Below are positions 1 through 60,785 of a stretch of DNA of 60,785 nucleotides, piece after piece (the stretch's first letter is position 1; every line of letters starts with the position of its first letter). A program made the translations under genes and the position numbers. The notes under the pieces were generated by a model that was not told the origin of the DNA, made no database searches, and saw only the letters and a list, made by a program, of their open reading frames with translations. This DNA is from Elusimicrobiota bacterium (GTDB taxonomy: Bacteria; Elusimicrobiota; Elusimicrobia; UBA1565; UBA9628): contig JAUYSH010000090.1 in NCBI GenBank assembly GCA_030696455.1, forward strand, positions 1 through 60,785. The letters are read 5' to 3'.

Positions 1-1836
1 CGGGGCGGAGACCATCATCCCCGTCGCCGAACAGGCCAGCACCAACCCCAGCGCGGTCACGGACACCCCCTCCACCCCCACCAGGTAGAACGGCGCCAGC
101 AGCATCACCGCGAAGGCGGCCAGGTTGATCGCCACGGCGCCGAGGTTGATCGCCGCGAAGCCGGGATCGGCGAACAGGCTGACATCCAGGATCGGGCGCG
201 CGGCCCGGCGCTGCCGCCGCACGAAGGCCCAGGCGAGGGCCGCCGCCACCAGGCCCAGCCAGGGGCCGAAGCTCCGGTTGATCGCCAGCAGCGCGGCCAC
301 GATCGCGCCCACCAGCAGGGCGGCACCCGGCCAGTCGAAGGCCTCGCGCCGTGCGGCGGGGGGCGCGCCGGGCAGGCGCCAGGCCAGGAGCAGCGCCCCG
401 ACCAGCCACGCGCCGGGCAGGGCGTGCCACGGCCCCGTGCTTCCGAAGGCGCCCAGCGCGGCGAGCGCCTTGGCGGCGAGGCCGCGGCCGTTGGGCGACT
501 TCAGGTAGCGGATGTCGGCGGCCACCTCGCTGACGCCCGGCGCCGGGGAGGCTCCCGGCCCGACGAGCGGCCGCGCGGCGTTGGGATCGCCCGGCAGCAC
601 GCTCAGGCGGATGGGCTTGCTCTGCGCGCGCGCGTAGGCGCGCTTGGCGGGGTCGTAGAACGAGACGCTCACCGGAGGGATCTCGAGGGGCCCGGAGACG
701 CGGGGCACGAGCACCATCTTGAAGGTCTTGGAGCCGCCCACCTTTTCGCCGAGGGTTTCGAGCTTGACCATGCTTTCGGACTCGAAGAAGCGGGCGGACG
801 GCAGGCCGGGCCGCTTAGGCTCGGGCAGGGATTTGAGGTTGCCGACGCCGCTGACGACGACCGTCAAGGTCGTCGCTTCGCCGGCCTTGAGCTGAAGGCG
901 GTCCACGGAGGACTCGATGGTCAGCGCGCCGACGATTCCGGAGAAATCCTCCGGCGCTCCGGCGGGCAGCGGCTCGGCCTGGAGCACGAGCGGATCCGTG
1001 TGCAGGCGGCGGGCCTCGGCGACGGGCATGCTGAAGAAGCGGTCGAAGAAGTCGTCGCCGGTGGCCGCGCCGGGCCGGGGCAAGTTCACGGTGACGACGG
1101 CCGGACCGATGGTCGCGCGGCCGGCTTGCACCGGGAACAGCGCGCTCTTGAGTTCGGAGTAGTTGTAGGCGCGACCCCCGATGACGGCCTGGCCTTGGCC
1201 TTCGGCCCCGAGGTTTTCCGACAGCAGTCCGGTAAGCTTGGGGGCGTCGTACTGGGGCGCTCCGAGCAGGGGCACGGCGGTGTAGAAGCGCACGACGAGG
1301 GTGACCTGCTCGTTGACGAAGGCGCGGCTCTTCTCGAGCTGGGCGGTGACGAAGGCGTCCGGAGTCGGCCCCGGACGAGCGGCCGGCGGGGGCTCCGGGT
1401 TCGACCCGGACGGCGGCGCCGGCGCGGCGGGCGGGGCGGGAGCCTGGGCCGGGGGCGCGGGCTCCTCGCGGGGAGCGGGGTCGACGTGGAAGGCGATAGG
1501 CGCCGTCGGCTCGGCGCCGGCGACCTGGAGCGGAGGCACGACGAAGCGTCCCGATTTCTTCGGGTTGAGGACGTAGGTGAGGACGACGGTCGAGGAGACG
1601 CGCCCGCCGACGATGGTCATGGACTGGCTCTTGCCGGATTCGTAGATCTCGACGTCGGGGATGAGCGGCGGCTTGGGCGAGGCCGTCCCGGATCCGGCGA
1701 TGGTCACCGATAGGACCAGTTGATCGCCGAGCACGACGCGGTGGTTGTTGAGCGTGGCGCTCACGGAAAAACCCGCCGCAGAGGCGGGGCCCGCGAGCCA
1801 GGATGCGGCGCAGACGGCGAGCGCGAGCCGTATCAC
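1..1836 (-). CDS. batD: BatD-like oxygen tolerance protein, joined in frame to an MFS-transporter segment; 3' end outside window
   Basis: BatD is a membrane-anchored periplasmic protein of the Bat operon. The GTG start at 1836 overlaps the batB/C stop (GTGA) and is followed by a signal peptide (ALAVCAASWLAGPASA) and beta-rich repeats. A typical BatD pre-membrane segment (ADIRYLKSPNGRG) ends near base 481. From about base 430 down to base 1 the same frame instead encodes sequence typical of DHA2/EmrB-type MFS transporters (FDWPGA, then RPILDVSLFADPGF, then membrane helices). No stop interrupts the 612 codons. BatD normally ends soon after one membrane helix, so the join is abnormal: a chimeric contig end is likelier than a real fusion. 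BatD identity is confident; the last ~145 codons should not be read as BatD. Confidence 0.75.
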   Translation of the reverse strand, partial: MIRLALAVCAASWLAGPASAAGFSVSATLNNHRVVLGDQLVLSVTIAGSGTASPKPPLIPDVEIYESGKSQSMTIVGGRVSSTVVLTYVLNPKKSGRFVVPPLQVAGAEPTAPIAFHVDPAPREEPAPPAQAPAPPAAPAPPSGSNPEPPPAARPGPTPDAFVTAQLEKSRAFVNEQVTLVVRFYTAVPLLGAPQYDAPKLTGLLSENLGAEGQGQAVIGGRAYNYSELKSALFPVQAGRATIGPAVVTVNLPRPGAATGDDFFDRFFSMPVAEARRLHTDPLVLQAEPLPAGAPEDFSGIVGALTIESSVDRLQLKAGEATTLTVVVSGVGNLKSLPEPKRPGLPSARFFESESMVKLETLGEKVGGSKTFKMVLVPRVSGPLEIPPVSVSFYDPAKRAYARAQSKPIRLSVLPGDPNAARPLVGPGASPAPGVSEVAADIRYLKSPNGRGLAAKALAALGAFGSTGPWHALPGAWLVGALLLAWRLPGAPPAARREAFDWPGAALLVGAIVAALLAINRSFGPWLGLVAAALAWAFVRRQRRAARPILDVSLFADPGFAAINLGAVAINLAAFAVMLLAPFYLVGVEGVSVTALGLVLACSATGMMVSAP

Positions 1837-3527
1837 CAGTCCTCTCCCGTCGGCGGCTTGCCCTGAGCCCGGCGCGCTTCGCCTTCCCGGGCCTGTCGCT
1901 GGCTTTGCTTCTCGCGCTCGGCGACGGCGCGCAGGATGCGCTCGGCCTCCTCCTTGGTGAGCTGGTCCTCGGGACGGGTTTTGGGAGGACTCTTCGGCTG
2001 CTCCTTCTCCGCCCCCCCGCCTTGAGGCTTGTCCTTCGCGTCCTCGGGCTTGGGAGGGTCGTCCTTCTTCGGATCCTGAGGGCCCTTCTTCGGCGGCGGC
2101 GGATTTTTGAGCCGCTGCATCGTCACCGCCAAGTTGTGGCGCGCCGCGGGGTCCCCCGGCGACAGAGCCAGCGCGCCGCGGAAGGCGGCGGCCGCGTTCG
2201 GGAAGTCGCCGCTGCGGAAACGCGCGTTTCCGAGGTTGTAGAGGGCGGCGGACCGCGTCACGGCCGGAAGGTCCTTGCGCGCCGCGACGGCCTCGTACAT
2301 CGCCGTGGCGTCGTCGAGCTTCTCGAGCCGGTACAACGCGCCGCCGGCGTTGAACGCGGGGCGCGGGTCCTTGGGCGCTTTCACGGCGGCCTCGCCGTAC
2401 CGCTCGAGGGCGCCCTCGTATTCCTCCTGTACGTAAAGCCGGTTGCCCGCGCGCAGCGAGCCTTCGGCGCCCGCCGCGGCCGCCGGAGCGGCCAGCGCGA
2501 CCCAGGTTCCGGCGGCGAGCGCGGCGGCCTTCGCGGCCCGCGTCGAGGCGAGGGGTCTCAGGGCCGGGATCAGCGGCAGAAGGAGCTCGAGAAGGATGAG
2601 CAGGAACGCGGCGGCGGCCGGCCAGGCGTAGCGGTTGCGCCAGAGATTCGCGGTCCCGGAGACGCCCTTGGCCGCGTCGAGCTCGAGGATCCGCTTGGCG
2701 ATGTCGGCGATCTCGTCGGAGCCGGGCGTGGTGCGATAATAAGCGCCTCCGGTCTCCCGGGAGACCTGCGCCAGCATGGACTCGTCGAGGCGGCTGACGA
2801 CCGTGCCGCCCTGGGCGTTCTTGTGGTAGGCGCCGCCCGCGCCCGGGATCGGCTCGCCGTCGGGAGTGCCGATCCCGACCGCGTAGACGCGCACCCCGGC
2901 CGCGGCGGCTTCGCGCGCGGCTCCGAGCGGATCGGACTTATGGTCCTCCCCGTCGGTCAGTAGGATGACGGCCTTTCCGCCCGGATAGCGGCCCAGCATG
3001 GCGACCGAGGTCCTCAGCGCGCCGCCGATCGCGGTCCCCGGCGTGGGCACGGCGCCCACTTCGAGAGCGCCGAGCAACTGCTTGGCCGCGTCGGCGTCCT
3101 GGGTCAGGGGGCAGACCGTGACCGCGTCCCCGGCGAAGGCGACGACGCCGAGGCGCTCCCCTCGCAGCTGGTCGATGAGCAAGGACAGCGATGACTTCGC
3201 GCGCTCGAGGCGGTTGGGCTTCACGTCCGGCGTGAGCATCGACAGCGAGACGTCGACCGCGATGACCGCCTGGCGCGCGTCGGAGCGGGTTTCGACGAGC
3301 TCGATGCCGAACTGCGGGCCGGCGAGCGCGAGCACGAGCAGGACGATCGCCATGAGCCGTATGACGGAAAAATTCGGCCGCTCCCCTGTCACGGTCCTCG
3401 CGAGTATGGCCGGGCCGCCCATCGCCTCGCCGACCCGGCGGCGTCTCGCGTCGCCCCAGCGCAGCAGCGCCCACGCCGCGGGCAGCAGCAGGAGGCCGGC
3501 GCCGAGCCATAGCGGGTGGCGGAACAT
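1833..3527 (-). CDS. batB: BatB/BatC fusion: von Willebrand factor A domain plus TPR protein
   Basis: This 564-residue protein joins two Bat components. Two N-terminal helices (about 5-22 and 54-72) precede a vWA domain with an intact metal-ion site DVSLS at residues 92-96. A further helix closes the BatB part. A second hydrophobic segment (AALAAGTWVALAAPAAAAG) leads into TPR repeats (BatC-like) and a Pro/Lys/Glu-rich tail. The ATG at 3527 overlaps the batA stop (TGATG) and has GAGGTGG seven bases upstream; longer frames lack such a site. The vWA and TPR regions probably face the periplasm and mediate protein contacts. The gene is translationally coupled to batA and batD. Confidence 0.9.
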   Translation of the reverse strand: MFRHPLWLGAGLLLLPAAWALLRWGDARRRRVGEAMGGPAILARTVTGERPNFSVIRLMAIVLLVLALAGPQFGIELVETRSDARQAVIAVDVSLSMLTPDVKPNRLERAKSSLSLLIDQLRGERLGVVAFAGDAVTVCPLTQDADAAKQLLGALEVGAVPTPGTAIGGALRTSVAMLGRYPGGKAVILLTDGEDHKSDPLGAAREAAAAGVRVYAVGIGTPDGEPIPGAGGAYHKNAQGGTVVSRLDESMLAQVSRETGGAYYRTTPGSDEIADIAKRILELDAAKGVSGTANLWRNRYAWPAAAAFLLILLELLLPLIPALRPLASTRAAKAAALAAGTWVALAAPAAAAGAEGSLRAGNRLYVQEEYEGALERYGEAAVKAPKDPRPAFNAGGALYRLEKLDDATAMYEAVAARKDLPAVTRSAALYNLGNARFRSGDFPNAAAAFRGALALSPGDPAARHNLAVTMQRLKNPPPPKKGPQDPKKDDPPKPEDAKDKPQGGGAEKEQPKSPPKTRPEDQLTKEEAERILRAVAEREKQSQRQAREGEARRAQGKPPTGEDW

Positions 3528-4513
3528 CAGGGCCACCTCAGCAGCGGGCCCGCGGCCAGGGCCGACTCCAGCAGCAGCAGCAGCAGGGCCGCGATCAGCG
3601 GCCACGCGTAGAGGTCCCCGACGGCCGTGATCTTCGGCAGGGCCACCTCCGATTTTTCCATGCGGTCGATCGCCGCGAAGATGCCCTTGAGCTCGCCGCC
3701 GTCCTGCGCGCGGTAGGCCTTGCCGCCCGTCAGGCGCGCGATCTCGGACAACAGCTCCTCGTCCAGGTCGTCGGTCACGGGCACCGTCACCCGGCCGTAG
3801 CGCGGATCGTCGATCGTCATTTCGGAGTCGCCCTTGCCCGCCACGCCGATCGCGTACACCTTGATGCCGTAGGAGGCCGCGGCCTTCGCCGCCGTCAGGG
3901 GGTCGACGACGCCGGTGTTCGCGCGGCCGTCGGACAGCAGGATGACGACCTTGCTCTTCGCGCTCGAGTCCTTCAAGCGCGAGACGGCCGAGGCCAGGCC
4001 GTCGCCGAGGGCCGTGCCGTCGGCGCGGGTCATGCCGGCGTCGAGCTCCTCGAGGCGGCCGAGCAGGGCGTCGTAATCGAGCGTGGGCGGGCAGAGCAGC
4101 AGGGGCGCCCCGCCGAAGGTCGTCAGGCCGATGCGGTCCTGGGCCCGGCCGAGCACGAAGCGCCGGGCGGTCTCCTTCGCCGCGTCGACGCGGGTCGGCT
4201 TGAAGTCGACGGCCTTCATCGACAGAGAGCTGTCGATCGAGAGCATGATATCGATGCCTTCGCCGGCCGCGCCGGCGAACTTAACAGTCTTCTGCGGCCT
4301 GGCCAGCGCGACGGCGATCAGGCACAGGGCCAGCGCGAGCAGGACGGGCGGCGCGCCGCGCGCCGCGCGCGCGCGCGGCGACGGGGCCCTCGCGCGCAGG
4401 CGCTCGCCCGCGGGCAAAGAGAGCTTCCCCCCGCCCGGCCGCCAGACGGCCGCGGCGGCCGCGGCCAGGACCGGGAGCGCCAGGAGCAGGAGCCACGGAT
4501 GAAGCAGCCTCAC
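3527..4513 (-). CDS. batA: BatA, von Willebrand factor A domain membrane protein
   Basis: A 328-residue protein with an N-terminal anchor (LLHPWLLLLALPVL), a second helix near residues 54-70, a vWA domain with metal-ion site DSSLS at 93-97, and a C-terminal helix (LYAWPLIAALLLLLLESAL). The GTG start at 4513 overlaps the upstream stop in a GTGA junction and has AAGGAGA about nine bases upstream; this replaces a longer frame that begins inside the neighbouring gene. BatA and BatB are paralogues usually encoded together with a MoxR ATPase. Their family is linked to aerotolerance and envelope stress; the molecular role is unsettled. Confidence 0.92.
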   Translation of the reverse strand: MRLLHPWLLLLALPVLAAAAAAVWRPGGGKLSLPAGERLRARAPSPRARAARGAPPVLLALALCLIAVALARPQKTVKFAGAAGEGIDIMLSIDSSLSMKAVDFKPTRVDAAKETARRFVLGRAQDRIGLTTFGGAPLLLCPPTLDYDALLGRLEELDAGMTRADGTALGDGLASAVSRLKDSSAKSKVVILLSDGRANTGVVDPLTAAKAAASYGIKVYAIGVAGKGDSEMTIDDPRYGRVTVPVTDDLDEELLSEIARLTGGKAYRAQDGGELKGIFAAIDRMEKSEVALPKITAVGDLYAWPLIAALLLLLLESALAAGPLLRWP

Positions 4514-5385
4514 GGGGGCGTCTCCTTCGCGGCGTAGACCCGCGGCGTCGTCGCCTTGATCAGGCCGAGCGCGAGGTCCGCGTCGCGCGGGCCTTCGTCC
4601 GGGCCCGGCTTCGCCTTCGCGAACTTCACCAGGTCCGCGCGCGTCAGAAGCTCGCGGATCCCGCCGCCGATCTGCAGGTCCTGCGCGCGCGCCTTCACGA
4701 GGCGCTCGACCTCGACGCTCGTCATCGCGGTGACGGGCTGGCCGTAGCGGGCCTCGAGATAAGCGCGCAGGATGTCGGTCAGGCGCAGATAGTAGGCGGC
4801 CTGGTCGTTCTCCCAGAGGCCGGAGGACCTCAGCGCGGCGATCGCCATCGCCGCGATCTCCTCGGGAGGAAGGACGGGAGCCTCGGGAAGCGGCGTTCCG
4901 TCCGGCGCGAGGCGGCGCGCCTTCCAACGCCGCCAGCCGCGCCAGGCGGCCCAGGCGAGCGCCGCGGCGAGCAGCCAGGGCCACAGCGCGGGGCGGGCCT
5001 TGATCGGGCCCTTGATGTCGGAGATGTCCTCGCTGTCGGGCAGCGGGGCGACGGTGACGGCGAACGCCGCGGCGGGCGCCGCGACGGAGCGGCCGTCGGG
5101 GGACGCGAACTTGGCGGAGAAGGACACGGTGCCGGTCGACAACGGAAGTATGGTCCACGTCCATAGACCGTCATTTTCAACGGCGTTGACGACAACGATG
5201 TCGCTCGTGTTCGAACCGACGGTGTCGGCCTTCGAACCAGCCGGGGCGCCGCGGTAAACGACCACGGATTCCGCGGCCAGAACGGCGACCGACGAGGAGG
5301 AGACTTCCCATGGGGCCTGCTGCGCGAACGCGGGGATGACCGCGAACAGCATCAACGAAAAAATATTCACCGGCAAAAGATTCAC
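4510..5385 (-). CDS. BatI-like membrane protein of the Bat operon
   Basis: A 291-residue protein with a signal peptide (MLFAVIPAFAQQ), a beta-rich periplasmic region to about residue 125, one membrane helix (ALWPWLLAAALAWAAWRGW) followed by basic residues, and a helical cytoplasmic tail (YYLRLTDILRAYLEARYG, then TSVEVERL). That order matches the DUF4381/BatI proteins found between DUF58 and BatA genes. The GTG start at 5385 overlaps the DUF58 stop (GTGA) and has GAGGAGG upstream. It probably helps assemble the BatA/BatB membrane complex; this is inferred from position. Confidence 0.75.
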   Translation of the reverse strand: MNLLPVNIFSLMLFAVIPAFAQQAPWEVSSSSVAVLAAESVVVYRGAPAGSKADTVGSNTSDIVVVNAVENDGLWTWTILPLSTGTVSFSAKFASPDGRSVAAPAAAFAVTVAPLPDSEDISDIKGPIKARPALWPWLLAAALAWAAWRGWRRWKARRLAPDGTPLPEAPVLPPEEIAAMAIAALRSSGLWENDQAAYYLRLTDILRAYLEARYGQPVTAMTSVEVERLVKARAQDLQIGGGIRELLTRADLVKFAKAKPGPDEGPRDADLALGLIKATTPRVYAAKETPP

Positions 5386-6260
5386 CGGCTCCTCCTCTTG
5401 GCGCGCCTTCTGAAAAAAGCCAAAAGCGGATCGAGGGAAGGCTTATCGGTCGTCACGGTCACGGCTTCGATGCCGCTCGCGCGGAAGATGCGCGCGAGCT
5501 CGGCGCGCCGGGCGGCCTCCTCGCGGGCGTACTCGGCGGCGTCGGAGCGCAGGTCGAAGGCGCCCTCGGCGCCGGTCTCGGGGTCCCGCACCGCGATGAC
5601 GGCGGAGGCGGGCGGCAGGGCCGCCTCACGGGGATCCTCGACGACGACGGGGATCAGGTCGTGCTTGAGGGCGCAGAGCTTCAGCGCCCGCTCGAAGCCC
5701 GCGTCCCGGAAGTCGGAGACCAGGACGACGATGCAGCGTCGCTTGAGCATGCGCGCCAGCCGCTCGAGCGACGGACCGATCGCCGTCTTGCGGCCCTTCG
5801 GCTCGAAGGCGAGGATCTCCCGGATGACGGCGAGCACGTGCCGGCGGCCTTTGCGCGGAGGCAGCCAGCGCTCGAGGCCGTCGGTGAACACGGCGAGGCC
5901 GACCTTGTCGTTGTTCTGCAGCGCCGCGAAGGCCAGCGCCGCGCCGATCTCGGTCGCGGAGTCGCGCTTCAACCGGCGCTCGGAGCCGAATGTCAGCGAG
6001 GCGGAGAGGTCCACGGCGATAACGACCGTCAGTTCCCGCTCCTCGACGTACTGGCGGACGAAAGGCTTGCCGGCGCGGGCGCTGACGTTGCGGTCGATGT
6101 CCCGGGGATCGTCCCCCTCCGCGTACTCGCGAACCGAGGCGAACTCCATGCCGCGCCCCTTGAAGACGCTCAGATAGTCTCCCGAGAAGCTCTCCGAGAC
6201 GAGCCTTCCGGTGACGATCTCTAAGCGTCGTACCTGCGCGAGGATCTCTTGCGGGAGCAT
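5382..6260 (-). CDS. DUF58 domain protein
   Basis: A 292-residue soluble protein of the DUF58 family, a vWA-like fold encoded beside MoxR ATPases. The family signature is visible at about residues 37-60 (GMEFASVREYAEGDDPRDID), with Arg where the usual IDWN has Trp. A metal-ion-site motif DLSAS begins at Asp84. The start is one base after the moxR stop, and the end overlaps the BatI-like gene. MoxR/DUF58/vWA sets are thought to form chaperone-like assemblies that mature or regulate membrane complexes. Confidence 0.9.
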   Translation of the reverse strand: MLPQEILAQVRRLEIVTGRLVSESFSGDYLSVFKGRGMEFASVREYAEGDDPRDIDRNVSARAGKPFVRQYVEERELTVVIAVDLSASLTFGSERRLKRDSATEIGAALAFAALQNNDKVGLAVFTDGLERWLPPRKGRRHVLAVIREILAFEPKGRKTAIGPSLERLARMLKRRCIVVLVSDFRDAGFERALKLCALKHDLIPVVVEDPREAALPPASAVIAVRDPETGAEGAFDLRSDAAEYAREEAARRAELARIFRASGIEAVTVTTDKPSLDPLLAFFRRRAKRRSR

Positions 6261-6261
6261 A

Positions 6262-7254
6262 TCAGGGGACTTCGACGGCCTCGAACACGGCCCTGACGAT
6301 CTTGTCGCTGTCGACGCCCTCGGCCTCGGCCTCGTAGCTGACGAGGACGCGATGGCGCAGGACGTCGAGGCCGATGGTCTTGACGTCCTCGGGCGTCACG
6401 TAGCCGCGGCCGTTGATGAACGCGTGGGCCTTGGCCGCCTGCGCCAGGAAGATCGTCGCGCGGGGGCTGGCGCCGTAGGCGATCAGGTGCTTGTGCGAGG
6501 CGAGGCGGTGCTTCTCGGGCTCGCGCGTCGCGAAGACGAGGTCGACGATGTAGTCCTTGATCTTCTCATCGAGGTAGATCGACGCGGCCACCGCGTGCGC
6601 GCGCTGCAGTTGGGCGGGCGTCGCGACGGGACGGATCGCCGGCGCGGTCCCCCCGGCCATGCGCTCGAGTATGCTCTTTTCCTCGGCCTTGGTCGGGTAG
6701 CCGAGGCGGACCTTCATCATGAACCGGTCCACCTGCGCCTCGGGGAGCGGGTAGGTTCCCTCCTGCTCGATCGGGTTCTGCGTGGCGAGCACGAGGAACG
6801 GGTCCGGCAGCTTGTGAGTCTCGGAGCCGATCGTCACCTGGCGCTCCTGCATCGCCTCCAGGAGGGCGCTTTGCACTTTCGCCGGAGCGCGGTTGATCTC
6901 GTCGGCGAGGACGAGGTTCGCGAACACCGGCCCCAAGCGCGGCTTGAAATCTCCGGACTTGGCGTCGAGGATCAAGGTTCCCGTCAGGTCGGCGGGCAGG
7001 AGGTCGGGCGTGAACTGGATGCGGGAGAACGTGGCCGACACGCAGCTCGCCAAAGTCTTGATCGTCAGCGTCTTCGCGAGGCCGGGAACGCCCTCGAGCA
7101 GGACATGGCCGCCGGCGACGAGCGCGGCGAGTATGCGGTCGAGCGCCTCGTCCTGGCCGATGATGACCTTTCCGATCTCGCGCTTGAGGTCCTGAACGAA
7201 AAGGCTCTCGTCGGCGACCTTCTTGTTGAGTTCTTTGATGCCCGTGAGTTCCAT
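6262..7254 (-). CDS. moxR: MoxR family AAA+ ATPase
   Basis: A 330-residue AAA+ ATPase. Walker A is GVPGLAKT (residues 55-62, with Ala before the Lys-Thr as in other MoxR proteins), and Walker B is LVLADE at about 114-119, followed by [18 protein letters not shown], a strong MoxR signature. Sensor 1 is in LATQNP, and the C-terminal lid contains [12 protein letters not shown]. The ATG has AGGAGATG upstream, so this can be an internal operon start or a leadered mRNA. It is the probable motor that remodels vWA partners in the Bat operon. Confidence 0.95.
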
Positions 7255-7281
7255 GATGATTTCATCTCCTAATAACTCGAG

Positions 7282-7881
7282 CTAGCGGCGCGTCGCGGCG
7301 CGCCGCACGGCGGCTTCGTAATCCGAGCGCAGCTTGTCGGCCAGCGCCTTGAACTCCGCCTTGCGCTTATCCTGAAACCGCCCGAGCGTGCGCAGCGCCT
7401 CGATGCGGACGTCGGGCTCCACGTCGCGCAGCAGCGCCGTGACCCATAGGACGACGGACGGATCCCCGATATCCCCCAGCGCCTGCAGCGAAGCGATGCG
7501 CACTTTGGAATCGTAGTCGCTGAGGCCGCGCACGAGCGCGCCCAGGCGGGACAGGTCCTCGCGTCCCTTGAACAGGGAGACGACCTTCATGCGCACCTCG
7601 GGATCGGGGTCCTCGGTGAGCATCTTGTCGAGCATCGGCCCGAGCTGCGGGTCGCGGATGTTGAACAGGAGCTGGATCGCGGCCCACCGCACCGCGGGAT
7701 CGGAGTCCTGCAGCGACAGACGGACCTTCCTGATCTCCTCTTCGGAGAAAACCGGCGCGGCGTTCTGCTCGATGGCCGGCGGCGGCGGCGCCACCATGGG
7801 CTCCCGCGCCGGGTTCCGGTAATCCCAAACGAGGAAGGAGGCCGCCCCCAGGAAGATGAGCAGCATCGCCAGACGATTCAC
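7282..7881 (-). CDS. Membrane-anchored HEAT-repeat protein
   Basis: A 199-residue protein starting at GTG 7881, with an N-terminal anchor or uncleaved signal (LAMLLIFLGAASFLVW), a Pro-rich linker (APPPPAIEQN), and four or five HEAT-like helical pairs marked by DPAVRWAAI, DPEVRMKVV, DSKVRIASLQAL and EPDVRIEALRTL. The C-terminus is basic. It resembles the gene just upstream in layout and sequence, so the two are probably paralogues. HEAT repeats provide binding surfaces; the position before moxR suggests a link with the Bat complex. No catalytic motif is seen. Confidence 0.8.
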   Translation of the reverse strand: MNRLAMLLIFLGAASFLVWDYRNPAREPMVAPPPPAIEQNAAPVFSEEEIRKVRLSLQDSDPAVRWAAIQLLFNIRDPQLGPMLDKMLTEDPDPEVRMKVVSLFKGREDLSRLGALVRGLSDYDSKVRIASLQALGDIGDPSVVLWVTALLRDVEPDVRIEALRTLGRFQDKRKAEFKALADKLRSDYEAAVRRAATRR

Positions 7882-7891
7882 GGCGCGCTCC

Positions 7892-8488
7892 CTACTTGCC
7901 GGCCGCCGCCGCGGCGGCGGCGGCCTTTTCCTGCTCGTAACGCGCGCGCGCCGCGTCGATCTCGGCCTGCTTCTTGTCCTGGAGGGTGTTCAGGGTCTTG
8001 AGCGCCTGCAGACGGACGCTCTCCTCCTGATCCTTGATCGGTCCCGTCGCGATGACGCCCGCGACCGAGTAATCCCCGATCTTCTCGATGGCGCGCAGAG
8101 CCGCCAGGCGCACGTCGGGCTCCTGGTCCTTCAGGGCTCCGACGAGCGCGTCGGTGACGTCCTGGCCGCCGCGGCCGCCCAGCAGCTCGGCGGCCCTGAT
8201 GCGCAGCGGCGCCTCCAAGTCCTTGCGGAGCATATGGAAGATGACCGGCATCGCCTGCGGGGACTTCATTTTGTCGAGCAAAAGCACGGCTTCCCAGCGC
8301 ACCTGCGGATCCTGGTCCTCGGTGGACTTGAGGATCTTCGCCTGCTCGGCCTCGTTGATCACGGGCGCGGGCTCGGAGAGGATCGCGGGCGGCGGCGGAG
8401 GGGGTGGAGGAGGAGGGACCGGCTTGAACTCCTGATAAGCCATGAAGCCGGCGATGGTGATGGCGCAGACGAGAAGGACGTATTTCAT
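7892..8488 (-). CDS. Membrane-anchored HEAT-repeat protein (paralogue of the downstream gene)
   Basis: A 198-residue protein: N-terminal anchor (YVLLVCAITIAGFMAY), a run of about ten prolines, then HEAT-like repeats (DPQVRWEAVLLL, PLRIRAAELLG, EPDVRLAALRAI, ESVRLQALKTL) and a basic, Ala-rich tail. ATG 8488 is chosen because GGAGGT lies eight bases upstream and the start overlaps the amidotransferase stop (ATGA). The shared anchor, Pro linker and repeat design point to a duplication that produced the two HEAT genes. Function is unknown. Confidence 0.82.
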   Translation of the reverse strand: MKYVLLVCAITIAGFMAYQEFKPVPPPPPPPPPPAILSEPAPVINEAEQAKILKSTEDQDPQVRWEAVLLLDKMKSPQAMPVIFHMLRKDLEAPLRIRAAELLGGRGGQDVTDALVGALKDQEPDVRLAALRAIEKIGDYSVAGVIATGPIKDQEESVRLQALKTLNTLQDKKQAEIDAARARYEQEKAAAAAAAAGK

Positions 8489-9336
8489 GAGCGAGAGACC
8501 TCCGGGACTGGTCCAAATGTACAAAGCGGCGACAGCGGGCGGCGGCGCACGTCGACGCCGTCCGCGGTGGGGACGGCGGAAATCGTCTCGGGCGGGGATA
8601 GGCGCGTCCAGTCCCCCCCGTCCACGCCTTCGCTGGCGAGGAGGAAGCGCCCGTCGCGCAGCGTCCAGCTCATGACCGACCAGGGCTGGTCCGGGTGGAA
8701 AACGCCGTGCTCGGCGAGGCCGCGGTGGGCGGCGTGGCACAGCGCGTGGATCCCGTTCCCCCCGGAGGCGATGGCGTTGAGACTCGAGTAGGGCCCCGGG
8801 AGTTCCGGATAAAGACCGCGGCAGGACTCCCAGAGCCGCCAGTTCTCGGCGATGCAGGCCTCGAACGCGGCCGAAGGATCCGCGCCCCCGGCGCGGAATT
8901 TCATGAATTGCTGGAAATAGACCTCGGAGTCGCTGTCCGTCTTCAGGCGCGCGCGGCGGGGGCCGAGGGCCGCGGCGACCTCACGGTGGATGAACAGAGT
9001 CCCGTTGTGCATGAAGACCCAGCCCTCGTCGGAGAACGGATGGGCGCGCTGGTCGTCTATGCCGATCCCCTTCGAGGCGGCGCGGATGTGCCCCAGCACG
9101 ACCTTGGATCGGGCCGCTTCGGAGGCGTCGATGAAGCGCGGGCGTTCGTCGGACGCCGAGCGGCCGCTTTTAACGATCTGCGGCCCATCGGGACCGAACC
9201 AGGCCAGGCCCCAGCCGTCCTTTTGGAGGTTATCCGGGTCGGCGTCGGCCTGCCGCAGCAGGGAGAACTCGGTGTCCGCCAAAAAAGAGCGGGCGGAGGC
9301 GTCCTGCGGGGCGACTTGCGCGAAAAGGCGGCACAT
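8485..9336 (-). CDS. Class II glutamine amidotransferase (EgtC/YafJ-like)
   Basis: A 283-residue protein with the N-terminal nucleophile Cys2 (MCRLFAQ) exposed after Met removal, plus the type II amidotransferase motifs HIRAASKG, HPF and MHNGTLF at about residues 80-115. These bind and hydrolyse glutamine or a related gamma-glutamyl amide. No synthetase domain is attached, as in the stand-alone YafJ/EgtC group, so the true substrate is unknown. The start has TAGAAT exactly six bases upstream and no ribosome-binding site, indicating a leaderless mRNA. It overlaps the HEAT gene by four bases. Confidence 0.85.
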   Translation of the reverse strand: MCRLFAQVAPQDASARSFLADTEFSLLRQADADPDNLQKDGWGLAWFGPDGPQIVKSGRSASDERPRFIDASEAARSKVVLGHIRAASKGIGIDDQRAHPFSDEGWVFMHNGTLFIHREVAAALGPRRARLKTDSDSEVYFQQFMKFRAGGADPSAAFEACIAENWRLWESCRGLYPELPGPYSSLNAIASGGNGIHALCHAAHRGLAEHGVFHPDQPWSVMSWTLRDGRFLLASEGVDGGDWTRLSPPETISAVPTADGVDVRRRPLSPLCTFGPVPEVSRS

Positions 9337-9356
9337 ACCGAGATTCTAACGAATTT

Positions 9357-9782
9357 TTAAGCGTTGCTGGGCGCGCCCGAGGCGAGTTGCTCGAGGAGCT
9401 GCAGGGCCCGGTCGGTGTTCTGAGCGGCGATCAGGATCCTCGATGTCTTGGCCCCCTCCACCGAGGTGCCGTAGACCGTCGTGATGTTGACCTTGCCGTC
9501 GGCCAGAGCCGCCGCCACCCGCAGCAGTTCCCCGGGCTTGTCTTCGACCTCCACCGAGAGGATGTGGGTCTCGACGCTCGAAAAGCCCGCCGCGGAGAGG
9601 ATCGACGACGCCTCGGCGTCGTTCTCGAGCGCGATGCGCACGAGGCCGGAGTCGTCCCGGACCTCGGAGGCGATGCCGAGGATGTTGATGCCCTTTTCAG
9701 AGAACAAAGCCGCGAGGCGCGTGAGCGCCCCCGGCTTGTTCGGCATGAATACGCTGAATTGCTTTATCTTGTGGACTCTCAT
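9357..9782 (-). CDS. Tandem ACT-domain protein
   Basis: A 141-residue protein made of two ACT domains. The first is about residues 6-70 (SVFMPNKPGALTRLAALFSE, then INILGIASEV), the second about 72-135 (VEVEDKPGELLRVAAALAD, then VNITTVYGTS). ACT pairs bind amino acids and act as regulatory subunits or sensors; no catalytic domain is attached. The closest layout is the stand-alone two-ACT proteins found near amino-acid genes. The start lacks a clear Shine-Dalgarno sequence and sits against a hairpin and a tiny leader ORF. Confidence 0.85.
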   Translation of the reverse strand: MRVHKIKQFSVFMPNKPGALTRLAALFSEKGINILGIASEVRDDSGLVRIALENDAEASSILSAAGFSSVETHILSVEVEDKPGELLRVAAALADGKVNITTVYGTSVEGAKTSRILIAAQNTDRALQLLEQLASGAPSNA

Positions 9783-9805
9783 GGTTGCCGTGGCCCGGCA
9801 ACCAT
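9779..9805 (-). other. Possible 8-codon leader ORF overlapping the ACT gene start
   Basis: An ATG at 9805 opens an eight-codon frame (MVAGPRQP) whose TGA overlaps the ATG of the ACT gene (ATGA). The same bases form a hairpin with arms GGTTGCC and GGCAACC directly before the ACT start. Re-initiation after the leader would open the hairpin. The upstream AGGA is very close to the ATG, so translation of the leader is uncertain. Confidence 0.3.
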
Positions 9806-9824
9806 TTCCTGCTTGGGTGCTCGG

Positions 9825-10607
9825 TCACATCTCCGATCGTAGCGTTTCCTCCATCGTCTTCGCAATCGCGGCCTTCGCCTTGTCGAGGCCCTCGCGGCGG
9901 AACGGGCCTCCGATCTCCTGGAAGGTCCCGTTGCCCTCGAGGTAGTAGATGCTCTTGCCCTGCGACTGCTTGATCGCCGTCGCGATCGTCCAGCCGAGCT
10001 GAGCCATCATCGCAGCGACCGGCTCCTCGGTGGTGCCCACGTTGGCGAGGGTGGAGTCGGGGACGTTCGCGTCGAGGCTGAGGTGGTAGCCCCACGCCGC
10101 TTCGACGAGCAGCGGCTCGACGGTCACCGCGGTCAGGTACTTCCCGGCCCCCTTATAGCTGCCGCCGGACGTGCGCAGGACCTGATAACGAAGCTTGATC
10201 ACCTGCATGCCGTAGGCGTTCTTGGCCGTCAGCTCGTAGATGGTCCCTTTGGGCCTCTGCCAGCCCCCCATCTGCGTCCAGCTCTTGATGCCTTCGGGCA
10301 GCGCGGACGCGTACTGCACCTTCACGTTCACCACCGGCGCGTTGTCCTTGATGATCTTCCAGATCTTCTCGCCCAGGTTGACGATCGAGTCGAGGACCGG
10401 GATCACGTCCCCCACGCCCGGCTCGGGCGGGGTCACCTCGGTCGGCGCGACGGACGGCCCGACCTTCACGATCTCTACGGACATCTCGTCGACCGTATAG
10501 GCTTTGGGATCCTGCTGGGCGGCTTTGATCTCCTTCAAGGAGAATTGCGCGGCGGCGGGAATGGCGAACGACACGACGGCGAGGGCGAGGAGTGCTCGGC
10601 GATACAT
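9825..10607 (-). CDS. Exported protein of unknown function
   Basis: A 260-residue protein not recognised by family. The chosen start, ATG 10607, has GGAGGT five bases upstream and is followed by a clean signal peptide (LALAVVSFAIPAAAQ). The mature part has a Pro-rich stretch (PTEVTPPEPG), a mixed alpha/beta central region and an amphipathic C-terminus (REGLDKAKAAIAKTMEETL). There are no membrane segments after the signal and no Cys-based motif, so it is probably periplasmic. It lies upstream of the ACT gene on the same strand, 42 bases away. Confidence 0.7.
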   Translation of the reverse strand: MYRRALLALAVVSFAIPAAAQFSLKEIKAAQQDPKAYTVDEMSVEIVKVGPSVAPTEVTPPEPGVGDVIPVLDSIVNLGEKIWKIIKDNAPVVNVKVQYASALPEGIKSWTQMGGWQRPKGTIYELTAKNAYGMQVIKLRYQVLRTSGGSYKGAGKYLTAVTVEPLLVEAAWGYHLSLDANVPDSTLANVGTTEEPVAAMMAQLGWTIATAIKQSQGKSIYYLEGNGTFQEIGGPFRREGLDKAKAAIAKTMEETLRSEM

Positions 10608-10725
10608 CGATACCTCCGACGGGTTGTAGGGGTTCGGACCTTGCGGCCTGCCTATCATGCGCGGAAAGGCCCATGCGGTGAAGGGTCTGAGGGCCCATGC
10701 TTATGTGGGCCGAAGGGCCTATGAC

Positions 10726-10851
10726 GGCCGGCGGTGGTTTCATGTCCTTCGGGGCCGCTCGGCATTGAGCCTCGCTTGGGGTCGACCGCGCTTCGAGCGC
10801 AAACGGCGCGGCGACCCCAACACCCCTCAGGACATGAAACCGCCGCCGGCC
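10726..10851 (+). repeat. Structured repeat element A (three-way-junction type, subtype T)
   Basis: Outer arms GGCCGGCGGTGGTTTCATGT and its near-perfect complement end the element. Inside are a hairpin-like core GGCATTGAGCC flanked by GCTC/TCGC, and a second hairpin (GGGGTCG-A-CCGCGC with GCGCGGCGACCCC). It is nearly identical to elements B and C. Strand is assigned from GGCATTGAGCC reading on the plus strand. Confidence 0.85.
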
Positions 10852-10963
10852 TCTTGACCCCCCGTGTCAACTGCGGGCCTGCGCCGGCTTCGCCTGGGGA
10901 TCGCCGTGTCGCCTTCGGCGACGGCGATACGCCGATATGAAGCCCGCCAAGATGCAGGTCAAT

Positions 10964-11086
10964 CGGGGAGGAGGATCGAGGTCCTGAGGGGCGTTTGGTT
11001 GACGCGACCATGGCCGTCGTTGTCGCGTCTACCATGAGCGCGGCTCAATGCCGCGCGTCCCCGAAGGACTTCGATCCTCCTCCCCG
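10964..11086 (-). repeat. Structured repeat element F (subtype G)
   Basis: Same design as element A but with different stem sequences: outer arms CGGGGAGGAGGATCGA and complement, core hairpin GCGCGGC-ATTGA-GCCGCGC, and second hairpin GACGCGAC/GTCGCGTC. Pairing is kept although the bases differ from A. It lies immediately 3' of the transporter gene, in the sense direction. Confidence 0.85.
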
Positions 11087-11111
11087 GCCTACATCGGCGT
11101 CGCCGTTGTCG

Positions 11112-13526
11112 TTATTTCTTGGCGGCGGAGCGCTTGCGCAGGGCGCGGTCGGCGAACCAGCCGGCGACCGGCACGGCGAGGGCCACGCCCAGGTGCAGGG
11201 CGAACTTGCCGAGCACGCCGAGCCCCGCGAGCAGCCCCGCGGCGCCCGGGATGAAGGGCATGAAGCTCAGCAGCAGGGCGGCGGTGATGACGCCGAGCAG
11301 CACGCCGACGAAGCCGCCGGCCGTCTTCTCGCCGGGAGCGTCGGGGGCGAGCTTGAGGTTCTCGGGCTTGGTCGCGTTCGCGAGCTTGCGCTGGATGAAG
11401 AACAAGACCGCGCCCAGCGGGACCAGGGCCATCGCGAGGTACGGGAACGGGTTGAAGGCGGCGATGTCGCCGAACAGGGGCTTGAGCGCCAGCATCAGCA
11501 CGATCGACAGCGCCGTCATCGCCGAGCCGGAGAAGGCCAGCGCCTTCTGCACCTTGCCTGAATCCGAGGGCAGCCGCTCCTGGAAGAAGGAGTTGAGCTT
11601 GATCGACGCGGCGACCTGCATGAAGCCGAACGGGATCAGGGCGGCGGCGAGCACCGTGCTCGGGACCCAGTTGATGTCCATGAACATCAGCGGGGCGAAG
11701 GGAAGCACGAGGTTGAAGGCCATCACGCCGAGCAGGGCCAGCGCGGGGATCCCGAGCATGGTCCAGCGCAGCATCGAGGAGCGCTCCGAGGCGATGAGCT
11801 CTTCGGGGGTCTTGCCTTCGTTCTTTTTCTTGTCGCGTTTTTCGAGGAGCAGGAACACCGCGGCGAGGACGAGGCCTCCGAGGCTGAACATGCCGACGAG
11901 GTTGCCCTGAACCGCGGCCATGCCCGCCGAGCCGGCGACGAGCTTGCCGTAGCCGGGGGTGATGAGGCGGTAGATGAGCACGTTCATCAGATCGAAGATC
12001 ACGGCGCCGGCCAGCGAGTACTTGAGGACGGGGTTCTTGAAGACGAAGTCCTTGCCCTCTTCCATGTTCGCGAAGATCTGCTTGAACGCGGTCTTGATCT
12101 TCTGCCACGCGCCGACCTTCGGCGCGCCCGGCGCCTGCGGCGCGGCGCTCGCCGCCGCGGCTTTGCCGGCGTCCTCCACCATGTTCTCTATGCGCTTGGC
12201 CGAGGAGAGCGGGATGACCTTGAGCATCAGGAACAGCGCCAGGGCGAGGACGATCGCGGCGGGGTAGATCGCGGTGATCCAGCCGGCGCCGACCGAGATG
12301 ACCAGCGCGCCCAGGATCATCGGGGCGGGCACGGCGACGATCTCGGCGAGGAGCTGCCACCAGGTGCGGAACTTCTGCTGGCTGACGCCCTGCTGGGCCA
12401 GGAGGAACTTCTGCAGGGTGCCTTGCGCCGTGGCGGCGACGCCGGTGACCACGCCGTTGAGCGCGTAGAACACGAACATCAGCGGCAGCGCCATGTGGCC
12501 GGTGCCGAGCAGGAAGACCATCGTCGCGAGGGAGACGGCGCGGAAGATATGCGCAGCGTAGAAGGTCTTGGTCAGGCCGAACCGGTCGCTGAAGAACTTC
12601 GCGAGCTGCTGGCCGATCATGCTGCCGATGCTCGCGAAGATCGCCACCTGCGCCAGGATCGAGAAGTCGCCGAAGGCGTCCTCGGTGAGCTGCGCCATCG
12701 CCGCGCCCTGCGCCTCGAGGCCGAGCTGCATGACGAGCATGCCGCCGATGAGGGCGGCGACGATCGCGCCGAGGCCGAACCAGCCCTTGCCCTTCTTGCC
12801 GGGCTCGGTGGGCTGCTGAGGGGCCGGGACCTCGCTCTGAACGTTCGACCGGGGGCGGGCGGAGTCGGCCGTCGAAGGCTCGAGCTCGGAGGCGTGCGGC
12901 GCGGACAGGGACGCGCCGGCGATGGCGACGGTCGGCTCCGCCGCTGAGTTAACGGCGGCCGGGACGTTCTCGACCGACTTGCCGCCGAAGAAGGCGCGGA
13001 CGCCGGAGATGATCGACGCGGCCTTGGTCGCGATGCGGCCGGTGCGCGGGCCGGCCTGCAAAGTGATCGGGCCGGACTCGGAGGCCGCGGCCTTGGCGGC
13101 GGCGGCGACGTCGCCGCGGCTCGGGGCCGATTCCTTGGAGGCCGCGACGGACGCGGCGGCGGCCGGCGTCAGCGCCGAGGGGACCGCCCGGGCCTGGACC
13201 GAGAAGGCGGCGGGCGCGGCGGCCGCGGACTGGACGGAGGCGGCGGCGGCCGCGGCGGCGATGGGCGTCTGCAGCGGGGCGGGCGCGAACGAGGCGGCGG
13301 AGAGGCTTCCGGTGAGGCCGGCGTTCGAGAGGGAGAGCGACGGGGCGGCGGCGTTCATCGGCGAGGTGACGCTGCCGGCCGCGGCGGCGGCGCCGCCGCC
13401 GACCGGAGCGTTGACCGCTCCGATGGAAACGACCCGGGCCCAGGCCTGAGGCGCGAAGGCGCCGTGGATCAGCGCGAAGGAGAGTAGAGTGGCGAGCATG
13501 CGCATCGGCCGGGAGTTGGTTTTCAT
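11112..13526 (-). CDS. MFS transporter with signal peptide and long Ala-rich exported N-terminus
   Basis: An 804-residue protein. A signal peptide (MLATLLSFALIHGAFAPQAWA) is followed by about 200 residues dominated by Ala, Ser and Pro, then about 12 membrane helices from residue ~240 to the end, with a cytoplasmic-type middle loop (DKKKNEGKTPEELIASERSS) near the centre. The helices fit the major facilitator superfamily; the substrate cannot be read. ATG 13526 is chosen because TATAAT lies nine bases upstream, giving a nearly leaderless mRNA, and because the signal peptide follows at once. A transporter preceded by a cleavable signal and a long disordered leader is unusual. Confidence 0.82.
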   Translation of the reverse strand: MKTNSRPMRMLATLLSFALIHGAFAPQAWARVVSIGAVNAPVGGGAAAAAGSVTSPMNAAAPSLSLSNAGLTGSLSAASFAPAPLQTPIAAAAAAASVQSAAAAPAAFSVQARAVPSALTPAAAASVAASKESAPSRGDVAAAAKAAASESGPITLQAGPRTGRIATKAASIISGVRAFFGGKSVENVPAAVNSAAEPTVAIAGASLSAPHASELEPSTADSARPRSNVQSEVPAPQQPTEPGKKGKGWFGLGAIVAALIGGMLVMQLGLEAQGAAMAQLTEDAFGDFSILAQVAIFASIGSMIGQQLAKFFSDRFGLTKTFYAAHIFRAVSLATMVFLLGTGHMALPLMFVFYALNGVVTGVAATAQGTLQKFLLAQQGVSQQKFRTWWQLLAEIVAVPAPMILGALVISVGAGWITAIYPAAIVLALALFLMLKVIPLSSAKRIENMVEDAGKAAAASAAPQAPGAPKVGAWQKIKTAFKQIFANMEEGKDFVFKNPVLKYSLAGAVIFDLMNVLIYRLITPGYGKLVAGSAGMAAVQGNLVGMFSLGGLVLAAVFLLLEKRDKKKNEGKTPEELIASERSSMLRWTMLGIPALALLGVMAFNLVLPFAPLMFMDINWVPSTVLAAALIPFGFMQVAASIKLNSFFQERLPSDSGKVQKALAFSGSAMTALSIVLMLALKPLFGDIAAFNPFPYLAMALVPLGAVLFFIQRKLANATKPENLKLAPDAPGEKTAGGFVGVLLGVITAALLLSFMPFIPGAAGLLAGLGVLGKFALHLGVALAVPVAGWFADRALRKRSAAKK

Positions 13527-13629
13527 CGTAAGGCTATTATAGGAGGCGGGCCCCGGCGCGCTCATGGGCTTAAGCACTAGGTCCACTCGGACAAACGGCC
13601 TATGGCCGCCTGGGTCCGACGGCGTGTTC

Positions 13630-13658
13630 TTGATTTAAGCGGCCCCGACACCTATACT
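13630..13658 (+). promoter_or_regulatory. Promoter of the RDD-domain gene
   Basis: TTGATT at 13630-13635, a 17-base spacer and TATACT at 13653-13658. The start codon is seven bases after the -10 box, so the transcript would begin at or next to the ATG. Confidence 0.7.
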
Positions 13659-13665
13659 AAAGGTC

Positions 13666-14460
13666 ATGCAGGCAACGGCCATCGAGACGCGCGCGGCGAG
13701 GTTCAGCGACCGCTTCGTCGCCTATCTTCTGGACACCCTGCCATTCGGCGCGGGCGCGGCCGCGACGGTCTGGCTCCTGCTCGTCCCCCTCGCGAAAGCC
13801 CCCACCCCGGAGCTGCTCGCGCTCGTCTTGGCCGCGTGGGCCACGGCGGTCTTCGCCTACCAGCTCTGGGGCAACGTGAGCGGCGCCACTCTCGGCAAGA
13901 GGCTGATCGGCCTGCGCATCGTTTCGCGCGACGGCGGTCCGCCGTCTTTCCAGAGCGGGCTCATCCGTTCGGCGGTCTGGCTTCTCGGGTCGACGGCCGG
14001 AAGCTTCGGTTTCCTGGTGGCGCTTTTCAACCGGGAGAACCGCGCGTTGCACGACTACGCCTCCGGCACGGTCGTCGTCGAGGCCTACCGGAAGTCCGCG
14101 GCCGAGGGCGCGGCGCTGTTTCTCGCCGGCGCGCTCTGCGCCGTCGGCCTGTTCGTCTTCCAGATATATTCGGGCTGGGCTCGGCCCACGCCGCGCGATA
14201 AGGCCGCCGTCTCCAAAGCGGCCGAAGGCCTCGAGGTGATCGCGCGGGTGCAGGAGGCATACAAGGAGAAGCACGGGACCTACGCCACCTCGATCGATCA
14301 TTTGGCTGGAGCGAGCGGGGACCCCGCGGAGTTCCGGACCGCGATGGGGGTGCTTTTCCGGGCGGAGCCTTTCAAGATGGAGGCCGGCAACCGCGGCTGG
14401 CGCATCCGCGCCGTCGCTCTCGACCGGTTTCGCACCCCCGTCGTCCGCGAAGGCCCCTAA
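13666..14460 (+). CDS. RDD-domain membrane protein with a pilin-like C-terminal domain
   Basis: A 264-residue protein. Residues about 10-145 form an RDD domain: conserved Arg/Asp in RFSDRFVAYLLDTLPFG, the GNVSGATLGKRLIGLRIV motif and HDYASGT, with three hydrophobic segments. A fourth helix (about 147-165) leads to a soluble tail of about 90 residues (GLEVIARVQEAYKEKHGTYA) resembling the globular heads of type IV pilin-like proteins. RDD proteins are often transporters or exchangers. The fused tail is uncommon and suggests an extracytoplasmic sensing or contact role. No ribosome-binding site; leaderless start. Confidence 0.8.
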   Translation: MQATAIETRAARFSDRFVAYLLDTLPFGAGAAATVWLLLVPLAKAPTPELLALVLAAWATAVFAYQLWGNVSGATLGKRLIGLRIVSRDGGPPSFQSGLIRSAVWLLGSTAGSFGFLVALFNRENRALHDYASGTVVVEAYRKSAAEGAALFLAGALCAVGLFVFQIYSGWARPTPRDKAAVSKAAEGLEVIARVQEAYKEKHGTYATSIDHLAGASGDPAEFRTAMGVLFRAEPFKMEAGNRGWRIRAVALDRFRTPVVREGP

Positions 14461-14608
14461 GACACGTCGATCCTCCTCCCCGATGACCCGTCAGGTCAGC
14501 CTCGCGTGCGCACGGCAAAGGCAACGGCAACGGATTCATCGCCTGCGGCGATGGGCTTCTTTGTCTGCGCGAAACGGCGAGGAAGCAGGTGGGGCGATTC
14601 CTCCATAA

Positions 14609-14735
14609 GGCCCGGCGGCGGTTTGATGTCCTGAGGGGTGTGGGGTCGCCGCGCTGTTTGCGCTCGAAGCGCGGTCGACCCCAAGCGAGGCTCAATGCCG
14701 AGCGGCCCCGAAGGACATGAAATCGCCGCCGGGCC
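14609..14735 (-). repeat. Structured repeat element B (subtype T)
   Basis: Reverse-complement copy of element A, with arms extended at the outside by GGCCCGGCGGCG. The core reads GCTCGGC-ATTGA-GCCTCGC on the minus strand. It lies between the convergent RDD and phosphatidyltransferase genes and begins 17 bases after the stop of the latter, in sense orientation. Its outer flank (GCCGTTGCCGTTAAGCGG) recurs beside element C. The rest of 14461-14608 holds only GC-rich spacer, including a TCGATCCTCCTCCCCG remnant like the arm of element F. Confidence 0.85.
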
Positions 14736-14752
14736 GTCGCGAGCCGTTGCCG

Positions 14753-15883
14753 TTAAGCGGAGGCGGCGACGCGGCGGGACTGAAGCCAGAGGAAGGCGTT
14801 GAACACGTGCGAGCCGACCGCCGCCGCCCAGACGAACCAGTCGAGGCGGCCGATCGCGGTGAGCGCCACGATGAGGTAGACGTAGTCGCGGCTGGCGATG
14901 CGCTCGACGGCGAGCGCGAGCGGCCCGCGCTCGTCCTCGGGCACGCGAAGGACGAGATACCACACCGAGAAGCCGCAGGCGAGGAAGCCGGTGACGAGGA
15001 GGACGCCGGGCAGCAGCCAATCGCCGCCGGGGTGAAGGCGGGCGACCCCGATCGGGAGCGCGACGAAGGTCGCGAGATGGGAGAAGTGGTCGGCCCACAG
15101 GTCGTAGGCGGCGCCCTGCGGCGAGGAGAGGTGCTTGAGGCGCGCGATCTCGCCGTCGCAGCCGTCGAGCAGGCAGCAGAACCAGAGCACGAGCGCGCCG
15201 TGGAACTGCAGTCGGGCCGAAGGCGCGGCCAGCCACCAGGCGCCGAGCAGGCCGAGGACGAGACCCGCGGTCGTGATGTGATTGGGCGTCACCGGGAAGG
15301 GCAGCAGCAGCCGGGAGATCGCGATGGACAGGGTCCGGTCGAGCTTGGCGATGTAGCCGTCGTTGTCCTTGGCGAGGCGCCCGTAAAGGACGGCGGCCGA
15401 GCGCGCGGCGGCGGCGGGGCGCGCGTCGAGGAAGACGCCCTTGCCGGTCTCGGTAGAGGGCGCCGCCAAAGCCTTGGCGAGCACCTCCGCGGCCGGCGCC
15501 GTGCCGGCGCCGTGCTCTCCGGGGCGCAGGCTCAGCGACGCGACGCAGATCCCGTCGCGCAGCCGGCGCGCGTTCCCGCCGCCGGCGGCCGCGGCGAACT
15601 CGCGCAGGGCGCCCTCGTCGGGGAAGGACAGCGGGTCGAGCGCCAGCAGCGGCAGGCCCGCGTCGAGCGCGGACGGGCCGGTCTCGTCGCCGAGGACCGG
15701 CGCTCCCGCGGCCTTGAGTTGGACGGCCCATTTTCGGAAGAAGGCGTCGCCGGCGCCGGCGATCACGATGCGGGCGGGCGCGAGCTCGAGGCCCGCGCGC
15801 GCCGCGGCGCGCACGGCGGGCGGCAGGCCGGCCACGAGCGGGGCGTCCGGCCGCGCCTTGAGAAGGACCTGCCAGGCGCTCAC
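14753..15883 (-). CDS. CDP-alcohol phosphatidyltransferase family protein with an N-terminal nucleotidyltransferase-like region
   Basis: A 376-residue protein. The C-terminal half is a CDP-alcohol phosphatidyltransferase with the full signature DG-EI-AR-x8-G-x3-D-x3-D (from DGCDGEIARL to DLWADHF) in a multi-helix membrane domain. It transfers a phospho-alcohol from CDP to a lipid or sugar alcohol. The N-terminal ~190 residues, including IVIAGAGDAFFRKW and DNDGYIAKLDRTLSIAISR, resemble the layout of bifunctional inositol-phosphate cytidylyltransferase/DIPP synthases, but I do not see a convincing cytidylyltransferase active site. GTG 15883 overlaps the upstream stop (GTGA), so the two genes are coupled. 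Confidence 0.82.
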   Translation of the reverse strand: MSAWQVLLKARPDAPLVAGLPPAVRAAARAGLELAPARIVIAGAGDAFFRKWAVQLKAAGAPVLGDETGPSALDAGLPLLALDPLSFPDEGALREFAAAAGGGNARRLRDGICVASLSLRPGEHGAGTAPAAEVLAKALAAPSTETGKGVFLDARPAAAARSAAVLYGRLAKDNDGYIAKLDRTLSIAISRLLLPFPVTPNHITTAGLVLGLLGAWWLAAPSARLQFHGALVLWFCCLLDGCDGEIARLKHLSSPQGAAYDLWADHFSHLATFVALPIGVARLHPGGDWLLPGVLLVTGFLACGFSVWYLVLRVPEDERGPLALAVERIASRDYVYLIVALTAIGRLDWFVWAAAVGSHVFNAFLWLQSRRVAASA

Positions 15884-16770
15884 GAGCGCCTCGTCATCTC
15901 GAACAGGTTCGTCGCCTGGGCTCCCAGGAAGCCCTCGAACCGAAGGCCGTCGATGAGCGGGCGTTCGGCGACCTCGAAATAGGCGTAGGTCCACGGCTTC
16001 TTGACGACGCGCGAGCCGGAGCGCATCTCGACCGGGACGACCACGGCCTGCGTCGAGGATTGGCGCAGGCGGGAGCCCCTCTCGCCCTCGATCTCGGGCT
16101 TCATCGGCACGCCCGCGCCCTTCAGGGCGGCGACGGTCTTCTCGATGTCGTCGAGCGCCGGCACGCCGTGCGCATGCACGGCGGCGGTGAAGTGGTTGAC
16201 GGAGTGGCCGTGCAGCAAGGTCCACGCGGCGAACTGGGACTCCCGTTCGAGCGCGGCGGCGTCGGCGGCGCGCGGCGCGGGCCAGGGGCGCGCGAATTGG
16301 GCGACCCAGCGGCGAAGGAGCTTGTCCCGCTGCTTGGCCCCGAGCTTGGACACGTTCGACAGCGCGGCGAGCTCCGCGTCGCCGAGGCGCGGCGCGGACC
16401 GCGCCGTCGCCCGCAGGGCGATCTTGCGCGCCTTCGGCGAGAGCTCCCAGACCCGCAGCTCGGAGATGAAGAGCTTGGGCAGGCTCTCCGACGGCGGAGC
16501 GAAATGGATCGAGGTCAGGCTCTTGTCGGGAAAGTCGTACACGCCCGCGGCGCGGTAGCCCAGGGCCTCGAACGGGCGCGAGAGCGCCGCGATGCCCGAC
16601 CAGCGTGATTGGACCGCGAAGGTGCGCAAGGCGAGATGGTCGTTGCGAAAGGTCCCGCCCAGGCGCAGGACGAGGTCCTCGTAGACCTTCGCGTACGACA
16701 CCCGCTCCCGGTACTCCTGCCAGAGGCAGTCGAAGACCCTCTCGAGAAACGAGGTGTGCGCGATGATCAT
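15880..16770 (-). CDS. DUF1338 family protein (HglS-like 2-oxoadipate dioxygenase/decarboxylase fold)
   Basis: A 296-residue protein of the DUF1338 family, whose characterised members are iron-dependent, VOC-like enzymes turning 2-oxoadipate into 2-hydroxyglutarate. Visible family motifs are NDHLALRTF (about residues 40-48, metal His) and HGHSVNHFT (second metal His). It is shorter than the ~450-residue E. coli YdcJ, as are many family members, so substrate identity is open. The ATG at 16770 has TAAAAT seven bases upstream, indicating a leaderless mRNA. It is coupled to the phosphatidyltransferase gene by a four-base overlap. Confidence 0.78.
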   Translation of the reverse strand: MIIAHTSFLERVFDCLWQEYRERVSYAKVYEDLVLRLGGTFRNDHLALRTFAVQSRWSGIAALSRPFEALGYRAAGVYDFPDKSLTSIHFAPPSESLPKLFISELRVWELSPKARKIALRATARSAPRLGDAELAALSNVSKLGAKQRDKLLRRWVAQFARPWPAPRAADAAALERESQFAAWTLLHGHSVNHFTAAVHAHGVPALDDIEKTVAALKGAGVPMKPEIEGERGSRLRQSSTQAVVVPVEMRSGSRVVKKPWTYAYFEVAERPLIDGLRFEGFLGAQATNLFEMTRRS

Positions 16771-16783
16771 CGGCCCGATTTTA

Positions 16784-17434
16784 TCAGAAAAGGTCACCCT
16801 GCGCGTCGGCGGCGAAGTCGCGCAGGGAGGGCTCATCGGCGGCGGTGGAGCCGATGCGGGGGGAGACGGAGCGCGCGGCGAGCAGCTCGGAGGGATAGGG
16901 GCGCAGCAGCTCCTGGAGGCGGGCGACGGGCGTTTTCGGATCGAGCCACGCGGCCTCGTCGGCCGCGGCTAATAGGGCGGGCATGCGGTCGTGGAAGCGC
17001 GCCACGACCGGGTTCGGCTCGCAGGTGATCATCGCGAAGTTCCCCGGCTCCCAGAGCCCGGCGAAGGCGAACAGCTCCCCGGACTTCAGCGAGAAGTAGC
17101 GCGGCGCGCGATCGGCGCCCTTCTTCGGCCACTCGTACCAGCCGTCGGCGGGGATGAGCGCTCGGCGCCAGCGGAAGGCCTCGCGGAAGAAGGGTTTGTC
17201 GAGCAAGGTCTCGGCTCGGGCGTTGATCTGCGGCTTTGCCTGGGGGCCCTTGGCCCAGGCGGGCAGCAGGCCCCATTTAAGGAGGGTCATGCGCCGTTCC
17301 GGGGCGGCGAAGAGGACGGGCGCCTCCTGGCTCGGCGCGAGGTTGAAGCGCGGGGCGAGCCCCGGAGCCGCCGCGACGCCGAAGCGCAGCGCCGTGACTT
17401 TCGGATCCGCCCCGACGGTGTAGCGGCTGCACAT
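16784..17434 (-). CDS. SRAP-domain DNA repair protein (YedK/HMCES family)
   Basis: A 216-residue protein with the catalytic Cys2 (MCSRYTVG) exposed after Met removal, and the SRAP motifs FNLAPSQ, WGLLPAW, INARAET, GWYEW and HDRMPALL. The family crosslinks to abasic sites in single-stranded DNA through Cys2 and protects them. Length is typical. The start has TACGAT seven bases upstream and no ribosome-binding site. It is divergent from malQ; the two promoters share a ~50-base gap. Confidence 0.93.
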   Translation of the reverse strand: MCSRYTVGADPKVTALRFGVAAAPGLAPRFNLAPSQEAPVLFAAPERRMTLLKWGLLPAWAKGPQAKPQINARAETLLDKPFFREAFRWRRALIPADGWYEWPKKGADRAPRYFSLKSGELFAFAGLWEPGNFAMITCEPNPVVARFHDRMPALLAAADEAAWLDPKTPVARLQELLRPYPSELLAARSVSPRIGSTAADEPSLRDFAADAQGDLF

Positions 17435-17483
17435 GCGCGCAATCGTAGCACACGCGGGGCGCTCATGCTAGAATGCAGGCCTC

Positions 17484-18977
17484 ATGACGGCCAAGCCGAC
17501 CTTGTCGCGGCGCTCCAGCGGAGTGCTCCTGCATCCGACGTCCCTGCCCGGGGCGCGCGGCGGAGCCCTCGGCGCCGAGGCGCTGGCCTTCGTGGATTTC
17601 CTGGCGGATTGCGGACAGTCGTGGTGGCAGATGCTGCCCGTGTGCCCGCCGGACGAGATCGGCTCGCCCTACGCCTCGCCCTCGAGCTTCGCCGGCAGCC
17701 CCGCCCTGATCGACACCGACCTGCTCTGCGTCGAGGGGCTCCTGAAGAAGGCCGAGCTCGGGCAGTCGAAGCCGAAGGCCCTGCGCGCGGCGTTTTCGCA
17801 CTTCGGCCGCCGCGGCACGCGCGAGGACAAGGAGGATTTCGAGGCCTTCCGCGCCCGGGAGTCCTGGTGGCTCGACGATCACTCCCTGTTCATGGCGCTC
17901 AAGCACGCCTACCACGGCCGGCCCTGGACCGAGTGGGACGAGCGCCTGCGGCGCCGCGATCCCGCGCGGCTCGACGAGGCGCGCGCCAACGAGGCGGAGG
18001 AGGTCCGCTTCCAGGACTTCGCGCAGTGGCTGTTCTCCCGGCAATGGCTGGCGGTGCGCCGCCACGCGGCCGCGCGCGGCGTGGGTCTCATGGGCGACGC
18101 GCCGATCTACGTGCGCCACGACAGCGCGGACTGCTGGGCCAACCAGGACCTCTTCTTTTTAAACGGATCCGGGGCCCCTGAGGTCGTCGCGGGCGTGCCG
18201 CCGGATTATTTCTCCGCGGATGGGCAGCTGTGGGGCAATCCGCTCTATCGCTGGGAGCGCCACCAGGCGACGGGCTTTTCGTGGTGGGTGTCGCGGCTGA
18301 AGGCGTGCGCCGAGCGCTTCGACGCGCTCCGCCTGGACCACTTCATCGGCTTTCGCAACTATTGGGAGATCCCCGCGGGGGAGACGACCGCGATCAAGGG
18401 CCGCTGGGTCGACGCGCCGGGCGACGAGCTCTTCGAGACCGTGCGCCGCGAGCTCAAGGGCCTCGAGATCGTCGCCGAGGACCTCGGCGTGGCCACCCCC
18501 GCCGTCCTAGCACTCCGCGACAAGTTCGGCTTCCCTGGCATGCGCCTGGCGCAGTTCTCCTTCGGCGGAGAGGAGAAGGACTGGCCGGAGAATTGGCCGG
18601 AAAACTGCGTCGGCTACACCGGCACGCACGACAACGACACGACCCGCGGCTGGTGGGAGGACGACGGCACGGCGAACGCGATGCGCTCCCCCGCCCAGGC
18701 CGAGAAGGAGCGGCGCGCCTTCCGGCGGGCCGTCGGGCGCGAGCCCGAGCTTCCCTCGTGGGACATGCTCAAGCTCGTCTGGCGCTCTCCGGCGCGAACC
18801 GCGATCGCCCCGATGACCGACCTGGTCAACGCCGGCGGCGAGTCGCGCATGAACCGCCCCGGCACGACCGCCGCCAACTGGCGCTGGCGCATGGAGCCGG
18901 GCCTGCTGACGGCGCGCCTGGCGGGGCGCCTCGCCCTGCTGACGGGCGCCTGCGGCCGCGCCCCGGAGAGCGAATGA
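17484..18977 (+). CDS. malQ: 4-alpha-glucanotransferase (amylomaltase)
   Basis: A 497-residue GH77 enzyme that transfers alpha-1,4-glucan segments between chains. Signatures are GSPYASPSSFAGSPALID near residues 56-75, LMGDAPIYV, the nucleophile region RLDHFIGFRNYWEIP, the acid/base region VAEDLGV, and TGTHDNDTTRGWW. Length matches the family. TAGAAT lies nine bases before the ATG, so the leader is at most a few bases. The end overlaps glgB (ATGA), placing both in one glycogen-metabolism operon. Confidence 0.96.
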   Translation: MTAKPTLSRRSSGVLLHPTSLPGARGGALGAEALAFVDFLADCGQSWWQMLPVCPPDEIGSPYASPSSFAGSPALIDTDLLCVEGLLKKAELGQSKPKALRAAFSHFGRRGTREDKEDFEAFRARESWWLDDHSLFMALKHAYHGRPWTEWDERLRRRDPARLDEARANEAEEVRFQDFAQWLFSRQWLAVRRHAAARGVGLMGDAPIYVRHDSADCWANQDLFFLNGSGAPEVVAGVPPDYFSADGQLWGNPLYRWERHQATGFSWWVSRLKACAERFDALRLDHFIGFRNYWEIPAGETTAIKGRWVDAPGDELFETVRRELKGLEIVAEDLGVATPAVLALRDKFGFPGMRLAQFSFGGEEKDWPENWPENCVGYTGTHDNDTTRGWWEDDGTANAMRSPAQAEKERRAFRRAVGREPELPSWDMLKLVWRSPARTAIAPMTDLVNAGGESRMNRPGTTAANWRWRMEPGLLTARLAGRLALLTGACGRAPESE

Positions 18978-20896
18978 GCGCCGAATACGTCGACCACCAC
19001 GTCTCGGGCTTGACCGAACTCGACCTGCACCTGTTCAACGAGGGCACGCACGTGCGCCTTTACGACAAGCTCGGCGCGCACCTCGAGACGCACGACGGCA
19101 AAGAGGGCACCCGCTTCGCCGTCTGGGCGCCCAACGCCAAGAAGGTCACCGTCATCGGCGACTTCAACGGCTGGGCCAAGACCAAGCACCCGCTCAAGCC
19201 GCGCGCCTCCTCCGGAATATGGGAAGGGTTCATTCCCGGTGTGGGGAAGGGCGCGGTCTATAAGTACTACATCTCCTCCCATGTCCACGGCCATAAGGGC
19301 GAGAAGGCCGACCCCTACGGCTTCCGCCACGAGGAGCCGCCTCGCACCGCCTCGGTGGTCTGGGACCTGGGCTATCAGTGGAACGACGCCGAGTGGATGA
19401 AGGGCCGCAAGGACCGCGCCGGCCTGACGGCCCCGCTGTCCTTCTACGAGGCGCACCTCGGCTCCTGGCGCCGCGTCCCCGAGGAGGGCAACCGCTCTCT
19501 GAACTACCGGGAGATCGCACCCCTGCTCGCCGCGCACGTCAAGAAGCTCGGCTTCACCCACGTCGAGCTCATGCCCGTCATGGAGCATCCGTTCTATGGG
19601 TCTTGGGGTTATCAGACCACCGGCTATTTCGCGCCGACCTCGCGCTACGGCACCGCCCAAGACTTCATGTTCCTCGTCGACCACCTCCATCAGGAGGGCA
19701 TCGGCGTCATCCTCGACTGGGTCCCGTCTCATTTTCCCACCGACGGGCACGGGCTTCATTTCTTCGACGGGACCGCTTTGTACGAACATGAGGATCCGCG
19801 GCTCGGCTTCCACCCGGACTGGAAGTCCTCCATCTACAACTACGGGCGCAACGAGGTCCGGGCCTTCCTCATCTCGAACGCTCTGTTCTGGCTCGACAAG
19901 TTCCACGCCGACGGCATCCGCGTCGACGCGGTCGCCTCCATGCTCTACCTCGACTACTCGCGCAAGGAAGGGGAGTGGATCGCCAACCGGTTCGGCGGAC
20001 GCGAGAACCTCGCGGCCATCGACTTCTTGAAGAAGCTCAACGAGCAGATCTATCTGCACCACTCCGACGCGCAGACGATCGCCGAGGAGAGCACGGCCTG
20101 GGGGGGCGTCTCCAAGCCCACCTACCTCGGCGGCCTGGGCTTCGGCCTGAAGTGGGACATGGGCTGGATGCACGACACGCTCAAGTACTTCCGCGAGAAC
20201 CCCGTCCACCGCAAGTACCACCAGAACGACATCACCTTCCGCGCGATCTACCAGTTCCACGAGAATTTCGTCATGCCGCTCTCGCACGACGAGGTCGTCC
20301 ACGGCAAGGGCGCGCTCCTCGAGCAGATGCCCGGCGACGACTGGCAGAAGTTCGCCAACCTGCGCCTGCTGTACGGCTGGCAGTGGGCCATGCCCGGCAA
20401 GAAGCTCCTGTTCCAGGGCGGCGAGCTGGGCCAGCGCCAGGAGTGGAGCCACGACCGCTCGCTCGACTGGCACCTATTAGAGCATGAGACCCATCGCGGC
20501 GTTCAGCGATGGGTCACACGCCTCAATCGCATCTACCGCTCCGAGCCCGCGCTCCACGAGCGCGACTGCGACGACCGCGGCTTCGAGTGGGTGGACGCCT
20601 CCGACGCCGACAACTCCGTGCTGTCCTTCCTCAGAAAGGGCGCCTCGGAGGACGAACAGGTGCTATGCGTGTTCAATTTCACGCCCGTCCCGCGCGGCGA
20701 CTACCGCGTCGGCGTGCCCTGCGGCGGCTGGTGGGCGGAATTGGCGGACTCCGACGCGACCGAGTTCGGCGGCTCCGGCGTCACCCTCGGCGGCGGCGTC
20801 AAGGCCGACAAGGAGCCCTGGCACGGCCGGCCCTTCTCCGTGAACCTGCAATTGCCGCCGATGGCGGCGGTCTTCCTCAAGCGCCCCGCGAAGTAG
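18974..20896 (+). CDS. glgB: 1,4-alpha-glucan branching enzyme
   Basis: A 640-residue GH13 enzyme that forms alpha-1,6 branches in glycogen. An N-terminal carbohydrate-binding module (TRFAVWAPNAKKVTVIGDFN) precedes the (beta/alpha)8 barrel with DWVPSHFP, GIRVDAVASML (nucleophile Asp), IAEESTAW (acid Glu) and LSHDEVVHGK. A C-terminal beta domain ends the protein. ATG 18974 overlaps the malQ stop. No glgA or glgC lies in the window. Confidence 0.96.
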   Translation: MSAEYVDHHVSGLTELDLHLFNEGTHVRLYDKLGAHLETHDGKEGTRFAVWAPNAKKVTVIGDFNGWAKTKHPLKPRASSGIWEGFIPGVGKGAVYKYYISSHVHGHKGEKADPYGFRHEEPPRTASVVWDLGYQWNDAEWMKGRKDRAGLTAPLSFYEAHLGSWRRVPEEGNRSLNYREIAPLLAAHVKKLGFTHVELMPVMEHPFYGSWGYQTTGYFAPTSRYGTAQDFMFLVDHLHQEGIGVILDWVPSHFPTDGHGLHFFDGTALYEHEDPRLGFHPDWKSSIYNYGRNEVRAFLISNALFWLDKFHADGIRVDAVASMLYLDYSRKEGEWIANRFGGRENLAAIDFLKKLNEQIYLHHSDAQTIAEESTAWGGVSKPTYLGGLGFGLKWDMGWMHDTLKYFRENPVHRKYHQNDITFRAIYQFHENFVMPLSHDEVVHGKGALLEQMPGDDWQKFANLRLLYGWQWAMPGKKLLFQGGELGQRQEWSHDRSLDWHLLEHETHRGVQRWVTRLNRIYRSEPALHERDCDDRGFEWVDASDADNSVLSFLRKGASEDEQVLCVFNFTPVPRGDYRVGVPCGGWWAELADSDATEFGGSGVTLGGGVKADKEPWHGRPFSVNLQLPPMAAVFLKRPAK

Positions 20897-20919
20897 CTCT
20901 CGGGGCTCCGCGGGGTGAC

Positions 20920-21633
20920 CTAAAACCGGGCCGAGTAGTTCACGCCGACCTTCTCTGAGGCCATGCGGCCGTCCTTGAGGCCCCATTCGGTCTTGAAGGA
21001 GAGGGGGGAGCCGCGGCGCCGCACGATCAGGGCGGCGAGGCCGCGGCCCTCGCCGTTTTCAAGGGCGGAGCGCAAGCGGGCGCCGGTGCATGTGTCGAAA
21101 TCCACTCTCAGCGGGCCCACGCCGAAGTCGGTGCGCAGGCCGGCGACGTACAGATAAGCGCTGCCGAGGACGCCGGCCGACATCATGAACCCGGGGTCCC
21201 AGTTGGAGAGGTTGGAGGCGTAGGCGCCGCTGTCCTTGCCGAAGCGCTCGAGCTGGTAGCGCCCGACCAAGGCGTCGGCGAGGGCGTCGGTGAGGACGGT
21301 CACATGGGCGCCGGCGGCGTCGCGCTGCCAGGCGGCCCTTTCCGATGGGCCGACGGGCCCGACGGGGCGGGTCTCGATGAGGCGCCGGGAGGCCTTCTCT
21401 TGGCGGGAGCGCAGGCGCTCGGCGAAAAATTTGTCGGAGGTCTGCACGGGCACGGCGCTCATGCGCCGGGACAGGCGTCCGGGAAGGACAGCGGAGATCA
21501 GGTGTCCGCGCATCAGGCCGTAGACCCCGTCGGCTAAGGCCTCCACTCCGCGATAGACCGGCCGGGCGGACTCGGCCCAGTCGTCGGCTCGGGCGGGAGC
21601 GGCCAGGAGCAGGAGGAAAGCGAGGGCCTTCAT
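20920..21633 (-). CDS. Exported protein of unknown function
   Basis: A 237-residue protein with a signal peptide (ALAFLLLLAAPARADD). The C-terminal half has alternating hydrophobic strands with aromatic ends (SAYLYVAGLRTDFGVGPLRV, then FKTEWGLKDG) and ends in Phe (VNYSARF), which suggests a small outer-membrane beta structure. ATG 21633 is chosen because TACCCT lies seven bases upstream and the signal peptide begins there. No family recognised. It converges on glgB with only 23 bases between stops. Confidence 0.65.
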   Translation of the reverse strand: MKALAFLLLLAAPARADDWAESARPVYRGVEALADGVYGLMRGHLISAVLPGRLSRRMSAVPVQTSDKFFAERLRSRQEKASRRLIETRPVGPVGPSERAAWQRDAAGAHVTVLTDALADALVGRYQLERFGKDSGAYASNLSNWDPGFMMSAGVLGSAYLYVAGLRTDFGVGPLRVDFDTCTGARLRSALENGEGRGLAALIVRRRGSPLSFKTEWGLKDGRMASEKVGVNYSARF

Positions 21634-21854
21634 TGCTCTAAGGGTAGCCGGGAAGGCGGTCGAAGTCGGGGGTCTGCGGCCCGCGGAGGGGAAGGCGAAG
21701 GACCCGGAGGAAAGCGGGCCTTTGGACCTAGGAACGGCTAGAACGCCTCGGCGCGTCATCGTGGTGTGAACCTCTCGTGGACGTCTGGGCGCAAGCATAG
21801 CGCCGCCGTGTTGCAAGTTCATTTCGGCGCCGGCGATTTGATATCCTCCCTTCC

Positions 21855-22643
21855 ATGAAAAACGCTATCCTGGCCGCCGCGATACTCTTCGCCGCCATCA
21901 TGCCCGCCAACGCCCTGATCAAGACCCGTGCCGTCGAGTATAAGGACGGAGACGTCGTGCTCCAGGGTTGGGCCGCCTGGGAGGACGGGTTCAAGGACGC
22001 TCGCCCCGGCATTTTGGTCGTGCACGAGTGGAAAGGCCACGGCCCCTACGCCCGCAAGCGCGCCGAGCAGCTGGCGCGCCTGGGCTACACCGCCTTCGCC
22101 GTGGACATGTACGGCAAGGGCGTGTACGCGAAGGATCACGAGGAAGCGGGCAAGCTCGCGGGAGCTTTCTTCGGCGACCGGTCCCTCATGCGGCGGCGCG
22201 CGCTCGCCGGCCTCGAGGAGCTGCGCAAGCTCCCGTTCGTGGACAAGAGCAAGCTCGGCGCGATCGGCTACTGCTTCGGCGGCACGACCGTGCTCGAGCT
22301 CGCGCGCGCGGGGACCGACCTCAAGGGCGTGGCGAGCTTCCACGGCAACCTCGCCACCCCGATGCCCGCGGCGGAGCGCCCCAAGGCGTCCATCCTCGTG
22401 CTTCACGGCGCCGAGGACCCCTCGGTCAACCCCGGCGTGCCCGGCTTCCTCGAGGAGATGCGCGCGGCCAAGGCCGACTGGCAGTTCATCCAGTACGGCG
22501 GGGCGGTGCACAGCTTCACCGTCCCCGAGGCCGGCAGCGACCCGTCTAAGGGCGCGGCCTATGATAAGGACGCGGATGAGCGCTCCTGGGACGCCATGCA
22601 GTCCTTCTTCCGCCGCCTGTTCGCCGAAAAATTCGGGAAATAG
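21855..22643 (+). CDS. Exported dienelactone hydrolase family protein
   Basis: A 262-residue alpha/beta hydrolase with a signal peptide (AILAAAILFAAIMPANA). The catalytic triad is visible: nucleophile Cys in GYCFGG, Asp in HGAEDPS and His in GGAVHSF. ILVVHEWKGHGPYARKRAEQ is a family signature with the oxyanion region. Dienelactone hydrolases open lactones, but exported members probably act on other esters. TATCCT lies seven bases before ATG with no ribosome-binding site. Confidence 0.88.
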   Translation: MKNAILAAAILFAAIMPANALIKTRAVEYKDGDVVLQGWAAWEDGFKDARPGILVVHEWKGHGPYARKRAEQLARLGYTAFAVDMYGKGVYAKDHEEAGKLAGAFFGDRSLMRRRALAGLEELRKLPFVDKSKLGAIGYCFGGTTVLELARAGTDLKGVASFHGNLATPMPAAERPKASILVLHGAEDPSVNPGVPGFLEEMRAAKADWQFIQYGGAVHSFTVPEAGSDPSKGAAYDKDADERSWDAMQSFFRRLFAEKFGK

Positions 22644-22719
22644 CCACCTGAACGGTTTCTAGGCCGTTCTAGGTCCAAAGGCCCCCGACACGGGCTCCGG
22701 CATGGCTTACGATTATGTC

Positions 22720-24957
22720 ATGAGCCAACGCCCCCGCCGCGCCTCCTGGATCGTCGTCGCCGCCCTGATCGCCTCGGTGCCCGCTCGCGCCCAGGTGATG
22801 CTGATGAGCGAGCCCGACAGCGAGTGGGACGCGGTCCTGCCGCCCACGGACCCGGGCTCCACGCCCGGCACCCCGATCGGCCCGACCACCCCGGAAGGCG
22901 GCTTCTCCGCCCCCGAGCGCGTGACCTTCGGCGAGAAGATGCGCGAGCGCGTCCTCGACCAGCTCTGCCGCAACGTCAAGCTCAAGTACGACTACAACCT
23001 GCCCGGGGACTTCGGCGGCACGGGCGCCGGCTTCAAGCGCTGGCTGGCGCCGCTGCCCGACGGCCGCCTGACCATCGTCGACGAGGAGCGCCTGAGCGTG
23101 GGCTACGGCACCGCCTTCACCAAGGTCATCAGCGAGGCCGCCGGGGCCACCATCGGCCTGTGGGTCGGCGGCCGCATCGAGGGCTCCTCCATGGTCATCC
23201 GCCCTCTCGAGGGAAAGGCCACCTGCAAGGAACTCGACACCCTCATCGATCTGCGCGACATCAAGACCGTCCTGCCCTTCAAGGCGTCGCGCGTCAGCGC
23301 GATGCAGGTCGGCGAGCTGTGGCGCATGCCCTTCCGCCTGACCATCGGTCACACCGAGTCGATCGGTAACGCCATCGCCGACAACCTCAACGTCTCCTTG
23401 TCCTTCAACGGCACCGAGTCGGGCGCGGCGACCTTGACCGTGTACCGCCTCTCCGAGTCCCAGCTGCGCTTCCGCTTCCGCGTCGACCGCGTCGAGGTCC
23501 GCACGAGGGGCGGCAATCTCGTGCAGACCATCCCGGCCGTGGAGTTCGCCTCGATCGGCGCCAACGTCCTCGCCAATCTCGTCGACCGCGAGCTCGCCAA
23601 GCAGCTGCGGCGCTACACCGTCGCCGCCCTCGGCCTCTCCAACGCCCGCTCCCAGGGCAAGCGCGTCGTGCTCGAGTATATCGTCGATCCGCGTGATCCG
23701 AAGCAGGCCGAGGCCGTCGCCGAGGCCCTGCACGGCGACTTCAAGTCCCTCGTCAAGATGGGCTGGAAGATGGGCACCCAGCAGTCGACCGACGCGTCCA
23801 CCGAGCAGGCCTATCTCGACCTCAAGGAGGACCATGACGCCCAGCTCGGGCCGGCGTCCTTCGCCGCGATCAACGCCTACACCCAGAAGGCCAAGTCGGT
23901 CACGCTGAACCTGCCCTTTCTGACCTCGCAGAACTGGGCGAGCCTCAAGAGCGACGACACGATGACGCGCTACACCGGCGTCGAGGGCCAGATCCACTTC
24001 CAGCGCGCCGACAAGTCCCGGCAGTCGGAGTATTTCAACATCCCCTGGGTCGGTCCCTTGATCAAGGACAACGTCCAACGCGACGTTCAGGTCGTGACCG
24101 CGGCCCGCAAGGGGGAAGAATACGGCGACCCCATCGTGGTTTATCTCCAGCAGCACGGCTTCCTGCGCGCCACCGAGAGCTCGGTGCGCGAGAAGGCCAA
24201 GGAGCTCAGCGACATCATGGCCCTGGCCGGCACGCGCGGCGAAGGCCCCAACCGCCGCATGGCCTTGCCGCTCGGCAAGCACTTCCCCGAGCCTCCCGCG
24301 CCGGAAAGGACCTACGGCGACGACTTCGGCCGCGGCCATCAGGAATCGACCAACCGGAAGGGCTCGATCGCGATGACCCTCGTCTTCAACCAGAACGCGG
24401 TCAAGGAGCTTCTCGCCGCGACCGCCCAGGACGTGGTGAAGGCCTACGCGGCCGTCTCCGACTCTCAGCCGGCGATGCGCTGGCTGCTCGCCAACGGCAA
24501 GGTCGCCGACGACGGGTCCATCTCCTACGATTGGCGCGCGGCGCGCCGGGCTTTCCCCGATGACCAGTACGGCCACGGCGGGCGCAACGGCGGCGGGCGG
24601 GCCGAAGAGATCTCCGACATGGCGCGGATCGCGCGGGAGACGGCCGGCATCGTCGCCGACTTGATGGCGGCGCGCAACGCCCCGAACAACCAGGCCCGGT
24701 CGGAGGCGTTGGCGAAGGCCTTCGGCGGCCTGGGCGAGAGCAAGCTTCCCTATGAGCAGGCGCTGCGCGTGTTCGTCCAGCTCGTGGACCCGATGAACCT
24801 GACCGGCGACTTCACGGCCCGGGTGGACCGTCCGAAGAAGGAGAAGGACCTCTCGCTGCACTACGCGCTGAAGAAGGGACGCCCCCACAACGAGCTGCTC
24901 AGCCTGGCGGGAGAAGCGAAATCCCGCTTCGCCGAGCCTTCCATCCTCGTCGACTAA
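22720..24957 (+). CDS. Large exported protein of unknown function
   Basis: A 745-residue protein with a signal peptide (ASWIVVAALIASVPARAQ) and no further membrane helices. A Pro/Thr-rich linker (PGSTPGTPIGPTTPEGG) is followed by a region with repeated beta strands and a more helical C-terminal third rich in charged residues. I do not recognise a family. ATG 22720 is preferred to one 18 bases upstream because TACGAT sits exactly six bases before it. It is likely periplasmic or surface-associated. Element E begins 43 bases after its stop. Confidence 0.7.
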   Translation: MSQRPRRASWIVVAALIASVPARAQVMLMSEPDSEWDAVLPPTDPGSTPGTPIGPTTPEGGFSAPERVTFGEKMRERVLDQLCRNVKLKYDYNLPGDFGGTGAGFKRWLAPLPDGRLTIVDEERLSVGYGTAFTKVISEAAGATIGLWVGGRIEGSSMVIRPLEGKATCKELDTLIDLRDIKTVLPFKASRVSAMQVGELWRMPFRLTIGHTESIGNAIADNLNVSLSFNGTESGAATLTVYRLSESQLRFRFRVDRVEVRTRGGNLVQTIPAVEFASIGANVLANLVDRELAKQLRRYTVAALGLSNARSQGKRVVLEYIVDPRDPKQAEAVAEALHGDFKSLVKMGWKMGTQQSTDASTEQAYLDLKEDHDAQLGPASFAAINAYTQKAKSVTLNLPFLTSQNWASLKSDDTMTRYTGVEGQIHFQRADKSRQSEYFNIPWVGPLIKDNVQRDVQVVTAARKGEEYGDPIVVYLQQHGFLRATESSVREKAKELSDIMALAGTRGEGPNRRMALPLGKHFPEPPAPERTYGDDFGRGHQESTNRKGSIAMTLVFNQNAVKELLAATAQDVVKAYAAVSDSQPAMRWLLANGKVADDGSISYDWRAARRAFPDDQYGHGGRNGGGRAEEISDMARIARETAGIVADLMAARNAPNNQARSEALAKAFGGLGESKLPYEQALRVFVQLVDPMNLTGDFTARVDRPKKEKDLSLHYALKKGRPHNELLSLAGEAKSRFAEPSILVD

Positions 24958-24999
24958 CGTCGAGGGTTCGAACGCCTAACGGCGCACGTTGATCCGGGC

Positions 25000-25121
25000 G
25001 GGGGCGGCGGGGTGAAGCTCCTCGGGGACGCGCGGCATTGAGCCGCGCTCAGGTCTTGCGCGACCCATGAGCATTTCTGTCGCGCGACCTACGCCCCTCG
25101 GAGCATCACCCCGCCGCCCCC
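25000..25121 (+). repeat. Structured repeat element E (subtype G)
   Basis: Outer arms GGGGGCGGCGGGGTGAAGCT and complement. The core is a perfect hairpin GCGCGGC-ATTGA-GCCGCGC, and the second hairpin is AGGTC-TT-GCGCGAC with GTCGCGCGACCT. It shares the core with F but has its own arm sequences. It lies 43 bases after a plus-strand gene, in sense orientation. Confidence 0.85.
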
Positions 25122-25185
25122 ATTAAATCAACGACGGGGATGCGCTCGGCCGCTCTCCTCCCTGCGCCTCAAGCTCGCGGGATAG

Positions 25186-25303
25186 GGGCGGCGGTATGAT
25201 GTCGGGCGGGGCATGGGGTCGCCGCGCCGTCTGCCCTCGAAGCGCGGCGACCCCGAGCGAGGCTCAATGCCGAGCGTCCCCGACCGACATCATACCGTCG
25301 CCC
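25186..25303 (-). repeat. Structured repeat element D (subtype T)
   Basis: Arms GGGCGGCGGTATGATGTCGG and complement; core GCTCGGCATTGAGCCTCGC on the minus strand; second hairpin GGGGTCGCCGCGC with GCGCGGCGACCCC. The arm bases differ from A-C on both sides, so base pairing is preserved. It forms an inverted pair with E. Confidence 0.85.
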
Positions 25304-25361
25304 TTGCCCATATCGGGAGACCTGAGGTTGAAGGCGGGAGAAAGCCGGGCGGGGGGACCCC

Positions 25362-25431
25362 GGAAACACGAAACCCCCCGCTTTGCTCGCGGAGGGTCTT
25401 GGTCCCGACATTTCTAGTTACGGGTTCGAAA
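25362..25431 (-). terminator. Terminator module R1 with conserved upstream segment
   Basis: On the minus strand a conserved segment (CGAACCCGTAACTAGAAATG then TCGGGACC) is followed by a stem CCCTCCGC/GCGGGGGG and TTTCGTGTTT. The same arrangement recurs as R2 and R3. Upstream, TGGACA, 17 bases and TACCAT (25439-25467) look like a promoter, so R1 could be a separate ~70-base RNA rather than the end of a longer transcript. Confidence 0.55.
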
Positions 25432-25498
25432 TCGACATCCACATGGTAGCAGGTCCAGGCGGTCTTGTCCAGTCTTATTTACGCCCTTGAAACAGTTC

Positions 25499-25528
25499 GC
25501 CCCCGGCGCCGCAAGCGGCGCCGGGGGC
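25499..25528 (-). terminator. Hairpin downstream of cspA
   Basis: A perfect 14-base stem (arms CGCCCCCGGCGCCG and CGGCGCCGGGGGCG) with a CA/TT-type tiny loop lies 24 bases after the cspA stop. It is followed on the minus strand by AACTGTTTC rather than a full U-tract, so it may stabilise the 3' end as much as terminate. Confidence 0.6.
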
Positions 25529-25551
25529 GGGTCTGTACAGGTCGAAGCTCT

Positions 25552-25755
25552 TTAGAGCTTGCGAACGTTCGCGGCGCGCGGTCCCTTGTCGGACTGCTGC
25601 ACGTCGAACTCGACGGCCTGATTCTCAGCCAAAGTCTTGAACCCCTCGCCCGTGATGGACGAGTGGTGGACGAACAGGTCCTTGGACCCGTCGTCCGGCG
25701 TGATGAAACCGAAGCCCTTCTGATCGTTGAACCACTTCACTTTGCCCGTAGCCAT
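25552..25755 (-). CDS. cspA: Cold-shock protein
   Basis: A 67-residue single cold-shock domain with both RNA-binding motifs intact: KGFGFI (RNP1) and DLFVHHSSI (RNP2-like). It binds single-stranded RNA/DNA and melts RNA structure. GAGGAAG lies before the ATG. A TATAAT box at 25830-25835 gives a ~68-base 5' untranslated region with a hairpin, as is usual for cold-shock genes. Confidence 0.96.
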
Positions 25756-25835
25756 GCGTTTGCTTCCTCTTTGATTGCGTCTTGCTCACGTACGTCTTTG
25801 TGGAGAGACCGTGCGGCGTCTCTGCCCGTATTATA
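25756..25835 (-). promoter_or_regulatory. cspA promoter and structured 5' leader
   Basis: TATAAT on the minus strand at 25835-25830 places the transcript start near 25823. The leader contains a six-base hairpin AGAGAC/GTCTCT (about 25804-25823) and a GAGGAAG ribosome-binding site. Leaders of this length often mediate cold induction; that role is inferred. Confidence 0.6.
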
Positions 25836-25872
25836 CCACGGAGCGTCCTCGGGAAAGAGAACTATTGTCATT

Positions 25873-25909
25873 AAAAAAAGGGGGGGCGGGCCGTGAGGCC
25901 CGCCCCCCT
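25873..25909 (-). terminator. Strong rho-independent terminator of the zinc peptidase gene
   Basis: Stem GGGGGGCGGGCC/GGCCCGCCCCCC with loop TCAC on the minus strand, followed by seven T residues. It begins 13 bases after the peptidase stop and separates it from the cspA promoter. Confidence 0.88.
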
Positions 25910-25921
25910 GCGGCGAAGCGC

Positions 25922-26881
25922 TTACAGACCCTGCCAGAGCTCCGGATTCTGGAGGGAGGCGGCCAGCGCGGGCGTCTTCGGGTGCGCGGGCTGCAGAGCC
26001 ATTCCTTCGGGCTCGAGCGGAGCCGCGACGGGCGGCTTGTACCAGCAGCGCGGGCGCAGGCCGATGGTATGGCCAGAAGCCGAGGTGCAGGTGCCCGCGG
26101 CGGCGTCCGTCTGGCTCAGAGCCTCGTCGACTCCCCGGCTGCAGATGGAGCCCGAGTAGTAGGTGTCGAGGCGGCACTGCGTTCCGGGATGGCCGTCCGC
26201 CGTGCGGGCGACCACCGCCGGATCCGGGGTGTCGAAGCGCGGGATCACGGTCTCGTTGCGCAGGGCGCGGAACAGGTTCATGACGGACATGCCCGCCGCC
26301 GCGTTGCGGACGCACAGGTCGCGATCCGCCTCGCCGGGGAACGCCGCCTCGCACGCCGGGCGCGCGCCGGCGTCTTCCAGGCGGGAGAAGCCGGACGCGG
26401 CCGACGCGGTGAACATGCGCCGCAGGCACTTGAGGTTGGCGAAGTAGTCGGACTGGCCCTCGTTGGAGGCCCAGTCGTTCCCGCCGCCGTACTTCGGCGC
26501 GCCGCCGATGTGGTGGCCGATCTCATGGCAGACCACGAGCGCGAAGCCGTCCTGCGTGATCGTGGCGTGCCGCGCGAGGCCGCCGTACATGTTGACCACG
26601 TAATTCGAGCCCTGGCGCTGCGCCGAGGCGTTGACCGTGTTGTTCTCCCACAGGCGCTTGATCACGAGCTTGCCGCCCTGCGCCGCGATGACGGGGCCGT
26701 AGATCTTCTCGGCCGTGTCGATCACCGCGTTGAACTGCGCCTGCGTGATGCCCTTGTCCTCGAGCGAGCCCACGGGGATCTTCATGTCGTTTTCCGGCAG
26801 GAACCCCTCTTCCAGCACGATCACGCGCGGCACGATCGCCAGCGCGACGACAACGGCGCTCACCAGGATGCTTCGGATCAT
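25922..26881 (-). CDS. Secreted or membrane-anchored zinc metallopeptidase
   Basis: A 319-residue protein with an N-terminal signal or anchor (ILVSAVVVALAIVPRVIV) and the zinc-binding motif HEIGHHIGG at about residues 117-125, with a downstream Glu in NEGQSDYFANL as the probable third ligand, an arrangement seen in M48-like gluzincins. The C-terminal half is rich in Cys and probably disulphide-bonded. ATG 26881 is chosen because AGGAGGTG lies eight bases upstream. Specific substrates are unknown. Confidence 0.8.
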   Translation of the reverse strand: MIRSILVSAVVVALAIVPRVIVLEEGFLPENDMKIPVGSLEDKGITQAQFNAVIDTAEKIYGPVIAAQGGKLVIKRLWENNTVNASAQRQGSNYVVNMYGGLARHATITQDGFALVVCHEIGHHIGGAPKYGGGNDWASNEGQSDYFANLKCLRRMFTASAASGFSRLEDAGARPACEAAFPGEADRDLCVRNAAAGMSVMNLFRALRNETVIPRFDTPDPAVVARTADGHPGTQCRLDTYYSGSICSRGVDEALSQTDAAAGTCTSASGHTIGLRPRCWYKPPVAAPLEPEGMALQPAHPKTPALAASLQNPELWQGL

Positions 26882-26984
26882 CGGTACACCTCCTAATGAG
26901 TCCATCCTGGCATAACGCGAATTTAGGATGCAAGCGGAAATAGGCCTTTGGGCCCGGGTATTTGATAGGCCCTTTGGCCCCTAC

Positions 26985-27051
26985 CGAAAACGCGAAGCCC
27001 CCGGGCTTTCGCTCGAGGGCCGGTCCCGACATTTCTGGTCTCGGGTTCGTT
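26985..27051 (-). terminator. Terminator module R2 with conserved upstream segment
   Basis: Minus-strand CGAACCCGAGACCAGAAATG and TCGGGACC are followed by an imperfect GC-rich stem and GCTTCGCGTTTTC. It is related to R1 and R3. It lies between the divergent zinc peptidase and 68-residue genes, so whatever it terminates would start within 27052-27168; a weak TGGATA-N17-TACTCT pair is present there. The rest of 26882-27168 shows only GC-rich GGCCNTTTGG motifs. Confidence 0.5.
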
Positions 27052-27168
27052 GGAGCAAGAGTAGTACGCGGGCCGGAGATTATCCATGTCGAACGCGTCA
27101 CGCCCCGGCTAACAAAGGTTGACGCGCCGTCCACGGCGCGCGGCCTCGCGGCGCGCTACACTGAGCGC

Positions 27169-27375
27169 ATGATCCCTCTCACCCGAAAGACGCTGGATAT
27201 CGCCGACCTGGACCTGTCCGGAGGAAGAACACGCCGCCCGGAAGAGCCGTTCGACAAGCAGTTGACCGACAGCTTCAACGAGGTCCAGCCGGAGCTCTTC
27301 CGCGGAAACTCGCGCTCGTCCGTCGAGGCCGGCATCGTGGACCCCGACGTGGAGGACACGATCGGGGGGGAGTAG
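27169..27375 (+). CDS. Small conserved-looking hypothetical protein
   Basis: A 68-residue soluble, acidic protein (KTLDIADLDLSGG, then FDKQLTDSFNEVQPELFRGN) with no membrane segment or Cys. I do not recognise it. The ATG is supported by TACACT exactly six bases upstream (27157-27162), the pattern seen at many genes here. It converges on the peroxiredoxin gene with two bases between stops. Confidence 0.6.
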   Translation: MIPLTRKTLDIADLDLSGGRTRRPEEPFDKQLTDSFNEVQPELFRGNSRSSVEAGIVDPDVEDTIGGE

Positions 27376-27377
27376 CG

Positions 27378-27896
27378 CTACTTCGCGGCTTTCGGCGCGC
27401 GCAGCGCGGTCAGCGCGGCGAGGACTTCCTCGGCGTGGCCGGCGGGGGAGACGTCGAGCCAGACCTTGGCGATCGTCCCCTCGGGGTTTATCAGGAAGGT
27501 GTTGCGCGCCGACAGCGGGCGCTCGCTTCTCAGGGAGCCGTAGGCCGCGGAGGCCTCGCCCTTCGCGTCGGAGAGGAGCTTGAAGCCGAGGCCCTCCTTG
27601 GCGCAGAAGTCCTTGTGGGACTCGGCGGAGTCCATGCTGACGCCGAGCACGACGGCCTTCGCCGCGGCGAAGCGCTTGCGGTTCTTCTCGAAGCCGCGCG
27701 CCTCGAGGGTGCAGCCGCCGGTGAAATCCTTCGGGTAGAAATAGAGGACGACCCAGCGGCCGCGAAGCTCCTTGAGGGCGACCGTCCTGCCGTCCTGGGC
27801 GGCCAAGGCGAACTCGGGGGCCTTGGCGCCGGCGAGGGGAACGTCCGAGGCGGAGGCGGGGCCGGCGGCGAGGGCGAGCGCGAGGAGAAGGTTCAT
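27378..27896 (-). CDS. Exported peroxiredoxin (AhpC/TSA, Bcp-like)
   Basis: A 172-residue thioredoxin-fold peroxidase. A short signal peptide (LLLALALAAGPASA) indicates export. The peroxidatic Cys is in FYPKDFTGGCTLEA, and a second Cys (HKDFCAKEGL) probably resolves it, as in atypical 2-Cys Bcp/PrxQ proteins. It reduces peroxides using a thiol donor. The start at 27896 has TTTAAT six bases upstream; a GTTTAATGGGG start 15 bases earlier is possible. Confidence 0.88.
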   Translation of the reverse strand: MNLLLALALAAGPASASDVPLAGAKAPEFALAAQDGRTVALKELRGRWVVLYFYPKDFTGGCTLEARGFEKNRKRFAAAKAVVLGVSMDSAESHKDFCAKEGLGFKLLSDAKGEASAAYGSLRSERPLSARNTFLINPEGTIAKVWLDVSPAGHAEEVLAALTALRAPKAAK

Positions 27897-27967
27897 GACC
27901 CCATTAAACATATTATTCTGACGAACCGGCCATTGCTCCCGGGGCCCCGGACGGCTATCATCGGGGC

Positions 27968-28327
27968 ATGAGCGAACTGAGCGAGAAGCACTGCGTCCCC
28001 TGCGAGGGCGGGGTCCGCCCCATGACCTCAAAGGAAGCCCGCGCGCGCCTGTCCGAGCTCCAAGGCTGGAAGCTCGTGGGCGGCAAGGCGCTGCGCCTGG
28101 AGCTCGAGATGCTGGATTTCCCGGCCGCGGTCGAGTTCATCCACGACGTCGCGCAGACGGCCGAGTCCGAGGGCCATCACCCCGACCTCCATCTCACCGG
28201 CTACCGCCGGCTGGCCGTCGAGCTCTCGACGCACGCCATCGGCGGGCTTTCCCTCAACGATTTCATCCTCGCGGCGAAGATCGACGCCTTGCCGCGCAAG
28301 CTCAAAAGAACGGAGGCCCCGGTATGA
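27968..28327 (+). CDS. phhB: Pterin-4a-carbinolamine dehydratase
   Basis: A 119-residue member of the PCD/DCoH family with the signature EGHHPDLHLTGYRRLAVEL and THAIGGLSLNDF (active-site His residues). It dehydrates 4a-hydroxytetrahydropterin formed by aromatic amino-acid hydroxylases. No hydroxylase is in the window. TATCAT lies six bases before the ATG, and TTGCTC 17 bases further up. The stop overlaps the OsmC gene (ATGA). Confidence 0.92.
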   Translation: MSELSEKHCVPCEGGVRPMTSKEARARLSELQGWKLVGGKALRLELEMLDFPAAVEFIHDVAQTAESEGHHPDLHLTGYRRLAVELSTHAIGGLSLNDFILAAKIDALPRKLKRTEAPV

Positions 28328-28752
28328 AGCGAATCGCCTCGGCGGTCTGGGCGGGCGGCCTGAAGGACGGAAAGGGCCTGATTTCGGCGGAGAGCGGCGC
28401 GCTCGTCAACGTCCATTACGGGTTCACGACGCGTTTCGGCGACGAGAAAGGCACGAATCCCGAGGAGCTGATCGCGGCCGCGCACGCGGGCTGCTTTTCG
28501 ATGGCCCTGTCGGGCAAGCTCGCCGAGGCCGGGCTGGCGCCGGAGACGATCTCCACGCAGGCCGCGGTCACCCTCGAGAAGCTGGAGGCGGGCTTCACGG
28601 TCACGGAGATACATCTCACGGTGAAGGCCAAGGTCCCGGGCGCTTCCGCCGAGGCCTTCGCCGCGGCGGCGGAGAAGGCCAAGACCGGCTGCCCGATCTC
28701 GCGCCTGCTCGGCGCGGCGGCCAAGATCACGATGGACGCGTCCTTGGCCTAG
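28324..28752 (+). CDS. osmC: OsmC family peroxiredoxin
   Basis: A 142-residue OsmC/Ohr-fold protein with both catalytic Cys residues (HAGCFSMAL and KTGCPISRLL), and the Arg/Glu context NPEELIAAAHAGC. It reduces organic peroxides. It is coupled to phhB by a four-base overlap and sits across from an exported peroxiredoxin, giving a small oxidant-defence neighbourhood. Confidence 0.93.
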   Translation: MKRIASAVWAGGLKDGKGLISAESGALVNVHYGFTTRFGDEKGTNPEELIAAAHAGCFSMALSGKLAEAGLAPETISTQAAVTLEKLEAGFTVTEIHLTVKAKVPGASAEAFAAAAEKAKTGCPISRLLGAAAKITMDASLA

Positions 28753-28832
28753 CGGCCGTCACGAGAAAGGCACCTTCCGTCGACGGCGCCCGGAGGCTTT
28801 CGGGGCTACACTGAAAGCAGCAAGGAGGGGTT

Positions 28833-29057
28833 ATGCTGAGCTGGGCGCTGACGTTTCTTCTCGTCGCGCTCGTCGCGGGCGCGTTGGGGCTGACCGGGGT
28901 GGCCGGCACGGCGGCGGGGATCGCGAAGGTCCTGTTCTTCATCGCGATCGGCCTGTTCGTCGTCACGGTGGTCATGGGGCTCGTGGCCGGACGCTCCGTG
29001 TCGAGAAAGCTCTCGTCGAAGTCTCGTCATGACGACCATCATCCGACGCATCGCTAG
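28833..29057 (+). CDS. DUF1328 small membrane protein
   Basis: A 74-residue protein with two hydrophobic helices (LTFLLVALVAGALGLTGVAG and VLFFIAIGLFVVTVVMGLVAG) separated by a short turn, matching the YtjA/DUF1328 family, and a basic His-rich tail. AAGGAGGGG precedes the ATG, and TACACT lies 20 bases upstream, so the mRNA has a short leader. Function unknown. Confidence 0.82.
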   Translation: MLSWALTFLLVALVAGALGLTGVAGTAAGIAKVLFFIAIGLFVVTVVMGLVAGRSVSRKLSSKSRHDDHHPTHR

Positions 29058-29070
29058 GCGGGGGGATGCC

Positions 29071-29102
29071 GGGGCCGGCCGCGTTCAGCGCGGCCGGCCC
29101 CC
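29071..29102. terminator. GC-rich bidirectional hairpin between convergent genes
   Basis: Arms GGGGCCGGCCGCG and its complement with a TTCA loop lie between the DUF1328 and parvulin stops. There is no T-tract on either side, so it may block exonucleases as much as terminate transcription. Confidence 0.55.
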
Positions 29103-29109
29103 GCGATTC

Positions 29110-29388
29110 TCAGCCGCGCTTGGTGACTTCGATGAGGTGGAAGCCGAACTGCGTCTTGACCGGGCCCTGCACCGTGCCGACCGGGGCGCTGAAGACGACC
29201 GTGTCGAACTCGGGGACCATCTGCCCGGGGCCGAACTCACCGAGGCTGCCGCCCTCGCGCCCGGACGGGCACTTCGAATGCTGCTTGGCGAGCGCGGCGA
29301 AATCGGCGCCGCCCTCGATGTCCTTCTTGAGCTTCGCGCACTCCGCTTCGGAGGGCACGAGGATGTGGCGGGCTTGGGCTTTGGGCAT
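29110..29388 (-). CDS. ppiC: Parvulin-type peptidyl-prolyl isomerase
   Basis: A 92-residue single-domain parvulin like E. coli PpiC: ARHILVPSEAECAKL, GGSLGEFGPGQMVPEFD and TQFGFHLIEV are the family motifs, including the active-site His pair and Met/Phe pocket. There is no signal peptide, so it is cytoplasmic. AGGAG is present before ATG 29388; longer frames are antisense to the MgtC gene. Confidence 0.93.
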   Translation of the reverse strand: MPKAQARHILVPSEAECAKLKKDIEGGADFAALAKQHSKCPSGREGGSLGEFGPGQMVPEFDTVVFSAPVGTVQGPVKTQFGFHLIEVTKRG

Positions 29389-29478
29389 GGGGTCTCCTGT
29401 TTGAGGCGTTCTCGATTCTACAAGAAATCGTCCGGCTTCCGCGACCCGGACCCCGGCGCCCTTTGCTAATATGCGCCG

Positions 29479-30705
29479 ATGGAAGCCGATGATCTGCAGA
29501 CGGTGCTGAGGATCTCGATCGCGGTGCTGATCGGCGCGCTCGTGGGCCTGCAGCGCGAGCAGGCCCAATCCCGCCTCGGGGGCGTGCGCACCTTCCCGCT
29601 CGTCGCGCTGATCGGCGCGCTCGCGGGCTTCGTCCCGGGGCCGTGGGCGGCGGCGGCGGGCCTGCTCGCGCTGGGGGCCATACTCGCGACGGCCGCCCGC
29701 GGTTCCCGCGGCGGCGACGGCGGCGTCACGACCGAGATGGCGATGCTGGCGACCTATCTGATCGCCGTGTACGCCTCGAGGGGCTCGCTGGCGATCGCCG
29801 GCGTCGCCGGGGCCGCGGTCGCCGTCCTGCTGCAGTTCAAGCCGGAGCTGCACGGCGCGGTGGACAAGCTCGGCCGGGAGGACATGCGCGCGATCATGCG
29901 CTTCGCCGTCGTCGCGATGATCATCCTGCCGATCCTGCCCGATCAGTCCTTCGGGCCGAGCGGGACGCTCAACCCCCGGGAGAGCTGGCTGATGGTCGTG
30001 CTCGTCGTGGGCCTGAGCCTCGCGGGCTACATCGCCTATAAGTTCGCGGGCAAGCGGGGGGGCATGCTGACCGCCGGCCTGCTCGGCGGCACGATCTCGA
30101 GCACGGCGACGGCTTTCGGCTACTCGCGCCTGGCCGCGCGTCAGCCCCGGACGGCGGCGGTTTCCGGGGGCGTGGTTGCGCTCGCGTGCGCCGTCGTGTT
30201 CGTGCGCATCATAGTGGAGATCGGCGTGGTGGCGCCGCGCGTCCTGCTTCAAGGGGCCCTGCCCCTGTCGCTCGCGGCCGCGGCCGCGGCGGTCTTCGCC
30301 GCGGCGGTGTTCCTGCGCTCGCAGGGGGACGCCGACGGGATCGAGCCCAAGAACCCCGGAGGGATGCTCGCCGCCGTCGGCTTCGGCGCGGGCTACGCCT
30401 TGGTGGGCCTGCTGATGGCGCTCGGGCATGAGCGCTTCGCCGGCTCGGAGTGGCTCGTGGCGGCGGTTTCGGGCCTGACCGACGTGGACGCCGTGACCTT
30501 GTCCACGGCGCGCCTGGCGCGCGGGGGCACCCTCGAGGCCGACACGGCCTGGCGGCTGGCGCTGGTCGCCGCGGCCTCGAACACCTTGTTCAAGGCGGGG
30601 CTCGTGACGGTCGTCTCCCGGCGCGCGCTCGCCGTCCGCCTGGGCCTGCCCCTTCTGGGGCTTTGCGCGGTCACGGCGGCGATCGCGCTGTGGTGGCCCG
30701 CCTAG
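29479..30705 (+). CDS. MgtC/DUF4010 family membrane protein
   Basis: A 408-residue protein with about 11-12 helices. The N-terminal part carries the MgtC signature (LIGALVGLQREQ, then GGVRTFPLVALIGAL), and the remainder matches DUF4010 (GGTISSTATAFGYSRLA, then SGLTDVDAVTLSTA). Members are thought to affect ion or phosphate homeostasis; transport is unproven. TAATAT lies six bases before ATG. The stop overlaps the convergent gene by four bases. Confidence 0.9.
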   Translation: MEADDLQTVLRISIAVLIGALVGLQREQAQSRLGGVRTFPLVALIGALAGFVPGPWAAAAGLLALGAILATAARGSRGGDGGVTTEMAMLATYLIAVYASRGSLAIAGVAGAAVAVLLQFKPELHGAVDKLGREDMRAIMRFAVVAMIILPILPDQSFGPSGTLNPRESWLMVVLVVGLSLAGYIAYKFAGKRGGMLTAGLLGGTISSTATAFGYSRLAARQPRTAAVSGGVVALACAVVFVRIIVEIGVVAPRVLLQGALPLSLAAAAAAVFAAAVFLRSQGDADGIEPKNPGGMLAAVGFGAGYALVGLLMALGHERFAGSEWLVAAVSGLTDVDAVTLSTARLARGGTLEADTAWRLALVAAASNTLFKAGLVTVVSRRALAVRLGLPLLGLCAVTAAIALWWPA

Positions 30706-31175
30706 CGGGCGAAGGCCATGAGCGTTTCGGGCGCGTGCGCCGCCGCCTGCACGCGCAGCATCGTGAGCCGCTCTACGGCCTCCGGCGTCGGCTCGACGGC
30801 CTCCGACTCCAGGTTCACCTCGAAGGCGTAGGCCGGGAAGCCGGCGGGCTCGCGGAAGATCACGAGATAGGAGCCGCCCTCGGTCTTCTCCGCGCTCCAG
30901 GCCCGCGGATAGGCGGGGTTGCGGACCGTCGGGGCGAGCCGGACCAGCACCGTTTCCTCGTCGCCGGCCGCTTTCCAGTCCTGAACCATGGCGATCGCCT
31001 CGAGCCCGTCGGGGTCGGCCGGCGCCGGGCGCGCCGCGCGCTTCTCCGGGGCGAAGTGGACCTCCCCGATCAGGTCGACGCAGCCCAGGAAGCCCGCGAG
31101 CAAGGCGCCCATCGACAGCGCGGCCGACATGTGCCGCCGGTAGCCCTCATCGAACCGGATCTCATCGGTAACCAT
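30702..31175 (-). CDS. Hypothetical single-helix membrane protein
   Basis: A 157-residue protein with one helix (SAALSMGALLAGFLGCVDLIG) near residues 16-36 and a C-terminal soluble domain (about 60-150) with alternating beta strands (ETVLVRLAPTV, SYLVIFREPAG). No recognised family. TATGCT lies five bases before ATG. Possibly a small envelope protein. Confidence 0.65.
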   Translation of the reverse strand: MVTDEIRFDEGYRRHMSAALSMGALLAGFLGCVDLIGEVHFAPEKRAARPAPADPDGLEAIAMVQDWKAAGDEETVLVRLAPTVRNPAYPRAWSAEKTEGGSYLVIFREPAGFPAYAFEVNLESEAVEPTPEAVERLTMLRVQAAAHAPETLMAFAR

Positions 31176-31352
31176 GCTCTAGCATAGGTCCGCCGGCGCG
31201 AATTCGCCACGAAACATCCGGTAAATTCGGGGTAATCCGGTCATTGCCGGGATTCGCCAGTCTAAGCACCCGCTCGCCCTAGGTCTTTGGCCTAGCGAGG
31301 CCCATGCCCTAGGGCCCTGACGTCCTGGGCCTGACGGGGCTATCCTGAACGC

Positions 31353-31968
31353 ATGGCGAGATCAGGACGGTCAGCCTTGAAGATCAGGCTTCTCCTCTCG
31401 CTGCTGGTCCTCGGGCCCTCCCTCCCCCGCACTGCCGCCGCGCAGGTCCCGGTCGCCGCCTTCCGTCTTCCCGCCGCCGCCGCCGCGGCCGGCTCCTACG
31501 CGAAGAACCCTCTCGTCAACCTTTTCGCCGGCGACCGCACTCACCTCGACCGCCTGACGCCCGGCGCGCGCCGGACCTTGTACGGGAAGGTCGACGAGAA
31601 CCGTCGCCGCGGTCTCGACGCGTCCTTGTTCCCGCTGGCGCCGGAGCTGCGCCGCCAGGCGCTCGACGCGCCGGTGTCCGACAACGAGGCCGTGACGACC
31701 TTGCGCGACGAGTACGGCGCGAGCACCTACGGCAAGCGCATGATCGCGGCCGCCGCCGACCTCGACGGCTGGCGCTCGGCGGCGATGAAGGCCGGCGGCG
31801 TCGCGGGCGGGGGCGACCGCCGCCTGGTGGGGGCCGTGGCTGCTCACCGGCACCGAGAACATCGGCCAGATCGCCCAGCTCACGTCCGAGGGGAATTTCG
31901 ACTCCGCCTACTACGCCAAGCTCGGCGAGGCCGGCGCCGACATGCTCTACTGGTTCGTGGTTCCGTAG
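31353..31968 (+). pseudogene. Exported protein gene with a one-base frameshift
   Basis: Codons from ATG 31353 (TATCCT six bases upstream) encode a signal peptide (LLLSLLVLGPSLPRTAAAQ) and a soluble domain to about residue 150. At the five-G run 31809-31813 the frame shifts: removing one G restores reading to WWGPWLLTGTENIGQ and a stop at 31968, a protein of about 204 residues. The longer frame continuing to 32336 is antisense to the aldolase gene and not credible. A single homopolymer change suggests a sequencing error, but real inactivation is possible. Family unknown. Confidence 0.7.
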
Positions 31969-32615
31969 CCGTAGGTCGCGAACTTCTCCTTGACGCGGGC
32001 GATCTCCGGATCGGAGAGCAGGCGCGGCTGGCCCATTTGCGCGGCGCGCCAGTACATCATCGCGAGCGTCTCCGCCTCCACCGTCAGCGCGAGCGCGCGC
32101 TCGATCGACGGGCCGAGCACGACCAGGCCGTGGCTGCCCATCAGCGCCGCGCCCCGGCCCTCCAGGGCCTTGAGCAGGTGGTCGGAGAGCTCCTGGGTGC
32201 CGTAGGTCGCATACTCGCTGCAGCGGATGCTGTTGCCGCCGAACAGGGCGATCATGTAGTGAAAAGCCGGGATTTCGCGCCGCAGGCAGGCGAGGGTGGT
32301 CGAATAGCCGCTGTGCGTGTGGATGACCGCCCCTGACTCGGGGCGGGTCCGGTAGATGTCGAGATGGAAGCGCCACTCGCTCGAGGGCTCGCGGCGGCCC
32401 GCATGCTCGCCGTCAAGGCGCATGCGCACCATGTCCTCGGGGCGCATGACGTCGTAGGGCATGGCGGTCGGCGTGATCAGGAAGGCGTCGGAGCCCGGGG
32501 CCAGGCGCGCGCTGACGTTCCCCGAGGACCCTTGGTTGAGGCCGCGCCGTTCCAGGTCGCGGCAGGTCTCGATGATCCTGCGTCCGAGGGCCAGCTCCGA
32601 TTCGCCGAGGTCGAT
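31947..32615 (-). CDS. Class II aldolase/adducin family protein
   Basis: A zinc-dependent aldolase/epimerase of the L-fuculose-phosphate aldolase type. Family motifs: QGSSGNVSARL, FLITPTAMPYDVM, HTHSGYSTTLACL (zinc His pair) and GSHGLVVLG (third zinc His). The family needs the N-terminal part read from about 32615, yet no ATG, GTG or TTG lies there; the first standard start (ATG 32462) would delete the GNVS motif. TACAAT lies five bases before an ATC codon at 32615, so an ATC start or a sequence error is possible. Length from 32615 is 222 residues, normal for the family. Confidence 0.8.
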   Translation of the reverse strand: MDLGESELALGRRIIETCRDLERRGLNQGSSGNVSARLAPGSDAFLITPTAMPYDVMRPEDMVRMRLDGEHAGRREPSSEWRFHLDIYRTRPESGAVIHTHSGYSTTLACLRREIPAFHYMIALFGGNSIRCSEYATYGTQELSDHLLKALEGRGAALMGSHGLVVLGPSIERALALTVEAETLAMMYWRAAQMGQPRLLSDPEIARVKEKFATYGYGTTNQ

Positions 32616-32631
32616 GCGCGATTGTAGCTTC

Positions 32632-34335
32632 TTAGCCGGCCAGCGGCAAGGTGAAGCGGAAGTCGCTGCCCTTGCCCACGACGCTCTCCGCCCAGATGCG
32701 CCCGCCGTGGAGCTCGACGATGGCCTTGACGATGGACAGGCCCAGGCCGGTGCCTTGGATATGCTTCGTCCTGGGGGAGCGGTAGAAGCGTCCGAAGATG
32801 AGGGCCAATTCTCCCGCCGGGATGCCGCGGCCCGAGTCTCCGATGGTGACGAACGCCTCGGACCCTTCGGCGCGGGCCGTGACGCGGATGCCGCCGCCGG
32901 GGCGGTTGTACTTGAACGCGTTGTCGAGGAGATTCTGGAACACCCGCGTCAGGCGGTCCGCGTCGGCGCGCACCGCCAGGCCCGGCGGCACGTCCACGCT
33001 CAGCTTCGTTCCCTCCTTCTTGACGAGCGGCGCGAGCCCTTTGAGGCATTCGTCGACGAAGGACGCCAGGTCGACGGCGGCGAACTCCGGCTCCTTGGCC
33101 CGCGTGTCCAGGTCGCTCAGGAGCAGCAGGTCCTCGACGAGGTAGGCCAGGCGCTGCGCGTGCTTCTCGATCGTCGTCACGAAGCCGAGGCGGTTCCTCG
33201 AATCCTCGAGCCCTCCGCAGCGCAAGGTCTCGGCGTAGCCTTGGATGGCGGCCAGCGGCGTGCGCAGCTCGTGGGAGACCGTGGCCATCAGTTCCTTGCT
33301 CAGCCGATCCCGCTCCTTGAGGAGCGAGGCCTCCGCCGCCGCCTTCGTCGCGGCCTGCGCGTCGCGCAGGCGGCGGGTGAGGTCGTGCACCGTCGCGATG
33401 ACCTTCGGCTCCCCGCCGATGACGCAGCGCGAGGCTGAGATCTCGACCGGGAACTCGGTCCCGTCCTTCTTGCGGTGCCGGATGCCCTCGATGCGGCCGC
33501 GGATACGCCCTTCGCTCACCGCGGATACGGCCGCGCGCGACGCCGCCGGGACCGCCGACAGCGCCGCCGCCTCAAGACCGAGAAGCTCGCGCTCGGCGTA
33601 GCCGTACAGCCGCAACGCGGCGGCGTTGACGCTGTCGACCCGCATGGACCGGGCGTCGATGACGAACACGGGGTCGAAGCCGCTCTCGAAGACGCCGCGG
33701 TACTTCGCCTCGCTCTCGCGCAGGTCGGCCTCGAGCCGTTTGCGCGCCAGCCCAGTCCCGATGCTCGTCGCGAGGCCTTCCAGCAATTGGACCTTCTCGC
33801 GGCTGAAGCGCCGCTTGCGCCGGTCGTTGAGATGGAGGAGGCCGACGATCTCGTCCTTGTTGCGTATCGGCACGAGGGCCACGGAGCGGTAGCCGTCATG
33901 GATGCAGCGGTTGCGCGGCTTGACCCGGGGGTCTTTCCCGGGGGGGAGCTTCAGCAGGGGGGCGGCGTCGTTCGTCCAGAAGCTGCCTCCCGGGGTCAGG
34001 AAGGGGTTCCTCTCGCCGGCCCGGGCCATGAGGACCATGCCGCAGGTGCAGGACAGCCGGGGCTTGCCGTCCTTTCCCCGGCACACGCCGCCGTTCGCGC
34101 CGCGCTCGAGCAGGGAGTTTTCCGCCGCGAGGAATTGGGGAGAGAGGCCCTTCTGCGCGATATAGGGGTAGTCCTCGCCGTCGCTCAGGCGGATGCCGAC
34201 GGCGTCGAAGCCCGTGCGCGCTTTGACCTCGGCGATGACGCGCTCGAGCGAATCCTTCAGCTCGTCAGTCTCGTTGAGGATGTGCAGGATGTCCCGGCCA
34301 AGGCTCTTGAATTCGCCCGCACTCCCGCCTCGCAT
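32632..34335 (-). CDS. GAF-PAS sensor histidine kinase
   Basis: A 567-residue soluble kinase. A GAF domain (about 20-185) carries a Cys set (GGVCRG, LSCTCGM, RNRCIHDG) shared by a known group of GAF kinases and suited to metal or redox sensing. A PAS domain follows (AKYRGVFESGFDPVFVID, about 200-320). The kinase core has the H box SHELRTPLAAIQGY, N box LLDNAFKYN, and G boxes DSGRGIP and GTGLGLSI. No receiver domain or partner regulator is nearby. It is 36 bases downstream of the nrfD-like gene, so it may sense the state of that electron-transfer module. Confidence 0.9.
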   Translation of the reverse strand: MRGGSAGEFKSLGRDILHILNETDELKDSLERVIAEVKARTGFDAVGIRLSDGEDYPYIAQKGLSPQFLAAENSLLERGANGGVCRGKDGKPRLSCTCGMVLMARAGERNPFLTPGGSFWTNDAAPLLKLPPGKDPRVKPRNRCIHDGYRSVALVPIRNKDEIVGLLHLNDRRKRRFSREKVQLLEGLATSIGTGLARKRLEADLRESEAKYRGVFESGFDPVFVIDARSMRVDSVNAAALRLYGYAERELLGLEAAALSAVPAASRAAVSAVSEGRIRGRIEGIRHRKKDGTEFPVEISASRCVIGGEPKVIATVHDLTRRLRDAQAATKAAAEASLLKERDRLSKELMATVSHELRTPLAAIQGYAETLRCGGLEDSRNRLGFVTTIEKHAQRLAYLVEDLLLLSDLDTRAKEPEFAAVDLASFVDECLKGLAPLVKKEGTKLSVDVPPGLAVRADADRLTRVFQNLLDNAFKYNRPGGGIRVTARAEGSEAFVTIGDSGRGIPAGELALIFGRFYRSPRTKHIQGTGLGLSIVKAIVELHGGRIWAESVVGKGSDFRFTLPLAG

Positions 34336-34371
34336 GAAGGCTGACCCGCAACGCTCCGGCCAGGAGAGGGG

Positions 34372-35601
34372 CTAGGCGGGCGGGCTGGAGGTGGGGGTGA
34401 GGTCGCCGGTGAGCACGGGCAAGGTCATCTTCAGGAATAAGGTGTAAAGGAGCATGCCGAAGGCCCAGATGCCGGCGCAGATCAGCCACTCGTTGAGGGT
34501 GGGGAAATACTCGACGATCTCGCCCAGGGGGCTCGGGACGAAGGCGGGTATGATCAGGCCCATGCCCTTCTCGATCCAGATGCCGATGATGGCGAGCACG
34601 CAGGCGAGGTTGAGGTATTTGAGGCTCTTCGACTGCGGGAGCATGAGCAGGACGAGCGCGACCAGATCGAGGACCATGGCCGTCCAGATCCAGGGCACGA
34701 GGCCGTAGTGGCCATGCAGGCCGAAGTACAGGTACTTGGCCGAGGCTACGTGGGCGGAGTCGGTGTAGAACTCCTTGAACAGCTCGCAGAAGAGCAGGAA
34801 GACGTTGATGATCATCGAGACCTGCACGATGCTGCGCAGCATCAGGATCGCCTTGTCGTCGATGCGGTACTTCGACACGGAGCGGATGACCTGCAAGGTC
34901 AGGATCAGGAAGCCGGGGCCGGCGGTGAAGGCCGAGGCCAGGAAGCGGGGCGCTATGATGGCCGAGTTCCAGTAGGGCCGCCCGCCGAGGCCGACGTAGA
35001 GGAACGCGGTCACGGTGTGGATGCTGAAGGCCCAGACGATGGCGGTGAAGACGAAGGGGATGTACCACAGGGGGGCGGGCTTGCGCTTGCAGTACACCAT
35101 GTAGACGAGGTAGCCGCAGATGTGGGCGTTCAGGGCCAGGTAAATGTTGAGCACGATGACGTCCCAGCTCAGCATCGACATCGGCCAGTTGAACTTGCCG
35201 ATGCCCGGGATCATGTGCCAGAAGCGGTCCGGGCGGCCGAGGTCGACGGTGACGAACAGCAGGCACATGATGATCACGGCCACGGCCAGCAGCTCCCCGA
35301 GGATCACGACATCGTGAAGAGTCTCATCCTTATAGATGTAGACCGGCACGACGAGCATCACCGCGGCCGCCGCCATGCCCACCAGGAAGGTGAAGTTGGC
35401 GATGTAGAGGCCCCAGGAGACCTGGTCGCTCATGCCGGTGACGCTCAGGCCGATGACGAGCTGCTTGGCGTAGGCGTTGAGCCCCAGGAGGGCGACGGCG
35501 GTCAGCGCCGTCATCCACAGGAAATAGCGCCAGTCGCCGTGGATGGTCTCCCGGGCGCAGCGTCCGACGAAGATGAAGTAGTCCTTGAGGGCGGTGGTCA
35601 T
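34372..35601 (-). CDS. nrfD: NrfD/PsrC-type polysulphide reductase-like membrane subunit
   Basis: A 409-residue protein with about 10 helices, of the NrfD/PsrC family, which exchanges electrons between quinones and a periplasmic ferredoxin subunit. Visible features include SWGLYIANFTFLVGMAAAAV, DLGRPDRFWHM and WDVIVLNIYLALN. The start is one base after the ferredoxin stop (TAATATG); a longer frame is spurious. It forms a complex with the products of the three genes upstream. Confidence 0.92.
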   Translation of the reverse strand: MTTALKDYFIFVGRCARETIHGDWRYFLWMTALTAVALLGLNAYAKQLVIGLSVTGMSDQVSWGLYIANFTFLVGMAAAAVMLVVPVYIYKDETLHDVVILGELLAVAVIIMCLLFVTVDLGRPDRFWHMIPGIGKFNWPMSMLSWDVIVLNIYLALNAHICGYLVYMVYCKRKPAPLWYIPFVFTAIVWAFSIHTVTAFLYVGLGGRPYWNSAIIAPRFLASAFTAGPGFLILTLQVIRSVSKYRIDDKAILMLRSIVQVSMIINVFLLFCELFKEFYTDSAHVASAKYLYFGLHGHYGLVPWIWTAMVLDLVALVLLMLPQSKSLKYLNLACVLAIIGIWIEKGMGLIIPAFVPSPLGEIVEYFPTLNEWLICAGIWAFGMLLYTLFLKMTLPVLTGDLTPTSSPPA

Positions 35602-35602
35602 A

Positions 35603-36532
35603 TTAAATGTCGAAGTAGTAGTAGAAGCGGGGCAAGGTGCCGACCTCTTCCTTGAGGACGTAGACGCGCTTGGTCTGCAGGATGGTGGAGATCTCGCTTT
35701 TCGGATCGAGCAGGTTGCCGAACTTGCGCGAACCGGTGGGGCACACCTCGACGCAGGCCGGGTACTTGCCGGCGCGCGTGCGGTGCAGGCAGAAGTGGCA
35801 CTTCTCGACGACGCCCTTGGGGCGCGGCCGGTTGGAGAGGTAGCCCATCTCCGGGTTGACGTCCTCCGCGGTGAGCTGTGCCTCCTCGAAGTTGAAGCGG
35901 CGGGCGCCGTAGGGGCAGGCGGCCATGCAGTAGCGGCAGCCGATGCACCAGTTATAGTCGATGACGACGACCCCGTCGGGCTCAACCCAGGTCGCCTCCA
36001 CGGGGCAGGCCTTCACGCAGGGCGCTTTGCGGCACTGATGGCATTGCACCGGCATGTAATAGGAGTCCTTCTTGGGGACCTCGCCCTCGTAGGTGGTGTT
36101 GGCGCTCTCCACGTCGATCGAGCCCTTCTTCATCTCGAGGACGCGGATGTACTGGATCTCGGGGTTGCGCGACTGGTTGTTCTCGTCGACGCAGGCGAAC
36201 ACGCACTTGCGGCAGCCGACGCAGCGGCCGATGTTGAGGGCGTAGCCGAACTCGACGCCGTCCAGGGGGGGGAGGTCGGTGACGTTGGGCGTGACGCCGT
36301 ACTTCGACTTCACCTGCTCGGCGATGCGCGCGAGGATGGCCTTCTTGTCCGCGGGCGTGAGCTCCTTGTAGTGCTTGCGCAGGAACTCCTCGAGCGAGGG
36401 CAGGTCGGCGATGTCCTTCAACGGAGCCAGGGCCGCCGCCGTGGCCGCCACGGCCGCGGTCGCCGCCGCCGCCAGGAAGGCCCTGCGGGAGATGTCGCCG
36501 CCGGGCGAATCGGACTTCTGCTCTTCGGACAT
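35603..36532 (-). CDS. Tat-exported ferredoxin subunit with four iron-sulphur clusters
   Basis: A 309-residue protein. A Tat signal (DISRRAFLAAAATAAVAATA) sits near residues 14-35. Four Cys clusters follow: GRCVGCRKCVFAC, QCHQCRKAPCVKACPVEA, WCIGCRYCMAACPYGA and KCHFCLHRTRAGKYPAC, as in DmsB/HybA/DsrO electron-transfer proteins. It would pass electrons between the cytochromes and NrfD. ATG 36532 overlaps the cytochrome stop (TGATG) and has GGAGGG upstream. Confidence 0.94.
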   Translation of the reverse strand: MSEEQKSDSPGGDISRRAFLAAAATAAVAATAAALAPLKDIADLPSLEEFLRKHYKELTPADKKAILARIAEQVKSKYGVTPNVTDLPPLDGVEFGYALNIGRCVGCRKCVFACVDENNQSRNPEIQYIRVLEMKKGSIDVESANTTYEGEVPKKDSYYMPVQCHQCRKAPCVKACPVEATWVEPDGVVVIDYNWCIGCRYCMAACPYGARRFNFEEAQLTAEDVNPEMGYLSNRPRPKGVVEKCHFCLHRTRAGKYPACVEVCPTGSRKFGNLLDPKSEISTILQTKRVYVLKEEVGTLPRFYYYFDI

Positions 36533-37152
36533 CACTCGTGCCCTCCGTGATCGGCGCCGGCGGAGGCGCTCTTGCGCGTGCGCGGGTTGACGTGAGGGGC
36601 GGGGGCCGCCGTCATCGCCTTGAACACCGGCCAGTGCGGGTTGTGGCAGGCGATGCAGACCGTCTGCTTGGGGCCGCCTTTGGCCGCGTCCCAGTGGCCG
36701 GTGCGCCGGCCGTGGGCGCCGCTCAGCCAGTCGCGGTAGTGCGTGCCGTGGCACTTGGCGCACAGCATCTCGACCTTGGCGAGCTTGATCGGGCTGCCGT
36801 CGAAGTCGGAGAAGTCCGCCGGCTGCTTGCGGTTGTGGCAGTTGAAGCAGTGCTGGTTGCGGCCGTGCTTGATCTCGACGGCCTCGTGGAAGACGCCCTT
36901 CTCCTTGGGGTCGCCCTGAAGGGCGTCGACGCCCTCGTGGCAGGACGAGCACGGGGCGCCGTCGAAGGTCATCTCCTTGCGCACCTTGCGCACGGTGGCC
37001 GGGTCCCAGTACGCCGGGGAAAGCTTGGGGATCTCGTCGCGCGGGGGGGCGTCGCCGATCAGGTTCAGCGCGAAGACGGCCGCGAGCAGGAGGAACGCGC
37101 CGACGGACGCGGCCGCGGCCCAGAGCGGGATCTTCTTCGGGTCAGCGCCCAT
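36532..37152 (-). CDS. Membrane-anchored tetrahaem cytochrome c
   Basis: A 206-residue protein with one N-terminal helix (LWAAAASVGAFLLLAAVFAL) and four CxxCH haem sites (CSSCH, CFNCH, CAKCH, CIACH). Extra His residues could serve as distal ligands. It resembles the NapC/NrfH-like or Cbc-type donors that sit next to NrfD modules. It overlaps the upstream cytochrome gene by 11 bases. Confidence 0.92.
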   Translation of the reverse strand: MGADPKKIPLWAAAASVGAFLLLAAVFALNLIGDAPPRDEIPKLSPAYWDPATVRKVRKEMTFDGAPCSSCHEGVDALQGDPKEKGVFHEAVEIKHGRNQHCFNCHNRKQPADFSDFDGSPIKLAKVEMLCAKCHGTHYRDWLSGAHGRRTGHWDAAKGGPKQTVCIACHNPHWPVFKAMTAAPAPHVNPRTRKSASAGADHGGHE

Positions 37153-37918
37153 CGGCCTTGCCCGCCTCCGCCTTGTGCGCTTCGAGATAGAGCTTCTTGA
37201 GCTCCGCGAGCAGGTCCTGGGAGCGGGGCCCGAGCCTCTTGAAGTCGAACTCGTGCCAGAAGTTGATCGTGTCGGTGTAGGCCTTGTCCACCTTTCCCAT
37301 CGCCTCGGGTTTCTTGACGGACTTGTAGTAGAACCTGAGCCCCTTGCGGTAGCCGTTGGCGTGGTTGAGCCGGCCGAGGATCTCCTGGGCCTGCGCGATG
37401 ACCTCGGGGTGGTTCTTGCTCTTGGCGTTGTGGCAGCTGGAGCAGGCGCGCTCGATGATCGTCGTCGCGTAGACGCGCGCGTTCAGGGCGCCGTGGCAGG
37501 TGATGCAGTTCGGGCCGAGCCCGGTGGACTCGAGCTTCTCGAAGTGCCGGCTCTTGGCGAAGCGCTCGAGCACGGGCTGGTGGCAGCCCCCGCAGGTCTC
37601 GGGGATGTTCTTATAATGGAACGGGCTGGCGGGGTCGCTTTGGGGGACGATGCCGACATGGGCCGCGTCCTTGCCGGGCTTCGTCGGATCTCCCTTGTGG
37701 CAGGCCGTGCAGGAAAGCCCCGCGAGATCGTGGGCGGAGCCCTTCCAGTCCTGATAGTAGTCGTATATCTTCTTGTTCTGGACCCGGAACTTTTCGTTCT
37801 TGTGGCACTCGACGCAGGATTCGGCGGGCGCGGCGGCGGCGGTGCGCGCAAACACGCCCAAAACGGCGAAAGCCGCGACGAGGAAGATGCTGTGATTTCG
37901 CATATTAAATGTGTCCAT
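37142..37918 (-). CDS. Periplasmic pentahaem cytochrome c
   Basis: A 258-residue protein with a signal peptide (IFLVAAFAVLGVFARTAAA) and five CxxCH sites (CVECH, CTACH, CGGCH, CITCH, CSSCH) in the first 160 residues, then a helical C-terminus. ATG 37918 has GGAGG nine bases upstream; an ATG at 37903 is the alternative. It starts the cytochrome-ferredoxin-NrfD operon. No catalytic nitrite-reductase motif is seen, so it is probably an electron carrier. Confidence 0.9.
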   Translation of the reverse strand: MDTFNMRNHSIFLVAAFAVLGVFARTAAAAPAESCVECHKNEKFRVQNKKIYDYYQDWKGSAHDLAGLSCTACHKGDPTKPGKDAAHVGIVPQSDPASPFHYKNIPETCGGCHQPVLERFAKSRHFEKLESTGLGPNCITCHGALNARVYATTIIERACSSCHNAKSKNHPEVIAQAQEILGRLNHANGYRKGLRFYYKSVKKPEAMGKVDKAYTDTINFWHEFDFKRLGPRSQDLLAELKKLYLEAHKAEAGKADGR

Positions 37919-38091
37919 TTTTGGAGTCCTCCACAAGCCGTATGCAACGTATCGGCCGCTCCAATTGAGCGATATCGCGCGGCTGGGCCGTTTTGTTGCT
38001 TAGTTTTGTTGGCTCAGTGAACAAGCGAGAGATAAATATTATGATACCCACCGACAAAGCCGCCCCGATCAAGCCGGAGAGGAGCAAGGAC

Positions 38092-39384
38092 ATGGCCAAG
38101 ACCGCGATTCTGAAGTTGGATGGAAAAGAGATCGAGCTGCCCATCATCGAGGGCAGCGAGGGTGAGCGCGCCATCGACATCTCCGAGCTGCGCGCCAAGA
38201 CCGGGCACATCACCTTCGACAACGGCTACATGAACACCGGCTCCTGCCAGAGCGCGATCACCTTCCTCGACGGCGAGAAGGGCATACTCCGCTACCGCGG
38301 CATCCCCATCGAGCAGCTCGCCGAGCACTCCACCTTCGTCGAGACCAGCTACCTGCTCATCTACGGCCGCCTGCCCAACAAGAAGGAGCTCGAGGCGTTC
38401 ACCACGAACATCACGCGCCACACGATGCTGCACGAGGACATGAAGCACTTCTACGAGGGCTTCCCGCGCGACGCGCATCCGATGGCGACCTTGGCCTCGG
38501 CCGTCAGCACGCTCTCGACCTTCTACCAGAACGCCCCGGGCAAGTCGACGGGCGGCAAGGACCTGGACCTCTCCATCTATCGTCTCCTCGGCAAGCTGCC
38601 CACCATCGCCACCTACTCGCACAAGAAGTCCATCGGCCATCCCTTCGTCTACCCGGAGAACAAGCTCAGCTACTCGGAGAACTTCCTCAAGATGATGTTC
38701 TCCGTGCCGGCCGAGGAATATCAGGTGGACCCCGACGTGGCCAAGGCCCTCGACCTGCTCCTCATCCTCCACGCCGACCACGAGCAGAACTGCTCCGCCT
38801 CGACGGTGCGCATGGTCGGCTCCAGCCGCGCCAGCCTCTTCGCCTCCGTCTCAGCCGGCATCTCCGCGCTGTGGGGCCCGCTGCACGGCGGCGCCAACCA
38901 GGAAGTCATCGAGATGCTCCAGGAGATCAGGGAGAGCGGCATCAATCCGAAGGACTACCTCGCCAAGGTCAAGGTCAAGGACAGCGGCGCGCGCCTGATG
39001 GGCTTCGGCCACCGCGTCTACAAGAACTTCGACCCGCGCGCGAAGATCATCAAGAAGGCCTGCGACACGGTCTTGAACAAGCTCGGCATCAACGACCCCC
39101 TGCTCGACATCGCCAAGCAGATCGAGGAGGCCGCCCTCAAGGACGAGTACTTCATCTCGCGCAAGCTGTACCCGAACGTCGACTTCTACAGCGGTATTAT
39201 ATATAGGGCAATTGGAATCCCGACGAACATGTTCACCGTCATGTTCGCCATCGGCCGCCTGCCCGGCTGGATCGCGCAGTGGAAGGAGATGAACGAGGCG
39301 CCGTCCTTCAAGATCTGCCGCCCGCGGCAGATCTACACCGGCCCGAAGGAAACGAGCTACACCACGGTCGGCCGCCGCAAGTAG
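38092..39384 (+). CDS. gltA: Citrate synthase (type II)
   Basis: A 430-residue enzyme condensing acetyl-CoA and oxaloacetate. Catalytic regions are intact: PLHGGANQ (His), GFGHRVYKNFDPRA (His) and NVDFYSGIIY (Asp). The N-terminal beta domain (AILKLDGKEIELPIIEGSEG) marks the long bacterial form. ATG 38092 is preferred because GGAGAGGAGCAAGGAC precedes it; an in-frame ATG at 38041 would add 17 residues. It is divergent from the cytochrome operon. Confidence 0.96.
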   Translation: MAKTAILKLDGKEIELPIIEGSEGERAIDISELRAKTGHITFDNGYMNTGSCQSAITFLDGEKGILRYRGIPIEQLAEHSTFVETSYLLIYGRLPNKKELEAFTTNITRHTMLHEDMKHFYEGFPRDAHPMATLASAVSTLSTFYQNAPGKSTGGKDLDLSIYRLLGKLPTIATYSHKKSIGHPFVYPENKLSYSENFLKMMFSVPAEEYQVDPDVAKALDLLLILHADHEQNCSASTVRMVGSSRASLFASVSAGISALWGPLHGGANQEVIEMLQEIRESGINPKDYLAKVKVKDSGARLMGFGHRVYKNFDPRAKIIKKACDTVLNKLGINDPLLDIAKQIEEAALKDEYFISRKLYPNVDFYSGIIYRAIGIPTNMFTVMFAIGRLPGWIAQWKEMNEAPSFKICRPRQIYTGPKETSYTTVGRRK

Positions 39385-39388
39385 CCGC

Positions 39389-39904
39389 TCAGCGCTCGAG
39401 CATGCTCCGCGCCTCGACGCCCTGAGGCGTGGAGGCGCCGAGCGCGACGGTCTTCTCGAGCGCCAGCCGGGCCTGCGCGTCCTTGCCCGTGGACTTGAGC
39501 ACGAAGCCGTAGCTCAGCCAGGCCCGCTGCAGCCCCGGGTCGAGCGTCGTCGCCGTCTTGAGCGCTTCGAGCGCCTCGTCGGACTTCCCCTGGTAGTGGA
39601 GGACCAGCCCGAGTTCGTTGTAGACGGACGCGTTCTTGGGGTCGAGCGCCAGTATTTTACGATAAACGGCCTGGGCGTCGGAGAAGCGGCGCGCGGCCAG
39701 GTGCGTCTCGGCGAGCGCGTGCAGGGTCTCCGCGGTCTCCACCTGCAGGGCGCCGGAGATGGTCGCCGCGGGCGGGGCGGTGTAGGCCGTGACGCGCGGC
39801 GCGTCGCGGTGGTAGCTGCGCCAGACCAGCAGGGCGACGGCGAGGCCGGCGGCCGCGAGGAGCGCGGGGGCGGCCCAGGAGTTCTTCTCGTTCAGCGTGC
39901 TCAT
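39389..39904 (-). CDS. Membrane-anchored TPR protein
   Basis: A 171-residue protein: one helix (APALLAAAGLAVALLVW, about 12-28), a linker, then about three TPR units (RRFSDAQAVYRKILALDPKN, GKSDEALEALKTATTLDPGL, GKDAQARLALEKTV). The TPR part is probably periplasmic and mediates protein contacts. TAGCGT lies six bases before ATG. Confidence 0.8.
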   Translation of the reverse strand: MSTLNEKNSWAAPALLAAAGLAVALLVWRSYHRDAPRVTAYTAPPAATISGALQVETAETLHALAETHLAARRFSDAQAVYRKILALDPKNASVYNELGLVLHYQGKSDEALEALKTATTLDPGLQRAWLSYGFVLKSTGKDAQARLALEKTVALGASTPQGVEARSMLER

Positions 39905-39913
39905 GCGGAGACG

Positions 39914-40783
39914 CTACCAATTTTTCACGGCTCCGGGCTCGATGGGGGAGATCTCGCGCACGCTCATCTTCTTGTAGACGAGCCCGTCCTTGCCGACGTT
40001 GTCGCTGCGCCAGTAGACGGTGATGTTGGGCTTGCCCGACTCCGAGCCGGGCCGATCGTCGTCCGCGGTCAGCCTCAGCGCGGGATCGATCCCCCGGCGG
40101 CAGGGCACGCCCCGGACGCCGAAGTTCCTCCCGTTGTCCTCGAGCTCGTTGATCTTGGTCCAGGAGCCGCCGCCGGACCCGTCGCTCATGTCGAGGTAGT
40201 GCTCGAGCTTGACGTTGCCGTTGGGCAGGTCGTAGACCACGAACTTGTAGCCGATCCAGACGCCGCGCGGAAGCTCGCGCCACAGCCTCTTGCTCTGGGC
40301 CGGCGACGCGTTCGGGTGCGAAGTCTCCTTCTCGAAGTCGACGCGGCCGTCGTAGCGCATGCGCGCGCCCATGCCGCGGCTGTCGCATGGGGAACTCCTC
40401 AGCGGGCCGATCATCCCGTGGGCGCTGCGCGCGACGCCCACGATGCCGGCCCAGGGCGTGCCTTCGTCGTCGACGCGCTTGGCGTACACCGTCATCTCGA
40501 CGTTGCGCCAGCTTCGCTTCAGCTTGGGGTCGTGGATGTACATCCGGGGGACCGGGCCCGTGATGAACAGCCGGCCCTCGCCGTCGACGCGGAAGCCCGC
40601 GTTGCCGTGATCCGCGTCGAACCAGTCGTCCTTGGGGTCCACGCCGCGAAACGAGCGCTTCCTCCCGTCGTCCCACGCGGAGACCCAGGCGATGCCGTCC
40701 GGGGCGTCGGGGTACAGCCGCGCGACGCCGAAGCGATCCACGGCGGCGGGCTGCAGGACCGAGGCGGCGACGATCAGCGGCAT
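39914..40783 (-). CDS. Predicted exported protein with a concanavalin-like beta-sandwich
   Basis: A protein of at least 289 residues with a weak signal (LIVAASVLQPAA) and a beta-rich body (SWRNVEMTVYAKRV, YDGRVDFEKETSHPN, WIGYKFVVYDLPNG, VKLEHYLDMSDG) resembling ConA-like carbohydrate-binding or lyase-type folds. The N-terminus is unsettled: TAGAAT-N6-GTG at 40821-40807 lies upstream in another frame, and one base change would join it to a better signal peptide. Substrate unknown. Confidence 0.65.
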   Translation of the reverse strand: MPLIVAASVLQPAAVDRFGVARLYPDAPDGIAWVSAWDDGRKRSFRGVDPKDDWFDADHGNAGFRVDGEGRLFITGPVPRMYIHDPKLKRSWRNVEMTVYAKRVDDEGTPWAGIVGVARSAHGMIGPLRSSPCDSRGMGARMRYDGRVDFEKETSHPNASPAQSKRLWRELPRGVWIGYKFVVYDLPNGNVKLEHYLDMSDGSGGGSWTKINELEDNGRNFGVRGVPCRRGIDPALRLTADDDRPGSESGKPNITVYWRSDNVGKDGLVYKKMSVREISPIEPGAVKNW

Positions 40784-40861
40784 GATGAAGGCGATGGCGT
40801 GTTCCTCACAGCGCGATTCTAGCCGCGGCGAGGCGGGGAGTCTATGACGGCGGGGTAAAGA

Positions 40862-41464
40862 TTACTTCGAGCCCCACGGCGGCGGCGGGGCCGGGACTTC
40901 CTTCGCCAGGTCGAAGTCCACGCGGAACTCCCGGCCCGGGCGGGTGAGGGCGTAGCTGAAGGTCTTGCCGGGCGTCAGGCCGGCCACCCAGACGTTGGTC
41001 GTCGACTGGGGGATGCCCTCGCGCGTGAACATCTCGCGGGAGTGCGCGTCGGCGGGGAAGGCCTGCCTTTCGGGGGAGCCCGCCTCGGCGGTGTCGCCGC
41101 CGTACATCGTCACCTTGTCCTCGGAGCCGTCCTCGTGACGGTGGTCGTGCTTCAGGCGCAGGCCCGCCGCGGAGCGCGTGAACACCCAGGTGCGCGAGCG
41201 GTCCTCGCTGACGTGGAAGGGCACGCGGATCTCGTTCTCGGAGCACTCGCGGACGTGCATCACCAGCCGCTTGCCGTCGAACGGATCGGGCCCGGCGCCG
41301 CCGCCGACCCGGGCGGCGATTTGGCCCTCGAAGGCCCGGCCGCACAGCGCGGACAGATTTTTCCAGAACGCCTCCTGCGCCGCGGGGCCTTGCGGCGCCT
41401 TGCGCGGCGGGGGGGTGCAGGCCAAGGTCAGCGCGGCGGCGGCGATCAGAAAAGTCGGTTTCAT
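40862..41464 (-). CDS. Predicted lipoprotein of unknown function
   Basis: A 200-residue protein with a lipoprotein signal ending in a lipobox (TFLIAAAALTLAC, Cys16) and a Pro-rich linker. The mature part has alternating strands and conserved-looking charged motifs (LKHDHRHEDGSEDKVTMYGG). No family recognised. It is divergent from the SET gene, with 44 bases between starts. Confidence 0.7.
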   Translation of the reverse strand: MKPTFLIAAAALTLACTPPPRKAPQGPAAQEAFWKNLSALCGRAFEGQIAARVGGGAGPDPFDGKRLVMHVRECSENEIRVPFHVSEDRSRTWVFTRSAAGLRLKHDHRHEDGSEDKVTMYGGDTAEAGSPERQAFPADAHSREMFTREGIPQSTTNVWVAGLTPGKTFSYALTRPGREFRVDFDLAKEVPAPPPPWGSK

Positions 41465-41508
41465 GGGTCTATGGTGTCATCTTTGCCCGGGTGTTGTAAA
41501 ATAAATTC

Positions 41509-41952
41509 ATGGTTCGCCTCTCCTCCGCGGCTCACGGCCAGGGCGTCTTCGCCGAACGCCCCTACGCCGCCGGCGAGGTCATCCTCGTCTTTACGGGAAA
41601 GGAACTGAGCACGGCGGAGGCCGACCGCCGGGACGTGCGCCGGCACTGCCTCGACGTCGGCTCCGGGCTTCAGCTCTACGTCGAGGCTCCGGCGCGCTTC
41701 CTCAACCACTCCTGCGACCCCAACGCGGGCCTGCGCGACGCCGTCACGCTCGCCGCGATCCGCGCCATCCCGGCCGGCGAGGAGATCCGCTTCGACTACT
41801 CGACCTGCGTGCCGGACGCGTCCTGGGCCCTCGACTGCCGCTGCGAAAGCCCCCTGTGCCGCGGCCGCGTCGTCGCCTTCCCCCGCCTCGACGCGAAGAC
41901 CCGCCGCCGCCTGCTCGATCTCAAGATCGTCCCCGCCTGGCTGCGCGTGTAA
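41509..41952 (+). CDS. SET-domain protein
   Basis: A 147-residue protein consisting of a SET domain and a post-SET Cys motif. GQGVFAERPYAAGEVI begins the fold, RFLNHSCDPNAG carries the SAM-binding and knot motif, GEEIRFDYS carries the catalytic Tyr, and CRCESPLCRG forms the post-SET zinc site. It is predicted to methylate lysines using SAM; bacterial substrates are mostly unknown. TAAAAT lies six bases before ATG. Confidence 0.9.
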   Translation: MVRLSSAAHGQGVFAERPYAAGEVILVFTGKELSTAEADRRDVRRHCLDVGSGLQLYVEAPARFLNHSCDPNAGLRDAVTLAAIRAIPAGEEIRFDYSTCVPDASWALDCRCESPLCRGRVVAFPRLDAKTRRRLLDLKIVPAWLRV

Positions 41953-42229
41953 CACGCGGCGGCCGATACCCGGTCGTTATTTAACAGCCGCGAATTTATA
42001 TTCCTATACCTCATTACTCCGTTCTTACCCTTAGCTTCAAGCCTACCGCAAAGCATGAAGCCCGTCTTAGGTCCGTCGTATGTCTCCTCCACGTCGTTGC
42101 CGTTAAACGGCGAAAGGCCGTAACGGCAACGGAGCGGGCGCTCGAATGACGGACATTATGACGACCGCGCGCCTTGAATCATACCTGGATCTTGCGGCCT
42201 GCGGCCGCCGCGGATTCGCGTCCTGGGCC
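41953..42229. other. Intergenic region with a long hairpin upstream of the polymerase cassette
   Basis: The first ~100 bases are unusually AT-rich for this genome and show no convincing ORF or known RNA. At 42095-42131 a hairpin has arms CGTTGCCGTTA and TAACGGCAACG around an inner CGGC-GAAAG-GCCG stem. The arm sequence also flanks elements B and C. No T-tract follows. Confidence 0.5.
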
Positions 42230-42258
42230 TTGACATCGTACATATGTTCGAATACACT
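42230..42258 (+). promoter_or_regulatory. Consensus promoter with an SOS-like palindrome
   Basis: TTGACA at 42230-42235, exactly 17 bases, TACACT at 42253-42258, and the start codon six bases later. Within the spacer, 42237-42250 reads CGTAC-ATAT-GTTCG, one base from the LexA box CGAAC-N4-GTTCG of Gram-positive and some other bacteria. A repressor there would block the promoter. Confidence 0.7.
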
Positions 42259-42264
42259 GAGGGC

Positions 42265-42852
42265 ATGCTCTTTCCCTCGCTGCGCCCCATGCTCCCCGAC
42301 GGTCTCCCGTCTCCCGGACGCTACGTCGTCTCCGGCCCGGGGGACCTGCCCGGACGCTTCCTGACGAGCCTGTGCCCCGCCTTGCTCCAGGGGGCGAGCG
42401 TGCTGTGGCTCGACGCGGGCAACTCCTTCAACGCCTACGGCGCGGGCTATGCCTCGCGCTGCCTCGGCGCGGACTCGCGCGCGGCGCTGGCGCGCGTGCG
42501 GGTGGCCCGTCCGTTCAACCTCTACCAGCTCGAGACCATGGTCAAGGTCAAGGTGCCCGAATGCTGGCGTGGGGAGCCGGTCGTGATCTCCGACCCCATG
42601 CCCTTGTTCTACGACGCCGACGTGCCCGCCGCCGCCGCGCGCCGCGTGCTGACGCGCGTGCTGGAGGGGATGGCCGTGCTGCCCGCGGCGTGGCTCGTGC
42701 TCGCCACGGACCGCGAGCCGCCCGAGGAGCGGCGGGGCTGGGAAGACGAATTGAGCCGCCACGCGAAGGGCTCCATGAGGTTCTATGGGACGGACTTTAC
42801 CGACGATCGTGCAGACCTTGCAGGCCGAGCAGGAAGCCTGGAAGCTTTTTAG
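42265..42852 (+). CDS. RecA/RadA-like protein of a PolB2 cassette, lacking a normal Walker A
   Basis: A 195-residue protein with the core of a RecA/KaiC fold: VLWLDAGNSFNAYGAGYAS corresponds to the strand-2 region, ARVRVARPFNLYQLETMV to the strand-3 region and PVVISDPMPLFYDADV to the Walker B region. The Walker A position reads SGPGDLPGRF, with Arg for Lys and Phe for Ser/Thr, so ATP hydrolysis is doubtful. Leaderless start, six bases after TACACT. It is the first gene of a tightly overlapped three-gene unit and may play a part like ImuA or a RecA-family accessory in lesion bypass; that role is inferred. Confidence 0.7.
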   Translation: MLFPSLRPMLPDGLPSPGRYVVSGPGDLPGRFLTSLCPALLQGASVLWLDAGNSFNAYGAGYASRCLGADSRAALARVRVARPFNLYQLETMVKVKVPECWRGEPVVISDPMPLFYDADVPAAAARRVLTRVLEGMAVLPAAWLVLATDREPPEERRGWEDELSRHAKGSMRFYGTDFTDDRADLAGRAGSLEAF

Positions 42853-43054
42853 ACGCGCGCTGCGAAAAGAGGATCAGGAGGCGTTCGACGCGCTGTGGCG
42901 CTTCGCGCGCTATCACGCCGCGCCCGCCTCGATGGCGAGCCGGCCGATGCCCTTCGAGGCGGCGCTGATGGCGATGCTCGTCGCCATGGAGCGCCAGCTG
43001 CTCGAGCTGGAGAAAGTAAAAAAGAATGGGAACGACGGAGGGGTGGCTCTTTGA
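42785..43054 (+). CDS. Small helical protein of the PolB2 cassette
   Basis: An 89-residue, largely helical protein (TLQAEQEAWKLFRRALRKED, then FEAALMAMLVAMERQLLELE) with no catalytic motif. It overlaps the RecA-like gene by 68 bases and the polymerase gene by 29, in different frames, so expression must be coupled. The start is uncertain; later starts would shorten the N-terminus. Its place suggests an adaptor between the other two proteins. Confidence 0.65.
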   Translation: MGRTLPTIVQTLQAEQEAWKLFRRALRKEDQEAFDALWRFARYHAAPASMASRPMPFEAALMAMLVAMERQLLELEKVKKNGNDGGVAL

Positions 43055-45263
43055 CGCCTACCCCGAGGCGCAGGGCATGCGCGTCTGGCTCGTCGAGCGC
43101 GGCGGGCGCCGCCGCGCCGTTCTCGACCCGTGGCGCCCGGCCCTGCGCGTCCACGGCGGCCGCGCCGCGCTGACGCGCGTCCTGCGCCTGCTCGCCGGAT
43201 TGCCGTATCGCGCGGAGACCTCCTGGGTTTCGAAGACGGAGCTGTTCAGCGGCGCGTCCTTGCGGGTGCTCGAGGTCCGCGTTCCGGTGCTCGAGCGCGA
43301 TCCCCTGGTCAAGCGCCTGGCGGCCCTGGAGGTCCCGCTGTACGACGCCGACATCCATCTCGTCCAGGTCTGGCACTACGAGCGCGGCCATTTCCCGCTC
43401 GCTCTCTGCCGCTTCGCGCTCGACGGGGAGACGCTGAGCGGCTTTGAGCTCCGCGACGACCCGTGGGCGGTCGACTACGAGCTGCCCTCGCTGCGCTTCC
43501 TTCACCTCGCCTGGGCGCCCTCGGAGATCGCCGGCCGCCTGGACCCGAGCCACGGCTCCCAGCGCCGCCTGCTGCTCTCCGTCGACGGGCGCGTTTCCGA
43601 GTTGGAAGGCTCAGCTCAACAACAGCTCGAGACGCTCGCCCGTCGCCTGCGCGCCGAGGACCCCGACGTGATCACCACCGACTGGGGCGACTCCTCGCTG
43701 CTGCCCGAGCTCGAGGCGCTGTCGCTCGAGCACCGCGCGCTCTTGGATTTTTCGCGCGATCGCGGCCGAGCCATGGGCGCGCGCAAGGACCGCACCTTCT
43801 ACACCTACGGCCGCGCGGTCTATCAAGGAGGCGCGCGCTATCTGTTCGGGCGCTGGCACCTCGACCTCAAGAACAGCTTCATGCTGAAGGAAACCGGGAC
43901 CGCGGGCCTCTTCGAGATCGCGCGCATCGCGCGCATCCCCGTCCAGCGCGCCGCGCGCTGCACGATCGGCACGAGCCTGAGCTCGATGCAGATGCGCTGG
44001 GCCTGGGACCGGGGCGTGCTGATCCCGATGGACAAGCAGCAGGCCGAGGATTTTAGGCCGGCCGGTGAATTGCTCATATCCGACAAGGGCGGCCTCGTCT
44101 ACGAGCCCGAGGTGGGCTGGCACCGGAGCGTCGCCGAGTTCGATTTCTCCTCGATGTACCCGGAGATGATGGTGCGCCGCAACATCTCGCCGGAGACGGT
44201 GAACTGCCCGTGCTGCCCGGAGAACCTCGTCCCCGAGGTCGGCCACCGCCTGTGCTCCAAGCGCCGCGGCCTGGTGCCTTCGGTGCTCGAGCCGATCCTT
44301 CTCAAGCGCGCGAAGTACAAGGCGCTCGCGAAGGCGGGCGGGCCTCACGCGGCCGACCACAAGAGCCGCGCGGCGGCGCACAAGTGGTGCCTCGTCACCT
44401 GCTTCGGCTACCTCGGCTTCAAGAACGCGCGCTTCGGCAAGATCGAGGCGCACGAGTGCGTGACCGCGTGGGGACGCGAGGTGCTCCTGCGCGCCAAGGA
44501 CGCCGTCGAGAGCCGCGGCTATCATCTGCTCCACGCGCTCGTGGACGCGATCTGGATCACGGTGACGCCCGGCGCGGACCTCGAGGAGCTGCGGCTCGCC
44601 ATCGAGAAGGAGGCGGAGTGCCCTCTGGCGCTCGAGGGCGTCTACGAGTGGATCCGCTACTGCCCGTCGAAAGAGGACGCGCGCTCGGGCGTGCCCGGGC
44701 GCTACTTCGGCGCGTTCACGGACGGCGCGCTCAAGCTGCGCGGCATCGCCTCGCGCCGGCGCGACACGCCGGTTCTTCTCAAGGAGATGCAAAGCGATCT
44801 GCTTGGTATCCTCGCGAAGGTGTCTCCGGGCGGCGAACTCAAGGCGCTCGTTCCCGAGCTCCTGCAGATCGTCGAGGAGTATCGCCTGCGCCTGCGCGAA
44901 GGCCGCGTGAGCGCCGACGAGCTCGCGATCGCCTTCCATCTGTCCCGCGAGCCCGGCGACTATAGCCATGACACCGTCTCGTCCCTGGCCGCCAAGCAGC
45001 TCGCCGCGGCGGGCGTGACCTTGCACGTCGGGGAGACCGTGCGCTACGTGATCACCAACGCCTCGGACGCGGTCAAGGAGTGGCGCTCCCGGCCCTTGAG
45101 CCTGATGGAGCACGGCCTCGAGTACGATCAGCGGAAATATCTGGAGCTGCTCGAGCGCGCGGCCTGGGAGATCCTCGACGGCCTGGCGCCGCCGCCCGCG
45201 CCCGAGCCCAAGCGCCGCGCCGCCCCGCCGACGCGCGCGCTCGAGCTGCCCCTGGGCTGGTGA
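43026..45263 (+). CDS. PolB2-type family B DNA polymerase, probably without proofreading
   Basis: A 745-residue family B polymerase. Motif A is EFDFSSMYPEMM with Asp373. Motif B is KWCLVTCFGYLG with Lys453. Motif C is ALVDAIWI with Asp507, aligning with the second, catalytic Asp of DTDS; the first is lost. The exonuclease domain (about 170-320) is degenerate: DPDVITTDWGDS replaces the usual exo II motif (N-x3-F-D), and no clear exo I or III carboxylates are seen. Two metal-binding Asp residues thus remain for synthesis without obvious proofreading. Context and the promoter suggest a damage-inducible bypass polymerase. Confidence 0.88.
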   Translation: MGTTEGWLFDAYPEAQGMRVWLVERGGRRRAVLDPWRPALRVHGGRAALTRVLRLLAGLPYRAETSWVSKTELFSGASLRVLEVRVPVLERDPLVKRLAALEVPLYDADIHLVQVWHYERGHFPLALCRFALDGETLSGFELRDDPWAVDYELPSLRFLHLAWAPSEIAGRLDPSHGSQRRLLLSVDGRVSELEGSAQQQLETLARRLRAEDPDVITTDWGDSSLLPELEALSLEHRALLDFSRDRGRAMGARKDRTFYTYGRAVYQGGARYLFGRWHLDLKNSFMLKETGTAGLFEIARIARIPVQRAARCTIGTSLSSMQMRWAWDRGVLIPMDKQQAEDFRPAGELLISDKGGLVYEPEVGWHRSVAEFDFSSMYPEMMVRRNISPETVNCPCCPENLVPEVGHRLCSKRRGLVPSVLEPILLKRAKYKALAKAGGPHAADHKSRAAAHKWCLVTCFGYLGFKNARFGKIEAHECVTAWGREVLLRAKDAVESRGYHLLHALVDAIWITVTPGADLEELRLAIEKEAECPLALEGVYEWIRYCPSKEDARSGVPGRYFGAFTDGALKLRGIASRRRDTPVLLKEMQSDLLGILAKVSPGGELKALVPELLQIVEEYRLRLREGRVSADELAIAFHLSREPGDYSHDTVSSLAAKQLAAAGVTLHVGETVRYVITNASDAVKEWRSRPLSLMEHGLEYDQRKYLELLERAAWEILDGLAPPPAPEPKRRAAPPTRALELPLGW

Positions 45264-45348
45264 GGCGCGTCACGCAGCCTTTACGGCGCGCGCGTGGCCG
45301 GCGCCGGCCCGCGCGTGCTTGAATGTCGGCATGAAAGGAGGGCGAGCC

Positions 45349-45501
45349 ATGATCCGGAAAATACGCGGGGGGAAATACCGGCTGTACTCCAGAAAGACGA
45401 ATCCGCGCACGGGGCGCCGGCGCAACCTCGGCACGTTCGCGAACAGGGCCGGGGCGCTCAAGCACGAGCGCGAGATCCAGTACTTCAAGCGCCTGGACTG
45501 A
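45349..45501 (+). CDS. Small basic protein with a KYRLYSRK motif
   Basis: A 50-residue basic protein (GGKYRLYSRKTNPRTGRRRN, then ALKHEREIQYFKRLD) of a small family I recognise by pattern only; the layout of three strands and a helix is like DNA-binding Arm/AP2-type domains. AAAGGAGGG precedes ATG 45349; TTGAAT upstream (45319-45324) could be the -10 box of a short-leader mRNA. An in-frame ATG at 45331 is less likely because the ribosome-binding site follows it. Confidence 0.7.
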   Translation: MIRKIRGGKYRLYSRKTNPRTGRRRNLGTFANRAGALKHEREIQYFKRLD

Positions 45502-45581
45502 CGGTTAACAAGACTGTTGCTCGCCCGGCGTGTCGCGGCGGCGGGGCGGGGGCTATACTGAGGCCGAAGGAGGTACCGACC

Positions 45582-45929
45582 ATGACCAGCCAATGGATAA
45601 CCTTGACCGTCTTGGGCCTGGCCCTCGCGGGTCACGCGCTGGCCCGGCCCTCGGGCAACGGCCCGGCGCCGACGCCGGAGGAGAGGCCCGGGATCGAATC
45701 GGGCGCCGCGAGCCCCGGAATGCCGGGCGAGGGCGTCGAACGCTCGACCGGCACCGCCGGCGTGGACCGCTCAACGGGCGCCCCCACGGGGCAGGAAGAT
45801 CCGCGCCGGCGCGACCGGCGGACCTTGCCCGGCGCTCCGGGCACCGAGAACGGCTCCGAAAGCGGCGATGGAACGGGGACCGAAGGACGGCCGGGAGGCA
45901 TGAGGCCCCCGCCTCCGCCCGCGCCGTAA
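45582..45929 (+). CDS. Exported low-complexity protein
   Basis: A 115-residue protein with a signal peptide (ITLTVLGLALAGHALA) and a disordered mature part rich in Gly, Pro, Glu and Arg, including two related units VERSTGTAGV and VDRSTGAPTG. AAGGAGGT lies seven bases before ATG, and TATACT at 45554-45559 places the ribosome-binding site at the very start of the mRNA. It ends in a strong terminator. Function unknown. Confidence 0.65.
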   Translation: MTSQWITLTVLGLALAGHALARPSGNGPAPTPEERPGIESGAASPGMPGEGVERSTGTAGVDRSTGAPTGQEDPRRRDRRTLPGAPGTENGSESGDGTGTEGRPGGMRPPPPPAP

Positions 45930-45946
45930 GCGGCGTGTAAGAAAGG

Positions 45947-45980
45947 GGCCGGCGAGGCATCCTCGCCGGCCTTTTATTTT
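45947..45980 (+). terminator. Rho-independent terminator
   Basis: Stem GGCCGGCGAGG/CCTCGCCGGCC with a CAT-containing loop, then TTTTATTTT. It closes the short transcript of the low-complexity exported protein. Confidence 0.9.
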
Positions 45981-46041
45981 CCGGACCGAGCCCGGTCCCT
46001 TGCCCCTTGAAATTTCTCTCTTTTGATGTCACCCTAGCCCT

Positions 46042-46929
46042 ATGAGAACCCCTCTTCTCGCCGCCGCGTTGCTGCTCGCGTCGTGGCCGGCCCAGGCCCA
46101 GGACGGCGCCTTCGAGGCCGAGGTGCGCGAGGCGTCCGGGCGCCTGAAGAAAAGCGCCGCGGAGGCGAAGGCCGTCCCGCGGGCGGCGGCGGGCGCGGCG
46201 GACTGCCCCCCGGAAACGGCCGCCGAGCCGAAGCTCTACTCTTCCGACGTGCGCTGGGGCCTGAGCATGCCCGAGATGATGGCGCTGTACGCGAAGCTCT
46301 ACGCCTCGGACAAGCGCCTCAAGGGGCGGGCCTATCTCAACGCGGCGAAGGGACGCTACGAGCTGCCCAACCCCGCCCAGTTCGGTGGGCCCGTCGTCGT
46401 GCCCGAGATCCTGATCAAGGCCTTGGTCCGCCACATCGAGGAGGCCTTCGCGGCGGACTACGTCGACGCGGTGTTCTTTCCCGACATGGGCCACTCGCAC
46501 CTGCTCATCCCGGACGCGCTGTACGCGAGCAAGTACGACAAATATCCGGTCGACCGCCGGTCGCAGTTCTACACCGACGCGCTCTCCGATCCGGCGGTGC
46601 ACATCTTCTATCACACCGCCGAGCAGCTCCAGTCCCTCAAGGAGGACCGGCGCACCGTCCTCGACGACGAGAGGGTGCGCTGGCGGCACAAGACCCGCAA
46701 CATCGCCGGCCCCATCGCGGAGAACGCGCGGCTGACGACGTATCAGAACCCGGAGAGCCGGGCCAACACCGTGGGCGAGGTGCCGGGCTTCCGCTGGTGG
46801 GGGGCGGGATTCAACTTCAGCGCGAACAAGAGCGGCTGCTTCTCGTTCCGGCAAGGGGGGAAGGCGGTGCGCTTCGACATCAGCCTGTCCGACCTGGAGC
46901 CGGACCCGGCCAACCCCGTCGTCGACTGA
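46042..46929 (+). CDS. Exported protein of unknown function
   Basis: A 295-residue protein with a signal peptide (PLLAAALLLASWPAQAQ). The body has conserved-looking segments (YSSDVRWGLSMPEMMALYAK, FFPDMGHSHLLIPDALY, HIFYHTAEQLQSL) with several His and Asp residues that could bind a metal, but I do not recognise a family. CACCCT lies six bases before the ATG, a weak -10 box in the usual leaderless position. Confidence 0.7.
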   Translation: MRTPLLAAALLLASWPAQAQDGAFEAEVREASGRLKKSAAEAKAVPRAAAGAADCPPETAAEPKLYSSDVRWGLSMPEMMALYAKLYASDKRLKGRAYLNAAKGRYELPNPAQFGGPVVVPEILIKALVRHIEEAFAADYVDAVFFPDMGHSHLLIPDALYASKYDKYPVDRRSQFYTDALSDPAVHIFYHTAEQLQSLKEDRRTVLDDERVRWRHKTRNIAGPIAENARLTTYQNPESRANTVGEVPGFRWWGAGFNFSANKSGCFSFRQGGKAVRFDISLSDLEPDPANPVVD

Positions 46930-46930
46930 G

Positions 46931-47080
46931 CTAGTTGGGCTTGGCCGCCGCGTCCGCCTGGTGCGCGTTGAAGGTCTTCGCGACCAGCTTCGCGTCCGCG
47001 GACTTGAGCGTGCGTTCCCAGCCGCAGCTGCACCTAAGCTTCTTCTTCTCGGAACGAAACTCGTACATGTGGATTTTCAT
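46931..47080 (-). CDS. Small Cys-containing protein (49 residues)
   Basis: Too short for most ORF calls. ATG 47080 has GGGAGACC upstream and a TATAAT box about 25 bases before the start. The product (IHMYEFRSEKKKLRCSCGWE, then TFNAHQADAAAKPN) has a CSCGW knuckle and a His near the end, which could form a small zinc site. It converges on the preceding gene within two bases. Coding is supported by the ribosome-binding site and position. Confidence 0.6.
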   Translation of the reverse strand: MKIHMYEFRSEKKKLRCSCGWERTLKSADAKLVAKTFNAHQADAAAKPN

Positions 47081-47194
47081 GGGTCTCCCGCGGAATCAGC
47101 TTTGTAATTATAGCATTTTTCGCAGATTTGTTCTTTAAATTAAAGTGACGCCGCCGCGATAGGCGCGCGGCGCCCCCGCCGCTATCCTAAGGCC

Positions 47195-47893
47195 ATGAGA
47201 ACCTGGATTCTCCCGGCCCTGCTCGCGGCGGGCGTCCCCGCCCTCGCCGCCGCCCCCGAGGCGCCCGCGCAGCGCCGGCGCATGGTCTCCATCGGCTTCG
47301 GCCTCGTCGAGCCGGTGAGCAAGGTCCATTTCGGCGGCGGCGTCGGCGGCGGCTCCGCCGACAACGGCGACCTCGGCGTGGGGCTCGGCGCGCAGTACGT
47401 GCATTTCCTCACGCCGCGCCTCGGCGCGGGGCTCGAGGCGGACTACGTCACCCGCGACGGCACCCTGTCGACGCGCCTTTACCCGGCGGCCGACGCCAGC
47501 GTCCGGGGCGACACGTGGCTCATGCTCGCCCTGCTGCGCTATTCGTTCCTGCGCCGCGGCGCGGCGACGCCGTTCGTCCTGCTCGGCGCCGGCGGCGCCT
47601 GGAACAAGACGACGGTCGACGTGAAGCCCTCGGAATGGGCCGACACCGGGACCCGCGAGACGCGGCGCCTGATCGACGACGCGGCCTGGACGCCGGCGGC
47701 CTCGGCCCGGCTCGGGGTGGACCTGGACCTCGACGCGGCCGGGCCCGGCTTCGTGACGCTCGAGGCGGGGTGGACGGGGCTCGCCCACGCCGGCTACGCC
47801 GAGACGCCCCGAGGCCGCGCCCTCGGGCTCGAGGGCATCCGCGCGCCCCTGAGCCTCCTCTCCTTCACCGCGCGCTACAGCCTCAGGTTTTGA
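47195..47893 (+). CDS. Outer-membrane beta-barrel protein
   Basis: A 232-residue protein with a signal peptide (ILPALLAAGVPALAAA) and about eight amphipathic strands (VGLGAQYVHFLTPRLGAGLE, WLMLALLRYSFL, FVLLGAGGAWNKT, FVTLEAGWTGLAHAGY), ending in the barrel-type terminus SFTARYSLRF. Size fits an 8-strand OmpA/OmpW-like barrel. TATCCT lies six bases before ATG. Confidence 0.82.
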   Translation: MRTWILPALLAAGVPALAAAPEAPAQRRRMVSIGFGLVEPVSKVHFGGGVGGGSADNGDLGVGLGAQYVHFLTPRLGAGLEADYVTRDGTLSTRLYPAADASVRGDTWLMLALLRYSFLRRGAATPFVLLGAGGAWNKTTVDVKPSEWADTGTRETRRLIDDAAWTPAASARLGVDLDLDAAGPGFVTLEAGWTGLAHAGYAETPRGRALGLEGIRAPLSLLSFTARYSLRF

Positions 47894-47917
47894 CGGAAAT
47901 ATTGCTAAAATACGACG

Positions 47918-48883
47918 GTGAGTCCAGCCCGCCCGGAGTGCTCGGTCGTCATCCCCGTCTTCAACTCCGCGGGCTCCGTGGCCCGCGTCGCGGAGGAAGT
48001 GCTCGCGGCCTTCGCCGGCGTCCGCGTCCAACTCGTGCTTGTCGACGACGGAAGCCGCGACGAGAGCGCCCGGGTCTGCCGCGAGCTCGCCGGCCGCCAT
48101 CCCGGGAAGGCGGTGTTCGCCCGCCTTTCGCGCAACTTCGGCGAGCACAACGCCGTGCTCGCCGGCCTGCGCCTGGCCGCGGGGCGCTACGTCGTCGTCA
48201 TGGACGACGACGGCGAGAACCGCCCCGCGGACGCGCTGCGTCTCTTCGAGCGCGCGCGGGAGTCCGACGCGGACCTGGTGTACTCCCGCTATCCCGCGCG
48301 CCATCACGCCTGGTGGCGCCTGGCCGGCAGCCGCTTCAACGGCTGGGTCGCGGGGCTGCTCATCCGCAAGCCCAAGGACCTCTATCTGTCGAGCTTCAAG
48401 TGCCTGAGCGGCTGGCTCGTGTCGCAGGTGACGCGCTACGACGGCCCGTTCCCCTATCTCGACGGCCTCGCCCTGCAGTACGCCGGCCGCATCGAGGTCG
48501 TCGACTGCGCCCACTCGCCGAGCGAGCGGGCGGCGTCGAACTACGACCTGCGCCGCCTCGGCCGGCTCTGGCTCAACATGGCGGTGAACTTCTCCGTGGC
48601 ACCCCTGCGCCTGAGCAGCCTGCTCGGCGCCGCGATGGTCGCACTCGGGGGCGTGCTCACCGCTGAGGTCCTCATCGAGCGATTCCTCGGGAAGCCGACC
48701 CCGCCCGGCTGGGCGCACCTGGCGGTGCTCGTGCTGGTCTTCTCGGGCGCGCAGCTGCTCATCCTGGGCGTGATCGGGGAGTACCTCGGGCGCCTGTTCC
48801 TCATGGCCAACCGCCTGCCGCAGTCGGCGGTACGCGAGCTCGTCGGCGCGGCGCGTCCGGAGGACGCCGATGTCGGGAGCTAG
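47918..48883 (+). CDS. Family 2 glycosyltransferase with C-terminal membrane helices
   Basis: A 321-residue GT2 enzyme of the DPM1/GtrB type. The GT-A domain has CSVVIPVFNSAGSV, LVLVDDGSRDES and VVMDDDGENRP (DxD). Two C-terminal helices (about 230-300) anchor it and suggest transfer to a polyprenyl phosphate. It starts with GTG, six bases after TAAAAT. It overlaps the epimerase gene by 14 bases and leads a surface-glycan cluster. Confidence 0.92.
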   Translation: MSPARPECSVVIPVFNSAGSVARVAEEVLAAFAGVRVQLVLVDDGSRDESARVCRELAGRHPGKAVFARLSRNFGEHNAVLAGLRLAAGRYVVVMDDDGENRPADALRLFERARESDADLVYSRYPARHHAWWRLAGSRFNGWVAGLLIRKPKDLYLSSFKCLSGWLVSQVTRYDGPFPYLDGLALQYAGRIEVVDCAHSPSERAASNYDLRRLGRLWLNMAVNFSVAPLRLSSLLGAAMVALGGVLTAEVLIERFLGKPTPPGWAHLAVLVLVFSGAQLLILGVIGEYLGRLFLMANRLPQSAVRELVGAARPEDADVGS

Positions 48884-49901
48884 AGCCCCGCGCTCCGCGC
48901 TCGTCATCGGGGGGCTGGGCTTCATCGGCGCGGCCCTGTGCGAGCGCCTCGTGAAGGCCGGCTGGAAGGTCGCAGCGCTCGACTGCCTGCTCGAGGGCGG
49001 CGGCGGGCGCGAAGGCCACGCCGCGGCGGGGGTGGAGGTGGTCTTCGGCGACGCGCGCGACCGTCTCCTCGTGGAGTCTCTGGCCGAGGGGCGCGACGCG
49101 GTGTTCAACCTGGCCGGGCGCACCGGGCACCTCGACTCCGTGCGCGACCCCGAGGGCGACCTCGAGCACAACCTGCGCGGGCCGCTGTCGGTCCTCGAGG
49201 CGGTCCGCCGCGCCGCGCCGCTGGCCGCCCTGGTCCACGCGAGCACCCGGCAGGTGTACGGGCGCGCCGAGCGCCTGCCCGTCGACGAGACGCATCCGCT
49301 GAGGCCGCTCGATCCCAACGGCGTGCACAAGGCCGCCGCGGAGCAGCTCTGCCTGCAGTACGCGTCCCTGCACGATATGCGCGTGTCCGTCCTGCGCCTG
49401 ACGAACGTGTACGGCCCGCGCATGCGCGCCTCGGACGCGCGGCAGAACTTTCTCGGCTACTGGGTCGGCCGCCTGCTGCGCGGCGAGGAGCTCGTCGTGT
49501 TCGGCGACGGGACCTTGCGCCGCGACCATCTCTACGTCGAGGACGCCGTCGACGCCTTCCTGGCCGCCGCCGCCGCTCCCGCCGCCGTCGGGCGCGCCAT
49601 GAACGTCGGGGGCGGACGCCCCGTCTCCTTCCGCGACCTGGCCGATACGCTCATCGAGATCGTCCCGCGGGGCCGCTGGCGCCTGGAGCCGCTCCCCGAG
49701 GAGCGCCGCAGCATCGACATCGGCGACAGCTGGTGCGACATCGCCCTGGCGCGCTCGTTGACCGGCTGGGCCCCGCGCACGCCGCTGCGAGAGGGCCTGC
49801 GCTCCACCCTCGAATTCTATTATGAGCATGCCGAGACCTACGGCGTCGTCGCGCGTTCCCTTCCTGGCGCTGTCCCGCCGCGCCGCGTCGCTGCGTCCTG
49901 A
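48870..49901 (+). CDS. NAD-dependent sugar-nucleotide epimerase/dehydratase
   Basis: A 343-residue extended SDR. The Rossmann motif is GGLGFIG, and HASTRQVYGRAE carries the usual Ser/Thr. The expected YxxxK is replaced by NGVHK, so the catalytic Tyr appears to be Asn while Lys is kept, as in some epimerase subgroups. RRDHLYVEDAVDAFL and NVGGG are further signatures. It probably makes a modified sugar for the neighbouring transferases. Confidence 0.88.
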   Translation: MSGARAPRSALVIGGLGFIGAALCERLVKAGWKVAALDCLLEGGGGREGHAAAGVEVVFGDARDRLLVESLAEGRDAVFNLAGRTGHLDSVRDPEGDLEHNLRGPLSVLEAVRRAAPLAALVHASTRQVYGRAERLPVDETHPLRPLDPNGVHKAAAEQLCLQYASLHDMRVSVLRLTNVYGPRMRASDARQNFLGYWVGRLLRGEELVVFGDGTLRRDHLYVEDAVDAFLAAAAAPAAVGRAMNVGGGRPVSFRDLADTLIEIVPRGRWRLEPLPEERRSIDIGDSWCDIALARSLTGWAPRTPLREGLRSTLEFYYEHAETYGVVARSLPGAVPPRRVAAS

Positions 49902-50946
49902 GTACGAGCGCGCGTTCCGCGGCGTCCTGAAGGGCGGGCGCTTCATCCTGGGCCCCCGCGTGGAGGCCTTCGAGGCGGCGTTCGCGCTCGCCGCCGGGAC
50001 GCGCCACTGCGTCGCGGTCGCCTCCGGGACGGACGCGCTGTGGCTGTCCCTTCGCGCCGCGGGCGTGGGCCCGGGCGACGAGGTGGTGACCGTCTCTCAT
50101 ACCTGCGTGCCCACCGCCGCCGCGATCCTGCAGTGCGGCGCCGTGCCCGTCCTCGCCGACGTCGAGCCCGGGACGATGACGATGGATCCCGCCTCCGCCG
50201 CGCGCGCGATCACGCGCCGCACCAAGGCCCTGCTGCCCGTCCACCTCTACGGCCTGTGCGCCGACCTCTCCGCCCTCAAGGACCTCGCGCGCGCCAAGGG
50301 CCTGCCGCTCATCGAGGACTGCGCGCAGGCCGCGGGGGCGCTGTACGACGGCCGGCCCGCCGGCGGCCACGGCCTGGCGGGCGCCTTCAGCTTCTATCCG
50401 ACCAAGAACCTCGGCGCCCTCGGCGACGGCGGCGCGGTGACGACCGACGACGCCTCGTTCGCGGCGCGCCTGCGCCGGCTGCGCTTCTACGGCTACGAGG
50501 AGGCGCAGGTCGCGCGCGAGACCGGCCACAACAGCCGCCTCGACGAGCTTCAGGCGGCGTTCCTGTCCGCGGCGCTCGCGCGCCTGCCGGGCTGGATCCG
50601 GGCGCGCCGGGCGGTCGCCGCGCTCTACCGCGCGGGCTTCGCGGATAGGCTCGCCTGCCCGGACGACGCCCCGCGCCGGCGTCACGCCTATCATCTCTTC
50701 GTGGCCCGCGCTCCTCGACGCGACCTCCTGCGCCGACGCCTGGCGGCCCGCGGGATCGAGACCGCCGTGCATTATCCGGTCCCGGTCCACCGACAGAGGG
50801 GCTACGCGCCGGCCTGCCGCGTGGGGCCGGGCGGCCTCGCGGTCACCGAACGCCTCGCGCGCGAGATCGTGAGCCTTCCTCTTTATCCGGAGCTGCGCCC
50901 CGCCGAGGCGCGCCGAGTCGTCGAAGCCGTGCGCGCCTGCGCGTGA
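49822..50946 (+). CDS. DegT/DnrJ/EryC1/StrS family aminotransferase
   Basis: A 374-residue PLP enzyme that aminates keto-sugar nucleotides. VAVASGTDALWLSLRAAGV binds the phosphate, EDCAQAAGA carries the PLP Asp region, and SFYPTKNLGALGDGGAV carries the Schiff-base Lys. It overlaps the epimerase by 80 bases in another frame; ATG 49828 is an alternative start. Together they could make an amino sugar for a surface glycan. Confidence 0.93.
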   Translation: MSMPRPTASSRVPFLALSRRAASLRPEYERAFRGVLKGGRFILGPRVEAFEAAFALAAGTRHCVAVASGTDALWLSLRAAGVGPGDEVVTVSHTCVPTAAAILQCGAVPVLADVEPGTMTMDPASAARAITRRTKALLPVHLYGLCADLSALKDLARAKGLPLIEDCAQAAGALYDGRPAGGHGLAGAFSFYPTKNLGALGDGGAVTTDDASFAARLRRLRFYGYEEAQVARETGHNSRLDELQAAFLSAALARLPGWIRARRAVAALYRAGFADRLACPDDAPRRRHAYHLFVARAPRRDLLRRRLAARGIETAVHYPVPVHRQRGYAPACRVGPGGLAVTERLAREIVSLPLYPELRPAEARRVVEAVRACA

Positions 50947-51671
50947 AGCCCTCCGAGCACCGCCGCATGGCGGACGTCGAGGAGCGCCATTGGTGGTACC
51001 GGGCGCTGCGCCGGCGCGTCGTGTCGGACCTCGCGGCCGACGGCCTGCGCGACGGCGACCCCGTGCTCGACGCCGGCTGCGGCACGGGGGGGACATGGCG
51101 GGCGCTGAGCCGCCGCTGGCCGGCCCTCGACTACACCGGGCTCGATCCGGCCGAGGAGGCGCTGAGCGCCGCGCGCGCCGCGGGCGCCCCGCGGCTCGTG
51201 CGCGCGGGGCTCGACGACGCGCCCCCGGTCGCCGGGCAGCGCGCGATCATATGCCTCGACACGCTCTATTACGCGGCCGACGAGGCCGCGGCCCTCGCCC
51301 GCCTGCGCGGCGCGCTGCGCCCCGGCGGCTGCCTCCTCCTCAATCTTCCGGCCTTCGACTGCGCCCGCGGGCGCCACGACGAAGCCGTGGGCGTGACGCG
51401 GCGCTACCGCCGCCCGCGCGTCGCCGAGCTTCTGCGCGGGGCGGGCTTCGCCGTCGAGCGCTGCGAGTACTGGAACGCGGCGCTGTTCCCGGTCGCGCTG
51501 GCCTGGCGCGCGGCCACGCGCTCATCCGGAGGCGAGGCCCGCTCCGACCTCGCCATGCCGCCCGCGCCGCTCAACGCCGCGCTCGCCGGCTGGCTCGACC
51601 TCGAGAGGCGCCTCGGACGACTCCTGCCTCCTCCGTTCGGACTTTCTGTCTACGCCCTCGCCCGCGCTTAA
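50943..51671 (+). CDS. Class I SAM-dependent methyltransferase
   Basis: A 242-residue methyltransferase. VLDAGCGTGGTW is motif I, YTGLDPAEEAL motif II, and ICLDTLYYAADEAAALARL with LRPGGCLLLNLPAF motif IV/V. HRRMADVEERHWWYRALRR at the N-terminus is typical of those in glycan clusters. The GTG start overlaps the aminotransferase stop (GTGA). It may methylate a lipid-linked sugar. Confidence 0.9.
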   Translation: MKPSEHRRMADVEERHWWYRALRRRVVSDLAADGLRDGDPVLDAGCGTGGTWRALSRRWPALDYTGLDPAEEALSAARAAGAPRLVRAGLDDAPPVAGQRAIICLDTLYYAADEAAALARLRGALRPGGCLLLNLPAFDCARGRHDEAVGVTRRYRRPRVAELLRGAGFAVERCEYWNAALFPVALAWRAATRSSGGEARSDLAMPPAPLNAALAGWLDLERRLGRLLPPPFGLSVYALARA

Positions 51672-51696
51672 CGGCTTTACGGCAACGGCTCGCGAC

Positions 51697-51823
51697 GGCC
51701 CGACGGCGGTTTCATGTCCTTCGGGGCCGCTCGGCATTGAGCCTCGCTTGGGGTCGACCGCGCTTCGAGCGCAAACGGCGCGGCGACCCCACACCCCTCA
51801 GGACATGAAGCCGCCGCCGGGCC
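51697..51823 (+). repeat. Structured repeat element C (subtype T)
   Basis: Nearly identical to A and B: arms GGCCCGACGGCGGTTTCATG and complement, core GCTCGGCATTGAGCCTCGC, second hairpin GGGGTCG-A-CCGCGC/GCGCGGCGACCCC. It begins 26 bases after the methyltransferase stop, between convergent genes, with flank TTAACGGC and ACGGCAACGGC before it as beside B. The remaining bases to 51891 are GC-rich spacer with a CTCCTCCCCGGCC remnant. Confidence 0.85.
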
Positions 51824-51891
51824 TCAGCACCGCCTGAGCCGAGCCGCCGGGCGTGATCTCGATAAGCGTGGCGGCTCCTCCCCGGCCCGTG

Positions 51892-53333
51892 TCAGCTTTG
51901 CCGTAGCGTGCGCTCAAGACGCCGGGAGAGCGCGACCCAGCCGGCGGCGAGGGCGGCGACGGCGAGAGCGCGCAGGGCGAGGGGCCAGTCGGCGAGGCCG
52001 CCTTTGGCGTCGAGCAGGTGGAAGACGGGGTGCTCGGTGAGAAGCCACAGGCGCTCGAGCGTGCGCGCGGTCTCGTAGGTGCCGGGCCAGCGCAGGTAGC
52101 CGCCCAGCGCGTGGATGATGAGCGCGGCCGCGGCCGAGTACGCCCAGGCGCGGCGCAGAACCGTGGAGGCGGCGATCTCTTTTTCGTACGGCGTCAGCCA
52201 CCACAGGAAGATCATCGTCATCGAGGCGAAGTAGCGGGTGCCGAAGGACAGGCCGCCGACCCAGTTGCCGTAGCAGGAGAGGAAGAGCAAGGTCCCCGCG
52301 CAGCCGGCCGCGAGCCACAGCGTCTCGGCGTCGCGGCGGCGGACGGCCGCCCACGCCGCGATCAGGAAGGGCGGAAAATAAAACAGCAGGCCGCGCGCGG
52401 GGGTCAGGAAGAACCCGATCAAAGCCTCCGCTTGCGGCCCGACGAAGTTGCGCGACTGCATGCCCAACTCGGGCGGCGCGAGCCGGCCGGCGTAGGCGAG
52501 CCAGTAGGCGAACAGCCCGGCGGCGGGCAGCGCCGCTCCGCCGAGAAACGCCGGCAGCTCCCGCGTGCGGTGAAAGAGCCACAGCCCGGCGGCGCCGGCC
52601 GCGAGGAACACGGCGTCGGGACGGGCCGCGACCGACAGCGCGAAGCCGAAGCCCGCGGCCGCCGCGCGCCCCGGGCCCTTGCCCGCCAGGCCCCACAGGC
52701 CGATTGCCACGCCGAGCTGCGCGGGGCCGTGCTGCCACAGCGCCTGCGAGCTGACGCTGAAAGCCCAGGAGCCCGCGCCGTACAGCACGGCGAGCCACAG
52801 CGCCCAGCGCGCGGAACAGCGGTCGCGCAGCGCGCGATAAATACGGCGACCGACGCCGCCGTGATGGCGGCGCCGGAGAGCTTCGAGAGATCGTGGAGAA
52901 AGCCCGGGCTCACGGGCGGGTTGAACAGCGCGGTGACGAGATAGAACGGCACGGCCAGCAGGCCCGGCAGCACGGGATACACCGACAGCGTGCGCCCCTG
53001 GGAGCCCGGCACGAGGAAGTCGAGCTCGCGGCCGGTCAGCCACGGATGCATGACCGCGTCCATGGCGAGCGTCCCGTGGCGCAGCAGGGCGAAGGGAAGG
53101 AGGCTGTTGGGGATGTCGTCGCCTCCGTGCCAGCGGAAGGTGGACATGTACAGCGCGACGTGCGCGAGCGCCAGCGCCAGCGCCGGCCGCTTCTCCCAGC
53201 CGCCGTCCAGCGAGCGCAGGACCCACAGCGCGGCCAGGGCCGTCGCGATCGCCGCCGCGGGGAAGCGCGCGCCCGCGGCCAGGCAGACCAGCAGCCAGGC
53301 GGCGGCGACGGCGAGGGCGGCGCGTGATTTCAT
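51892..53333 (-). pseudogene. Multi-helix glycosyltransferase-like membrane protein with a one-base frameshift
   Basis: From ATG 53333 (TATAAT eight bases upstream) the frame encodes about five helices with a periplasmic loop (YMSTFRWHGGDDIPNSLLPF) typical of GT39/GT87-like transferases. At the three-base A run 52839-52841 (TTT on the coding strand) the frame changes; adding one T gives VAVFYRALRDRC and runs to the stop at 51892, with about seven more helices. The intact protein would have about 480 residues. A homopolymer indel suggests a sequence error. It likely uses a polyprenyl-phosphate sugar in the adjacent glycan pathway. Confidence 0.78.
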
Positions 53334-53358
53334 CGGCGGGGATTATAGCTTATGCCCC

Positions 53359-53387
53359 TTGGCGAAACGCTCCGGAAGTCGCATAAT
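53359..53387 (+). promoter_or_regulatory. Promoter of the KTSC-like/S1 operon
   Basis: TTGGCG at 53359-53364, a 17-base spacer, CATAAT at 53382-53387, and the start codon six bases after it. Confidence 0.65.
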
Positions 53388-53393
53388 GAAGGC

Positions 53394-53648
53394 ATGCTAA
53401 CCCCCAAGAAGCCGCGCATGTTCACCCGCTACAAGAATCTCAGCGGCGCCTCCACGGTCGCCCGCTACGAGATCGCCAAGGACGCCATGACGATCCGCTT
53501 CGCGGACAACACCGTCTACATCTACACCAATCAGAGCGCGGACCCCGTCAACATCGCCAAGATGAAGACGCTCGCGCTCGCCGGCAAGGGCCTGGGCACC
53601 TTCATCGAAGCGAACGTCAAGAATCGCTTCATGCGCAAAGTCAGGTAG
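53394..53648 (+). CDS. Small KTSC-like domain protein
   Basis: An 84-residue protein whose pattern (VARYEIAKDAMTIRFADNTV, YIYTNQSADPVN, ALAGKGLGTFIEANVKNRFM) resembles the KTSC domain, a small beta-rich module of unknown role often fused or near RNA/DNA-related proteins. Leaderless start. The S1 gene follows after nine bases. Confidence 0.7.
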   Translation: MLTPKKPRMFTRYKNLSGASTVARYEIAKDAMTIRFADNTVYIYTNQSADPVNIAKMKTLALAGKGLGTFIEANVKNRFMRKVR

Positions 53649-53657
53649 ACCGCGCGC

Positions 53658-54842
53658 GTGACGGATTCAAGAGACCAAGAGCCGGCTGAGGATTTCTCGG
53701 CGCTGCTGGGGGCCTCCCTCGAGGCGTCGGATTCGACGCCGGCCGTCGGGGACCGGGTGCGCGGCGAGCTCCTGGCCGTCGGCCGCGAGGACTCCTCGGT
53801 CGCGCTCGGCCCCGGCCGCGAGGGCGTCGTCGCGACCGCCGACTTCCGCGACGCGGAGGGCAAGGTCTCCGTCTCCGCGGGGGACGTGCTCGACCTGTAC
53901 GTGACCTCGGTCCGCAACGGCCAGGTCCGCCTCTCTGCGAACCCCACCGACAAGAACATCGCCGAGGATCTCAAGGAAGCTTTCGAGCTGCGCCGTCCCG
54001 TCGAGGGCCGCGTCGTCGAGGTCTGTAAAGGAGGGTTGCGCGTAAGCGTAAAGGGCAAGTCCGCCTTCTGCCCCATCAGCCAGATCGACGTCAAGCGCAC
54101 CGAGACCGGCGCGGAGCACGTCGGCAGGACCTACGCCTTCCTCCTGACCGAGCTCGCCGAGAAGGGCGCCGTCGTCTCCCGCCGCAAGCTCCTCGAGGAA
54201 GAGCAGGGCCGCGCCGCCGACGCCTTCCTCGCCTCGAACCCCGACGGCTCCGTCGTGACCGGGACCGTCGCGCGCCTGGAGAAGTTCGGCGCCTTCGTCG
54301 AGCTGGTCCCGGGCGTCGAGGGCCTCGCGCACGTCTCCGAGCTCGCCTGGTCGCGCGTCGAGTCGCCGTCCGACCTCCTGAGCGTCGGCCAGTCCGTCTC
54401 CGTCAAGCTTCTCAAGCGCGAGACGGTCGAGGGCCGCCTCAAGATCGCCCTTTCCCTCAAGCAGGTCGCCGAGCGTCCCGCGAGGCCCGCCGCCCCCGCG
54501 GTCGAGGACCCCTGGTCCAAGTACGCCCCCGGCCGGGTCGTCGAGGGCAAGATCACGCGCAAGGAGCCCTACGGCCTGTTCGTACAGCTCGAGCCGGGCG
54601 TCGTCGGCCTCCTGCACCAGTCCAAGACGGAGGACGCGCCGGACTTCTCCTTCGACCGGCAGAAGGTCGGCGAGACGATCTCGGTCCAGGTCGCGGAGGT
54701 CAAGCTCTCCGAGCGGCGCATCTCGCTCGAGCTTCCCCGCGACACGGGCGCCGAGGAGTGGCGCAAGCAGCAGGAAGAGAGCGGGCCCCCGTCCGCCATG
54801 GCCGAGCTGTTCAAGGCCGCGCTCGAGAAGAAGAAGCGCTGA
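53658..54842 (+). CDS. S1 RNA-binding domain protein (RpsA-like)
   Basis: A 394-residue protein with four S1 domains at about residues 30-95, 112-180, 196-265 and 290-360; the last two are best conserved (VVTGTVARLEKFGAFVELVP and VVEGKITRKEPYGLFVQLEP). It is shorter than ribosomal protein S1 (six domains) and probably acts in translation or RNA turnover. GTG start after the KTSC stop. Its end forms a 22-base palindrome with the convergent hipA end. Confidence 0.9.
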   Translation: MTDSRDQEPAEDFSALLGASLEASDSTPAVGDRVRGELLAVGREDSSVALGPGREGVVATADFRDAEGKVSVSAGDVLDLYVTSVRNGQVRLSANPTDKNIAEDLKEAFELRRPVEGRVVEVCKGGLRVSVKGKSAFCPISQIDVKRTETGAEHVGRTYAFLLTELAEKGAVVSRRKLLEEEQGRAADAFLASNPDGSVVTGTVARLEKFGAFVELVPGVEGLAHVSELAWSRVESPSDLLSVGQSVSVKLLKRETVEGRLKIALSLKQVAERPARPAAPAVEDPWSKYAPGRVVEGKITRKEPYGLFVQLEPGVVGLLHQSKTEDAPDFSFDRQKVGETISVQVAEVKLSERRISLELPRDTGAEEWRKQQEESGPPSAMAELFKAALEKKKR

Positions 54843-54846
54843 CGCG

Positions 54847-56094
54847 TCAGCGCTTGAGCGCCTCCCGCATCTTTTTCGCCAACGACGATATGTTCTTGAG
54901 TATCGTATCGATGGTTTCCTTGCCGCCGTGCTCCTCGGTGAACGCGGCGGCGAGCGGCCGGGCGAGCTCGGGGACGCTCTCTCCCATTTCGCCGCAAAGC
55001 TCCAGGACGGCCTTGGCGCCGACGCCGGCCTCCTCGGCGAGACGCTCCCAATGCTCCTTCAAGACCCACTCCGCCCGGTATTGCTTGCCGATCCTCATGG
55101 CGTACTTCGGCGACAGCCGGCCGTAGACCCGCGTGGAGAGAAGGTCGTAAAGCGGCGAAAGCCTGTAATCCTCCCTCCCGATCATCATCGAGAGATTCTT
55201 GGCGTGAGCGTCGCAGTTGCCGATGAGATGGTTGAAGATGACCCAGCGAAGCATGGTCATCTTATCGAGCGCGGGCTGGGTGCCGTGCTCGGCGAGGAGG
55301 CCGAAGCAAGCCTCGAGCCCGGGCCCGCCGTCGGCCTCGTACTTCCGGCCGTAGGAATAGCCGAGCGCCTGGCAGAAGTCCTCCTGGTGAAGGCGGACGA
55401 GCTTGCCGTCCTCTCCCCGGACGCGATCGTAGCGCTCGATGAGATAAAACGGGTGCTTGCCCGCGACCAAAGTCGAAGAGGGGACGGGGAGGCCGGCCTG
55501 CCGCGCCAGCGCCATGCAGAAGGCTTCGTTCTCGACGACGCCCTCGAAGCCCGGAATGGCCGGCTTGAGGATGTGCGAGCTGGCGAACGAGCCGTGCGGA
55601 AGGAAAAACTTTCCGTTCTCGTGGAACAGGGGAATTTTCTGCTGAGCGCCGGCCAGAGAGAGCCGCAGGTCCTCGCGCGCGAGCAGGAGGGGGGTCCGCG
55701 GCATCTCTTCGATCATGCGATCCAGGTCCTTTCGCGACAGCGGCTCGTAGCCGCCGGACGCGCTCGCCGCCTCTCCTTCCGGAACGATTGAAAGAGCGCC
55801 CGCGCATTCGCCTCCGAGGACCTCGAGGAGTTTGAAATCGTTCGATTCGGAGATTCCGAGCTTGGCCGTGATCATTTGGCGAGTCGCTCCCTCGGGCAGG
55901 AGATTGCCGAAGAAGACGCGGCACGGGTCGTCGCCGAAGGCTTCCGTCCGCAGGGGAAGCCGGACGGAGATCGGTGAAGCGTCCGCGTCGGCCAGCCAAT
56001 TCCGGTCGTACTGGAACTCGAGGAGGCCGCCCTCATCCCGGCGCAGGCGCCCGGCGCGCTTGGCTCCCCGGAATACGTCGAGCGTGTCGCTCAT
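54847..56094 (-). CDS. hipA: HipA-like serine/threonine kinase toxin
   Basis: A 415-residue HipA-fold kinase. SLAGAQQKIPL is the P-loop/activation region, HILKP carries an ATP-binding Lys, NHLIGNCDAHAKN the catalytic Asp and Asn, and LSPLYDLLS the metal-binding Asp. HipA toxins phosphorylate glutamyl-tRNA synthetase and slow growth. The start overlaps the hipB stop (ATGA), as usual for the pair. Residues look intact, so it is likely active. Confidence 0.93.
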   Translation of the reverse strand: MSDTLDVFRGAKRAGRLRRDEGGLLEFQYDRNWLADADASPISVRLPLRTEAFGDDPCRVFFGNLLPEGATRQMITAKLGISESNDFKLLEVLGGECAGALSIVPEGEAASASGGYEPLSRKDLDRMIEEMPRTPLLLAREDLRLSLAGAQQKIPLFHENGKFFLPHGSFASSHILKPAIPGFEGVVENEAFCMALARQAGLPVPSSTLVAGKHPFYLIERYDRVRGEDGKLVRLHQEDFCQALGYSYGRKYEADGGPGLEACFGLLAEHGTQPALDKMTMLRWVIFNHLIGNCDAHAKNLSMMIGREDYRLSPLYDLLSTRVYGRLSPKYAMRIGKQYRAEWVLKEHWERLAEEAGVGAKAVLELCGEMGESVPELARPLAAAFTEEHGGKETIDTILKNISSLAKKMREALKR

Positions 56095-56342
56095 TGCGCG
56101 AACTCCTTGCGTTGGATGATCAGGCGCAGCCCGAAGCCTTGCAGCACCTGAAGGACCTTGCCGAGGTGGAGCGTCGGCTTGCCGTTTTCGAGATCGGAAA
56201 GAAACCGCGTTCCCACGCCGCACAGCGCGGCGGCTTGGGCCTGCTTCAATCCGGCGCGCTTGCGCGCTTCGAGAACGGCGCGCCCGATATCCGCAGGATT
56301 CTTGGCCGCGATAGGCAAGGTTTCGTGTGGGTTAGTATCCAT
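56091..56342 (-). CDS. hipB: HipB-like XRE antitoxin and repressor
   Basis: An 83-residue XRE-type helix-turn-helix protein (KRAGLKQAQAAALCGVGTRF, then LENGKPTLHLGKVLQVLQGF). It would neutralise HipA and repress the operon. TATAAT lies at 56367-56362, and matching palindromes sit at the transcript start and 34 bases further up. Standard antitoxin size and order. Confidence 0.92.
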   Translation of the reverse strand: MDTNPHETLPIAAKNPADIGRAVLEARKRAGLKQAQAAALCGVGTRFLSDLENGKPTLHLGKVLQVLQGFGLRLIIQRKEFAQ

Positions 56343-56345
56343 TAT

Positions 56346-56410
56346 ATTCCTGATCGGGAATATTATAGCGGGATAGTCGGATTTCGCAAGTGGTATTCCC
56401 GTTCGGGAAT
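56346..56410. promoter_or_regulatory. HipB-type operator pair in the hipB/aldo-keto reductase intergenic region
   Basis: O1 at 56346-56361 (ATTCCTGATCGGGAAT) and O2 at 56395-56410 (ATTCCCGTTCGGGAAT) share ATTCC-N5/6-GGGAAT. O1 covers the hipB transcript start just after TATAAT. O2 lies upstream of the reductase -10 box (56432-56437), so the same repressor could affect both genes. Confidence 0.7.
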
Positions 56411-56443
56411 AAACACATGCGCGAGGAATGCTATTCTGCGGGC

Positions 56444-57244
56444 ATGCAGAAGCCCGGGATCATCTACGGAACGGCCTGGAAAAAAGAGGCGACCACGGAG
56501 CTCGTGGCGAAGGCCCTCGCCGCCGGCTACCGCGCCTTCGACACCGCCAACCAGAAAAAGCACTACAGCGAGGACCTCGCCGGGGCCGCCATCCGCGAGA
56601 GCGCCGTGCCGCGCGCCGAGCTGTTCCTGCAGAGCAAGTACACGTCTCCCGACGGGCAGGACCAGCGCATGCCCTACGATCCCGAAGACGACGTCGCGAC
56701 GCAGGTGCGCGCCTCCTTCGCGGGCTCGCTGAAGAACTTCGGCGTCGACTTCCTCGACTCCTTCCTCATGCACGGGCCCACCGGGGCCGGCGTGCTCGAC
56801 GAGGACGACTGGGCGGTGTGGGGGGAGATGGAGGCGCTGCACCTCGCCGGGAAAGCCAAGGCGATCGGCATCAGCAACGTCGGGCTGGGTCAGCTGCGCG
56901 AGCTCGAGGGCGCGAAAATCCGCCCGGCGTACGTGCAGAATCGCTGCTACGCGGCGCGGGGCTGGGACCGGGACGTGCGGGAGCACTGCCTCGCCAACGG
57001 TATCGTTTACCAGGGCTTCTCTTTGCTCACCGCCAATCCAAGAGTCGTCGGCCATCCGGCGACGGCCGCGATCGCGGAGCGGCTGAACGCGACGCCCGCC
57101 CAGGTCGTGTTCCGGTTCGCGGCCGCGCTCGGCATACTTCCGCTGACCGGCACGACGGATCCGCGCCACATGCGGGACGACCTCGAGGCGCTTTCGCTCG
57201 AGCTGACGGCGGCCGACCTCGACGCGCTGCGCGCGCTCTCCTGA
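56444..57244 (+). CDS. Aldo/keto reductase
   Basis: A 266-residue (beta/alpha)8 NADPH-dependent reductase. The catalytic tetrad is present: Asp in RAFDTANQ, Tyr in KKHYSED, Lys in LQSKYT and His in SFLMHGP. GISNVGLGQLREL and PLTGTTDPRHM are cofactor-binding motifs. TATTCT lies six bases before ATG. The substrate is not predictable. Confidence 0.9.
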   Translation: MQKPGIIYGTAWKKEATTELVAKALAAGYRAFDTANQKKHYSEDLAGAAIRESAVPRAELFLQSKYTSPDGQDQRMPYDPEDDVATQVRASFAGSLKNFGVDFLDSFLMHGPTGAGVLDEDDWAVWGEMEALHLAGKAKAIGISNVGLGQLRELEGAKIRPAYVQNRCYAARGWDRDVREHCLANGIVYQGFSLLTANPRVVGHPATAAIAERLNATPAQVVFRFAAALGILPLTGTTDPRHMRDDLEALSLELTAADLDALRALS

Positions 57245-57310
57245 AACACAAAACCCCCAGGCGTTAGCCTGAGGGTCGGTCCCGACATTTCTAGTTACGG
57301 GTTCGAATTC
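57243..57310 (-). terminator. Terminator module R3 with conserved upstream segment
   Basis: On the minus strand CGAACCCGTAACTAGAAATG and TCGGGACC precede a perfect stem (CCTCAGGC-TAAC-GCCTGGGG) and TTTTGTGTTT. It directly follows the initiator-tRNA relic in the same direction. In the other direction the hairpin lies right behind the reductase stop. Confidence 0.65.
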
Positions 57311-57317
57311 GTCTAAA

Positions 57318-57380
57318 TGGTTGCGGGGGCTGGATTTGAACCAGCGACCTCAAGGTTATGAGCCTAGAGCCAACTGGTGA
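57318..57380 (-). pseudogene. Decayed initiator tRNA-Met (fMet) 3' half, possible attachment site
   Basis: The minus strand has an anticodon loop CTCATAA, a full T arm (GCTGGTTCAAATCCAGC) and an acceptor 3' strand CCCCGCA-A-CCA, matching bacterial fMet tRNA 3' ends. The 5' acceptor strand TGCGGGG is missing, and the D arm survives only as CAGTTGGCTC. The three G-C pairs of the initiator anticodon stem are also degraded. This is what remains where an element integrates at a tRNA 3' end; the lower-GC island lies on the 5' side. Confidence 0.7.
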
Positions 57381-57464
57381 AAACTGCCCGTCGCGACCGA
57401 CCGCAGTTTCATCAGGTTCAGGATCGAACCTAGCAGTCGTATAGAAAGTATAGCAGGCGAATCG

Positions 57465-58943
57465 CTAAAAAGCACGTCCTGAGGTACTGTACCTCAGTGC
57501 TAGAAGTTTTTGAAGCCGACTTGCCTCCAAGAATCGGTGCTTCTTGTGCCCATTACAGTTGCTGCAGGCGACGATGAGATTCTTAATATGGTTTGAACCA
57601 AAGCTCTGAGGTGCTACTTTCCTGCCGGATTTCGGAGCCAGATTTCGAAGCTCTTTGTTAAGCTTGTTCGAGGAGAGAGGAATAATGTGGTCCACGGAGA
57701 TGCCGCTCCCAATATCACAGAGTTCTGGATAGGCAAGTAGGCACCGTCGGCCGCTTTCAGCGATAAGAACTTCTACTAGCGCAGCTCGTTTCTGATTGAA
57801 TTCCCGCCGCTTAGTAATGGCAGGTCTCGAGTCAAATAGCTCGTGATATCGATGAATCGTTTCGCCAGGTCGGCAAAGAAGTCCTTCGAAGTACGTGCGA
57901 TCTTCAGGAAATTCAAAATGCATGGGCCCTTTGTAAGCAAATGTATAAGCAGCCGACTCAAAATCTGTCAATTCCTTCTTATTAGCGAAGTCGGCATCCG
58001 CGTCACTCCTCGTTGAATATGAACCAAGCAACATGTGTATAAAGTGCCGCGACTTGGCATCGAGCACTACTGCGACGATGGAGAAACCCTGATCCTTTCC
58101 TTCACACAATATGAGAATTGCTGCTTTATCTCGCAGAATCACCGCCTGTACAACTTTAAGCTGTGTGGACTCAGCAGCGTCTTCGCCACATGACAGGACT
58201 GCGCCCGTGTTCAGATTCTGGAAATATTCATCAAGAGGACTATCTCCGAAAGCTTTGGGGCAGCTCGGAAAATGCCTGTCGTTTCCCCACATGTACTGTG
58301 CGCACCAAGGTGTTAACGAGAGGTCTAGGCCGGGCTCTCTGCCAAAAACCTCCCATTTTTTGAGCGGGCTGTAGATTCGCTCGGTAAAGTTCTTGGAGGA
58401 GATTAGTTTGTGTCCAGGTTTGGGAGGAGTGCTTTTCGTGTTCGCCCAAATACTCATTCGCGTCAAGCAGTTTTGAGCTTCTTCTGGGGTTACTGCTCGC
58501 ATCCAGGCGAAGTTGGGCTCACGTTGCAGACTATTTAGCATTGATGGATTTTTGAGAAAATTCTCGATACTGCCGCACAAGTACTCGATTTTCTTTCGCG
58601 TCGCTGGATTTTTTAGGGCATTCTCCAAACGAGTGAGCCATCTCAAGTTCTCAGGTCGATTGTTCCTGCAGTTTGAGTCGATGTGATCGACGACGTATTT
58701 GGGATCAGGGGGCTTTCCGTGGAAAGCCGTGGCTACGATCCTGTGAATGCGGACTCCGGATATGTGCAAGTATGGATTTGTGGAATTTTCCTTTCCAAAT
58801 GTCCACTGATTGTCAACGGAGCGCGCACGCTTCCCGATTGGTTGATGTCGATAGACTGCTCCGTTGTCCCGAACTGAATATCGTTCTCCTTCAAACACGC
58901 ATTCAATTTCCTGTGCAAAGTCATCAACGTCAATTGTTGGCAT
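57465..58943 (-). CDS. Protein with two HNH nuclease domains
   Basis: A 492-residue protein with lower GC than the rest of the window. Residues about 65-115 form a first HNH module of the homing-type (HRIVATAFHGKPP, VVDHIDSNCRNNRPENLRWL, NALKN). The C-terminus (about 430-485) is a second, classical HNH with zinc Cys pairs (CLLAYPELC, VDHIIPLSS, LIVACSNCNGHKKH). The ~300 residues between them match nothing I know. AAGGAAG precedes the start. As the first gene after the att-like relic it may be a mobile-element or defence nuclease. Confidence 0.78.
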   Translation of the reverse strand: MPTIDVDDFAQEIECVFEGERYSVRDNGAVYRHQPIGKRARSVDNQWTFGKENSTNPYLHISGVRIHRIVATAFHGKPPDPKYVVDHIDSNCRNNRPENLRWLTRLENALKNPATRKKIEYLCGSIENFLKNPSMLNSLQREPNFAWMRAVTPEEAQNCLTRMSIWANTKSTPPKPGHKLISSKNFTERIYSPLKKWEVFGREPGLDLSLTPWCAQYMWGNDRHFPSCPKAFGDSPLDEYFQNLNTGAVLSCGEDAAESTQLKVVQAVILRDKAAILILCEGKDQGFSIVAVVLDAKSRHFIHMLLGSYSTRSDADADFANKKELTDFESAAYTFAYKGPMHFEFPEDRTYFEGLLCRPGETIHRYHELFDSRPAITKRREFNQKRAALVEVLIAESGRRCLLAYPELCDIGSGISVDHIIPLSSNKLNKELRNLAPKSGRKVAPQSFGSNHIKNLIVACSNCNGHKKHRFLEASRLQKLLALRYSTSGRAF

Positions 58944-58992
58944 ATCGTTTAGTTGCTTCCTTGACTGCAGGTCGGTTCAACTGAATGGAGCG

Positions 58993-59361
58993 CTACTTTG
59001 AGCCCTCGGGGTCGATGTCTGGAGCGCCCCTGTTCACACGGGCGTCCCACCATTCAACGTCACGCGCCTTTCCTGTCCGAATAATGGGCGCCCCAACCTG
59101 CGCGGGCATCGCATCCCCGCGCTCGAGGCGGCCCAGCTCGAAAGCTGCCTCCCCCAGCGCGGTGATCTGAACGCCGCGTTTTTCCGGTGTTATGCTGTCC
59201 CAGGGATCAGCCCAACGGCGCCCGACGATGTCCCGGCCTAGCATTGGGTGTGGGTCGAAGCCGACGGCTTCTCGGATCTCCGTTGTCGTGACTACCCTGC
59301 GGCCCCTCGCCACTAGCGTACGCAAGATGGCGTACGCGCTGTTTGAAATCGTCGTTGCCAT
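58993..59361 (-). CDS. Small probable DNA-binding protein of the island
   Basis: A 122-residue protein. The N-terminal 60 residues (SAYAILRTLVARGRRVVTTT, then EIREAVGFDPHPMLGR) look like a winged-helix domain; the C-terminal part is polar. ATG 59361 has GGAGG upstream. Its consensus promoter is framed by two palindromes, so autoregulation is likely. No firm family. Confidence 0.6.
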   Translation of the reverse strand: MATTISNSAYAILRTLVARGRRVVTTTEIREAVGFDPHPMLGRDIVGRRWADPWDSITPEKRGVQITALGEAAFELGRLERGDAMPAQVGAPIIRTGKARDVEWWDARVNRGAPDIDPEGSK

Positions 59362-59385
59362 TTTTCCTCCAAGCACTCTCATTCG

Positions 59386-59439
59386 GCAGACAATAGTGTC
59401 TGCGCGAAAGAGTATATGACAGGCAGTATTGTCTGTCAA
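59386..59439 (-). promoter_or_regulatory. Consensus promoter with two operator palindromes
   Basis: On the minus strand TTGACA (59439-59434), 17 bases and TATACT (59416-59411). Palindrome 1 (59386-59403, GCAGACA-ATAG-TGTCTGC) covers +1 to about +18; palindrome 2 (59418-59437, GACAGGCAGTATTGTCTGTC) covers the -35 and spacer. The halves share CAGACAATA, so one repressor probably binds both. Confidence 0.75.
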
Positions 59440-59532
59440 GTGCGAGAAGGTGGAAACGCACTCGCGCTGAGGACCAGGCCCGCCGGAGTCACACATTGAG
59501 TGCTCCAAACAACGGGGGACGTCAGTGGCGGT

Positions 59533-60348
59533 TTACTGAGCCCAAAGCGTGGACGGGCGCTTTGTTTCGAGCTCGTCTTCTTTGTCGTCATCGAGGTCTG
59601 CGAGAAAGTCCAAACCCGTCAAACGCTCGACCTCTTTGATATCAACAATGAAGGTGGGCAGCAGTTCCTTCTTCGCCTTGGAGTTGGGCAGCATGAACGC
59701 AATGGTGTCTAAGATACCCTGCCGATCCTTAGTGACCAGGATCATGAAGTTGTGGCTGGGTACTGCAACGCGGCTCTTTCCGAGCAGCTTAAACTGCATC
59801 TGCCCATCGTTATCCGTATCCTGAAAAACGGGGCCAACGAAAACCCAACCTTCTCCCCGGCTAATAGCCCAGTCGCGAACCTTGTCCTCGAGGTACGCCC
59901 AGATGCCGCTGTTAAAGCCTGGCCCAATCTGCGGCACCATGTTCGAGAGTAAAAAGCTCTCCGAGTTCGCCTCGCGGCTCCGCCTTATGGCCGCAGACGG
60001 CGCCATGTGTCCTCTCGCGTAGCCGCTCCTCGCATAGTCTGCTAATTCCGAACGCTGCCAGGCTTGCAGATCCCGGTCCGGCCTGAAGTCATCCTCCCGA
60101 CCAGCGTAATCCCTTAGCGTGCTTGTGGCGATGTGGTACACAGCCCAGTTTGGAATTTTGAGCCAGTTGTTATGGCTGACTATGAACCCCTTTCGGAAAA
60201 GCAACTCGCTGTCAGAGGGAAGGCCAAAGGGCAAATGCTCTTGAAGACTTGCCATCTCTGCACGGTCCAGGGTGCGCGGAAAGCTCGCGGCGCCGGCCGG
60301 CAGAGCCAGGATCAACACGAGCAACGCGAGGCAGCTCTTAGTTCTCAT
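59533..60348 (-). CDS. Secreted DNA/RNA non-specific endonuclease (NUC1 family)
   Basis: A 271-residue beta-beta-alpha-metal nuclease with a signal peptide (CLALLVLILALPAGAA). The active-site motif is ARGHMAPSA with the catalytic His, followed by SFLLSNMVPQ carrying the metal-binding Asn. Family members degrade DNA and RNA. It ends two bases before the phospholipase D gene begins its last codon region, on the same strand and probably in one operon. Confidence 0.9.
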   Translation of the reverse strand: MRTKSCLALLVLILALPAGAASFPRTLDRAEMASLQEHLPFGLPSDSELLFRKGFIVSHNNWLKIPNWAVYHIATSTLRDYAGREDDFRPDRDLQAWQRSELADYARSGYARGHMAPSAAIRRSREANSESFLLSNMVPQIGPGFNSGIWAYLEDKVRDWAISRGEGWVFVGPVFQDTDNDGQMQFKLLGKSRVAVPSHNFMILVTKDRQGILDTIAFMLPNSKAKKELLPTFIVDIKEVERLTGLDFLADLDDDKEDELETKRPSTLWAQ

Positions 60349-60350
60349 AT

Positions 60351-60785
60351 CTATTCGGGCGCAAAGATGTATGGGGGGCGGAACGGGATTACTCGAGCCG
60401 TTGGAATAATCCCCATTTCACGAGCCTCACGCGTGGCCCGCGCCGCCGCGGCCCAGAGCATGAATGCATCATGAGGCGTAGTTGAGGCGTGGATATCCTG
60501 TCCCAAATGCTCGTTCCACAGATGCCGGCGCAAGACGCCTGCAATCGGCGTCTTGATGGCCACGTTCATTTCGGAGTGTTTCTCCATGCTGAACGAGTTG
60601 ACGTTGGCAGAGCCAATGGTCAGCCACTCGTCGTCGAAGATTCCGACCTTCCCATGAAGGTACATGTCGCAATAGACGGGCTTGCCCTCGATCTCCTGGG
60701 AAGCGAGCAACGAATAAAAGGCGATGCGGTCGTTGTACTCGCCAAATGCCATGTCGAAAAACTTCTTCATCTTCCGAGATGCCTT
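60351..60785 (-). CDS. Phospholipase D-like protein, C-terminal part; 5' end outside window
   Basis: The frame is open to the window edge, so only about 144 C-terminal residues are seen. They contain a complete second HKD motif (YLHGKVGIFDDEWLTIGSAN, then SFSMEKHSEMNVAI) of the phospholipase D superfamily, which covers cardiolipin synthases, lipases and nucleases. The first HKD motif would lie outside. Pairing with a secreted nuclease is notable. Confidence 0.85.
   Translation of the reverse strand, partial: KASRKMKKFFDMAFGEYNDRIAFYSLLASQEIEGKPVYCDMYLHGKVGIFDDEWLTIGSANVNSFSMEKHSEMNVAIKTPIAGVLRRHLWNEHLGQDIHASTTPHDAFMLWAAAARATREAREMGIIPTARVIPFRPPYIFAPE

Follow-up and report, generated by a model that had tools for sequence, protein, structure and literature searches.

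A PolB2 mutasome operon with a predicted LexA operator in its core promoter in an Elusimicrobiota bacterium

What is encoded by a compact set of three overlapping genes, one of them for a divergent DNA polymerase, in a bacterial genome of the phylum Elusimicrobiota, and what switches it on? The genes lie in a stretch of 60,785 nucleotides (the window; contig JAUYSH010000090.1 of assembly GCA_030696455.1, which was placed among Elusimicrobiota), where they are co-directional on the forward strand directly after a sigma-70-like promoter, in the order iRadA (about 42265–42852), PPB2, i.e., Partner of PolB2 (42785–43054), and PolB2 (43026–45263). The overlaps of 68 and 29 bases given by a first-pass annotation of this DNA are exact, spanning 42785–42852 between iRadA and PPB2 and 43026–43054 between PPB2 and PolB2. 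That annotation had inferred a parallel mutasome built on a B-family polymerase, unsure how far such cassettes had been described; the same operon is already in the literature: linkage of the three genes was reported in archaea and several bacteria, in some with lexA (Makarova et al. 2014, PMC4104785), and the name PolB2 mutasome, like those of iRadA and PPB2, comes from Timinskas et al. 2025 (PMC11791011), who for bacteria gave the gene order iRadA-PPB2-PolB2 and also described clamp motifs, the MGRT arm and a heteropentamer modelled by computation. The present locus resembles that bacterial branch in its three genes and their order, the MGRT arm of PPB2, an iRadA without an ATP site, an xxD-type motif C, a decayed exonuclease, a lexA link and a candidate clamp-binding tail, and almost every feature by which membership can be tested is found here. 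Thus, the operon is a PolB2 mutasome of the bacterial branch, a clear new example of a known three-gene set rather than a new system. It differs from the published branch in having a predicted LexA operator within its own core promoter and no lexA alongside; Elusimicrobiota are not mentioned in the text of Timinskas et al. 2025 (PMC11791011). The best explanation, to which we assign a probability of about 0.88, is that the operon encodes a PolB2 complex for translesion synthesis and is repressed by LexA, with support at the sequence level from gene content, the operator in the core promoter, the state of the catalytic motifs and conservation.

The third gene codes for a family B DNA polymerase of 745 residues that matches NF004416 (5e-111) and PF00136 (2e-29); its AlphaFold2 model (pLDDT 89) is similar in structure to family B polymerases of archaea (2e-40). 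The identification as PolB2 with a degraded exonuclease made at first pass is borne out: in the phmmer alignment the ExoII stretch NGDNF-x-F of Pyrococcus PolB is paired with WGDSSLL, and no DxE is conserved among relatives in the ExoI region, so that, judged by these motifs, the proofreading domain is degenerate. Motif C reads L505-V506-D507, with the first catalytic Asp replaced by Leu505. This replacement and the loss of the exonuclease motifs would also fit an older reading of PolB2, in which the enzyme has no catalytic activity and the complex serves a structural or regulatory role at stalled forks, and an inactivation of PolB2 was indeed proposed by Makarova et al. 2014 (PMC4104785). We regard this as unlikely, in that Asp373 of motif A and Asp507 of motif C, both picked out in the earlier annotation, are invariant in 29 homologs, and polymerase activity is known for Sulfolobus Dpo2, a PolB2 whose motif C is altered in a like manner (IID) and which extends mismatches without proofreading despite lacking the same catalytic Asp (PMC8764526). 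The D(K/R) motif published for the loop before the palm is seen only in part: the window protein has DR within KDRTFYTYGR (residues 254–263), where near relatives have QRSF, ERSF or GRSF, with only the Arg conserved. Near the C-terminus, ALELPL (residues 738–743; 45237–45254, forward strand) resembles a beta-clamp-binding motif, a putative function, and many bacterial homologs have tails of an LPL/LPLF type; clamp-binding motifs in PolB2 or iRadA occur in only a fraction of PolB2 mutasomes (PMC11791011). In one complete Elusimicrobiota genome (L034/L113) the PolB2 gene is interrupted in its last part, which may reflect a pseudogene or an assembly error.

The first gene had been described as RecA-like, with SGPGDLPGRF in place of Walker A. 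The second part of this description is confirmed, as the Walker A lysine and threonine are absent and GKT occurs in none of 30 homologs; of the first part, the RecA fold without an ATP site stands, whereas the affinity lies with the RadA/Rad51 line rather than with RecA or ImuA. Single-sequence searches, Pfam and NCBIfam among them, gave no match for this protein, but a profile of seven orthologs matches archaeal RadA (6.6e-8), and the best Foldseek matches of the AlphaFold2 model (pLDDT 86) are all RadA/Rad51 (1.2e-8). On this profile and predicted fold, gene 1 is best assigned to the RadA/Rad51 line, and, as in the iRadA of the mutasome, it is a RadA-like partner without ATPase residues or an N-terminal domain. 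That it has lost ATPase function and acts as an adaptor, as was also proposed at first pass, would agree with the published models. The same observations bear on a derivation of the locus from the ImuA-ImuB-DnaE2 cassette, of which it would be a member or a direct derivative with gene 1 descended from ImuA. The two share a logic, namely a RecA-fold partner, an accessory protein and an error-prone polymerase in a cassette under SOS control; in contrast, ImuA-ImuB-DnaE2 uses a C-family polymerase and the Y-family-like ImuB, no ImuA, ImuB or DnaE2 model matches among the Pfam and NCBIfam results, which gave no sign of homology to the locus, and gene 1 sides with RadA/Rad51 by profile as well as by fold. 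Such a derivation is, accordingly, exceedingly improbable.

Between these two genes lies PPB2, an arCOG07300-like protein whose 89 residues and MGRT N-terminus agree with the roughly 90-residue, MGRT-starting subunit of the mutasome. The stretch MGRTLPT is invariant in seven aligned orthologs, and PPB2 adjoins PolB2 across phyla. PPB2 also has similarity to two uncharacterised PHROG families (phrog_26583, 2.9e-10), and phages may thus carry relatives of it.

The control of the operon can be read from its promoter (42230–42258, forward strand), which combines a −35 element TTGACA (42230–42235), a 17-nt spacer and a −10 element TACACT (42253–42258), matching the consensus at 10/12 positions; one such motif was found against 0.1 expected in shuffles. 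As noticed in the earlier annotation, the spacer holds a palindrome, CGTACATATGTTCG (42237–42250, no strand assigned), which has one mismatched arm base and is one base off the Bacillus-type CGAAC-N4-GTTCG; in Bacillus subtilis, CGAACN4GTTCG serves as the SOS box (PMC9578287 Table 1). An imperfect copy of this kind might have arisen by chance in a constitutive promoter outside LexA control, the more so as the window holds no excess of boxes with one mismatch (two found versus 4.15 expected). The palindrome rises above chance by its position and its conservation in relatives, not by the window count: exact boxes sit in the same −35/−10 spacer in 8/8 close relatives whose operon has no linked lexA, in the layout TTGACAT, CGAACN4GTTCG, ATTAwACT or a near variant, and the same −35/box/−10 layout recurs in the promoter of lexA in six genomes of the window's genus. 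The earlier annotation had staked SOS control on the presence of the palindrome at recA and lexA, and exact boxes occur at both. A chance palindrome is therefore quite unlikely, and, judged by its operator sequence, which is shared with recA and lexA but for one mismatch in the window copy, the operon most likely belongs to the SOS regulon. As this arm mismatch sets the window box apart from those of the relatives, repression may be weaker here. The operator also bears on the start of gene 1: its reading frame is open from ATG 42244, a codon that falls within the LexA box, ahead of the −10 hexamer, and comparison with relatives places the beginning of the conserved protein at about ATG 42265, which is most likely the iRadA start. 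As the −10 element TACACT ends at 42258, the iRadA transcript would be expected to start near this ATG and might thus be leaderless.

Elsewhere in the same genome, the promoters of recA, lexA, umuDC and radA/sms carry exact boxes; genome-wide there are 11 such sites, while the reversed control gives 0; about 4 are predicted from base composition alone, so that some intragenic sites are due to chance. The umuDC operon has its box at C50:5411-5424, such that one genome has both Pol V and the PolB2 mutasome with the same operator type, whereas that of radA/sms lies about 30 bases before its ATG (C147:19229-19242). A further exact box, CGAACATACGTTCG (C54:3249-3262), occupies the promoter region common to an integron integrase gene (TIGR02249, 9e-130) and a divergent radical SAM gene of the PA0069 family.

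The surroundings of the operon in the window look chromosomal, with genes for citrate synthase, a SET-domain protein and a glycosyltransferase, and a prophage reading was accordingly set aside. The small SET-domain protein (PF00856, 5.8e-14) shares the operon's strand and is encoded shortly before it, at 41509–41952. A defence system was considered and rejected, as PADLOC gave only weak matches (the polymerase part of a homing-endonuclease-type model; BrxC).

The spread of the operon was traced through 80 PolB2 loci of a public collection of genomes, with hosts from Elusimicrobiota, Nitrospirota, Ignavibacteriota, Chlorobiota, Chloroflexota, Armatimonadota, Bathyarchaeota and others, of which the 70 not cut short upstream were used for gene linkage. 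The expectation that the three genes co-occur elsewhere holds: all three are present at 65/70 of these loci, and among 199 genomes of Elusimicrobiota PolB2 occurs in seven and PPB2 in exactly the same seven. In a tree of 29 PolB2 proteins the Elusimicrobiota sequences group together (100/99) within the bacterial set and apart from Bathyarchaeota, a pattern that, as far as these sequences go, agrees with the single archaea-to-bacteria transfer of PolB2 proposed earlier (PMC11791011).

A lexA gene stands directly upstream on the same strand at 15/80 PolB2 loci. Among the more distant Elusimicrobiota checked, the genome's only lexA adjoins the PolB2 operon in three, and a fourth has a second lexA; loci of the phylum with lexA adjoining the operon are L026, L027, L028 (lexA downstream), L029, L035, L036, L038, L039 and L040. 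The lexA promoters read in these lexA-linked Elusimicrobiota are without the CGAAC box, some having other palindromes instead, e.g., CTGAACATCTGTACAG, and LexA specificity thus seems to have changed within the phylum. We favour, with moderate confidence, a switch in the control wiring of the Elusimicrobiota PolB2 mutasome: deeper lineages would keep lexA, mostly the only copy, beside the operon, whereas the window's genus and one further genus of the family would have dispensed with the linked lexA in favour of an operator of the operon's own, laid out like the lexA promoter of the genus, with Pol V and the PolB2 mutasome then falling under one LexA in the same cell.

Taken as a LexA-controlled translesion operon, the locus can be fitted to a simple course of events. 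DNA damage would activate RecA, LexA would be cleaved and the operon switched on. The products would assemble as in the published heteropentamer model, with PolB2, one iRadA and three PPB2, iRadA docking on PolB2 as one RadA subunit does on another and the PPB2 arm coming to lie near the active site. PolB2, predicted to lack proofreading, would then extend mismatched or lesion-terminated primers, its tail possibly tethering the enzyme to the beta clamp. By its sequence features, the locus most likely encodes an SOS-induced translesion extender complex.

An experimental counterpart is Sulfolobus Dpo2: it is induced by DNA damage, is required for targeted mutagenesis and extends mismatches efficiently (PMC11791011, PMC8764526). 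Its operon has the homologous three genes, the xxD motif C and damage-inducibility; it differs in being archaeal, with damage control that involves Orc1-type regulators as against the predicted LexA here. Extender activity has been measured for archaeal PolB2 only and is predicted for the Elusimicrobiota locus by analogy. A likeness might also be drawn with the Pol V mutasome (UmuD'2C-RecA), which is likewise a translesion polymerase of several subunits, induced in the SOS response and partnered by a RecA-family protein, and whose umuDC genes in this genome carry the same LexA box type; Pol V differs in its Y-family polymerase, in having active RecA as the partner and in an unrelated accessory subunit.

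In the literature found, studies of PolB2 mutasomes in bacteria are all computational, and what the present analysis adds to them is regulation, in the form of a predicted LexA box in the operon promoter. A LexA operator that can be read base by base, is conserved in eight relatives and is common to recA, lexA and umuDC offers direct sequence evidence for a bacterial PolB2 operon in the SOS regulon. In eukaryotes, Pol zeta works with Y-family polymerases, and a parallel might be drawn to the coexistence of B-family and Y-family enzymes seen here. The locus thus provides a testable case of B-family and Y-family mutasomes existing side by side.
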